From a virus, in IMG/VR virus record IMGVR_UViG_3300045747_000087, positions 1 to 34,618 of that record: a stretch of DNA of 34,618 nucleotides; one strand, written 5' to 3'. The notes beneath the pieces are model-generated. The model saw only the letters and a list, made by a program, of their open reading frames with translations, did not search any database and was not told the DNA's origin. A program made the translations under genes and the position numbers. This document shows, one piece after another, positions 1 through 34,618 of this stretch; position 1 is the first letter of the stretch, and each line of letters opens with the position of its first letter.

Positions 1-599
1 ACTTCTTTAGATGCTGCAATTACTTTCTTCGAGTATGCAACAGCACCATCACCAGTTCCGTTATAGCACATCAAACCTTTTTGTACGCTGCCACCATGCT
101 TACGCATACACTCACCAAGCTTTGACATACCAACCGATGTATTGGTCAATGGGTCGTATATGTTCTTGGTCTTGATTACACCAACCTTCATCAAGCCACG
201 CAGTCGGTCAGCGTGCCATTTCGTGTGCACCTGAAAGAAACCCAACTCGCCTTGGTCTCCAATGGCGAATTGGTCAAACCTGCTTTCGATTGTGGATTGA
301 CCGAGCATCACTTCAACAGGGATGCCGTACTTGTAATGTTGAATCAACATCGCATTGGCGAGGTCGTATGCAACTTTGTTCGAGATACTTTTGTTGGTGC
401 GTTTCATATACGCAACCATTTTATCTTGCAGTGAATTGCCAACGGTCATCGTGTTAGGACGAGCGTGAGCAGTGGTTGGAGCGACACAGGATGCAACAGC
501 CAGAACAACCAGCAATGCCGACACAATGAGTTTGAGGCGTGATACAAAGCCAATCTTTGGCAAGTACACAAGCTGACTACGTTTCAGAATTTTGGTCAT
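1..599 (-). CDS. Lytic transglycosylase (SLT domain), lipoprotein-like export signal; 3' end outside window
   Basis: The open frame of 199 codons runs off the left edge, so the C-terminus is missing. Residues 1-23 are basic and residues 24-37 are hydrophobic, ending in a lipobox-like VASC (C38); an alternative cleavage site is THAHA-like at about residue 46. A soluble lytic transglycosylase domain follows: IESRF with presumed catalytic E105, GELGFFQV at 117-124, and CYNGTG at 178-183 followed by YSKKV. The family cleaves the peptidoglycan glycan backbone. The ATG has AAGGGAA upstream. It is the last gene of the leftmost minus-strand operon, just after a small two-helix membrane protein. It may act in lysis or in wall remodelling; the signal peptide argues for export to the periplasm rather than a virion role. 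Confidence 0.85.
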   Translation of the reverse strand, partial: MTKILKRSQLVYLPKIGFVSRLKLIVSALLVVLAVASCVAPTTAHARPNTMTVGNSLQDKMVAYMKRTNKSISNKVAYDLANAMLIQHYKYGIPVEVMLGQSTIESRFDQFAIGDQGELGFFQVHTKWHADRLRGLMKVGVIKTKNIYDPLTNTSVGMSKLGECMRKHGGSVQKGLMCYNGTGDGAVAYSKKVIAASKE

Positions 600-625
600 T
601 TTGGTTCCCTTATGAGTTTGTCAAA

Positions 626-823
626 TTATTTAGACTTTCGCAAACTTTCTGCGACAGCCTCAATAACTGATTTTACCACTGCAAACCCAATGAGCGCAAG
701 CACAAACCATTTGATACCACTCAGTACGCTAGTTGGGTTAGTCGCCAACATGTAGTAGAAGCCACCAACAAACACAATCAGCAGCAACACATGCAACACG
801 TTCAATGCGAAGTTCTTCATCAT
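626..823 (-). CDS. Small two-helix membrane protein, holin candidate
   Basis: This 65-residue protein has two predicted transmembrane segments (about residues 8-28 and 40-58) joined by a short polar loop, and a basic C-terminus ending ESLRKSK. The first ATG overlaps the upstream stop as TAATG and has AAAGG just before it; the next codon is also ATG. It lies directly before the lytic transglycosylase gene. Size and topology fit a small holin, but many phage accessory membrane proteins look the same, so holin is only an inference from position. Confidence 0.7.
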   Translation of the reverse strand: MMKNFALNVLHVLLLIVFVGGFYYMLATNPTSVLSGIKWFVLALIGFAVVKSVIEAVAESLRKSK

Positions 824-1122
824 TAACCTTTCATCAGTTCGGTGCACGTCTTCACGCATTCAAAGCAAATGGACTTGGTTTCGTTTGTTATGTGTTGACC
901 TTTCACCAAGTCTTTGCCACAGAAGCTACACTTCGTTGGCGCAGGCACATCAACCTTGCGAACGAATTGTATCACGTCCGCGTTCTTTTGTTCTGCTTTC
1001 ACTCGGTTCATTTCATCCCCGATTTGTGCACCCAACTCCGCATTGCATACCGGACACATACCAGGACCGCCGCAACGGGCCTTAGAACCGTCTGGATTTG
1101 GTGTTACATGACCATGACCCAT
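823..1122 (-). CDS. Double zinc-motif protein with ClpX-type zinc-binding C-terminus
   Basis: This 99-residue protein has two parts. The N-terminus (MGHGHVTPNPDGSKARCGG, then CPVC) is of a type I recall as common among phage hypotheticals. After a charged linker, residues from about 64 carry CSFCGK, a 20-residue spacer and CFECVKTC, a C4 pattern much like the N-terminal zinc-binding domain of ClpX. In ClpX this domain dimerises and binds adaptors. The start has AAAAGG upstream and the stop overlaps the next ATG. The fold is inferred from cysteine spacing; the function is unknown. Confidence 0.8.
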   Translation of the reverse strand: MGHGHVTPNPDGSKARCGGPGMCPVCNAELGAQIGDEMNRVKAEQKNADVIQFVRKVDVPAPTKCSFCGKDLVKGQHITNETKSICFECVKTCTELMKG

Positions 1123-1124
1123 TG

Positions 1125-1460
1125 TTATACCTTTTTCAGTTGTACATCACGATTGAAGAACTTTCCCTTGTGCTTCACATTCACATACATTTCAGCCTCG
1201 AATGTGGTGAAGCGTGCATCCAGCCACAAAGCTTGCCAGCCGCTTTCAACCTCGAACTTGGCGAACTCAGTCACCTCACCAGCACCGACACGAAAGATGC
1301 GGTCTGGTGTGCGCAGTTCAGGCTCACCACCGAATCCTTGAATGGTGCACTTAACCTTGTTGATTTTGATAATCGTGCCCTTGCGCAGTTGAGCGTATGA
1401 CGTGGACATAAACACAACGTCATCACCAACAGCCAATTCATTGCCTAGAAAATCTTTCAC
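1125..1460 (-). CDS. Hypothetical protein, SH3/KOW-like N-terminus
   Basis: The protein has 111 residues and starts at GTG, which overlaps the upstream TGA (GTGA) and is preceded by GGAG at good spacing. The N-terminus (NELAVGDDVVFMS, then LRKGTIIKINK) has the look of a small beta-barrel SH3-like domain that recurs in phage accessory proteins. I do not recognise a named family. It is translationally coupled to both neighbours in the leftmost operon. Confidence 0.7.
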   Translation of the reverse strand: MKDFLGNELAVGDDVVFMSTSYAQLRKGTIIKINKVKCTIQGFGGEPELRTPDRIFRVGAGEVTEFAKFEVESGWQALWLDARFTTFEAEMYVNVKHKGKFFNRDVQLKKV

Positions 1461-1540
1461 TTCTTACTCCAAAATGTAACATGATAACGTTTGATGAGAC
1501 CACGAGCTATCGGAAAACTCAACGGCATCCGGTATATCAT
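1457..1540 (-). CDS. Microprotein, 27 aa, basic
   Basis: The ATG overlaps the upstream stop as ATGA, with GGAGG about 5-9 bases before it, and the stop overlaps the next gene's GTG. The product begins MIYRMPLSFPIARG and is basic (R/K-rich). Tight coupling on both sides and the ribosome binding site support real translation. No function can be assigned. Confidence 0.55.
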   Translation of the reverse strand: MIYRMPLSFPIARGLIKRYHVTFWSKK

Positions 1541-1632
1541 ACCGCACCTCCGAACCAAACGTTGTGACCGAAGATGAATGTGTGCTGGCGACGAATCGCG
1601 TGCAGCTTTGATTGTGGTTTGATGTATCGCAT
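1537..1632 (-). CDS. Microprotein, 31 aa
   Basis: The ATG overlaps the upstream stop (TAATG) and the stop overlaps the next start (ATGA). The product begins MRYIKPQSKLHAIRRQH and is basic, with an aromatic/glycine-rich end (VWFGGAV). AAGGTG lies upstream of the ATG. It is the middle member of three consecutive overlapping micro-ORFs; function unknown. Confidence 0.55.
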   Translation of the reverse strand: MRYIKPQSKLHAIRRQHTFIFGHNVWFGGAV

Positions 1633-1745
1633 TATGCAGTCACCTTGAGTGTTTTGACGAGTTGGTTAAATTGCTCAGACGGATTGTACCACAGCTTTGT
1701 TTTCTTGTCTTGAACATAGAAGCGTGTCGTCTTAAATTTACTCAT
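1632..1745 (-). CDS. Microprotein, 37 aa
   Basis: The ATG follows the upstream TGA by one base. The product is basic (begins MSKFKTTRFYVQDKKTK) with WYNPSEQF in the middle and LVKTLKVTA at the end, suggesting a short beta strand plus a helix. The stop overlaps the next gene as TAATG. It is the first of three coupled micro-ORFs; function unknown. Confidence 0.6.
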   Translation of the reverse strand: MSKFKTTRFYVQDKKTKLWYNPSEQFNQLVKTLKVTA

Positions 1746-1746
1746 G

Positions 1747-1974
1747 TCATTTCACCAGTTTGAAAGGTTTGCCATCCACTTCGGTCAGAACTTCTTCAAC
1801 ATGCAACACAGCCAACTCATGGTCGCTTGGTGTGTCGTCGAGGCGATACGCCATCAAACTAGAAGAACACCAAACATCTGCAACGTAGTAGTAACCAAGG
1901 CGACTACGAACCAACCACTCTGTGCGTCCAGCTTTAGCCAGCAGTTTGTTTACAGTTGAGATTGGGCTTGCCAT
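1747..1974 (-). CDS. Hypothetical protein, 75 aa
   Basis: This 75-residue protein has an N-terminal helix (STVNKLLAKAGRTEW) and then a beta-rich part (RSRLGYYYVADVW) ending in an acidic stretch. The ATG lies two bases after the upstream TAA. It belongs to the operon started by the promoter at about 2,207-2,257. I do not recognise a family. Confidence 0.65.
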   Translation of the reverse strand: MASPISTVNKLLAKAGRTEWLVRSRLGYYYVADVWCSSSLMAYRLDDTPSDHELAVLHVEEVLTEVDGKPFKLVK

Positions 1975-1976
1975 GA

Positions 1977-2174
1977 TTAGTGACCAGCCGAGATTGAAAT
2001 GTACTCAGCACCATCCATATCAAACGGGCCACACTCACCTTCGTAGTCGGTGATATGTGCACTGTTCAATTTGCCACAGTCGCCACTGGATGATTGGGTG
2101 TAGAACACTTCCTTGTCACCGTGACCTTGTTCTTGCAGCTTAACCAGTTGTGCGATGAATGTGTTGAGTTTCAT
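1977..2174 (-). CDS. Hypothetical protein, first gene of leftmost operon
   Basis: This 65-residue acidic protein begins MKLNTFIAQLVKLQEQG. The ATG at 2,174 is preferred because GGAG lies six bases upstream; an in-frame TTG 12 bases further upstream has no such site. The helical start followed by KEVFYTQSSSG and YISIS resembles small phage proteins with one helix and a short sheet. It is the first gene behind a strong promoter copy, so probably early; function unknown. Confidence 0.65.
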   Translation of the reverse strand: MKLNTFIAQLVKLQEQGHGDKEVFYTQSSSGDCGKLNSAHITDYEGECGPFDMDGAEYISISAGH

Positions 2175-2206
2175 GTCTGTCTCCAAATGCGTTGTCGATG
2201 GAATGC

Positions 2207-2257
2207 ATTATACAGAGTCCATCAACAAACGCAACATGTTCATCTAAGTGATTGATT
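2207..2257 (-). promoter_or_regulatory. Early-type promoter module, copy 1
   Basis: On the minus strand: -35 TTGCGT (2,229-2,234), 16-base spacer, -10 TATAAT (2,207-2,212), then GCATTCCATCGA at the expected transcript start. Ten bases upstream of the -35 is the conserved AATCAATCACTTA element (2,245-2,257). It drives the leftmost operon. Confidence 0.85.
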
Positions 2258-2262
2258 CTATA

Positions 2263-2709
2263 TTAGAACTTAACACTAAGTTGGAAACTAGCAAATCCGG
2301 CGATGCCAATGGCACGCATAGTCGGAACGGCAATGATGTCAAGATTAACATCGTCGGTTAGTTTTGCGATGATATATGCTCCGGCAGCAGGTTGAAACAG
2401 GTCTTCGTAACCAGTAACAATACCACCAATTGCACCAATACTAATACGACCAACCTTAACTGGCGTGTTTGCAACCAATGCATAGTTCGACCACTTATGG
2501 ATGCTGTTCTTATATACCCCAATGAGCTTATGAGAATCACCATTGGTGAAACGCAATCCAATACCGGGGTTATCTTCGTTCAAGTTGTAATGCGCAACAT
2601 CGTTACGGTTGAAGTGGTATGCCCGAAATGTCATATCCAGCCATGTTTCATCGGCGCAAGCATTCAACGAAGCCAAAACCAAAACTACAAAAAGAATTAC
2701 CTTCTTCAT
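2263..2709 (-). CDS. Exported protein, probable outer-membrane beta-barrel
   Basis: The protein has 148 residues and a signal peptide: MKKVILFVVLVLASLNACA, with cleavage after ACA or a lipobox-like LNAC. The mature part alternates hydrophobic and polar residues in short strands with glycine turns (GIGLRF, GAIGGIVTGY, AAGAYIIAKL) and ends FQLSVKF, the terminal phenylalanine typical of proteins handled by the outer-membrane barrel assembly machinery. AGGGGGAA precedes the ATG. It is a single-gene unit between two promoter copies. A role in altering the infected cell's surface, such as excluding other phages, is speculation. Confidence 0.75.
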   Translation of the reverse strand: MKKVILFVVLVLASLNACADETWLDMTFRAYHFNRNDVAHYNLNEDNPGIGLRFTNGDSHKLIGVYKNSIHKWSNYALVANTPVKVGRISIGAIGGIVTGYEDLFQPAAGAYIIAKLTDDVNLDIIAVPTMRAIGIAGFASFQLSVKF

Positions 2710-2741
2710 TTATTCCCCCTAATAAGTTGTCGATGGAATGC

Positions 2742-2793
2742 ATTATACAGAGTCCATCGACAAACGCAACAGGCTTCGCTAAGTGCTTGATTA
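2742..2793 (-). promoter_or_regulatory. Early-type promoter module, copy 2
   Basis: -35 TTGCGT (2,764-2,769), 16-base spacer, -10 TATAAT (2,742-2,747), downstream GCATTCCATCGA. The upstream element TAATCAAGCACTTA (2,780-2,793) begins at the stop codon of the preceding gene. It drives the exported barrel-like protein. Confidence 0.85.
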
Positions 2794-3138
2794 CGTGCGC
2801 AGTATCGACACCGCAATCAGTTCATCAGTAGTAGGGTCGAACTGCATTTCGATTGTGTTCACGTGGTGTCGCCCATTGCCATCTGTTGCGCTTGCAATGG
2901 CAATTGCACGGTCTTTGTGTGTGTGTGAATTGATGTTGCCACGATAACCGGGGTACACGTTCACGTATGCAAAAATCGGTATTGGCTTCGCACGATACTC
3001 ATAGTCGGTTATCCACGAAGGGTCGCCAACATCTTTCCACTTTGCATCTGCATGTTCACGATACTGAATCTTCGCACCATCGGCGAAGGCGATGATTACA
3101 TCACGATGTTTGTGTGGTATTGGTTTGTTTAGGTTCAC
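2791..3138 (-). CDS. Hypothetical protein with EYRAKP motif
   Basis: This 115-residue protein most likely starts at GTG (AAAGGAA lies about 8 bases upstream), overlapping the previous gene by 38 bases. The N-terminal half (HRDVIIAFADGAKIQYRE, then WITDYEYRAKP) matches a short pattern common in phage and prophage hypotheticals, where a predicted strand precedes YRIKP-like residues. The C-terminal half is of mixed composition. The stop codon is part of promoter copy 2. Function unknown. Confidence 0.7.
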   Translation of the reverse strand: MNLNKPIPHKHRDVIIAFADGAKIQYREHADAKWKDVGDPSWITDYEYRAKPIPIFAYVNVYPGYRGNINSHTHKDRAIAIASATDGNGRHHVNTIEMQFDPTTDELIAVSILRT

Positions 3139-3304
3139 GTTTCATTTCCTTTGTAATGTATTCGATATCGGGGTGACGCTCTTGCATCTTCTCAATCATG
3201 TAATCGAGTATGCCCTTCTCTGCCGCGAATGGCATGTGCATGTTTGTCACAGCCTGCCACGGCATATCCGGTTTGTCTTTGTATCTTGCAAATGCCATGT
3301 GCAT
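3101..3304 (-). CDS. Hypothetical protein, 67 aa
   Basis: The product begins MHMAFARYKDKPDMPW and ends in a polar tail (PKQTNTTQTS). The middle (AEKGILDYMIEKMQERHPD) is a clear amphipathic helix. The ATG overlaps the stop of the 22-residue ORF upstream (TAATG). The long overlap with the next gene is unusual for this window, so one of the two boundaries could be off. Function unknown. Confidence 0.6.
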   Translation of the reverse strand: MHMAFARYKDKPDMPWQAVTNMHMPFAAEKGILDYMIEKMQERHPDIEYITKEMKREPKQTNTTQTS

Positions 3305-3372
3305 TATTCAGTCACCAGTGCGTCAATGCTTGCCAGTGCTTGTACTTTCGACATGTGGGTAACATTCAACAT
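3304..3372 (-). CDS. Microprotein, 22 aa
   Basis: A 22-codon frame encodes MLNVTHMSKVQALASIDALV plus two residues. Its ATG overlaps the preceding stop (TAATG), GGAGG lies seven bases upstream, and its own stop overlaps the next ATG (TAATG). The ribosome binding site is among the best in the region. It may be a real microprotein or may only couple translation of its neighbours. Confidence 0.5.
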   Translation of the reverse strand: MLNVTHMSKVQALASIDALVTE

Positions 3373-3761
3373 TACAGAGCCTCCAACAGTTCAAAATACA
3401 GACGTTCGATATCGCGGCGAACTTTCTTGTCTTGCAGTTCAGCCGGAACATTCAAGATGTTCACACATTGTTCCATCAGGTTAATCAACAGCGATACTTC
3501 TGGATTGAATGCGCCTTCAATCGGAGCAGGACACGCTTGAGCGTAGATGATGCCTGTGGCCTTGGAGAAGTTATCACCACGGCACACGGAGTAACGCGCA
3601 TTGAACGTGCGGTTCGGATAGTCCACGGTGAACATCACAGTCACACCACGGTCACTGGACACAACAACTTCTTTGAAGCCGTACTCTTCATACAGATATT
3701 CTTTCGGACGATAGAAGCGGTTCACTTCGATAATCGGCGGTTTCACTTTTACATCAGTCAT
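3372..3761 (-). CDS. Hypothetical protein, 129 aa
   Basis: The start at 3,761 (MTDVKVKPP) is chosen because AGGA lies eight bases upstream; it overlaps the preceding gene by eight bases. The N-terminal half looks beta-rich (VVVSSDRGVTVMFTVDYPN) and the C-terminal half helical (SLLINLMEQCVNILN, then RRDIERLYFELLEAL). I do not recognise a family. It belongs to the operon running from about 4,746 to 2,791. Confidence 0.7.
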   Translation of the reverse strand: MTDVKVKPPIIEVNRFYRPKEYLYEEYGFKEVVVSSDRGVTVMFTVDYPNRTFNARYSVCRGDNFSKATGIIYAQACPAPIEGAFNPEVSLLINLMEQCVNILNVPAELQDKKVRRDIERLYFELLEAL

Positions 3762-3936
3762 TCTCATTTTCCTTTTTAGTAGTATTGCAACACACATGCC
3801 ACATCAACAATGCAGCAAAAAATATACACCAGCCTGAACGAAATATCTCAGCACCACTGACACCAGATAATGCAGCACCAATCATACCAGAGCAGGCCCA
3901 CATAAAACTACACAGCATTGCAGATTTGAAATTCAT
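3754..3936 (-). CDS. Small membrane protein, 60 aa
   Basis: The start at 3,936 (MNFKSAMLCSFMW) has GAGG five bases upstream. Two predicted membrane helices cover about residues 5-24 and 32-50, and the C-terminus is charged (KKENEND). It follows another small membrane protein by one base. Function unknown. Confidence 0.65.
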   Translation of the reverse strand: MNFKSAMLCSFMWACSGMIGAALSGVSGAEIFRSGWCIFFAALLMWHVCCNTTKKENEND

Positions 3937-3937
3937 C

Positions 3938-4075
3938 TTAACCTCGCTTGAAGTCGTCAATGATATCCTGACGCAGAGCAGGACAAAACACATACACAAA
4001 CCCAACCACAACCAATGCTGCTACGCAACACAATGCTGCGCCTTCCAGCAAGATGAATAGGTTTTCGTCAATCAC
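3938..4075 (-). CDS. Single-helix membrane microprotein, 45 aa, GTG start
   Basis: The GTG overlaps the preceding TGA (GTGA), and GGAG stands seven bases upstream. Residues about 6-31 are strongly hydrophobic (EGAALCCVAALVVVGFVYVF) and the C-terminus is charged (RQDIIDDFKRG). The next gene, also a membrane protein, begins one base after the stop. Function unknown. Confidence 0.6.
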   Translation of the reverse strand: MIDENLFILLEGAALCCVAALVVVGFVYVFCPALRQDIIDDFKRG

Positions 4076-4308
4076 TCTTTATCTCCAATCATGTGCGAAA
4101 TGTACTTCATGTTTGCGCGGCACGCATTGTTGAACTTAGTCAACAGCCAGAAATAAATTGTCGGGTCGTTCGACTCTGTGTCCATTTCACGAGCAGCTTC
4201 TGTTGTGATATCAAAGATGGTGTACAGGTCATACGTGTAGCCATTTACTGCACGCTTAACGCTCTTGCGTATCAATGCGCGGAGTATGTAACGTTCAATC
4301 CGGTTCAT
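4072..4308 (-). CDS. Hypothetical helical protein, 78 aa
   Basis: The ATG at 4,308 is preferred: it lies one base after the previous stop, with AGGTGG eight bases upstream. An in-frame GTG 12 bases earlier is possible. The product is basic at the N-terminus (MNRIERYILRALIRKSVKRA) and mostly helical. Its stop overlaps the GTG of the next gene. Function unknown. Confidence 0.65.
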   Translation of the reverse strand: MNRIERYILRALIRKSVKRAVNGYTYDLYTIFDITTEAAREMDTESNDPTIYFWLLTKFNNACRANMKYISHMIGDKE

Positions 4309-4309
4309 G

Positions 4310-4432
4310 TTAGTAGCCACCTGTGAACGTGATGGTCAATATATCACCATCGGCCTTGAACTGCAAACCCTTTGTCACAAAGGTATAGATTGCATCGTTG
4401 AACTTCTCTACGTCTTGAAATGTGATAATCAT
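4310..4432 (-). CDS. Hypothetical protein, 40 aa
   Basis: The ATG overlaps the preceding stop (TAATG), with GAGAG upstream. The product has a helix (FQDVEKFNDAIYTFVTKG) followed by a strand pair (LQFKADGDILTITFTGGY), a plausible tiny alpha-beta fold. Function unknown. Confidence 0.65.
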   Translation of the reverse strand: MIITFQDVEKFNDAIYTFVTKGLQFKADGDILTITFTGGY

Positions 4433-4746
4433 TATGCGCTCTCCACTTCGTCGTCAATCAATTCAGCCAGTTGGTCGCAATAGACCGCTTCGATGTGCTT
4501 CAACTCACGACCACGTGTATTGAACACATGCACATCATACAGGTCAGAACAATCCATGTAAACAACTTTCACGCTGCCTTTAACATTGCGACCAGACACC
4601 TTGAAGGTCAGGCCATCACCAACGTCTGTGAACTGCCTAGCACCCCAACACATCATTGCATACGCGCCTTGGCAAGCCCGCACACCTGTCTTAGCTGGCA
4701 CATGACCAAGCTTGATTTGAGTCAGAATCGTTTGGGCTACGCTCAT
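4432..4746 (-). CDS. Conserved phage hypothetical, 104 aa
   Basis: The start at 4,746 (MSVAQTILTQIKLG) has GGAG six bases upstream. The body contains GVRACQGAYAMMCWGARQF, LTFKVSGRNVKG and CSDLYDVHVFNTRGRE, a layout I recall from many phage genomes without a known function. The repeated aromatic and cysteine residues suggest a compact fold. It is the first gene behind promoter copy 3. Confidence 0.75.
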   Translation of the reverse strand: MSVAQTILTQIKLGHVPAKTGVRACQGAYAMMCWGARQFTDVGDGLTFKVSGRNVKGSVKVVYMDCSDLYDVHVFNTRGRELKHIEAVYCDQLAELIDDEVESA

Positions 4747-4778
4747 TTGCTTCTCCATATACGTTGTCGATGGAATGC

Positions 4779-4830
4779 ATTATACAGAGTCCACCATACA
4801 ACACAACAACTTTGTGCAAGTTGCTGATTT
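4779..4830 (-). promoter_or_regulatory. Early-type promoter module, copy 3
   Basis: -35 TTGTGT (4,801-4,806), 16-base spacer, -10 TATAAT (4,779-4,784), downstream GCATTCCATCGA, and upstream element AAATCAGCAACTTG ten bases before the -35. It drives the operon running from 4,746 to 2,791. Confidence 0.85.
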
Positions 4831-5080
4831 AACAGGTCTGACAGTTCTCAAGACACCATGCGTGGGCTTCGTCGTCAACCGGAAAGAAGTAGCCTTCATG
4901 CACTTCACGTACAAAGCTGTCCTCGTCCACAGAACCATCGCAGTAGTCAAACGATACATCAACCACCTCACCCTCGTTGAGAAGTTCTGACTCCCATTCT
5001 GTCCAGCTACAGCAGCCATCGCCACAACGCTGTGAGCGACGAGTTGAGAGTTGTTGGCTATGATTCGAACGAAATTCCAT
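4829..5080 (-). CDS. Cysteine-rich acidic hypothetical, 83 aa
   Basis: AAGGGAA precedes the ATG. The N-terminal third has RCGDGCCSW and the C-terminus has WCLENCQTC, with an acidic beta-like middle (GEVVDVSFDYCDGSVDED). The paired cysteines could bind a metal. I do not recognise a family. Confidence 0.65.
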   Translation of the reverse strand: MEFRSNHSQQLSTRRSQRCGDGCCSWTEWESELLNEGEVVDVSFDYCDGSVDEDSFVREVHEGYFFPVDDEAHAWCLENCQTC

Positions 5081-5082
5081 GT

Positions 5083-5334
5083 TTATTTCCCTTCAAACAA
5101 GTCGTATATCGCTTCGATGCGGTCTTGCGCGGACAAATCATTTGCATCAAGCACTGCTTGGATTGCAGCCTTCTTCAAATTCTCTTCGCGCTCTTTAATC
5201 AACCATCCACGGAGATATGCGAACCGAACACATGTTTTCTGTTCTTTTGTCATCGCTTCATATGCTTGACGATGTTCATTCAGAAGCAAATTTTCCAACC
5301 ACGATTTTACATCAAATTTTGGTGGCATGTTCAT
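5083..5334 (-). CDS. Hypothetical helical protein, 83 aa
   Basis: The start at 5,334 is chosen because GGGA lies eight bases upstream; the frame is open back into the promoter, where an ATG formed by the -10 box cannot be the start. The product is helical and charged (WLENLLLNEHRQAYEAM, KEREENLKKAAIQAVLD, QDRIEAIYDLFEGK). It is the first gene behind promoter copy 4. Function unknown. Confidence 0.65.
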   Translation of the reverse strand: MNMPPKFDVKSWLENLLLNEHRQAYEAMTKEQKTCVRFAYLRGWLIKEREENLKKAAIQAVLDANDLSAQDRIEAIYDLFEGK

Positions 5335-5368
5335 GTTGTTTATCCCAAAGTGCGTTTCGATGGAATGC

Positions 5369-5420
5369 ATTATACAGAAGTAGCTACTTTATGCAACCAT
5401 CACTTGTAAGCCATTGATTA
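5369..5420 (-). promoter_or_regulatory. Early-type promoter module, copy 4
   Basis: -35 TTGCAT (5,391-5,396), 16-base spacer, -10 TATAAT (5,369-5,374), downstream GCATTCCATCGA. Upstream element TAATCAATGGCTTA starts exactly at the TAA stop of the preceding gene. Confidence 0.85.
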
Positions 5421-5732
5421 CGCTTTGGTATTATCTATACCGTTAATCTTACACAGTTCGTCATACCAAGCTTGAACAGAGTCTAGACGCACATGAACAA
5501 TGTTTATGAAGTCATGCTTGAAGAAGTCAATATCACTGAACTTCATAAACTGTTCAGTTGAATACGGCTCAACCCCATCTTCTCTATAATGCTCGAAGAA
5601 ATAGAATCCATTCTCGTCATCATCATCAATTTGATATGTCACATTGTCGATGACGACAAATTTATGTTTGGCGACCAACTCTCGCTTCAATGCCACTGGC
5701 ATATATAATTTCTTTTTGAGCAATGACTTCAT
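5418..5732 (-). CDS. Hypothetical protein, 104 aa
   Basis: GAGG lies five bases before the ATG. The N-terminus is basic (MKSLLKKKLYMPVALKRE), the middle is very acidic (YQIDDDDENGFYFFE) and the C-terminus is helical (LDSVQAWYDELCKING). Its stop lies in promoter copy 4. I do not recognise a family. Confidence 0.65.
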   Translation of the reverse strand: MKSLLKKKLYMPVALKRELVAKHKFVVIDNVTYQIDDDDENGFYFFEHYREDGVEPYSTEQFMKFSDIDFFKHDFINIVHVRLDSVQAWYDELCKINGIDNTKA

Positions 5733-5734
5733 GA

Positions 5735-5968
5735 TTACCTCGTAAAGCGTGAGAACGCGAAAATGAAGCTCACCTCCATTGTGGAAGGCAGACCACGCAC
5801 CTGATTGTCCTCGCTTCGTGCCTCATAGGTCAGCTTACGCTTGATTGCACCGATTTCTTCAATGCTTGTGCACGCATCCAGTTGAGGTTGTATCTCAGCC
5901 TTGAACCAGGCGTCAATCTTGGCCTCAAGTGCCTCATACTCGTCTGTCAGTTCTTTGATGGTTGTCAT
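5735..5968 (-). CDS. Coiled-coil hypothetical, 77 aa
   Basis: The start at 5,968 (MTTIKELTDEYEALEAK) lies one base after the preceding stop. Residues 4-45 have heptad spacing typical of a short coiled coil. The C-terminus (MEVSFIFAFSRFTR) is aromatic and basic. Function unknown. Confidence 0.6.
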   Translation of the reverse strand: MTTIKELTDEYEALEAKIDAWFKAEIQPQLDACTSIEEIGAIKRKLTYEARSEDNQVRGLPSTMEVSFIFAFSRFTR

Positions 5969-5969
5969 G

Positions 5970-6293
5970 TTAGTCAGCACGGCTTGCAGCATACGCAACC
6001 ACACCACCAGCACGCAGTACAGCAGCCATCGCAGCAGCACCAGCAGACTTCAAGTCCATGCTCTGGGTATTGGAGCCACCGGGGTTCCACATACTCAACG
6101 TCTTGGGTTGCCAATCCTTACTGAAACCAGCCGCCAGCAGTTCTTTGGCCTGCTTGCTGTTGGTACGCTCAACCTTGACTTCAACCCACGCAAAACCGCA
6201 GTAGAATGGCTCACCGTGCTTCTCCCGAAATGCTTGCTCTGCGGCCTTGGCTGCTTCGATACCGGATGCTACGAGGGCTTGAATGGTTTGCAT
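5970..6293 (-). CDS. Conserved phage hypothetical (FYCGFAWVEVK type)
   Basis: This 107-residue protein has GGAG seven bases before the ATG. It contains GEPFYCGFAWVEVKVER, LLAAGFSKDWQPKTLSMWN and PGGSNTQSMD, then an alanine-rich helix ending AYAASRAD. I recall this pattern in many phages of proteobacteria, always as a protein of unknown function. It is the first gene behind promoter copy 5. Confidence 0.8.
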   Translation of the reverse strand: MQTIQALVASGIEAAKAAEQAFREKHGEPFYCGFAWVEVKVERTNSKQAKELLAAGFSKDWQPKTLSMWNPGGSNTQSMDLKSAGAAAMAAVLRAGGVVAYAASRAD

Positions 6294-6326
6294 TTTGTTT
6301 CTCCGTGTTTGGTTTCGATGGAATGC

Positions 6327-6379
6327 ATTATACAGCTATTGACGTTTCATGCAATCAATAGCTGCAAGTGATTGAATTA
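6327..6379 (-). promoter_or_regulatory. Early-type promoter module, copy 5
   Basis: -35 TTGCAT (6,349-6,354), 16-base spacer, -10 TATAAT (6,327-6,332), downstream GCATTCCATCGA. Upstream element TAATTCAATCACTTG begins at the preceding stop codon (6,377-6,379). Confidence 0.85.
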
Positions 6380-6685
6380 CTTACGCAATGCTTCAATGAT
6401 TCGCAGGTAAACATCGGCCTTGCTTGCGTAGTATTCGTAATCCTTGTCAAGCGGCGTGAAGTTGTACCACATGTTTGCACGCTCATTGCGAAGGATATTA
6501 TCTTTCAGCGAATACCGTTCATAATGACCGATGAAGCCGTACACGTTGTAATGGGCAATGAAGCCACATGCCAAGTACATGAAGTTGTATCCGGTCTTGT
6601 TCAGCTTTGTGATATCGGAACATGCCACGACCACGTTGTTGACAATCAAGGTCTTCTGACGTTCTGTGAGGGGTGTGAGTGCCAT
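6377..6685 (-). CDS. Conserved phage hypothetical, 102 aa
   Basis: The start at 6,685 (MALTPLTERQKTLIVNN) follows the previous stop by two bases. The protein is rich in aromatics (YNFMYLACGFIAHYNVYGF, MWYNFTPLDKDYEYYASK) and ends in a helix (YLRIIEALRK). I recall similar proteins in other proteobacterial phages, with no known function. Confidence 0.75.
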   Translation of the reverse strand: MALTPLTERQKTLIVNNVVVACSDITKLNKTGYNFMYLACGFIAHYNVYGFIGHYERYSLKDNILRNERANMWYNFTPLDKDYEYYASKADVYLRIIEALRK

Positions 6686-6687
6686 GA

Positions 6688-6867
6688 TTATTTCCATCCC
6701 TTAGATAATGCCGCTTTTGACATTTGTTGAGACACAACATCACCCGATGTGAAATACACCCGAACCGTATCACCCAACTCAGGCGCAGCCAAAACATTTA
6801 CGCCATGCAATTTGTGGTGTGCTTGCAGTGTTGACGGTTGGTTGACCCACATTCTCGTTAGCTTCAT
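6688..6867 (-). CDS. Conserved small protein (MKLTRMWVNQPS type)
   Basis: This 59-residue protein starts at 6,867 with GGAG six bases upstream. MKLTRMWVNQPSTLQ, HHKLHGVNVLA, then VRVYFTSGDVVSQQMS and ALSKGW form a pattern found in many bacterial and phage hypotheticals. It is the first gene behind promoter copy 6. Function unknown. Confidence 0.8.
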   Translation of the reverse strand: MKLTRMWVNQPSTLQAHHKLHGVNVLAAPELGDTVRVYFTSGDVVSQQMSKAALSKGWK

Positions 6868-6898
6868 GACAATCTCCAAGTTCGTTTCGATGGAATGC

Positions 6899-6951
6899 AT
6901 TATACAGAAACAGCTAGGCGAATCAACATCTATGGTTAAGTTGTTGATTCA
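6899..6951 (-). promoter_or_regulatory. Early-type promoter module, copy 6
   Basis: -35 TTGATT (6,921-6,926), 16-base spacer, -10 TATAAT (6,899-6,904), downstream GCATTCCATCGA, upstream element TGAATCAACAACTTA ten bases before the -35. Confidence 0.85.
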
Positions 6952-6960
6952 CCTATATGT

Positions 6961-7230
6961 TTACATGAAGCGGACGGTTTGACCACCCATTTTGATTTCA
7001 GATACGGTGTCGTAGTTCACCGAGCGGTAGCCGTTGCCAGCTTCGAAGATGGTGAAATACTTTTCGGGGTCAGTGGTGCGGGTTCCACCAGCCAAAGCCT
7101 TGGTCACACCGGAGCGACCATTGATTGTACGCATGTCACCGTTCTTCTTCTTGAAGGTCACGGTCAGGAATTTACCATTGCTGCCGTTCAACATGGTCTT
7201 AACTGCTGTGGAAACGATTGATGTATTCAT
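6961..7230 (-). CDS. Conserved phage hypothetical, 89 aa
   Basis: AGGAG lies before the ATG. The product has a helix (SIVSTAVKTMLNGSNG) and strands (FLTVTFKKKNGDMRTINGR), then EKYFTIFEAGNGYRSVNYD. The VTFKKKNG-RTINGR motif is typical of a small SH3-like phage family; I recall close relatives in podophages and myophages. It is a single-gene unit between promoter copies 6 and 7. Function unknown. Confidence 0.75.
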   Translation of the reverse strand: MNTSIVSTAVKTMLNGSNGKFLTVTFKKKNGDMRTINGRSGVTKALAGGTRTTDPEKYFTIFEAGNGYRSVNYDTVSEIKMGGQTVRFM

Positions 7231-7265
7231 TTGTTGCTCTCCTGTCGTTTTGTTACGATGGAGTC

Positions 7266-7318
7266 ATTATATAGCAAAAATCGTTTCGTACAATGATAAT
7301 CGTTAAGTGATTGAATTA
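7266..7318 (-). promoter_or_regulatory. Early-type promoter module, copy 7 (variant)
   Basis: -35 TTGTAC (7,288-7,293), 16-base spacer, -10 TATAAT (7,266-7,271). The start region is changed to GACTCCATCGTAAC. Upstream element TAATTCAATCACTTA begins at the preceding stop codon. The downstream box has diverged while all spacings are kept. Confidence 0.8.
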
Positions 7319-7699
7319 CAAAACAATATCGTGCTTGTGGGGCTTCGGTGCTACTCCACCAAACGATACACTGCGCTTTGGTGCATCTGATGCCGGATAT
7401 AATCGGGCCTTGCCGCACATATGAACAGTGAACAGAAGGTCGAAGCCATTGGTGTCTAACACTTTGCCACCACCAACGATGCACACTTCTGGTCGGCCCA
7501 TGCGATAGTACGCAGACGCTTTAACTTGCACTCTTTGCATCACTCCACTTTTCTCTACTATAAAGTCGTATCCTGCATTGTTCTGTGACTTTGGAAAAGA
7601 CACACGATATCCGTGTTTGTGGAACCATGCAGCAGAGGTGTGTTCACCCCATTGGCCTATTGCTTCATTGGTTAGAGGTTTAGTTGTTGCGCTTGTCAC
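7316..7699 (-). CDS. PD-(D/E)XK nuclease-like protein
   Basis: The start is read as GTG at 7,699: it overlaps the previous TGA (GTGA) and AAGGA lies eight bases upstream, giving 127 residues. The order GQWGE, HGYRVSFPKS, GYDFIVEKSG, RVQVKAS gives the E ... D ... (E/Q)xK core of the PD-(D/E)XK nuclease fold, as in small group I intron-type or restriction-like enzymes; glutamine stands where the second acidic residue often is. The substrate is unknown. It could process DNA or be an inactive family member. Its stop is within promoter copy 7. Confidence 0.7.
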   Translation of the reverse strand: MTSATTKPLTNEAIGQWGEHTSAAWFHKHGYRVSFPKSQNNAGYDFIVEKSGVMQRVQVKASAYYRMGRPEVCIVGGGKVLDTNGFDLLFTVHMCGKARLYPASDAPKRSVSFGGVAPKPHKHDIVL

Positions 7700-7911
7700 T
7701 GAATTCGTCCTTTGTCTTTGTCGATGATGGTTAGTGGTACATCTTCGAACCACGTCTCAGCATACGCCTTGCCTCGGCCCTTGGCAACTTCCATTCGAAC
7801 ATATGCTTCGCCTTCATAGGGCCACGTTCCCATCGGCAATGTGGTGAACAAAAACAATTCATCTGCACCACGACCAGTGACCAATGTTGCTGCTACGATT
7901 TCCAGTTTCAT
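7696..7911 (-). CDS. Conserved phage hypothetical, 71 aa
   Basis: The ATG overlaps the phosphoesterase stop (ATGA). The protein has GEAYVRMEVAKGRGKAYAE and then WFEDVPLTIIDK, which looks like an all-beta fold. It is coupled to the nuclease-like gene downstream. Function unknown. Confidence 0.7.
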   Translation of the reverse strand: MKLEIVAATLVTGRGADELFLFTTLPMGTWPYEGEAYVRMEVAKGRGKAYAETWFEDVPLTIIDKDKGRIQ

Positions 7912-8768
7912 AGTTCAAGCACCTCGTGTGCAACCTTGCCTTGTTGTTCCATGTGCTGACCAACATAGCCGACTGCGTTGTTAACCATCAAGCAACCATC
8001 TTCGCCCGCGTAATCTGGGAACACACGGTTCACTTGGAAGTGTGTATGCCCGTAGAACCAGCCTATGATGTTGTCGTTGTCCAAAATCAAATTGCTCAAA
8101 TCAGAATAGTAGTAGTGATTCGACATTGTGTAACCGAACGCAGGGTCGCCCAATATTTCAAGCGGCACGTGGTGTGTCATCACAACAATTTTCTTGTCTT
8201 TGTTCTGCTTCGCAATCAGGTCGATGTACTGCTTGTGCTTGGCGTGCACCTGAACCCATTTAACACTCGTGAAACGCTCCCACGCACCGTCTTTGCCAGT
8301 GGTGTATGCAATGCTTCCATCATACGACATGAACTGCGGCATGGCGTGCATAACAAGCGGGTCTGCATCGCGCATATCAGTCCACAGTGTGCAACCAACG
8401 AACAGGTAATCACCAACGGCGAATGTATCACAGTCGAGTACATGAACATTGAGCAAGCCTGCATCCTGCAACATCGCGTTACATTTATCACCCGCTCCAA
8501 TAATTGCTAAATCCCAATGGTCATGGTTCCCGGTAACAATGAGAACTTCTTTGAAACGTGGGGCAACCTGCGCAATCCAACTAAATCCGGCCCATTCTAT
8601 CCATCGCGTACCAGTCCACAAGTCACCACACAAACAAAGAATAGTGTCTTTATCATCTTTCAATTTTGGTGGATACCAGAATGCACCTTCTTTGAACACG
8701 GCATAATTGTCTGCGTACCAATCCAAATGGAGGTCGCTATAGACTCGAACTTTTAATTTGTTTGTCAC
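7908..8768 (-). CDS. Calcineurin-like metallophosphoesterase
   Basis: This 286-residue protein has the full two-metal phosphoesterase signature: YSDLH (D12, H14), CGDLW (D49), TGNHDHW (N81, H82), MTHHVPLE, and YGHTHF near residue 240. GTG is the start and overlaps the upstream TGA. Such phage enzymes hydrolyse phosphate esters or phosphodiesters of nucleotides or nucleic acids; the substrate cannot be read from the sequence. It lies in the operon running from 10,273 to 7,316. Confidence 0.9.
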   Translation of the reverse strand: MTNKLKVRVYSDLHLDWYADNYAVFKEGAFWYPPKLKDDKDTILCLCGDLWTGTRWIEWAGFSWIAQVAPRFKEVLIVTGNHDHWDLAIIGAGDKCNAMLQDAGLLNVHVLDCDTFAVGDYLFVGCTLWTDMRDADPLVMHAMPQFMSYDGSIAYTTGKDGAWERFTSVKWVQVHAKHKQYIDLIAKQNKDKKIVVMTHHVPLEILGDPAFGYTMSNHYYYSDLSNLILDNDNIIGWFYGHTHFQVNRVFPDYAGEDGCLMVNNAVGYVGQHMEQQGKVAHEVLEL

Positions 8769-8959
8769 TTTGTATTCTCTCGATATGCGTCAGCCGGAAT
8801 CCATGTTCCATCTGCGCGTTGAATTGAACAGCCTTTAAACGCACCCCAAGACACGTTCATACCGCTGTGTTCCCACGCACCATAGCAACTCTGTTTGTCC
8901 ACGTAGAACGGCATGTAGAGCAGCACAGCCAGCGCAATGATTGATAGGATGGCTTTCAT
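8765..8959 (-). CDS. Small exported or membrane-anchored protein
   Basis: The start at 8,959 (MKAILSIIALAVLLYMPFY) overlaps the upstream stop (ATGA). The hydrophobic segment at residues 3-20 is a signal anchor or signal peptide. The outer part has two cysteines (SCYGAW, KGCSIQ) that could form a disulfide, and ends GTWIPADAYRENTK, an ending I recall from other phage proteins. Probably periplasmic; function unknown. Confidence 0.7.
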   Translation of the reverse strand: MKAILSIIALAVLLYMPFYVDKQSCYGAWEHSGMNVSWGAFKGCSIQRADGTWIPADAYRENTK

Positions 8960-9246
8960 ATTTTCGTAGCCTCTGTAATTAAGTTCTCGCACATGGTTTC
9001 AAATTCGATACGCGCAATGTCGATGTATTCACCAACTGCCACCATGTCCATCTTCTTGCAGTATGAGCCATCACACACTTGGACAGAACCTTTCGACTTG
9101 CTTCCTTTGTCACTCAGCACACGCTTGTAGTGAACAAGCGTACCACTGCTTCCACCGGGCGTTAATTCGGTCACACGATGAAAACCTTTTTGGTACGCAG
9201 TAATCAGGTCGCCAACTTTGATGTTGGTATCAAATTTGAAACTCAT
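8956..9246 (-). CDS. Hypothetical SH3/KOW-like protein, 96 aa
   Basis: The ATG overlaps the preceding stop (ATGA). The N-terminal half (TNIKVGDLITAYQKGFHRV, then SGTLVHYKRVL) is the pattern of a small beta-barrel. A CDGSYCKKMD segment follows, then a helix. Function unknown. Confidence 0.65.
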   Translation of the reverse strand: MSFKFDTNIKVGDLITAYQKGFHRVTELTPGGSSGTLVHYKRVLSDKGSKSKGSVQVCDGSYCKKMDMVAVGEYIDIARIEFETMCENLITEATKI

Positions 9247-9629
9247 ATTTTAACCCCTCGTCTTCCATCTCCGATGTAACGCACACCACCGAAATATTTC
9301 ACTTCCCACTCTTCGAGATTGCGTTCGTCCCATGCCTCTACGCTATCACTCACAGACGAGCAGTAAGCAGTTCCACGCTGTTGCAAAAACAATTGTGATG
9401 CAGCATACATGGAGTCTAAATTCAAAACCTGCTCCATGTCAATTCCATCTTCAAATCCGAGGTGGATTGCCATCAGTTGCGACATGACTGTTTGGTGTGC
9501 ACCAAAGTCACATTTGAATACACCATACTTTCGGTCATACACAAATGAGTTGAGTGCACCACTCACTGAGTCCAACGGCACAGGTTTACTACAGCCGAGG
9601 TCATACAGCTTGTCCCATTTCGTTGACAT
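9243..9629 (-). CDS. Hypothetical protein, 128 aa
   Basis: The ATG overlaps the upstream stop (TAATG). The product begins MSTKWDKLYDLGCSK and is of mixed composition with several aromatics (WDERNLEEWEVKYFGGVRY). I see no motif that identifies it. Confidence 0.65.
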   Translation of the reverse strand: MSTKWDKLYDLGCSKPVPLDSVSGALNSFVYDRKYGVFKCDFGAHQTVMSQLMAIHLGFEDGIDMEQVLNLDSMYAASQLFLQQRGTAYCSSVSDSVEAWDERNLEEWEVKYFGGVRYIGDGRRGVKI

Positions 9630-10273
9630 TATCCAACGAACTCCACGAAGGTTGCTTTCGGATGGTCACGCAGGAATTCTTCTTTCGTTGCGTATGCATT
9701 CTCGGATGAATGGTTCACCGGATACATTTCGGTGTAGTGCACAATGCGCTTGCCGCCAGTGTACACAGCAAGAACGCCAGCCATCATATCTTTGAATGAC
9801 TCAAACGAAAGAATGATTGTGTTTTCATCATCGCCTTTCAACATGTCGATTTCTTTTTGAGTGACCGTCAGATTGATATCAATCTTCTTGTTAGACCACC
9901 AGTTGCCAGTGGCGATATGGGTCAAATAGATTGAGCCAAATGCGGACACGAGCATAACCAAAGATGACCCCATTTCCTCATTGCTCACGGTGAAAATATT
10001 ACCAACGCGATAGCGTTCTACTTCTTTGGTCTTTGTTGCAGCATCTTCGATGCTTTCATATGCGTACCACCACCAATCATTAAACTCTTCGAAGTACACG
10101 TCAACGCCGTTTGTCCACAGGCGGTTATCGGATATCACGCCAACCATACCGGGTGTCAGATGCTTGTCCTTCTTCGATTGAGTAATGCCGTGGTCAATCT
10201 CGGATGCCAAACGAGATGCGGGTGTATCAATGATACGAACCTTCATGCCGATTTTCACGTCTTCCTTCTTCAT
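9629..10273 (-). CDS. Hypothetical protein with SH3-like start, 214 aa
   Basis: The start at 10,273 (MKKEDVKIGMKVRIID) has GGAG about eight bases upstream; the frame is open further upstream into the promoter. VKIGMKVRI and GMVGVISDN suggest an N-terminal beta-barrel, then WWWYAYESIED and a second mixed domain (TVTQKEIDMLKGDDENTIIL). It is the first gene behind promoter copy 8. Function unknown. Confidence 0.7.
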   Translation of the reverse strand: MKKEDVKIGMKVRIIDTPASRLASEIDHGITQSKKDKHLTPGMVGVISDNRLWTNGVDVYFEEFNDWWWYAYESIEDAATKTKEVERYRVGNIFTVSNEEMGSSLVMLVSAFGSIYLTHIATGNWWSNKKIDINLTVTQKEIDMLKGDDENTIILSFESFKDMMAGVLAVYTGGKRIVHYTEMYPVNHSSENAYATKEEFLRDHPKATFVEFVG

Positions 10274-10306
10274 GTTCAATGCTCCATTGTGGTTACGATA
10301 GGCAGC

Positions 10307-10357
10307 ATTATACATGGCTGCTAGGCCACGTCAAATTATTTGTTATGTGTTTGATTT
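10307..10357 (-). promoter_or_regulatory. Early-type promoter module, copy 8 (variant)
   Basis: -35 TTGACG (10,329-10,334), 16-base spacer, -10 TATAAT (10,307-10,312). The start region is GCTGCCTATCG, a degenerate form. The upstream element AAATCAAACACATA lies nine bases before the -35, one less than in the other copies. It lies just after the gp25 stop. Confidence 0.75.
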
Positions 10358-10365
10358 GTTACAGA

Positions 10366-10746
10366 TTAACGAGAGCGTTCAAGAACCAGTGAATAGTTTT
10401 GAAGCTTTAGATTACCGCGCACGTAGTATTGTATAATGACGGTCACTTCACCAGTGTCTGGGTTGTCACCAACATACGTGTCTTGCAGCACAATCTCAGG
10501 TAGGTATTGCTTCACTTGGTTTTGAATCTTGCGAGTGAAGAACGCCGATGTTACCGGAGTTAGGATTTCAAACTGCAAAGAGCCAATTCCTATCCCAAAA
10601 TACATGTCATTGAAATTCTCGCCTGCCGAGGTCAACAACAAATTCTTCAAGGCGAACTTAGCCGCTGACACATCATACAACTTTAGAACGTCCTTAGTTG
10701 ATGGATGCGAAGCAAACGAAATGTCGATATCTTGGTATGTTGCCAT
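10366..10746 (-). CDS. 25: Baseplate wedge protein gp25
   Basis: At 126 residues it has the length and pattern of the T4 gp25/GPW lysozyme-fold wedge family: DISFASHPSTKDVLKLYDV, VKFALKNLLLT-like helix, FNDMYFGIGI, then a long helix FFTRKIQNQVKQYLPEIVL and strands ending LVLERSR. In T4 it joins the wedge inner ring and touches the tail tube and sheath. AGGA lies eight bases before the ATG, and both a late-type box and a sigma70-type promoter lie upstream. It is the last gene of the leftward baseplate block. Confidence 0.9.
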   Translation of the reverse strand: MATYQDIDISFASHPSTKDVLKLYDVSAAKFALKNLLLTSAGENFNDMYFGIGIGSLQFEILTPVTSAFFTRKIQNQVKQYLPEIVLQDTYVGDNPDTGEVTVIIQYYVRGNLKLQNYSLVLERSR

Positions 10747-10770
10747 TGAATGAATCCTATATTGATTTAC

Positions 10771-10792
10771 TATTTATCTAATAGAATTTATA
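10771..10792 (-). promoter_or_regulatory. T4-type late promoter boxes before gp25
   Basis: Two near-matches to the T4 late box TATAAATA stand 25-46 bases before the gp25 ATG on the minus strand: GATAAATA (10,771-10,778) and TATAAATT (10,785-10,792), each one mismatch from consensus. The nearer one gives a normal leader length. Confidence 0.5.
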
Positions 10793-10811
10793 TCATGGAG
10801 GTACAGTCGAA

Positions 10812-10840
10812 ATACTAAGGCGTGTCAAACTGATTGTCAA
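10812..10840 (-). promoter_or_regulatory. Possible sigma70 promoter before gp25
   Basis: TTGACA (10,835-10,840), a 17-base spacer and TAGTAT (10,812-10,817) lie about 65 bases before the gp25 ATG. It lacks the downstream and upstream boxes of the repeated early module. The 186 bases between gp25 and the 37-residue ORF hold no other convincing gene. Confidence 0.4.
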
Positions 10841-10932
10841 CTTTTCAAACTTTCTTGCTGCTTAAAACAATCAGTATGCGCATAATGAGTGCCATAACAC
10901 GCACTAGATGGGTCTAATGCGCGTCAACGCAC

Positions 10933-11046
10933 TCATTTGGTATCGCGGTAAACGTAGCCGTGCACAATCATGAAGACTGCGAGGCATATGTTGGCGATTA
11001 CGAAGAGCGCGAGAGGCGAGATATAGAACTTGAGGTCTATCTTCAC
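10933..11046 (-). CDS. Single-helix membrane microprotein, 37 aa, GTG start
   Basis: The GTG shares its first base with the last base of the upstream TAG, and AGGGAAAG lies upstream. Residues about 7-28 form one membrane helix (YISPLALFVIANICLAVFMI), and the tail VHGYVYRDTK is polar. It is coupled to a small structural-cluster gene, so it is probably late. It could be a small lysis or virion-associated membrane protein; no family is recognised. Confidence 0.6.
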   Translation of the reverse strand: MKIDLKFYISPLALFVIANICLAVFMIVHGYVYRDTK

Positions 11047-11258
11047 TATCGCACTTTCCCTGTGATGATACCCGCGCCTGCGGTTCCACTGTCTTGCGTC
11101 AATGGTACGAGTTCAGAGTTTGCGACAATCTCAGCGATGATGCCAGTGCAAAACGCTTCTAGAATTTTACGTTCGTTTCCAGCATTGCCACCTTGAGCGG
11201 TCAACGATTGTGTTGCAGCCATAATCTTGTCTGCCATAGAGCTAGGTGATAGTGCCAT
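11046..11258 (-). CDS. Small conserved protein after the spike gene, 70 aa
   Basis: AAGGAAAC precedes the ATG. The protein has a helix (SPSSMADKIMAATQSL), a second helix (ERKILEAFCTGIIAEIVAN) and a glycine-rich end (GTAGAGIITGKVR). Proteins of this form accompany baseplate spike genes in other myophages, but I cannot name the family. It does not have the PAAR tip pattern. Its stop overlaps the next GTG. Confidence 0.65.
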   Translation of the reverse strand: MALSPSSMADKIMAATQSLTAQGGNAGNERKILEAFCTGIIAEIVANSELVPLTQDSGTAGAGIITGKVR

Positions 11259-11267
11259 GATGTTTCC

Positions 11268-13460
11268 TTACGTCAATAGATATAGACCTTCGCCATACAC
11301 TTTGTCATCGTTCAATGTCAAAATTTGTCTGCGTAGATTTGTTGTGTTGAATGAAATGTGAATCCAAACTGAACCAGACGAACGATATTCCAAAAGCAAT
11401 TGGTCAAATGGAACAGCATCTTTTATTTCTGCCGCCAAGTTGTAGAACTGCTCACGGTCATTTGATTGACCACGAATCTCGCTGAATGAAATATCTACAG
11501 CCTGACCAAGTTCGTGTTGTGAAATTTTCTTCGACTTGGAAATGTTGCTGCCTGCTTCACGATGACATGAATTGATTTTGAAACCAAGATGTGAATAACG
11601 TTCACGCAATGGTTCGATTACGTTGATAGCCAACTGTTTCAAGTTACATGCAATCTCTTCTGCCTTCAAACCATGCTGACCAGTTTGGAACGGGAATGGG
11701 TGTGCACCGCATAGGTCGCTCAAGCGATAGTTCGTACTCAATTGTGTGTTGCTGCTCAACTCAGTGAAACCGCAAACACCCGATACTGGAATCACAATCA
11801 ACGCAGGAGCATTGTTCAACTTCTGTAATGTTGGTGTAGCTGTGTTTTGATATAGCACGCTTGTTACATCTGGCGAATCTTCCAGAATAAAGTCGATAGC
11901 TTCACGACGAGAAACCGGAGCCGGAATCTTGATGTTCGGTGAGTAGTCTGCAATCGGCGCAACTGACACTGGTGATGAAACCGGAGAGTGTGAGCCAAAC
12001 ATAATGTCGCCTGTCCAAGGATTCGGTTGAATTGTTGGAGATTTGAATAGTAGGCTACTTGAAGAAAGGTTAAAAGAATCAGTACCTTCCATATTTAAAG
12101 TGCCTGCTTTTACATTGCAAGTACCACCGACCTCAAGATTGTAATTTCCTGTTATTTTGGTCGAAAAATCTCCATCAATTGAAAGGCTTGCAGACCCCAA
12201 TATTTGGATATTGCAGTTTCCCCCAACACGAACAGACATATCTCCATCTAGGTTGACGTGGCCTGAACCTTTGATGTAAACCAGTTCGTCTTTCTCAACG
12301 ATAATGGTTCTAATTCCTGCTGTACGCTCCACAGAGTTGCCTGTGTCATCCACTTCATAGAATGTACCAGCCGCGTGGTGTAAATTGATTCTAGAAGCTC
12401 CTGGTGTGTCATCCATTTCGAACACGTGACCAGCTTCGGAAGCAGTCACTTGGTTGTACGGATACACTGCACCATAAGGAATAGGTGACTGCTCCCATGT
12501 CTTCGAGCTATTGGCTACAGGCACACCCTTAATGCGTCTCGTTTCCTTCTCACCGACGATGGTCTTACTAATCTTTGTACCCTTCGCAAGACGGTTCACA
12601 TCGGATTCGTTCTGATGGTCGCTGAGTGGATACTTGCCACTTGGGTCTTGGAAGCCTTGCTTCTTTTGAGACTGCTGAGATACACCAGGGTCATACTTGC
12701 GTGCATCCTGATAACGTTGTGAAGAAGTCTTATCGGTTGCAACAAGTGATAGGTTGTCTGGTGTTGGAAGTTCACTCGTGGTGATGCCAACGATAACAGA
12801 ATATCCTTCTTTGTAGTGCGCCGATGCGCTCTTACCATTCGCATCTTGTGTGTCTTTACCCTTCACCAAGTCGATAGCTGCTTGCTCAGTCATGAAGTGT
12901 GCTACATATATGATGCCGGAAGCCTTCTCCGGTATCGTATATGAGTCAATCGTACCTGCATTGCTCAAGTCTTCGTAGTAGCGTTTGAATTCGTTTGTAT
13001 GGTCATCAGATGAAATTGAATCGCTCAACTTCTTGACGTGTGATGCAGTGAGAGAACCGATGTATGGTTGCTCTACAATTTCACCGTTTGCTTTTGTTGT
13101 GTTGGCTGGTGCAACAGTTGGTGGAATGTTCGCCATGATATCGGCGATGTTGTTTGTATCAGCCAACGATTTGTTTGCTACCGAGCCTGGTATACCTGCA
13201 ATGCTACCAAAAATGATTGGTTTTTGTTTTGCCGTATCCATGAATGAGCCAACTACCCATGAACCTCTAAGCAAACGTGGTGTCTCTCCAATACCGCCTA
13301 CAGCGGCAGACGAGGTTGATTGAACTACTATAGACCAGGGCAAATCTGACGTAGGTAATTCTGATGAGTTGTCTGTATGCACACCAAACCATCTGGCTCT
13401 TACTCGTCCAGACATCAGTGGGTCATCAATCGCTTCAACTACTCCGAAGTGCATTTCCAT
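11268..13460 (-). CDS. 5: Baseplate hub spike gp5 with M15 peptidase-like C-terminus
   Basis: This 730-residue protein starts with an OB-fold typical of gp5/VgrG (HFGVVEAIDDPLMSGRVRARW, residues 4-24, then GSWVVGSFMD). Residues about 390-490 form repeated short strands with VxGxxx spacing (GSGHVNLDGDMSVRVGGN), the triple-stranded beta-helix needle. The T4 lysozyme domain is absent. Instead the last 200 residues carry an M15 D-Ala-D-Ala peptidase-like pattern: SQHELGQAVDISF (zinc H and D, near residues 645-657) and WIHISF (third histidine, near 700). It would pierce the outer membrane and cut peptide crosslinks rather than glycan. Start MEMHFG. Confidence 0.9.
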   Translation of the reverse strand: MEMHFGVVEAIDDPLMSGRVRARWFGVHTDNSSELPTSDLPWSIVVQSTSSAAVGGIGETPRLLRGSWVVGSFMDTAKQKPIIFGSIAGIPGSVANKSLADTNNIADIMANIPPTVAPANTTKANGEIVEQPYIGSLTASHVKKLSDSISSDDHTNEFKRYYEDLSNAGTIDSYTIPEKASGIIYVAHFMTEQAAIDLVKGKDTQDANGKSASAHYKEGYSVIVGITTSELPTPDNLSLVATDKTSSQRYQDARKYDPGVSQQSQKKQGFQDPSGKYPLSDHQNESDVNRLAKGTKISKTIVGEKETRRIKGVPVANSSKTWEQSPIPYGAVYPYNQVTASEAGHVFEMDDTPGASRINLHHAAGTFYEVDDTGNSVERTAGIRTIIVEKDELVYIKGSGHVNLDGDMSVRVGGNCNIQILGSASLSIDGDFSTKITGNYNLEVGGTCNVKAGTLNMEGTDSFNLSSSSLLFKSPTIQPNPWTGDIMFGSHSPVSSPVSVAPIADYSPNIKIPAPVSRREAIDFILEDSPDVTSVLYQNTATPTLQKLNNAPALIVIPVSGVCGFTELSSNTQLSTNYRLSDLCGAHPFPFQTGQHGLKAEEIACNLKQLAINVIEPLRERYSHLGFKINSCHREAGSNISKSKKISQHELGQAVDISFSEIRGQSNDREQFYNLAAEIKDAVPFDQLLLEYRSSGSVWIHISFNTTNLRRQILTLNDDKVYGEGLYLLT

Positions 13461-13474
13461 TCAGTTCTCTTTTC

Positions 13475-13515
13475 GATAAATATATGTGTATCACCGGATT
13501 GCAGTCCGCATACAC
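13475..13515 (+). promoter_or_regulatory. Late-type box and hairpin leader of HNH remnant
   Basis: On the plus strand GATAAATA (13,475-13,482, one mismatch from the T4 late box) is followed by a hairpin: GTGTAT (13,486-13,491) pairs with ATACAC (13,510-13,515), and CGGA (13,495-13,498) with TCCG (13,505-13,508). The start codon is at 13,540. The layout matches that before the GIY-YIG gene at 25.1 kb. Confidence 0.5.
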
Positions 13516-13539
13516 CCTAACATCAGCGAGGATGCCAGC

Positions 13540-13731
13540 ATGAATATTTATACCGAAACAAAAACATGTCCAACATGTAAAACAACAAAGTTAACTTCTG
13601 AATTCCATAAATGTAAATCGAGAAAAGACGGCCTTGCTACACAATGCAAGATGTGTAAATCCATAGCGATAATCTTTCGAAGTGTAATTATTACTGGCCC
13701 GGCATGCCATAGCTTTATTTTTTCTTCGTAA
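13540..13731 (+). pseudogene. Truncated HNH-type homing endonuclease remnant (zinc-ribbon N-terminus)
   Basis: The frame encodes 63 residues on the plus strand between two minus-strand baseplate genes. Its first 40 residues (TKTCPTCKTTKLTSEFHK, then GLATQCKMCK) form the four-cysteine N-terminus often found before HNH nuclease domains. After CKSI the sequence no longer looks like coding sequence, and the frame runs 17 bases into the end of the gp27-like gene. No HNH core is present. The start context GCCAGCATGAATATTTATACC is nearly the same as that of the GIY-YIG gene at 25,099. I read it as a decayed homing gene; a small functional zinc protein is less likely. Confidence 0.65.
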
Positions 13732-15022
13732 AGTCTATTGTGCTGTTGAACGAATCTTTGACGATTTGATAAACAGATTCATGTCTTGTCTGTGTGATGC
13801 GGTGCTGGATAGCAGCAATCAAATAGTTGCCGCTGTAGTATTGGTCGATGCCGTCATCTGTCAAAGCTACATCAGGATTTATGGTTTGAAATTTACCCAT
13901 TTCAAAATTGATTACATCGCCGACTTTGATATCGGTTCTACCGTGAACAACGATATCGAACTTGATGAACTCGTTACCATTTATCAGCGGGATTCGCTTC
14001 GACAAAATATCGCCATCACGGTCTTGTGGGAAGTTATCTTGTGATGCTGGATGCAGTATGCTTGTCTGCACAACATCTTCAACCATACCAAGCTTGCGGT
14101 AGAGGCTGTTGCTGTTTGTAGGTGCTGTGTTCAAGTGCGTCACGTTGTCGAAGTTATCCATGTATGAATATGTCTTCTTCGTAGTGGACTTGCGCATCAA
14201 ATCTACTTCGATGACCTTGTTACCAAGTGAGCCGTGCATTGTCTTCTCAATGGTGTTGAACAGGTCGTCAATGTTCATATCCTTGACTGTTGCATATTCT
14301 GCATTGATATCACGAGTTGATTCTCCATTGTCATCACGGTTACGCATTTGTGTGAATGAGTAACGCAGAGTTGTAATCGGTGACTGCTTGTACAGCGTAG
14401 TCAACGAAATGAAATTGTATGTCTGGTTATCTTCGAAGAACAAGAATGATGGTGCACCATATCCTGATACGTCGATAGCTTTGCTTGCCAGCATATTGAT
14501 GAACTTGAACGGTGAAACAGTTGGTGCGACTATCTTGATGGCGTTAGAACAATTCTCAACGACAAACTTTGCACCAGTGATTGGTGTGAAATATTTGTTG
14601 AACACTTGAGCAGCAGAATCCGATGGTGTGCCAGTGAATGCACGATATACTTTTGTGTGTATATCCACGAGTGTTTCAATGCTTGCAAACTTCAAGAAGT
14701 AAACTTGCTTGGCTGCACTGCCAACTACTTTGTCCCCAACCCCAATGACCGCAAACTTTTTAGTGAATGAGGTTTTGATGGTTGGTGTGTGGCATTTGAA
14801 AGTGATGAACTCTTCGCCGAGGATTGGGAAATTAGAAATCAGGTTGAAACCATCCACCAGACTGAGTGAGCCTGTGATAGTTGGTGCATAGATATCCTCG
14901 AAGATATCCAACTCGCTGAACATACCAAATATGTCTAGTGACTTTGAGCCATCTGATGATGTGAGGATAATCTCATCAATGATGACCTTGCCAGCGTAAT
15001 CTAAAATCTCATTCGTTGCCAT
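13715..15022 (-). CDS. 27: Baseplate hub protein, gp27-like
   Basis: This 435-residue protein lies between gp53 and the gp5 spike. The N-terminus (KVIIDEIILTSSDGSKSLDIFGMFSELDIFEDIYAPTITG-type text) defines a hub strand motif, with GSLSLVDGFNLISNFPILG following; near the C-terminus are VGDVINFEM and YYSGNYLIAAIQHRITQTR, typical of gp27/GpD-type hub proteins that form the ring on which the gp5 trimer sits. T4 gp27 is 391 residues. The ATG overlaps the gp53 stop (TAATG). Assignment rests on pattern and position rather than on a long alignment. Confidence 0.75.
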   Translation of the reverse strand: MATNEILDYAGKVIIDEIILTSSDGSKSLDIFGMFSELDIFEDIYAPTITGSLSLVDGFNLISNFPILGEEFITFKCHTPTIKTSFTKKFAVIGVGDKVVGSAAKQVYFLKFASIETLVDIHTKVYRAFTGTPSDSAAQVFNKYFTPITGAKFVVENCSNAIKIVAPTVSPFKFINMLASKAIDVSGYGAPSFLFFEDNQTYNFISLTTLYKQSPITTLRYSFTQMRNRDDNGESTRDINAEYATVKDMNIDDLFNTIEKTMHGSLGNKVIEVDLMRKSTTKKTYSYMDNFDNVTHLNTAPTNSNSLYRKLGMVEDVVQTSILHPASQDNFPQDRDGDILSKRIPLINGNEFIKFDIVVHGRTDIKVGDVINFEMGKFQTINPDVALTDDGIDQYYSGNYLIAAIQHRITQTRHESVYQIVKDSFNSTIDFTKKK

Positions 15023-15552
15023 TATGCTAGGTTCGCCTTAAATTGTGAAATGAAGTCTGAAATGTTTTCTGGCTTGATGACGTAAATCATTCTCTTCTGT
15101 TCATTCATTATAGTTTCATAATCCATGTTGGTCACTGGTGACACATACTGCGCACCATACTGGCTTGTGATGAAGTTAAAATCCATTTCCAGACCTTCTG
15201 GCAACTTCTCGTAGTGATGTGTATCGTAGATGTGCGAAGCACCATACTTTGCCGACACAAACTTGATTAGTTCCAAATCAGAAAGAGGCCACTCTGCATT
15301 GAGGTTGCCAATTCCATTGATGTACAACACAGTCCAATCGTAATCGGTTGTGCCATATGTGTTGAATGAAATGTGTTGAGGTAGTTCACCTGTCTTCACA
15401 AGATAACGAGAGCAAAGATTTTCCAAGTCTGCTGCACTGATGACCATCTGAATCTTGGTAGACAAGTCTTGAATGGTTTCAATGATTGGAGTCGCATCTG
15501 TGCGCGATGTGAACGTGTATGTAATCGCTGGATAGTTTTCGAACAATGGCAT
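15022..15552 (-). CDS. 53: Baseplate wedge protein gp53
   Basis: This 176-residue protein begins with a strand region (ENYPAITYTFTSRTDATP) and contains the family-typical YDWTVLYINGIGN, EWPLSDLELIKFVSAKYG and, near the end, TIMNEQKRMIYVIKPENI, which in T4 gp53 is a LysM-like end. T4 gp53 is 196 residues and clamps neighbouring wedges together. GGGA lies seven bases before the ATG; the stop overlaps the gp27-like start. Confidence 0.88.
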   Translation of the reverse strand: MPLFENYPAITYTFTSRTDATPIIETIQDLSTKIQMVISAADLENLCSRYLVKTGELPQHISFNTYGTTDYDWTVLYINGIGNLNAEWPLSDLELIKFVSAKYGASHIYDTHHYEKLPEGLEMDFNFITSQYGAQYVSPVTNMDYETIMNEQKRMIYVIKPENISDFISQFKANLA

Positions 15553-15553
15553 C

Positions 15554-16558
15554 TTAGTATCCCTTCACAATCATACTTCTCACGAGCGGCTCAAGTTCCT
15601 TGAACTTCAAATCGAGTTGGATTGCCACAGGATTATCTGTGTCGGCAAACGCAACAAACTTTTGCAATGGCGTGTAGTTCACGCTCACGTCTTCAAGTAC
15701 GCAGGTTGTAATCTTTGGCATACCTGTAATCTCTTTTGTCTTGAATCTAAACTCAAGGTCAAATTCATTTGGCAGGATTACTTGCAGACCGTTGCCAGCG
15801 TTAACTTCTGGATACTGGTTATACTTCAACCACTGAATGATGTTTCGAATCACATTAGATTCGTCTTGTGACTTCGGAACGAACAACCATGAGAATGTGA
15901 ACTCACGCTCCCCCATTCCTTGGAACACCTGTTCCTTTCGGTCATTCTTTGCCATACCTTGCATCTTCTGAACCAATGCTTGAATGTCTTCTGTTGATGT
16001 AGTTTGACCACCAGCAAAGTTTCCGATTATGTCATTTACAGCACCTGCTCCCCACGATACAGCGCCTTGAGTTAATGCTTTTATTGCATCTTTTCCAGCC
16101 TGTGCAATTTCACCATTTGCCAAATCGCGTATCACTGTTCCCATAACACCGCTTGCAGCGGTTCTATAATCGGCATGTGAGCCAAATTGAATGTTGTGTG
16201 GAATTGGTAGTCCAATTACTAAATTCAATCGCTTGTATGACGTGATGAAGGTCTGATTTGGCGATGCATCTTTTCTAAGGTCACTAATAATGCCTTGGTT
16301 TGTGCCATTTGCTCTAGCCGCATCTTTAGCCGCAGTTCCAGATAAAGCCTGAACCCCGTTATCATTTCGTCCCAATTCGGATGCACTGTTCGCATTGACA
16401 TAAATCATCATTGAATATGGATAACGATTCGTACCCAATTCTTGTGGATAGTGAATGGTGTTGTATGTGTTCCCACCAAGTGCGGTCTGTGACGACTTCA
16501 CTGATTCCGTTGGGTCGAACCAATTTGCTGGGTCTCTTTCGTATTTTTGAATTGCCAT
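15554..16558 (-). CDS. 48: Tail tube cap protein gp48
   Basis: At 334 residues it is close to T4 gp48 (364). It has NRYPYSMMIYVNANS near residue 45, a low-complexity middle rich in Gly/Ala/Gln, then EREFTFSWLFVPKSQDES and IIQWLKYNQYPEV, and a strand-rich end (CVLEDVSVNYTPLQKFV). With gp54 it joins the baseplate to the tail tube. It is the first gene of the leftward late block, 44 bases behind a perfect T4-type late box. Confidence 0.85.
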   Translation of the reverse strand: MAIQKYERDPANWFDPTESVKSSQTALGGNTYNTIHYPQELGTNRYPYSMMIYVNANSASELGRNDNGVQALSGTAAKDAARANGTNQGIISDLRKDASPNQTFITSYKRLNLVIGLPIPHNIQFGSHADYRTAASGVMGTVIRDLANGEIAQAGKDAIKALTQGAVSWGAGAVNDIIGNFAGGQTTSTEDIQALVQKMQGMAKNDRKEQVFQGMGEREFTFSWLFVPKSQDESNVIRNIIQWLKYNQYPEVNAGNGLQVILPNEFDLEFRFKTKEITGMPKITTCVLEDVSVNYTPLQKFVAFADTDNPVAIQLDLKFKELEPLVRSMIVKGY

Positions 16559-16601
16559 ATCGTTGATAACTATTAGGTTAAGGTTAAAGAGTAGTATGAC
16601 T

Positions 16602-16609
16602 TATTTATA
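16602..16609 (-). promoter_or_regulatory. Consensus T4-type late promoter before gp48
   Basis: TATAAATA on the minus strand, an exact match to the T4 late promoter box, ends 44 bases before the gp48 ATG. It overlaps the first base of the plus-strand gp4 start codon. The intergenic stretch 16,559-16,608 also has a direct repeat GGTTAA GGTTAA (about 16,576-16,587). No clear plus-strand late box was seen. Confidence 0.75.
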
Positions 16610-17058
16610 TGGCACGTAATTACCTGCAAGGCAAATTTGAACCAAAGTATCCTGAGAAGTATGTAGGCGATGTGAAGAACATCGTCTTCCGTTCGTCATG
16701 GGAAAGAAAAGCCATGATATGGTTCGACAACAATCCTGCTGTCCTGAAATGGGCCAGCGAAGAACAGTGGATTCCATACATCAGCCCGGTTGACCATATC
16801 CCGCATAAATACTACATAGACTTCATCATCAGCGTTAGAACAAAGACAGGTGAGAACAAAGTATTCGCCATTGAGATAAAGCCTCAGTCACAAGTGGATG
16901 CTCCAAAGACACCAAAGCGTCAAACCAAAGCATATATAGAGAGTATCAAGACATATGCAGTCAACCAAGCAAAATGGAAAGCAGCAGTTGAATGGTGTGG
17001 TAAACAAAACATGGAATTCAAAATCCTCACTGAGAACGAATTGGGAATAAAGAGATAA
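16609..17058 (+). CDS. 4: Head completion protein gp4 (nuclease fold)
   Basis: At 149 residues it matches T4 gp4 in length (150). FRSSWERKAMIWFDNNPAVLK, then WIPYISPVDHIPHKYYIDF and VFAIEIKPQSQV give the E ... D ... ExK core of a restriction-like nuclease. In T4 gp4 finishes the head before tail joining, probably by trimming DNA. It opens the rightward late block; the stop overlaps the next ATG (TAATG). The ribosome binding site is weak. Confidence 0.88.
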   Translation: MARNYLQGKFEPKYPEKYVGDVKNIVFRSSWERKAMIWFDNNPAVLKWASEEQWIPYISPVDHIPHKYYIDFIISVRTKTGENKVFAIEIKPQSQVDAPKTPKRQTKAYIESIKTYAVNQAKWKAAVEWCGKQNMEFKILTENELGIKR

Positions 17059-17621
17059 TGGCAACCATTTTTGAAGAGATTAAACAAAACAACAAGAACT
17101 ACACACCACAGCGCAGTCAACAATGGTTCAAGACCAACGTTACGAATGCGTTTTCTGGTATGGGTACACAGCGTTTCCTCGGACAGAATCTGACACTACA
17201 AACCAAGACAATCTATCCCGGTGGCATGTTCTTCTTTGGTTACAATCCAAAGTTCAAAAGTGAATTGCCGTTCTACGATAACTTCCCACTCGTATTGCCG
17301 TTCTCAGAAGATGCAAAGCACTTCACAGGATTGAACCTGCACTACATGGCTCCACAATACCGCATGATGATTCTAGACAAGCTGCTAGGTATCTCAACCA
17401 ACAAGATGATTCCAGACAACCTCAAAAAGAATTTGTCGTGGCAATACTTGAAACGCATCGCAGGACAACGTGTAGCAGAACACGCGGTCAAACAATACCT
17501 CAAAGGATATGTAATGACTTCCTTTGTTTCAGTACCAACAAAAGATTGGCCTATCGCCATTCACTTGCCATTGGCTAAGTTTGTCGGTGCGTCTGAACAA
17601 TCCGTATGGAGAAAGATGTAA
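17058..17621 (+). CDS. T4-like virion assembly protein, unassigned
   Basis: This 187-residue basic protein starts TIFEEIKQNNKNYTPQRSQQ and has SELPFYDNFPLVLPFSED, GLNLHYMAPQYRMMILDKL and, near the end, KDWPIAIHLPLAKF. The NLHYMAP block and its place between gp4 and gp54 mark it as a conserved T4-superfamily virion or assembly protein. I cannot decide with confidence between a tail completion protein of the gp3 type and another structural component. The ATG overlaps the gp4 stop and its stop overlaps the gp54 ATG. Confidence 0.65.
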   Translation: MATIFEEIKQNNKNYTPQRSQQWFKTNVTNAFSGMGTQRFLGQNLTLQTKTIYPGGMFFFGYNPKFKSELPFYDNFPLVLPFSEDAKHFTGLNLHYMAPQYRMMILDKLLGISTNKMIPDNLKKNLSWQYLKRIAGQRVAEHAVKQYLKGYVMTSFVSVPTKDWPIAIHLPLAKFVGASEQSVWRKM

Positions 17622-18517
17622 TGTCAACACAGAGCGACCTACTACGCAATCTAAAGGGTGGTGCACAGAATCAAGTCACCAACTTTGCCGCTGACCTGAT
17701 AACAGGACAGAAACGTGGAAACAAGAATGCGACCAAGAGTAACACTGGTGGCCTGCAAAACTTCATAAGCGAAATCAGCAGTCGCAATGGTTTCTACCGT
17801 CCAACATTCTTTGAGGTACAAATAACAACACTCGGTGATTGGGATGAGTCTCGTTCATTCAGCTTGTTATGTCATCAGGCTGCAATACCAGGTGTCAGAG
17901 TGGACACAACATCTGGTTTGATTTACGGTATCCCATATGAAGTGCCAACAGGTGTGACATTCGACCCATGTTGGTGTTCGTTCTATATCGACAATGCATT
18001 CAATCTACCAACAGTAATTTTGAAGGAGTTAAACAAGCGAATTGAGATTGCAGACGACAAAGGACAAAGTGGAAATGTTTCATGGTCTCCAAGATATCGT
18101 GATGACCCACAACATCCATTGTTCAATATTGATATCACAACGTTCTCCACTGACTACATGACAACCAACATGGACAACTACAACGGTTCTGTTGCAGATG
18201 GTCTTCCTGTCATATCTAAATACTCTTTGAAGAATGCGTTCATCAAAACAGTTCAGCAAACAGCACTTGATTGGTCGGCAAAAGATAACATCGCTTCGAT
18301 GGCAATTGAATTCTCGTATGAGTATTTCGAGAACACAACAGCAAAGCCAACACCACCGAAGACTGTGACACCAGCAAAGAGTCCTTTGAATTTTGCTTCT
18401 GTGCTTGCTGCAAACCCAATTCTTGGAACTGCATTCGATGCTGCGAAACGTACACTGCAACAAAACGCAATTATGAACAACCCACTTGTGAATCAAGGTT
18501 CGCAATTCTTACCTTAA
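17621..18517 (+). CDS. 54: Tail tube initiator gp54
   Basis: This 298-residue protein has FISEISSRNGFYRPTFFEV and SFSLLCHQAAIPGVRVDT, the tail-tube-like domain seen in gp54 and the tube protein, and FSYEYFENT late in the chain. T4 gp54 (320 residues) starts tube growth on the gp48 cap. The start at 17,621 overlaps the previous stop (TAATG); GGAGAAAGA lies just upstream. A low-complexity end (LNFASVLAANPILGTAFD) may reach into the baseplate. Confidence 0.8.
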   Translation: MSTQSDLLRNLKGGAQNQVTNFAADLITGQKRGNKNATKSNTGGLQNFISEISSRNGFYRPTFFEVQITTLGDWDESRSFSLLCHQAAIPGVRVDTTSGLIYGIPYEVPTGVTFDPCWCSFYIDNAFNLPTVILKELNKRIEIADDKGQSGNVSWSPRYRDDPQHPLFNIDITTFSTDYMTTNMDNYNGSVADGLPVISKYSLKNAFIKTVQQTALDWSAKDNIASMAIEFSYEYFENTTAKPTPPKTVTPAKSPLNFASVLAANPILGTAFDAAKRTLQQNAIMNNPLVNQGSQFLP

Positions 18518-18529
18518 TATGGAGTCATT

Positions 18530-19225
18530 ATGGCATTACCAAAACTGAACATCCCAACATATGAATTGAAGCTTCCTTCTACCGGAAAGACAATCAAGTA
18601 CCGCCCATTCGTAGTGAAAGAACGTTCGATTCTTTTGCTTGCAATACAAAGTGAGAACACCGACAGCATTTTGAATGCCCTTGATGAATTGTTCGGCACA
18701 TGCACATTCGGTGTATGTAAGTTGAAAGACATGCCAATCGTTGACTCCGAATTTTTGTTCATCAACATTCGCAACAAGTCCATTGGTGAAGACCTCGACT
18801 TGGTTCATACATGCGAATGTGGAACAAAGAACGACACACAGGTTAGCTTGGATGCATTGACCATCGAAGGTGTTGCAGGTAAGAATGATATCGACCTCGG
18901 CAACAACATCTTCTTGAAGATGAAGTACCCAACGTTGAACCACTCGTCTATCCTCACAGAGTCACCAACCGAAGACGGAGTGCTTGAAGTGATTGCATCG
19001 TGCATCGACACAATCATCGAAGGTGACATGGTTTACAAGGCAGCAGATAACACACTCGCCGAGTTGAAAGACTTCGTGCTTGGCTTGACTCAATTGCAAT
19101 TGGATATGGTGCAAGAATTCTTCGCCAACATTCCAAAGATTGTTGTCAACGGAAAATACACTTGCAAGAAGTGCAACAAAGAGAACACATTCAAGATTGA
19201 AGGCTTGGAGAATTTTTTCGCTTAG
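18530..19225 (+). CDS. 26: Baseplate hub assembly protein gp26
   Basis: This 231-residue protein begins LPKLNIPTYELKLPSTGKTIKYRPF, the T4 gp26 family start, followed by VKERSILLLAIQ. It carries two cysteine pairs, C95/C97 (TCECG) and C212/C215 (TCKKCN), that may bind zinc. GGAG lies before the ATG. Its last codons AAT TTT TTC GCT TAG contain the slippery heptamer T TTT TTC and a hairpin follows, so part of the product is probably extended by 63 residues in the -1 frame. In T4, gp26 acts with gp51 in hub assembly. Confidence 0.85.
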   Translation: MALPKLNIPTYELKLPSTGKTIKYRPFVVKERSILLLAIQSENTDSILNALDELFGTCTFGVCKLKDMPIVDSEFLFINIRNKSIGEDLDLVHTCECGTKNDTQVSLDALTIEGVAGKNDIDLGNNIFLKMKYPTLNHSSILTESPTEDGVLEVIASCIDTIIEGDMVYKAADNTLAELKDFVLGLTQLQLDMVQEFFANIPKIVVNGKYTCKKCNKENTFKIEGLENFFA

Positions 19226-19244
19226 GGATTTCAGGGGAATCCCT
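19213..19244 (+). promoter_or_regulatory. Predicted -1 ribosomal frameshift site
   Basis: Slippery heptamer T TTT TTC (19,213-19,219) is in phase with the gp26 frame and followed by stop TAG (19,223-19,225). A 7-bp perfect hairpin follows: AGGGATT (19,224-19,230), loop TCAGGGG, AATCCCT (19,238-19,244). The spacer is four bases. The -1 frame is open from here to 19,410. Confidence 0.75.
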
Positions 19245-19410
19245 TTTTGAATACTACAAACTGAATCACACCCTGATGTACACAATCAAAGATTCCAAGT
19301 TTACATTGAGTGATTTAGAAAACATGCTGCCTTATGAAAGAGAAATCTATGTGAACTTGATGCTTGCAGAATTGAAAGACGACATAGAGAGAAAGAAAGT
19401 AAATGGCTAA
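19219..19410 (+). CDS. 51: gp51-like extension of gp26 in the -1 frame
   Basis: This 63-codon frame has no ribosome binding site of its own; it continues gp26 after a -1 shift at the slippery site. It encodes FEYYKLNHTLMYTIKD and then LSDLENMLPYEREIYVN, a helix pattern seen in small gp51-like proteins and in the second part of tail assembly chaperones. A standalone start at ATG 19,276 is possible but lacks a Shine-Dalgarno sequence. The stop overlaps the tape-measure ATG. The predicted fusion has 293 residues. Confidence 0.7.
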   Translation, partial: RLGISGESLFEYYKLNHTLMYTIKDSKFTLSDLENMLPYEREIYVNLMLAELKDDIERKKVNG

Positions 19411-21478
19411 GACATATTTTATTCGTATCAACAGCGCCAAAGACCTACGAGTTTTGGACGAGGGCGACATATTCCAAGCGGAACCAACGCATGGTACGTT
19501 CTTCCTCGCGTCTGGTAAAAACGAAAAAGATAAAAAGTATGGACACATCACCGATAAGAAAGGTTTCATTGAAGATGAAGGAATTCTTCGTGACCTTCGC
19601 GGTGTAGTCTCACGTCAAGCATTTGATACAAGCAAAGATGGTAGCTTCTCACCATATGTTCCAGAAGTGGAACGCAACAAGATTATGCAGGACGCAGAAG
19701 CTGCTGGTAGAAAATATAAGCAAGTGCAAACCACCGTCACCCCACTCAAGCCAGTGAAGAACACTGCTAGTGAAATGTCTGGATTGCATGTGCACTCAGC
19801 ACCAGCAAAAGGTAAGAAGGTTAACAGCGGTTCATTGGTTGGTGGTTCTGGTAAAGAAGCACAAGTGAAACCATCTGCCAAGGCGAAGTCTCGCGTTGAA
19901 ATGGATAACGTTACAAACTATCCTGGTTTCACCAAGAAAGAATTGAACACGTTGTTCCGTTGTGCGTTCAAAGATATCACTGGCAAAGAGCCAACCAAAA
20001 ACGATTTCAAGCTAGATGAACAACAACAGATTGACGAGTACGTTGACCCGTTCATTGTCTACACACTTCCAAGCAGACGTGTAGCAGACGATTGCATTCC
20101 ACCATTGAGTATTTTGATGAAGATTGACCTCATCAAAAATAATCCTGCACTGAAACACTACTACACCAAGAAGCTGAACAGAATGCCAGCACAAGTTACC
20201 TTCATGGGTAAGCTTGGTAACAAACTCAAATTCGATACTTCAACTATGCCCGGTTCTCTGCGTCTAGCAGGAGCCGTAGCAGGTTTTGGTGGTAAGTTGG
20301 CATTGAAGGGTGGCGGTGCAGTTCTAGGTGCATTGAGAAGCCTTGGAACAGCTAAGAATGCAGACAAGGAACCAACGTTCGCTGAGATGGAAAAGTCAAA
20401 GCAAATGGCAAAGGCAGCAGAGCATGAGAAGTCATCAAACGAGGCTGTAGCTGCACGAAATGAAACTGGTGGTCAGAACATCCAACAAGCTGCTACACAG
20501 GCTCAAACGGCCCCTAAAGACTCCGCAAGCGTATCTGTATCGCCAGCCGCACCAAACCTTTTCATGAAGGTTCTTGGTAGCATGGACAAGCACTTGATGA
20601 ACATCGACAAGTCATTGCAGCCAAAAGATACTGACGATGACAAGTCTGCACAAGCTATCGTAGGTAAAGAAGCAAAGAATGATTTACATTCTGTTGCATC
20701 CGTTGCATCGAAGAGTGATAGTAAGCCGGAAGAAAAGAAGTCTGAGAAGTCTGGTGGTCTGTTGTCTATGCTGCTCGGTGCTTTGAAATTCCTTCTCAAC
20801 CCAATGAAGATGTTGGGAAGTGGTTTGATGTCTTTGTTGTCTCTCATCACAAAATTTGGTGGTGGTCTAATTTCAATATTGACGAATTTGGGTAAAGGTT
20901 TGGCGACAACAATAGCGCCAGCAATTAAGTCTATTGCGTCCAGAGCAGCAAGTGGATTGGCTAGAGTTGCAATGTCTGGAATGGGAACATTGGCTGCTGG
21001 TGTAGCTGCTCCTATCATGGCATCGGTTGGGATTGCAGCAGCCTTAGATTCACACCAGGAGACTCTAGACAAGGCAGCAGGACATAAGACGCAGGCTGAG
21101 TATGCAAAAGAAGGCCCAAGCTTCCTAGACGTGCTTACAGGAAAGCACAAAGACAAGGTTGTACACAATGCAGATGGTAGTACGATGGATGCGTATGGTC
21201 GTCCTCTATCGCCAGCAACAGCAGTAAAAGAATCTCAATCACAAGCAGTGCAAGCAATGCAGAAAAATAAATCTGCTGCTCTGGCTAACACGGAAGTTGC
21301 GAAAGAAAATGCGACCGACAACAAGCAAGCAAGCACGCAAAAACAAATGATTGACGCATCAAGCAAGAACGCAACAACAATTGTTCAACAAGCTGCGGCT
21401 CAAGGGTCTCGTCTGATGCCTCGCACGTCCGATTCAACATTCAGAACTTTCCTCAATTCACGTTCAGCATTCGCATAA
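19403..21478 (+). CDS. 29: Tape measure-like baseplate hub protein (gp29-like)
   Basis: This 691-residue protein has a globular N-terminus (TYFIRINSAKDLRVLDEGD), a long charged and Ala/Lys/Gln-rich body, and a hydrophobic Gly/Leu-rich region at about residues 450-550 (GGLLSMLLGALKFLLNP, SLLSLITKFGGGLISIL) typical of tape measure proteins that insert in the inner membrane at DNA ejection. It directly follows the gp26/gp51 frame, the usual place for a tape measure after its chaperones. T4 gp29 is 590 residues. Assignment rests on composition and context; start and stop are clear. Confidence 0.7.
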   Translation: MAKTYFIRINSAKDLRVLDEGDIFQAEPTHGTFFLASGKNEKDKKYGHITDKKGFIEDEGILRDLRGVVSRQAFDTSKDGSFSPYVPEVERNKIMQDAEAAGRKYKQVQTTVTPLKPVKNTASEMSGLHVHSAPAKGKKVNSGSLVGGSGKEAQVKPSAKAKSRVEMDNVTNYPGFTKKELNTLFRCAFKDITGKEPTKNDFKLDEQQQIDEYVDPFIVYTLPSRRVADDCIPPLSILMKIDLIKNNPALKHYYTKKLNRMPAQVTFMGKLGNKLKFDTSTMPGSLRLAGAVAGFGGKLALKGGGAVLGALRSLGTAKNADKEPTFAEMEKSKQMAKAAEHEKSSNEAVAARNETGGQNIQQAATQAQTAPKDSASVSVSPAAPNLFMKVLGSMDKHLMNIDKSLQPKDTDDDKSAQAIVGKEAKNDLHSVASVASKSDSKPEEKKSEKSGGLLSMLLGALKFLLNPMKMLGSGLMSLLSLITKFGGGLISILTNLGKGLATTIAPAIKSIASRAASGLARVAMSGMGTLAAGVAAPIMASVGIAAALDSHQETLDKAAGHKTQAEYAKEGPSFLDVLTGKHKDKVVHNADGSTMDAYGRPLSPATAVKESQSQAVQAMQKNKSAALANTEVAKENATDNKQASTQKQMIDASSKNATTIVQQAAAQGSRLMPRTSDSTFRTFLNSRSAFA

Positions 21479-21481
21479 AAG

Positions 21482-21508
21482 AAAAGCCCAGATTCCTCTG
21501 GGCTTTTT
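21482..21508. terminator. Bidirectional rho-independent terminator
   Basis: AAAGCCCAGA pairs with TCTGGGCTTT across a TTCC loop, with T runs on both strands. It lies between the convergent tape-measure and gp32 genes and can end transcription from both sides. Confidence 0.92.
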
Positions 21509-21529
21509 CATTCAACTAACTTCGTTTGT

Positions 21530-22432
21530 TCAGAACGGAATGTCGTCGTCTGGATTTCCGCTTTCTGCTGCCAACTTACGCATCAGTGCTTCTACATCAT
21601 CTTCGCCTGCATCAACAGCCTTGGCTGGCGATGGACGAGGTGCTTGTGCTGCACGTGGTGCTGGTGCTGCGTCATCATCGCGTTCTTGAACACGTGCTAC
21701 GCGCAATGTGTTGCCAACTGCTTTGTTAAATCTTTTTTCCAATTCTTCTGGTGACTTGAAGCGTTCGATTGCGATGTACTGAGCCAATGATTCGGCCTTG
21801 GACATGTCAACCTTAACGTCTGTGTCACTTGTTTCGAATGTGGACTTGTCGTAGTTCGTTTGGTTATCAACCTTACGGATACGCAATTTGAAGTCAGGCC
21901 AATTCAGGTTAGCGAATTCTTCGTTACCTTCAACTTCGGTGTCAACGTTGAACACGTTGAACTTCTTGTCGTCTGGGTCAACTGGTGACAATGCGTCAAC
22001 AATCTTGTCCCAAATCTTTGTGCCGAACTTGTATTGGAATACTTGTCCTTCGTTTTCTGGATTGCTCTTGTCGCTCACAACAACGATGTTTGCGATGTAC
22101 GAAGTCTTACGATTCATACCGCGCTTGCGTGCTTCTTCCTTGCTGAGTGTTTTGTAGAGCTTACCGTTCTCGGTGCAGCAATGGCAGTCTTGACCGATTG
22201 TTGTTGGGCAGTTCTCAATGAACCATCCACCAGGGCCTTCGAAACCGTGTGAGAATGTTTTTACGAATGGTGCTTCTTCGTTGATTGGTGCAGATAGGAA
22301 TCGGATTGTAGCTGAACCGTTACCTGCTTTGTCGCGGGCTGGATAATAGAACTTCTTATCATCGTTGTCGCCGCCTTTGGAACCTTTAGCCGCATTGATT
22401 TGGGCCATCAGTGAACTCATTTTTCCTGCCAT
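21530..22432 (-). CDS. 32: Single-stranded DNA-binding protein gp32
   Basis: At 300 residues it matches T4 gp32 (301). It has a basic N-terminus, FYYPARDKAGNGSATIRFL at residues 28-46, and the zinc ligands H62, C75, C83 and C86 (ENCPTTIGQDCHCC). The C-terminus is acidic (DAGEDDVEALMRKL ... DDDIPF), the tail that binds replication partners. It coats single-stranded DNA in replication, recombination and repair. AGGAG precedes the ATG. The 147-base leader holds hairpins and a late-type box. gp59 and gp33 lie upstream in the same direction as in T4. Confidence 0.96.
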   Translation of the reverse strand: MAGKMSSLMAQINAAKGSKGGDNDDKKFYYPARDKAGNGSATIRFLSAPINEEAPFVKTFSHGFEGPGGWFIENCPTTIGQDCHCCTENGKLYKTLSKEEARKRGMNRKTSYIANIVVVSDKSNPENEGQVFQYKFGTKIWDKIVDALSPVDPDDKKFNVFNVDTEVEGNEEFANLNWPDFKLRIRKVDNQTNYDKSTFETSDTDVKVDMSKAESLAQYIAIERFKSPEELEKRFNKAVGNTLRVARVQERDDDAAPAPRAAQAPRPSPAKAVDAGEDDVEALMRKLAAESGNPDDDIPF

Positions 22433-22500
22433 GTTGATTCTCCTAATTTAACTATTGGGTGGCATTTCGCCTATTATGTTTACAGTGGAGTTGTACTACC

Positions 22501-22561
22501 TTTGAGAACTGTTAGTCTCAAATCTTGTGATATATTTATGGTGAATTTTTGAGAATCCACC
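22501..22561 (-). promoter_or_regulatory. gp32 leader hairpins and late-type promoter box
   Basis: In the 147-base leader between 22,433 and 22,579, minus strand: an 8-bp hairpin GGTGGATT/AATTCACC (22,540-22,561, one G-U pair), then CATAAATA (22,533-22,540, one mismatch from the late box), then a perfect 7-bp hairpin TTTGAGA/TCTCAAA (22,501-22,522). T4 gp32 controls its own translation through leader RNA structure; the hairpin here is a candidate site. Confidence 0.5.
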
Positions 22562-22579
22562 ACAAACATGAAAATATAT

Positions 22580-23113
22580 TTACGGTCTCAATCGCTTCGT
22601 TAGAAGGTCTTTGACCAGTGCAGCATCGGTCTTGTATTGCTTCATGACCATGCCAGTGAGAGAGTTGAGTGCCTTGTCGTTACCGGATGTAAATTGCTTT
22701 GCTGGTTCTGACTCACATACAACATCCAATGCAGCAAGTAATTCTGCTGGTAGGTTCTTCAATAGTTCTCTGCGTTTCTTCTCAGCATCTTTTCTACGTT
22801 GAGTACCGGGCGCTGTTACTTTCTTCTTGCCTGCGAGGAAACGTTCAGCACATGCACGCACAGCGTCATCGTTCTTCATCAGTCCAGCAATATTACAACG
22901 ACCTAGATACCAAATCAAATCGTGAAATTTTTCTTCGGATAACTTATGGTCACGTTTGATATCGAGTGCAACACCAGACCAAGATGGAATGTCGAACACC
23001 TCATGCGGTGTACCCCACATCTGCCATTCTTCGCCTTCGTATCGCACCCAGAAGGTGCGTAGTTTGCCATCGAAGGAGAACTTAGTCTCCTTCGGGAAAA
23101 TGTATTCTGCCAT
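22580..23113 (-). CDS. Hypothetical with GatB/YqeY-like C-terminal domain
   Basis: This 177-residue protein has an N-terminal part (KFSFDGKLRTFWVRYEGEEWQ-type strands, then WSGVALDIKRDH), a lysine/arginine-rich helix (QRRKDAEKKRRELLKNL), and a C-terminus GNDKALNSLTGMVMKQY ... LVKDLLTKRL. The last part fits the helical GatB/YqeY domain pattern (N-x-LxGxVMK), which in amidotransferases contacts tRNA. The N-terminal part is not recognised. It lies between gp32 and the NADAR gene. Confidence 0.65.
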   Translation of the reverse strand: MAEYIFPKETKFSFDGKLRTFWVRYEGEEWQMWGTPHEVFDIPSWSGVALDIKRDHKLSEEKFHDLIWYLGRCNIAGLMKNDDAVRACAERFLAGKKKVTAPGTQRRKDAEKKRRELLKNLPAELLAALDVVCESEPAKQFTSGNDKALNSLTGMVMKQYKTDAALVKDLLTKRLRP

Positions 23114-23119
23114 TTTGAT

Positions 23120-23593
23120 TTACTTCTTGAGTGTTTCTCTTACGCGAGTGAGGCATTTGCCGAGAAGGTTCAAACCTTTCCAGTTTGCTTCGTCTTCGAT
23201 ACCGGGGTCTGTTTCTCTCAAACCAATTCCCCATACGTTATCGAACGGCGATGCTTCAACCAGAGTAGTTTCACCAGTGGCGAACAATGCTTCTTTCAGG
23301 TTTGAGTTCTGACCAAACTTAGCCAGAAGAATTTCGTAAACTACTTCTTCACGAATTGCATCCCAGACTTTGCCATCGTAGCCCTTGACTGCACGGCCCA
23401 AATTCTTTTGTAGCTGTGCGTCATTGGTTGCGAGAATTTGTGTGGCTACTTCGGTGTCATCGAAAGTCATAGCCTTCTCAAACATCATTGCTTGTTCAGA
23501 CGAGGTGAATTGAATTCCCTTGTACATGAATTTTGCTTTAGTCCAGTTGGAGAACGGTGTGCCACCGCCCCAGAAAAATGTGTACTTGCTCAT
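23120..23593 (-). CDS. NADAR (YbiA-like) domain protein
   Basis: This 157-residue protein is a single NADAR domain: FFWGGGTPFSNW (residues 6-17), GIQFTSSEQAMMFEKA (26-41), NLGRAVKGYD, WDAIREEVVYEILLAKFGQN, and EASPFDNVWGIGL near 131-143. The family binds or cleaves ADP-ribose-type N-glycosidic bonds; members remove damaged riboflavin intermediates or ADP-ribose from guanine in nucleic acid. In a phage it could reverse ADP-ribosylation by host toxins. It is in the gp32-gp59 operon. Confidence 0.9.
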   Translation of the reverse strand: MSKYTFFWGGGTPFSNWTKAKFMYKGIQFTSSEQAMMFEKAMTFDDTEVATQILATNDAQLQKNLGRAVKGYDGKVWDAIREEVVYEILLAKFGQNSNLKEALFATGETTLVEASPFDNVWGIGLRETDPGIEDEANWKGLNLLGKCLTRVRETLKK

Positions 23594-23600
23594 GCTGTTC

Positions 23601-23762
23601 TCACTTTAAATGTTTGCGACAATAGTCATAAAGTTCTTCATCCATGTCGTCTTCATCGAGAATATCCTCAATGGTTTTGACATGCTTCTGTTGCTTGTAC
23701 GACTTGATTGCTCTTTGTTCTTCGTCACGCTTTTGGCGTTCAGAGTTTGGTTTTTGGTTCAC
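23601..23762 (-). CDS. Small charged protein, 53 aa, GTG start
   Basis: The GTG follows the gp59 stop by one base, with AAGGAAG upstream. The product is highly charged: basic helix SERQKRDEEQRAIKSYKQ, then acidic DILDEDDMDEELYDYC. It lies between gp59 and NADAR. No family is recognised. Confidence 0.65.
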   Translation of the reverse strand: MNQKPNSERQKRDEEQRAIKSYKQQKHVKTIEDILDEDDMDEELYDYCRKHLK

Positions 23763-23763
23763 T

Positions 23764-24336
23764 TCACTTCCTTATGAGTATACAGATGGGTTTGTACTTC
23801 GTCAAAATCGTTAACTTTTTCTCGATGAACGGGTCAACACCGCCATATGATTCCAGCCAGCTTTCAAGAAACGAAAACTTACTGTCGAGAGTCACAATGA
23901 ATTCTGCTGTCAATGTTCCATGTAAATACATCTGCAACAACGGTGGATGGTTCCATCCTTTTGTTATGCTCTGCATTTGCTTGAAGTCAACTGAATTGGT
24001 TTGCATCACTTTGGTTAGCTCTGCAAATTCATCTTTAAAATTGTCATTGAAGAATTTGAAATACTTCTTCCATTCTTTATATATCGTTTCAGATGCCATA
24101 TAATCCGAATACACGAATGAGTCGGAGTTGTGCACGAAGTTAGCGAAACAGAACTGCACGGCTTCATGTTCGGTGTCGAACTTATTGCCGTAGCTTTCGA
24201 ATTTCAGTTTGTCATTACGCTTGTTGAATGCATTTATATTCGCCTGTCTGACTCCATACTTCATGTAGTCATACGACGAATTAAAATGCAGGTTCAACGA
24301 ATTGTAAATTTTGTAGAAGTGGAAACCTGATAGCAT
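23764..24336 (-). CDS. 59: Helicase loader gp59
   Basis: This 190-residue protein matches T4 gp59 (217) along its length: FHFYKIYNSLNLHFNSSYDYMKY, AFNKRNDKLKFESYG, EAVQFCFANFVHNSDSFV, EWKKYFKFFNDNFKDEF, and PPLLQMYLHGTLTAEFIVTLD. In T4 gp59 loads the gp41 helicase on gp32-coated forks and blocks the polymerase until the helicase is on. The ATG overlaps the gp33 stop (TAATG), keeping the T4 order 33-59-32 with two insertions before gp32. Confidence 0.88.
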   Translation of the reverse strand: MLSGFHFYKIYNSLNLHFNSSYDYMKYGVRQANINAFNKRNDKLKFESYGNKFDTEHEAVQFCFANFVHNSDSFVYSDYMASETIYKEWKKYFKFFNDNFKDEFAELTKVMQTNSVDFKQMQSITKGWNHPPLLQMYLHGTLTAEFIVTLDSKFSFLESWLESYGGVDPFIEKKLTILTKYKPICILIRK

Positions 24337-24578
24337 TAAATTGGAAGTTGTGATTCGCGTTTCAAATAGCCATCATCCATACCTTCGATGCGTAGCTTGT
24401 CCTTGAGTACAGGACTAATCAGTTTGAGTTTGTGCACGTCTTCGAGGTCAACCATGAACTTCTCGCATGTGCGAATGGTTGCTTCGATGTACGATGCATC
24501 GTTTTCTTTGATGTATTCCTCAATCGCAGCGAAGAACTTTTCCTGCGTCAAAAAAATACTTGTGTCTAGTTCGGTCAT
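24336..24578 (-). CDS. 33: Late transcription co-activator gp33-like
   Basis: This 80-residue acidic protein has FFAAIEEYIKENDASYIEA, TCEKFMVDLEDVHKLKLIS and a short C-terminal tail ending ESQLPI. Size, helical make-up and position immediately before gp59 fit gp33 of T4-like phages, which links the sliding clamp to host RNA polymerase at late promoters. T4 gp33 is 112 residues. The late-type boxes in this window are consistent with such a factor. It overlaps the upstream gene by four bases. Confidence 0.75.
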   Translation of the reverse strand: MTELDTSIFLTQEKFFAAIEEYIKENDASYIEATIRTCEKFMVDLEDVHKLKLISPVLKDKLRIEGMDDGYLKRESQLPI

Positions 24579-24796
24579 TGCTTTTCTTTCACTCGATAAT
24601 CAATATCCCACCATGAATACACCATGTGGTCTCTGTATCGTTCACGGCGTTCAATCAACTCAAACCAACGCCAATCACTATCATCAACCTTTGTCGGCCA
24701 CCAAGCATAATAGTCAGACCATTTGCCTGCATTTTTGATTCGCTCACGTAGTTTTACGTTTGCTTTGTCTTTGAAGTAATTGAAGTTGATTTTCAT
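24575..24796 (-). CDS. Hypothetical tryptophan-rich protein, 73 aa
   Basis: The stop overlaps the gp33 ATG (ATGA). The product is rich in tryptophan, tyrosine and charged residues (WSDYYAWWPTKVDDSDWRW, ERRERYRDHMVYSWWDIDY). It is coupled to gp33. Function unknown. Confidence 0.65.
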   Translation of the reverse strand: MKINFNYFKDKANVKLRERIKNAGKWSDYYAWWPTKVDDSDWRWFELIERRERYRDHMVYSWWDIDYRVKEKQ

Positions 24797-24797
24797 T

Positions 24798-24998
24798 TCA
24801 ATACTCGCGTGTCACGGAGCCGATTGCTTTCAGGCTGTCCTTGCGAACCATATAGGCACGCTGGAAGTCTGGTGTCACTTCGACAAACTGTGCACCGTCG
24901 ATTGTTTGTTCCACTGCATCTTTGTCCAATGCGAACAGTATTGCAGATTCATCAAAAATATTGATATATTTGACGAATTTATATTGTTGTTTTTCCAT
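24798..24998 (-). CDS. Hypothetical protein, 66 aa
   Basis: The start at 24,998 (MEKQQYKFVKYINIFDE) has GAGGG upstream. The end contains FVEVTPDFQRAYMVRKDSL, which looks like a strand and helix of a small fold. It is the first minus-strand gene after the inserted GIY-YIG gene. Function unknown. Confidence 0.65.
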   Translation of the reverse strand: MEKQQYKFVKYINIFDESAILFALDKDAVEQTIDGAQFVEVTPDFQRAYMVRKDSLKAIGSVTREY

Positions 24999-25019
24999 AG
25001 CACCCTCACTTAACATTTT

Positions 25020-25091
25020 CATAAATAATAGACAAAACAAATGTCCATCGCAGCACCGCAAATGCTCATGGACTCTAACGATAAAGGACAT
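25020..25091 (+). promoter_or_regulatory. Late-type box and alternative hairpins before GIY-YIG gene
   Basis: CATAAATA (25,020-25,027) is one mismatch from the late box. GTCCAT (25,043-25,048) can pair with ATGGAC (25,068-25,073). Alternatively ATGTCC (25,041-25,046) can pair with GGACAT (25,086-25,091), which would hide the AAAGGA ribosome binding site of the gene starting at 25,099. The two pairings exclude each other. Confidence 0.5.
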
Positions 25092-25098
25092 CGCCAGC

Positions 25099-25671
25099 AT
25101 GAGTATTTATACCTCCAGTTTCAAACCAACTTATCTCTACATCAAGCAACATTCAGTCACCGGAAAACTATACTTCGGTAAAACAACCAAGTCAAATCCA
25201 GAAAACTATTTTGGTTCTGGCCTTCATTGGATAAGACACATCAAAGCACATGGAAAAGAACATGTTGTTACTCTATGGTACTGTTTGTTTCTCGACAAAG
25301 ACTATTGTACCAAATTTGCTCTCAACTTTTCAATTCAACAAAACATCGTTGAGTCTATTGAATGGCTCAATCTAAAACCGGAAAACGGTTTAGACGGTGG
25401 TGATAGTCGTCTTGGAAAAATAACCTCGCCGGAAACAAGAGAGAAACAATCTAAAGCCGCTAAAGGTATTCCAAAGTCAAAAGAACATGCAAAGAATGCG
25501 GCTCTTGGTAAACTTGGAAAGAAATTTAGTAAACGCTCCCAAGAAACTAAAAACAAACAATCTATGGCAAAGAAAAATAAGCCACAGAAAGTTGTCATTT
25601 GCCCAAATTGCGGTAAATCTGGTGGAGTCCAAGTTATGAAACGTTGGCATTTTTCAAACTGCCGACAGTAG
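25099..25671 (+). CDS. GIY-YIG homing endonuclease
   Basis: This 190-residue protein is encoded against its neighbours. Residues 12-29 (YLYIKQHSVTGKLYFGKT) are the GIY-YIG core, GSGLHWIRHIKAHG follows, and EWLNLKPENGLDGG carries the likely metal-binding glutamate. NUMOD3-like DNA-binding segments come next (SPETREKQSKAAKGI, then KKFSKRSQETKNKQS), and a zinc-finger end CPNCGKSGG ... MKRWHFSNC. It is a free-standing mobile gene beside the gp33-gp59-gp32 cluster. AAAGGA precedes the ATG, in a region that can fold. Confidence 0.9.
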   Translation: MSIYTSSFKPTYLYIKQHSVTGKLYFGKTTKSNPENYFGSGLHWIRHIKAHGKEHVVTLWYCLFLDKDYCTKFALNFSIQQNIVESIEWLNLKPENGLDGGDSRLGKITSPETREKQSKAAKGIPKSKEHAKNAALGKLGKKFSKRSQETKNKQSMAKKNKPQKVVICPNCGKSGGVQVMKRWHFSNCRQ

Positions 25672-25974
25672 GTTCAACTCTTTCTCTTTTTGTTTGTGAC
25701 CGGAAAAGTAAAGCAAGCATGACGCAATGTCTGATAGCTCGTTGTACTTCTTCCAACCTTCTTTGTCTGCCTCGTCCAGTTTGAACTGGTGAGTCATTTC
25801 ATCATCTTCCAGAAAGAATTTCAAGTAATCGTTAATCTTTCTGTATTCTTGAACGCAGACTTCTTGAAAACTTTTGCGGCGATGTTCGTTGAATTGATAC
25901 AACTCGAATTGGGAATGCAAGATTCCAAATTGTGTGTTGCCGTATGTTGTGTTCAGGCGAATCGGTGTAATCAT
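25654..25974 (-). CDS. Hypothetical protein, 106 aa; 3' end overlaps homing gene
   Basis: The product is helical and charged (QFNEHRRKSFQEVCVQEY, EYRKINDYLKFFLEDDE, GWKKYNELSDIASCLLYF). Its last six codons and stop lie inside the end of the convergent GIY-YIG gene. The original C-terminus may have been replaced when that gene inserted. The ATG overlaps the upstream stop (ATGA-type). Function unknown. Confidence 0.65.
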   Translation of the reverse strand: MITPIRLNTTYGNTQFGILHSQFELYQFNEHRRKSFQEVCVQEYRKINDYLKFFLEDDEMTHQFKLDEADKEGWKKYNELSDIASCLLYFSGHKQKEKELNLLSAV

Positions 25975-26441
25975 ATAGACAGGTCACTCTTCAAGATTGA
26001 TATTGCCTCGTCCAGTGTTTGGACTTGGGTCACTTTGTATTTCGCGCAGACGATATCCACGTTACCCTTGCGCCAGAACCCGTTAGGACACACTACAATA
26101 GATTTGTTGCCGCGTGCATGTAGTCCTAGCTCAAGTAGACTAATCGGAGCCTTCGTAGATGGGTCAAAGTACATCAGGATACGGTCTGCTGTATCCATTG
26201 CCTTCAACTCCCACGATACCTGAGTGCAGAATTGATGATTGCTCATTTTCTGTTCCCAAGAAGAATCCCAATCGTCTCGGCGAGGATTGTAAATTGTCAC
26301 TTCGCACTTTGCAAGTTCACGTTCAACTTTTTCTTGCCAGTTCTCGGCGAGGCCCATTTCAATTGAGCCAGCCAAGAATACGCTAGGAATACCACCGGAC
26401 GTTATTACAGAAGGCGGTTTCTTTACGATGGAAAAAGGCAT
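25971..26441 (-). CDS. Nucleoside 2-deoxyribosyltransferase-like protein
   Basis: The start at 26,441 overlaps the upstream stop (TGATG), giving 156 residues. VFLAGSIEMG (21-30), VTIYNPRRDDWDSSWEQ (48-64), QVSWELKAMDTADRILMYFD and PISLLELGLHA (99-109, with E104 as likely nucleophile) fit the nucleoside 2-deoxyribosyltransferase-like family (Nuc_deoxyri_tr2). These cleave or exchange bases on N-glycosidic bonds. It could serve nucleotide salvage or act on another nucleoside; the substrate is not known. Confidence 0.85.
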   Translation of the reverse strand: MPFSIVKKPPSVITSGGIPSVFLAGSIEMGLAENWQEKVERELAKCEVTIYNPRRDDWDSSWEQKMSNHQFCTQVSWELKAMDTADRILMYFDPSTKAPISLLELGLHARGNKSIVVCPNGFWRKGNVDIVCAKYKVTQVQTLDEAISILKSDLSI

Positions 26442-26746
26442 CAGACCTCTTCCCATTCGATAACGCTGTTCGCACGGAAGCTGCGCCATTCGTCAATCTG
26501 TGTGTCATACACGACCAACAGTTTGTTGTCGCCACCGGACGTACCACGACCAGAGCCGGATGGTTGATTGTCTTCGGGGATGCTGTCGAAGTCCAGTGTA
26601 GCAGCCATTACACGTGTGCTGCCATCGGCCTTAGTGAACGTCACTTGAACGATACCACGGCCCAACATACGACGAAGCAGAATGAGACCATCATCATCCA
26701 GCAAACCGTTCGTCACTTCATAAACTACCTTTACGCGAACTCCCAT
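26441..26746 (-). CDS. SH3-like phage protein, 101 aa
   Basis: KVTFTK-type strand VQVTFTKADGSTRVMAATLDF, then KLLVVYDTQIDEWRSFRANSV, is the layout of small SH3-like beta-barrel proteins common in large phages (DUF2693-like). A glycine/serine-rich loop (PSGSGRGTSGGDN) separates the two halves. It is coupled to both neighbours. Function unknown. Confidence 0.75.
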   Translation of the reverse strand: MGVRVKVVYEVTNGLLDDDGLILLRRMLGRGIVQVTFTKADGSTRVMAATLDFDSIPEDNQPSGSGRGTSGGDNKLLVVYDTQIDEWRSFRANSVIEWEEV

Positions 26747-26973
26747 TATTTACTCCCTTTACGTTTGAATAAAACTTTCTTGTCAAAACCCGATGCTTCG
26801 GCCCATGCAGTAAGTAGTACGAAGAAGCATACCACGTTTGCTATTGGAATCAACCCAAACAAAACAATTAAGGAAAGGTCTGTGACTGTTACATCATCAG
26901 TCTGTCGAATCATGAAAATGGATAGCGGAATTCCGATAATTGAGAACGCCAACGATAATGCTAAAAATGTCAT
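26746..26973 (-). CDS. Two-helix membrane protein, 75 aa
   Basis: Predicted membrane helices cover residues 3-22 (FLALSLAFSIIGIPLSIFMI) and 33-56 (SLIVLFGLIPIANVVCFFVL), and the C-terminus is basic (KKVLFKRKGSK). The ATG follows the preceding stop by one base and the stop overlaps the next ATG. Function unknown. Confidence 0.7.
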   Translation of the reverse strand: MTFLALSLAFSIIGIPLSIFMIRQTDDVTVTDLSLIVLFGLIPIANVVCFFVLLTAWAEASGFDKKVLFKRKGSK

Positions 26974-26974
26974 G

Positions 26975-27145
26975 TTATTCCTTCACCATAGCTTGATAAA
27001 AATGTGTTTGTCTGCCGTATGTTTCACCGGGCTCAACACTCACTCCACCCTGACACTTCCACCCTTTTTCTAGAAAACGGCGAACCTGATTTTCTAGACC
27101 GAGAGTAGTCTTGTCACTTAGAACTACATAATCCTTCTTTACCAT
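26975..27145 (-). CDS. DUF1737-like small protein, 56 aa
   Basis: The frame encodes VKKDYVVLSDKTTLGLENQV, then FLEKGWKCQGGVSVEPG and HFYQAMVKE. The GW-x-x-QGG-x-x-V and YQAMVK pattern is that of DUF1737-type proteins, small alpha-beta proteins of unknown role. It overlaps the preceding membrane protein gene by seven bases and is followed by the next ATG one base after its stop. Confidence 0.75.
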   Translation of the reverse strand: MVKKDYVVLSDKTTLGLENQVRRFLEKGWKCQGGVSVEPGETYGRQTHFYQAMVKE

Positions 27146-27327
27146 CTTGGGTGTTTATCGTTGATTGAATACTCAATTGCAACTGCAAGAGACGTAACGA
27201 ACGCAAACACCATACTGATGATAGCATGTACCACAAGCATACCAAAAGCAACACCCGAAAACAATGGGGCCAGAGCAAGCAGCAGCCAACCAAAGAACCA
27301 AGCAACTACGATATATCTCAGTTTCAT
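27139..27327 (-). CDS. Two-helix membrane protein, 62 aa
   Basis: Predicted membrane helices at about residues 5-27 (YIVVAWFFGWLLLALAPLF) and 29-51, with polar end SINDKHPRW. GAGGAATAA lies just before the ATG. Function unknown. Confidence 0.7.
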   Translation of the reverse strand: MKLRYIVVAWFFGWLLLALAPLFSGVAFGMLVVHAIISMVFAFVTSLAVAIEYSINDKHPRW

Positions 27328-27567
27328 TTATTCCTCCAATGTGATTGTCATGAACGGACGCGAGAAGCGACCATGAATGACTTCGTTGAGTGGGTGGCGC
27401 GATTTCAGAATTTCATCCGTTGACAAATTCACAACCAACTCAGCATAGCGAGTGGTAGTGCTGTCGCTTCTGCTTCCATCTGCGCGCTCTTTTATCCACA
27501 AACTGATTACATCAACATGAATGTAGAACACCAGCACACCGCGTACAATTTTGACGTATCTCATCAT
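27328..27567 (-). CDS. Hypothetical protein, 79 aa
   Basis: The ATG overlaps the RNA ligase stop (ATGATG region). The N-terminus is beta-like and hydrophobic (VKIVRGVLVFYIHVDVISLW); the rest is polar with a helix (LSTDEILKSRHPLNEVIHG). No family is recognised. Confidence 0.65.
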   Translation of the reverse strand: MMRYVKIVRGVLVFYIHVDVISLWIKERADGSRSDSTTTRYAELVVNLSTDEILKSRHPLNEVIHGRFSRPFMTITLEE

Positions 27568-28643
27568 AGCTCCAAGTTCTGCATCAGGTAATCGCGTGCC
27601 AGCTTGCTAATCGGCCCGTTCAATTCCTTGCCAGTGAAACCAGACGCAACGATTGTGTCTGTCTCTTCTTTGAATACATCGGACATAACCCACTTGATGA
27701 ACTCACCAGTGCGCTTGATATCAACCTCGCCACCGTTCAGCGTATCGAACACGGTTTGCACACCTTGCGCAAGACGACCATCGTTCGCCAGCTTTGCAGC
27801 CAGTTCATTGATGTTGTTTATACGCTCTACATCGACGTTTGCCAGCGTTTTGACCTTGCTCTTGGAGTGAGCCTCACCCTTGACCTTGAACCAGAATCCA
27901 GAGTCCTCGTAGCCTGCTGTGATGCAACGCCACACAACACCTTCACCGACACCCTTGGAACCGAATTCCAAACCAACGGGGCATTGTGCCTCTACGCGCT
28001 CTGTGATTTCGTTCAGGCCGTTTTGGTACTCGTGCGGTTGTTCGAAGTCGATATCCATGACGTACTGTTCGAAGTCATAGATGCAGTACACGTTGTTGGA
28101 GTCAGTCGGGCATCCGATGCCTGCAACAGACACATAACCATGCACAGCAGCAACGACTTCATCGCGTGTCAGGTAAGTCTTCTCGCCTTCTGCGTCCACA
28201 AACGCGATACCGAAGATGACGAACATCTTGGGTAGGCCAGTGATGGCAACGCTTGCTTGAATGTTTCCACCGCACCATTCGCCGAAAATGAGAATGTCAT
28301 ACTCGGTCATCGTCGGGTTTATATTCAGAGCAGCACCAGCAATGTCATACCACATGTCTTGCTTGCCCCATGCGAATGTGGCGAAGCCTGCGTTATCCTT
28401 TTCCGGCGTGATTATGTTCTCACGCGATTGGAACCAGAGACCAGTTCCATTGCCAACAGCCACGGCAGCATTTGTGCCGTGCAGTTTGACCGTGCCTTCG
28501 AAACGAAGTTTCGGCAGCTTCACGAACGGGTCGAAGATTGCATCGCCGTTTTCATCTTTGCCTTTGTAACGAGCCTTTTGCGTGACGTTTTTTACAACGT
28601 TACGGTATTGCTCAATAGAGGGCCACTTAATCATTCTTGCCAT
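27564..28643 (-). CDS. Rnl2-type RNA ligase
   Basis: This 359-residue protein carries the nucleotidyltransferase motifs of the T4 Rnl2 family: motif I KLHGTNAA with nucleophile K53, motif III-like ILIFGEWCG, motif IV GEGVVWR, and motif V FWFKVKGEAHS. The enzyme takes AMP from ATP and seals nicks in RNA. A helical C-terminal domain follows (NINELAAKLANDGRLAQG). GGAGG lies before the ATG at 28,643. Phage RNA ligases repair RNAs cut by host defence nucleases. Confidence 0.9.
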   Translation of the reverse strand: MARMIKWPSIEQYRNVVKNVTQKARYKGKDENGDAIFDPFVKLPKLRFEGTVKLHGTNAAVAVGNGTGLWFQSRENIITPEKDNAGFATFAWGKQDMWYDIAGAALNINPTMTEYDILIFGEWCGGNIQASVAITGLPKMFVIFGIAFVDAEGEKTYLTRDEVVAAVHGYVSVAGIGCPTDSNNVYCIYDFEQYVMDIDFEQPHEYQNGLNEITERVEAQCPVGLEFGSKGVGEGVVWRCITAGYEDSGFWFKVKGEAHSKSKVKTLANVDVERINNINELAAKLANDGRLAQGVQTVFDTLNGGEVDIKRTGEFIKWVMSDVFKEETDTIVASGFTGKELNGPISKLARDYLMQNLEL

Positions 28644-28788
28644 TTGTATCTTCCTCCAAATATAGTTCAGTTGAATCTGTATCAATCATGTCGAAAATTT
28701 CTGCGGCTGATTCTGCGGACACGGCACGAATTCGTTCGCGCTCACGTTCACCATCAGGTTTGGTATAATACATATAAAATGTTTTCAC
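28627..28788 (-). CDS. Hypothetical protein, 53 aa, GTG start
   Basis: GGAG lies six bases before the GTG. The product begins MKTFYMYYTKPDGERERER and continues VSAESAAEIFDMIDTDSTE, so it is a strand, a basic turn and an acidic helix. It overlaps the RNA ligase start by 17 bases. Function unknown. Confidence 0.65.
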   Translation of the reverse strand: MKTFYMYYTKPDGERERERIRAVSAESAAEIFDMIDTDSTELYLEEDTNGKND

Positions 28789-28805
28789 ACAAGTCTCCGA
28801 GTCAT

Positions 28806-28985
28806 TTAAGGATTGGTTCTATGGAATGTACCACACTCAGGGCAGTTCAGTCCACGTATTTTTGTGCCTTCGTCGGTTCTGTCCGTGTACTGGTCTTCTT
28901 TTGGTGCGTACTGGACGATTGCGGTGCACTCACGGCATGAAAACTTTTTCATCAATCGTTCGTCGTGTCCAATGACGGTTGCCAT
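28806..28985 (-). CDS. Zinc-ribbon protein, 59 aa
   Basis: Two cysteine pairs, FSCRECTAI (C17, C20) and LNCPECGTFH (C48, C51), form a zinc ribbon. The ATG overlaps the preceding TAA by sharing the junction TAAATG. Such small ribbons in phages bind nucleic acid or protein partners; no specific role is known here. Confidence 0.7.
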   Translation of the reverse strand: MATVIGHDERLMKKFSCRECTAIVQYAPKEDQYTDRTDEGTKIRGLNCPECGTFHRTNP

Positions 28986-29480
28986 TTAGATTTTCTCCGC
29001 GTCTTTTTCGTTGAGGAAAATTGCCATTGCAACGGCATTCATGTTGATATGACTGTACGCATCAAATAGATTGCCCATATAACCACCGATGGTGAAGCGA
29101 TTGCCGCCGCTGCTAATCAACACACATTCAGGGTGATGATATGATATCGCTTTGCACTTGAACTTCAAACCAGCCACGATATCAAAAGACTCGAATACTT
29201 CCAACTCATTCAGGTCTTTCATGTATGCTGAAATTTGTTTCTCAGCAGTATCGCGTGAACGTTGAGCGTTCTTCAAAAGAATCTCCAACGTTTCACGATG
29301 AAGAACAACCACGTCTTCCTTGAGAAGAAGTTTCGTTGTTCCACCAACAGAAAATTCTGGAGAGGCGTAGTTGAGCGCATCGTAATCAATAGCCAATACA
29401 ACTATACCAACCATATCGGAGTACCAGAACGAACTCATTTTACATGAGTCGATTCGTACTTTGATTTCTTTCTTGCTCAT
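28986..29480 (-). CDS. Hypothetical protein A of a paralogous pair, 164 aa
   Basis: The N-terminus (IKVRIDSCKMSSFWYSDMVG) has the same design as the next gene upstream (KLVRIVSVNRYTYWYADQVG): a strand, then a WY(S/A)D-x-VG turn. A coiled coil follows (QRSRDTAEKQISAYMKDL), and the C-terminal third is beta-like (RFTIGGYMGNLF) with a terminal helix. The ATG overlaps the upstream stop (ATGA). Probably a diverged tandem duplicate. Function unknown. Confidence 0.7.
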   Translation of the reverse strand: MSKKEIKVRIDSCKMSSFWYSDMVGIVVLAIDYDALNYASPEFSVGGTTKLLLKEDVVVLHRETLEILLKNAQRSRDTAEKQISAYMKDLNELEVFESFDIVAGLKFKCKAISYHHPECVLISSGGNRFTIGGYMGNLFDAYSHINMNAVAMAIFLNEKDAEKI

Positions 29481-29971
29481 TTCAATCCTTCAACTGGTTG
29501 TGCTTTGTGTTCGTTGAGGTAATCAACGACTTCTTGTTTCGTCATTTCCTTTGTGGAATACATGTGGAACACGCTGTTCTCATTACCGGAGAACAAGTAT
29601 TTGCCGTTCCAGTTCAGAACGATGTACACCTTGGAAATTGTGTCCGACTTGAACGCAGCACCAGGAACGATATCATCCAGCGTAACCAACAATGCTTTTT
29701 GATATTGCAGTTTGAGCGCGACAACTTTATCCATTGCCTCACGTTGAATCTTTTCAGCACGCTCGATTTCGTACAGTATACGTTCGCGTGGTGTCAGGTC
29801 TTCGCAGTCTTCAATGTCCAGAGTGTGAGCCGACAGTCTTTCGTTGTTTCTCACTTGGTACTTGGTTGGGTACATGTCGTTGTTCGTGACTTCAAAAATT
29901 CTTCCAACTTGGTCTGCATACCAGTACGTGTAACGGTTGACGCTGACGATTCTCACAAGTTTCGTTTTCAT
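29477..29971 (-). CDS. Hypothetical protein B of a paralogous pair, 164 aa
   Basis: The start at 29,971 overlaps the preceding stop (TAATG). It has the WYADQVGRIFEV strand region, a long coiled coil (RERILYEIERAEKIQREA), a beta part (KVYIVLNWNGKYLFSG) and a terminal helix (MTKQEVVDYLNEH). Length and domain order equal those of the next gene. Function unknown. Confidence 0.7.
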   Translation of the reverse strand: MKTKLVRIVSVNRYTYWYADQVGRIFEVTNNDMYPTKYQVRNNERLSAHTLDIEDCEDLTPRERILYEIERAEKIQREAMDKVVALKLQYQKALLVTLDDIVPGAAFKSDTISKVYIVLNWNGKYLFSGNENSVFHMYSTKEMTKQEVVDYLNEHKAQPVEGLK

Positions 29972-30234
29972 TATTTCGTTTCCTTCACGCAATGAACACC
30001 ATCAACGGACTCGCACGACACCTGAATGACTTTCTTCTTTGGTGTTGGAGCAGGAGCAACAACAACAGCAGATGCGGCTGGTGCGTCTTCCTTGGTCATC
30101 ATATGACCGATGACGAGACCAGTTCCAACCAGTGCAGAGCCAACCAGAATCTTCTTGGTCAAAGACCAATCATCATATGCATTGGCTGTTGTTGCAACCA
30201 GAGACAGAATCAATACTGCGATAAGCTTTTTCAT
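29971..30234 (-). CDS. Exported or inner-membrane protein, 87 aa
   Basis: The start at 30,234 (MKKLIAVLILSLVATTANA) gives a clear signal peptide with cleavage after ANA. The mature part has a glycine-rich hydrophobic segment (ILVGSALVGTGLVIGHMM), a proline/alanine linker (VVVAPAPTPKKK) and two cysteines near the end (SCESVDGVHC) that could form a disulfide. GGAGG precedes the ATG. Probably periplasmic; function unknown. Confidence 0.75.
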   Translation of the reverse strand: MKKLIAVLILSLVATTANAYDDWSLTKKILVGSALVGTGLVIGHMMTKEDAPAASAVVVAPAPTPKKKVIQVSCESVDGVHCVKETK

Positions 30235-30235
30235 T

Positions 30236-30730
30236 TCACTTTCCTCCATAGATACGGTTGATAATTTCATCGGTAGACTCTACAGGTTCATTCTTGTAGG
30301 TCAACCCTAGAACTTCCATCATCTTACGCTTGACTCGCATGTTTGGCAAGCGAAATCTACCGGGGTCAACAAATCCCAACATCGTAGCCACTTCCACGAC
30401 TGCACCACTGCGGCAGATGCCTGCAAAACAGTGTACAACCACGTTCATGCGGTGTTCGAGTGCGTGTTGGAGTAGACGTACCAACTCTGCTGCCTGCGCG
30501 TCCGTGATGCCGAATTCGGGCGCTAGAACGTCATCGTCTTCAATGTCCATGAAACTGAACTGATGCACTTCCTTGAACTGGTGCTTTGGAACAGGGAACC
30601 ACGGTGTTGTGTATAGGCGTGTGTTCTTCGACTCAGGGTCTGATATCTGAATCAACATGGCGTTCTCGCCACATGCAAAGTGATTCCCGCTTGGGATATC
30701 AGCAGCACCTACGTTCTCGATGAAGTTCAT
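30236..30730 (-). CDS. Dual-specificity / tyrosine phosphatase-like protein
   Basis: This 164-residue protein holds the signature loop VVHCFAGICRSG (C101 nucleophile, R107), with conserved acidic loop DIEDDDV at 62-68 upstream and a helical end. The family removes phosphate from phosphotyrosine, phosphoserine or small phosphate esters; the target in the infected cell is unknown. It is coupled to the next gene, whose ATG follows by one base after its stop. Confidence 0.88.
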   Translation of the reverse strand: MNFIENVGAADIPSGNHFACGENAMLIQISDPESKNTRLYTTPWFPVPKHQFKEVHQFSFMDIEDDDVLAPEFGITDAQAAELVRLLQHALEHRMNVVVHCFAGICRSGAVVEVATMLGFVDPGRFRLPNMRVKRKMMEVLGLTYKNEPVESTDEIINRIYGGK

Positions 30731-31065
30731 TGTTCTACTTCCGTTGTTGTGACATTTGTTTTCACGGTAACATCACATGTTGTGAAACTCAACACCAGAC
30801 CGATTACAAATGCGATGGCGATATAACGCCACACTTTACTCTTCGGCTTCTTCGGCGCTGGAAGATTGTCTTTGTATAGTTCTTCAATCAGTTCCAGAGA
30901 GTAGAAAACTTTCTTACCCTTCTGCAACAGATGATAACCAACATGACCACCGACTACAACCTGTGCAATCGGGTGTGGGTTTTGAGTATGAGGACTTGCA
31001 GTCTTCACAATCTTGCCGTTGGTGAGAAATTTCCCACCGAGAATAGTTACAAAGTTGTTGTTCAT
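30727..31065 (-). CDS. Membrane-anchored hypothetical, 112 aa
   Basis: The start at 31,065 (MNNNFVTILGGKFLTNG) overlaps the preceding stop (ATGA). The soluble part is beta-like (GKIVKTASPHTQ, VVVGGHVGYHLL), then a basic PAPKKPKSKVWR stretch and one membrane helix near the C-terminus (YIAIAFVIGLVLSF). Its stop overlaps the phosphatase start. Probably a tail-anchored inner-membrane protein; function unknown. Confidence 0.7.
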   Translation of the reverse strand: MNNNFVTILGGKFLTNGKIVKTASPHTQNPHPIAQVVVGGHVGYHLLQKGKKVFYSLELIEELYKDNLPAPKKPKSKVWRYIAIAFVIGLVLSFTTCDVTVKTNVTTTEVEQ

Positions 31066-31556
31066 GCTCTCACCAATTTTGGTTTTCCAATTCCACCGTT
31101 TGCGAATACCCAAACGCACGGTGTAATGATTATTCCATAATCAATCTTGCATGTGTTGACGATATCCTCTGCGTTTGCAGTTGGAACTTCAACAACAAAT
31201 CCACGCGGGTCTTCAATGAGCCAGAATTTGTTTGCAGTCGATGAACGTCCGTTGATACCAACAAACTTGAAACCAGAATGCGGGTCGTTGTCGATAACAC
31301 GCGGTGTCTTGTTTATGTCCAATGGCTTCTTGTTGTATTGGCGTGTCTGCCAATCGTAACCATCGTTCACCCACAGAGCGCCGTTAATTTCCGTGATGCC
31401 AGCGGCTTCAAGTTGGAATTGGTTATGCACTTGGCACTTCGTTGACAGAGGGTCGAACTGAGCCATGTTACCATAGTAAACACCGGGCGTTTCTTCGCGT
31501 CCCAGAACAACGTAAATCTGCTTTACTACTTTGCCTTTTGTTTTCGGCTGGTTCAT
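31062..31556 (-). CDS. Hypothetical protein, 164 aa
   Basis: The N-terminus is basic (NQPKTKGKVVKQIYVVLG). The body is strand-rich with several aromatic motifs (GALWVNDGYDWQTRQYN, FWLIEDPRGFVVEV) and a glycine-rich end (CVWVFANGGIGKP). I cannot name the family. GGAA precedes the ATG. Confidence 0.65.
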   Translation of the reverse strand: MNQPKTKGKVVKQIYVVLGREETPGVYYGNMAQFDPLSTKCQVHNQFQLEAAGITEINGALWVNDGYDWQTRQYNKKPLDINKTPRVIDNDPHSGFKFVGINGRSSTANKFWLIEDPRGFVVEVPTANAEDIVNTCKIDYGIIITPCVWVFANGGIGKPKLVRA

Positions 31557-31560
31557 TTCC

Positions 31561-31830
31561 TTAGCAGTCCTTACGTTTGCGTTTTTCGTCAGAGCATGTG
31601 CTAGACGAACCGTGCGATGTTACTGTCGGAGTGTACACCGGACGAGCCAATGGTTCCGAACGTGGAGCCACAATCGGATGCGAAGAAGATGTTTCACTGT
31701 GCGCAGATACCGAAGTGTGACTCGAAGACGCATGGCTGGACGAATGACCGCCTCCACCGTGTCCACCGCCACCTTTGGCGAAGGCAGACACCGATGCAAC
31801 CATCATCAATGCGAAGAGGATATGCTTCAT
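31561..31830 (-). CDS. Exported Gly/His/Ser-rich protein, 89 aa
   Basis: A signal peptide (MKHILFALMMVASVSAFA) is followed by GGGGHGGGGHSSSHASSSH, a low-complexity stretch rich in glycine, histidine and serine, then a proline-containing middle and a basic end with cysteines (TCSDEKRKRKDC). The histidine-rich part could bind metal. It is probably periplasmic; function unknown. Confidence 0.7.
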   Translation of the reverse strand: MKHILFALMMVASVSAFAKGGGGHGGGGHSSSHASSSHTSVSAHSETSSSHPIVAPRSEPLARPVYTPTVTSHGSSSTCSDEKRKRKDC

Positions 31831-31831
31831 G

Positions 31832-32092
31832 TTATCGAGCCGCGTTAACTACACATTGCGAGGATGGTGTGAATGTCCATGCATGGCGACCAAACGTATT
31901 GGGCTTATTGCCAGATGAATAACCAACAACCTTTTTTGCCACGACTGTTCCAGCATCGGAAACAACACATTCGAACACGGAGCCTTCGTAGCTACGGTCA
32001 GAGCCGGAACTTACGCGCGCGGTGAACAAATCACCAGCAACCGGAAAAGTTTTATTGACGTTACTGCAACCACAGCAGCAGCTTTGACACAT
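31832..32092 (-). CDS. Cysteine-rich N-terminus protein, 86 aa
   Basis: The start at 32,092 has GGGAG upstream. MCQSCCCGCSN gives five cysteines within the first ten residues; the rest is a beta-rich domain (DLFTARVSSGSDRSYEGSV, VVSDAGTVVAKKVVG). The cysteine cluster may bind metal. Function unknown. Confidence 0.7.
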   Translation of the reverse strand: MCQSCCCGCSNVNKTFPVAGDLFTARVSSGSDRSYEGSVFECVVSDAGTVVAKKVVGYSSGNKPNTFGRHAWTFTPSSQCVVNAAR

Positions 32093-32105
32093 AATCTTTT
32101 CTCCC

Positions 32106-32903
32106 TTATTTAACACGACTGACTGTCGTCTCTTTTGCACCCATGTACTCAGTGTGCGCCTTAACCGTGAACTTATTGAACTCAGTTCCATTGTCATACC
32201 CTTTGCTAGTAAACCACACCAACGATTCGCCCGATTCCAATTGCAGCTTTACCAAAAAATTTGCCGGAAACGGGTAGAACGAGCTATTGCCAAGAAACTT
32301 GCAAAACACAACCTTGCACTTCTTTTCAATTCTTTCGCCGATTCCACCAACATGCGCAGAAATTTTCAGCTTGTTCGATTCTTCTGTTGCCAGAGCATTT
32401 TCTACAACAGCCATTTGACGCTCAGTCAACGCACCCCACATATTCAAATTGTCGATGATATGTTTGATGAACTCGTTTGTTCCAGCATATGCTGTCAGGC
32501 GTGTGTTCAGTTCCTTGTTGCACTCATTCCAATCGTTACGACGACGAATACGATTCGCTTCAAGTTCCTTCTTCACTTCTGCCATACGTGCTGCTTGTTC
32601 TGCTTCACGTGCTGCCTTCGCAATTGCGTTACGGGCATCACGAAGTTGTTTCTGGTGAATCGCTTTTTGCTCTTTGAAACCAGCAACAGCAGATTCTGTC
32701 TTCTCAACACAATCGCATCCTACCACAAACCGTTTCTGGTCGGAAGAAATAATTGAATACTCCCAACGAATTCCGGTTCCACAGTAGTCACATGAACCAC
32801 CAGCTTGACGGTGTGCACCACCAGCAGTCACATAAACGTTTTCACTCACGCCTACGCAACGGAATGGAGCCTTGCCCAGACCAGCTACTTCAAATGGATG
32901 CAT
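32106..32903 (-). CDS. Conserved zinc-ribbon phage protein, 265 aa
   Basis: The N-terminal part has SCDYCGTGIRWEYSI and FVVGCDCVEKT, two cysteine pairs forming a zinc ribbon. A long coiled coil rich in Ala/Arg/Glu follows (IAKAAREAEQAARMAEVKK), then IIDNLNMWGALTERQMAVVEN and a C-terminal domain ending FTVKAHTEYMGAKETTVSRVK-type text. I recall this architecture in phages of proteobacteria without known function; nucleic-acid binding is plausible. It is the first gene behind promoter copy 9. Confidence 0.8.
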   Translation of the reverse strand: MHPFEVAGLGKAPFRCVGVSENVYVTAGGAHRQAGGSCDYCGTGIRWEYSIISSDQKRFVVGCDCVEKTESAVAGFKEQKAIHQKQLRDARNAIAKAAREAEQAARMAEVKKELEANRIRRRNDWNECNKELNTRLTAYAGTNEFIKHIIDNLNMWGALTERQMAVVENALATEESNKLKISAHVGGIGERIEKKCKVVFCKFLGNSSFYPFPANFLVKLQLESGESLVWFTSKGYDNGTEFNKFTVKAHTEYMGAKETTVSRVK

Positions 32904-32932
32904 GTTGTTTCCTTTCGTTAGTTGATGTGTGC

Positions 32933-32984
32933 ATTATACAGACTCAACCAACGAGAGCAACAGGTACTGCTAAGTTATTGATTA
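32933..32984 (-). promoter_or_regulatory. Early-type promoter module, copy 9
   Basis: -35 TTGCTC (32,955-32,960), 16-base spacer, -10 TATAAT (32,933-32,938). The start region is GCACACATCAAC. The upstream element TAATCAATAACTTAG begins at the TAA stop of the preceding gene and lies ten bases before the -35. It is the only copy in the right third of the window. Confidence 0.82.
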
Positions 32985-33482
32985 AATATGACCTTTAACC
33001 AATTGTGCTGTGTATTCAATCAGCCACAGACGCGGTGCAATCCAGATTTTCAACCAATCGAGGTTCATGATACAGAAGGCAACAATCAACGGTACAAATG
33101 TGAAGACTAGCGTACCAAAGAAGCGACCGACTTCCCAACCTTCTTCCGTGTAGAACGGTGAACGGTCTTTGTGGTCAAGCTTCGACTGTGCAGCGCAGAA
33201 CTTGTAATGCTTGTAGTTCATCACGAACACACCGATGACTAGCGCGAGACCGATGATGAACATAATCAGGTTGTACGCGAAGTACCATTGCAAGACTTCA
33301 TGCACCAGAATCGGAGCCTGTTCTTGAACCATGTCCACGGCCTTGTCTACCAAGTTTCCGGTCTTATCCAGAGCCTTGATAAGGTACGTCTTCAAAATGT
33401 CGTTAGCGGTGCTTGCAACGCTTCCTGCCGCGTTTGCAACTGCCGATGCTGCACTTACTACTGCGTCTTGTTTTGCACTCAT
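32982..33482 (-). CDS. Membrane protein with helical N-terminus, 166 aa
   Basis: The start at 33,482 (MSAKQDAVVSAASAVANAAG) has GGAGG upstream. Residues 1-60 are an Ala/Ser/Val-rich amphipathic helix region; two hydrophobic segments follow (NLIMFIIGLALVIGVFVM and TLVFTFVPLIVAFCIM), with a polar loop YKHYKFCAAQSKLDHKDR between them. Probably an inner-membrane protein; function unknown. Confidence 0.75.
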   Translation of the reverse strand: MSAKQDAVVSAASAVANAAGSVASTANDILKTYLIKALDKTGNLVDKAVDMVQEQAPILVHEVLQWYFAYNLIMFIIGLALVIGVFVMNYKHYKFCAAQSKLDHKDRSPFYTEEGWEVGRFFGTLVFTFVPLIVAFCIMNLDWLKIWIAPRLWLIEYTAQLVKGHI

Positions 33483-33499
33483 GATGCCCTCCAATTAAG

Positions 33500-33544
33500 T
33501 TAAAGAACTTTTGCCAATTTTATTGCTGCGAGAATTCCCATCAT
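33500..33544 (-). CDS. Possible leader microprotein, 13-14 aa
   Basis: A short frame encodes MMGILAAIKLAKVL. GGAG lies six bases before the second ATG. Its stop is followed within 20 bases by the ribosome binding site of the membrane-protein gene. It may be a true microprotein or a chance frame; the amphipathic composition (LAAIKLAKVL) is notable. Confidence 0.3.
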   Translation of the reverse strand: MMGILAAIKLAKVL

Positions 33545-33564
33545 CGTCTCCAATTAAACCACTA

Positions 33565-33586
33565 GAGGCCACCTTACGATGACCTC
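33565..33586 (-). terminator. Hairpin after NAMPT gene
   Basis: GAGGTCA pairs with TGGCCTC around an 8-base loop, on the minus strand 17 bases after the NAMPT stop. A T-rich tail is weak (TAGTGGTTTAATT), so it may be only a partial terminator or an RNA processing or stability structure. Confidence 0.35.
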
Positions 33587-33602
33587 AGATTGTTTAACTG
33601 AC

Positions 33603-34618
33603 TTACATCAAGCGAGAGCGAATCTCAGCCAATGTAACATCCTTAACCAATTTACCGTCTTCGAATATAACGGCTAGTTCACCTTGCTTTTCTTGCTCGG
33701 CAGTTTGTTCATCCAACAGGATGTACTCACCGTTTTGCAATTCAACACGGAGCAAACCTTTCGCAGACTTTTTCAGGCCGTTGTCGGTCTTTGGGTCTTT
33801 GAAGATTGCGCGGCGTTCATCATCAACCACACCGGAGGTAGACTTCATTGCACCACCGATGCTATCGCGTGTGCTGTAGTTGTATGTGTACGAACCGATG
33901 CCGAATACACAGTTGCAGCTTGCGTAGCCCATGTCCTTCAAGTTGGACAAGATTTGGTTTGCACGCTTCGGTGTAATGCTGTCACCGTAAATCAAACCAA
34001 CGTGCGAATCAAGAATCTTGTAGCCCTTGTCGGTCTTTGTAGAGCCGAACACTTCATCCAGAACACGCACTGCACCCTTCCACTCGTTAGAGCCTTCTGG
34101 GGCATCTGGGTCGCCGCAAATAATCTTCACAGGGTCGCCAGAGTCAGGACGGAATACAACCTTACCGGAAGTCATGTATGGCGATGTAGTTCCACGCGCC
34201 ATGATTTCAGCCTTCAACGATTTTGCAGTCACCGACAAAACGTTCCAGAAGTCCCATGTGTCCGACACAATCGAAACGATGTCAGTTGGGTACACTTCGG
34301 TAATCAGACGCTTGAAGGTATCGTACTCGGTTGTCATGCCACCCATGCACATTACGCTGTGTTCAGTTGCCGGAACACTGCCGCCGATAAGTTCTTTGTC
34401 AGCGTCTGCGTTGTAGAACACTTCCATCGCGTCGATAGCAGCCACAACATCAGTGCCAACGAACGAAGTCAAGTGAGCCATGCCAGAGGTAGAGGCATCA
34501 TTCCATCCACTCATTCCACGGAATGAGAAGTCGTGTCCTTGCCAGCCAACGAAGTCCAGCGGTGCGCCAGTTTCGATTGCGTATTTGACAAAGATACCGC
34601 GATAGTGCGATGCAACAG
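33603..34618 (-). CDS. Nicotinamide phosphoribosyltransferase (NAMPT); 5' end outside window
   Basis: The frame is open to the right edge, so the N-terminus is missing; 337 residues are present. DFSFRGMSGW, PATEHSVMCMGG (catalytic histidine), VVFRPDSGDPV (phosphoribosyl-binding), GLIYGDSITPKRANQILS and CVFGIGSYTYNYSTRDSIG match NAMPT. The enzyme makes nicotinamide mononucleotide from nicotinamide and PRPP, the first step of NAD+ salvage. A few phages carry it and it has been linked to rebuilding NAD+ after host depletion. It is the most upstream gene visible in the right block. Confidence 0.93.
   Translation of the reverse strand, partial: VASHYRGIFVKYAIETGAPLDFVGWQGHDFSFRGMSGWNDASTSGMAHLTSFVGTDVVAAIDAMEVFYNADADKELIGGSVPATEHSVMCMGGMTTEYDTFKRLITEVYPTDIVSIVSDTWDFWNVLSVTAKSLKAEIMARGTTSPYMTSGKVVFRPDSGDPVKIICGDPDAPEGSNEWKGAVRVLDEVFGSTKTDKGYKILDSHVGLIYGDSITPKRANQILSNLKDMGYASCNCVFGIGSYTYNYSTRDSIGGAMKSTSGVVDDERRAIFKDPKTDNGLKKSAKGLLRVELQNGEYILLDEQTAEQEKQGELAVIFEDGKLVKDVTLAEIRSRLM

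Follow-up and report, generated by a model that had tools for sequence, protein, structure and literature searches.

What is encoded by the reading frame that runs on past the stop codon of a gp26-like phage gene, and how do ribosomes reach it? The question is raised by a viral DNA of 34,618 nt (IMG/VR record IMGVR_UViG_3300045747_000087), analysed over its whole length and referred to here as the window. Its gp26-like gene ends in GAG AAT TTT TTC GCT TAG, and an earlier note on this DNA had predicted that a programmed -1 frameshift joins gp26 to a gp51-like frame at that point. We put at about 90% the probability that the locus does encode a TAC-N/TAC-NC pair produced by programmed -1 frameshifting, with the tape measure protein of the downstream gene as its target; that ribosomes slip, how often they do so and what the products bind are what we infer. 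The features on which the argument turns are these:

17606-18517, + strand: tail-tube-like gene directly 5' of gp26 (phrog_45, E 1.6e-25)
18530-19225, + strand: gp26-like gene, proposed short chaperone form (TAC-N), 231 aa, C-terminus ENFFA followed by the stop
19213-19219, + strand: slippery heptamer U UUU UUC, in phase with gp26
19219-19410, + strand: gp51-like -1 frame extension, proposed C-terminal segment of the long form (TAC-NC), 63 codons plus stop
19223-19225, + strand: gp26 stop codon TAG, separated from the heptamer by a single codon (GCT)
19224-19244, + strand: RNA hairpin, possible lineage-specific stimulator, 9 bp (19224-19232 paired with 19236-19244) with a 3-nt loop
19403-21478, + strand: downstream ORF, probable tape measure protein, 691 aa

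The affiliations of the gene and of its extension are clear. The gp26 protein matches PF12322 (E 5e-57) and phrog_150 (E 7e-61), while translation of the -1 frame from 19219 gives RLGISGESLFEYYKLNHTLMYTIKDSKFTLSDLENMLPYEREIYVNLMLAELKDDIERKKVNG (RLGISGESLF...KKVNG), a peptide that matches phrog_634, the baseplate hub assembly catalyst family (E 7e-16), and also the C-terminus of phrog_150. Joining the two raises the score against phrog_150 from 207 bits for gp26 alone to 245 bits. Gene and extension together thus carry the PF12322/phrog_150 domain followed by a phrog_634 extension.

The in-phase heptamer and the adjoining stop that had been predicted are both present, and the heptamer at the end of gp26 is not a chance occurrence. 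Only two in-frame TTTTTTN heptamers are found among the 7,410 codons of the 31 coding sequences in the window, one of them being the gp26 site, and of the 13 Phe-Phe pairs in the same genes it is the only one coded in this way. Codon usage in the window runs the other way, with TTT used for 27% of Phe residues (TTC for 73%) and AAT for 33% of Asn residues.

The site is also a fixture of related loci. Matches to 1,052 phage records were recovered by tblastn, many of them in two pieces, since a change of frame requires the match to split. Junctions were then read in phage records and IMG/VR loci, in a set of 34 loci and a second set of 74 further distinct loci. U UUU UUN stands at the junction in every one of the first 34. 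In the second set it lies no more than 18 nt from the gp26 stop in 69 of the 74, with a gap of exactly 3 nt in 60 of these 69; the other five also have the heptamer: in four of these the 0-frame stop comes later, and in the fifth the gp26 match was wrongly placed. All told, the conserved T TTT TTC that the earlier note had suggested looking for at the gp26 ends of relatives appears, as U UUU UUN, in every one of the roughly 108 distinct relatives arranged in this way (a rounded total, since the sets overlap slightly; L062, for instance, is the contig of L001). Carriers of the in-phase heptamer and a gp51-like -1 extension include Kyanoviridae, a Methylophilales phage and IMG/VR contigs, along with Vibrio phage D486, Rhizobium phage RHph_N34 (Pootjesviridae) and Aeromonas phage AsFcp_2 (Angelvirus).

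What is conserved here is the nucleotide sequence and not the protein alone. The residue before the first Phe codon may be S, N, D, A, G or H, yet the third base of its codon is invariably T; the last base of the heptamer may be C, T, A or G, and the second Phe has become Leu in several lineages. Multiplying codon-usage probabilities for this conservation gives about 10^-12, a figure that serves as an illustration and not as a p-value because the loci are related.

Comparison with the Tevenvirinae indicates what the joined product is. These phages (VR26), like Acinetobacter phage AB1I1P, carry two genes, of which gp26 corresponds to the short form. The 250-aa gp51 of VR26 matches the whole PF12322 profile and matches phrog_150 to its last position, and it shares 24% identity with VR26 gp26 over 181 residues (E 2.6e-8). 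A profile of the joined products aligns with this contiguous gp51 straight across the junction (model positions 24-284 of 295, E 2.8e-17), with ...DFFRLALSHESLEEYY... in the profile set against ...DVFKLILNPDEVFVFY... in VR26 gp51. By these alignments T4-type gp51 is a contiguous gp26 paralogue plus the extension, and it follows that the long form is separately encoded in T4-type phages and would be made by frameshifting here. When the gp26 protein was searched against the 34.6-kb record, no second copy of the gene came up, the record being a fragment and a diverged copy being one that such a search could miss.

One alternative is that the -1 frame is a small gene of its own, a free gp51 whose translation follows that of gp26 through reinitiation or stop-start coupling. 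The frame is annotated separately in several records, and TAATG or TGATG overlaps the gp26 stop in some relatives, where coupled initiation would be possible. In the window, however, no ATG, GTG or TTG lies 5' of the conserved core of the -1 frame, and therefore no start-associated Shine-Dalgarno sequence can lie there either, in agreement with the earlier note, which gave the frame no ribosome binding site. The same holds for 9 of the 33 other loci, so that 10 of the 34 have no such codon before the core, and none of the remaining 24 has a Shine-Dalgarno sequence at its candidate starts. T4-type gp51 includes the gp26 domain. The earlier note had also counted an independent gene in relatives, with its own start, as an argument against frameshifting; a separate gp51 is indeed annotated in some of them, but its start is not conserved, whereas the slip site is universal. 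For this reason a free gp51 with its own start was rejected as a general mechanism, and we regard it as very unlikely for the window.

A run of T residues could also be a place for RNA polymerase, and not the ribosome, to slip. In some relatives the T run does reach seven or more, but in the window and in most relatives it stops at six and is followed by C, A or G, and the unit that is conserved is an in-phase heptamer beside a stop codon, which is the layout of a ribosomal site. Polymerase slippage therefore seems scarcely probable as the source of the long form, and programmed frameshifting by the ribosome remains the reading that we prefer.

The -1 frame also evolves as a coding sequence does. 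Between the window and L002, differences in the extension number 7, 2 and 21 at codon positions 1, 2 and 3, and 23 of the codon changes are synonymous against 2 that are not; against L026 the corresponding counts are 14, 4 and 30. The position bias is weaker against L001 (6, 3 and 10). Judged from these substitutions, the -1 frame is under purifying selection. An assembly error or a decayed, functionless frame can be dismissed given this third-position bias and the recurrence of the same frame relation in more than 100 distinct contigs and isolate genomes.

The earlier note had further described a perfect 7-bp hairpin after the heptamer. The hairpin is real, though its stem is 9 bp long and not 7. 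It folds at -10.5 kcal/mol with a z-score of -1.96 when 41 nt are considered; when 81 nt are folded it is not the best structure (z -0.32). The 9-bp stem is common to the window, L001 and L026. L002, whose gp26 is 96% identical, lacks the stem, with the residues encoded there unchanged; in other lineages the stem differs or is absent, and no structure is common to the relatives. Because L002 has lost the stem and the mean fold z-score across the 34 loci is only -0.56, the hairpin was rejected as a conserved stimulator. It may tune frameshifting within the lineage of the window.

Some lineages differ from this arrangement or from their own relatives. In Ackermannviridae (junctions at L021:2290-2490, L057:1570-1770, L058:1575-1760 and L060:1580-1770) the gp26 genes have a conserved -1 extension (DLLSYFVMCDELK...SMPWHLD) with no canonical slippery heptamer; the junction reads GAR AUU UUC AUY UAA without variation, and an ATG lies at the stop in only two of the four. 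In Vibrio phage D509 (L024:2150-2345), which has the extension, stop and start overlap as TAATGG and the slip region reads only UUUUC; the sequence suggests that translational coupling may operate there in place of frameshifting. Aeromonas phage AsFcp_2 (Straboviridae, Angelvirus; L059:1500-1690) has UUUUUUC and an unannotated extension of 58 codons, unlike its Tevenvirinae relatives. One could imagine, tentatively, that frameshifting is ancestral in the T4 superfamily, that the 26/51 pair of T4 is a derived duplication, that a 9-bp hairpin across the stop arose in the lineage of the window and tunes the ratio of products, and that Ackermannviridae shift frame without a canonical heptamer; we hold this scenario to be doubtful as a whole.

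Annotation of the extension is uneven. It is unannotated in the deposited records of ACG-2014d, S-WAM2 and AsFcp_2 (the L014, L015 and L059 junctions), and in other records it is called as a separate gp51 gene from an ATG that is not conserved. Where gp51 has been annotated separately or missed, as in S-WAM2, ACG-2014d and AsFcp_2, it is probably the C-terminal part of a fusion.

The -1 frame was said to end inside the start of the tape-measure gene. It is open for 63 codons, as predicted, and its stop (19408-19410) does fall within the next ORF, which begins with the ATG at 19403 (an overlap of 8 nt); that this ORF encodes the tape measure protein is probable, going by its position and composition, together with a hydrophobic stretch in mid-protein. 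The 691-aa product had no family match, and a comparison with T4-type gp29 gave only E 0.15. Further upstream, at 16609-17058 on the + strand of the window, lies a gene for a head-completion protein (gp4-like, phrog_218) that also matches the N-terminal domain of TnsA-like endonucleases (PF08722, E 7.6e-20).

Structure prediction is in keeping with a chaperone. An AF2 model of gp26 built from 24 sequences has a pLDDT of 84. Foldseek returned no match to it in the PDB below E 0.001, HK97 gp14 being present at a probability of 0.41, and a gp26 profile found nothing significant among the sequences of solved structures. When residues 1-94 were compared by VIA-align, the best match was 2ob9 (HK97 gp14, a tail assembly chaperone) with Z 7.4 over 82 residues, spanning 1-85 of the model. 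Next came 3klu (YqbN, which we take to be a member of a chaperone family) at Z 6.8 and 3fgx (RBSTP2171) at Z 6.2, with the following entry at 4.4. The model thus gives the short form a predicted chaperone-like fold, which we count as supportive only because Z is under 8. The extension is modelled as three helices (pLDDT 83); Foldseek found no PDB match to it below E 0.001 and no informative solved structure. Among predicted viral structures the best matches are T4-like hub assembly proteins.

Conserved heptamers in some 108 relatives, the gp51 homology of the joined product and the fold of gp26 all support the short and long tape-measure chaperones that had been proposed. The gp26-like gene would be the tail assembly chaperone of a T4-superfamily phage. 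Most ribosomes would terminate at the TAG and release TAC-N, while a minority would slip back one nucleotide on U UUU UUC, bypass the TAG and append a 63-residue three-helix domain, yielding TAC-NC, the presumed counterpart of T4 gp51. Both forms would coat the product of the next gene, the probable tape measure protein, and the long form might recruit tail-tube or hub subunits, by analogy with what has been proposed for lambda gpG/gpGT.

The idea of a frameshifted T4-like chaperone has already been published and is not new. The abstract of the 2022 study by Vladimirov and colleagues reportedly describes frameshifting across several T4-like groups, with genes 26 and 51 of T4 being separate. 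Passages on T4-like chaperones in two later papers cite that study (Vladimirov, Gautam and Davidson, Virology 2022, 566:9-15): the PRFect paper draws from it that some T4-like phages have a short gene and a longer fused gene with no frameshift (PMC10885494), and the Adele paper that T4-like TAC-N genes have polyT slip sites (PMC12846349). The present analysis contributes the locus in the window, a tally across about 108 distinct sequences, a comparison of the AF2 model with HK97 gp14 and an examination of the hairpin. The window and its relatives indicate that many members of the wider T4 superfamily carry the frameshift site, T4 itself having long been listed as the exception; the gain is better annotation and no new principle.

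How, then, does the locus compare with known systems? As those passages describe the chaperones of Vladimirov et al., the resemblance is close: a gp26-type TAC-N, a gp51-type TAC-NC and a polyT slip near the end of TAC-N. In T4, gp26 and gp51 are hub assembly chaperones, gp51 being absent from the particle (PMC3004832). The T4 and Tevenvirinae proteins are homologous to those of the window, with PF12322 in both, but T4-type phages have two separate genes where the phage of the window has one gene with a slip site. A 2016 review describes the frameshift as conserved in long-tailed phages except T4; in lambda the gpG/gpGT gene lies just before that for the tape measure, and neither form is expected in the virion (PMC5009743). 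The window resembles lambda in its predicted short form and -1 frameshifted long form, but its slip sequence is U UUU UUC, its gp26 showed no sequence similarity to chaperones of solved structure, and this gp26 is larger than the lambda chaperone, its chaperone-like N-terminal domain being followed by others. Finally, Vandenendeviridae and Andersonviridae (phage Adele) have a conserved -1 frameshift at a polyT motif in the TAC gene (PMC12846349), an arrangement like that of the window, though the motif there is GTTTTT and the phages belong to a different group.
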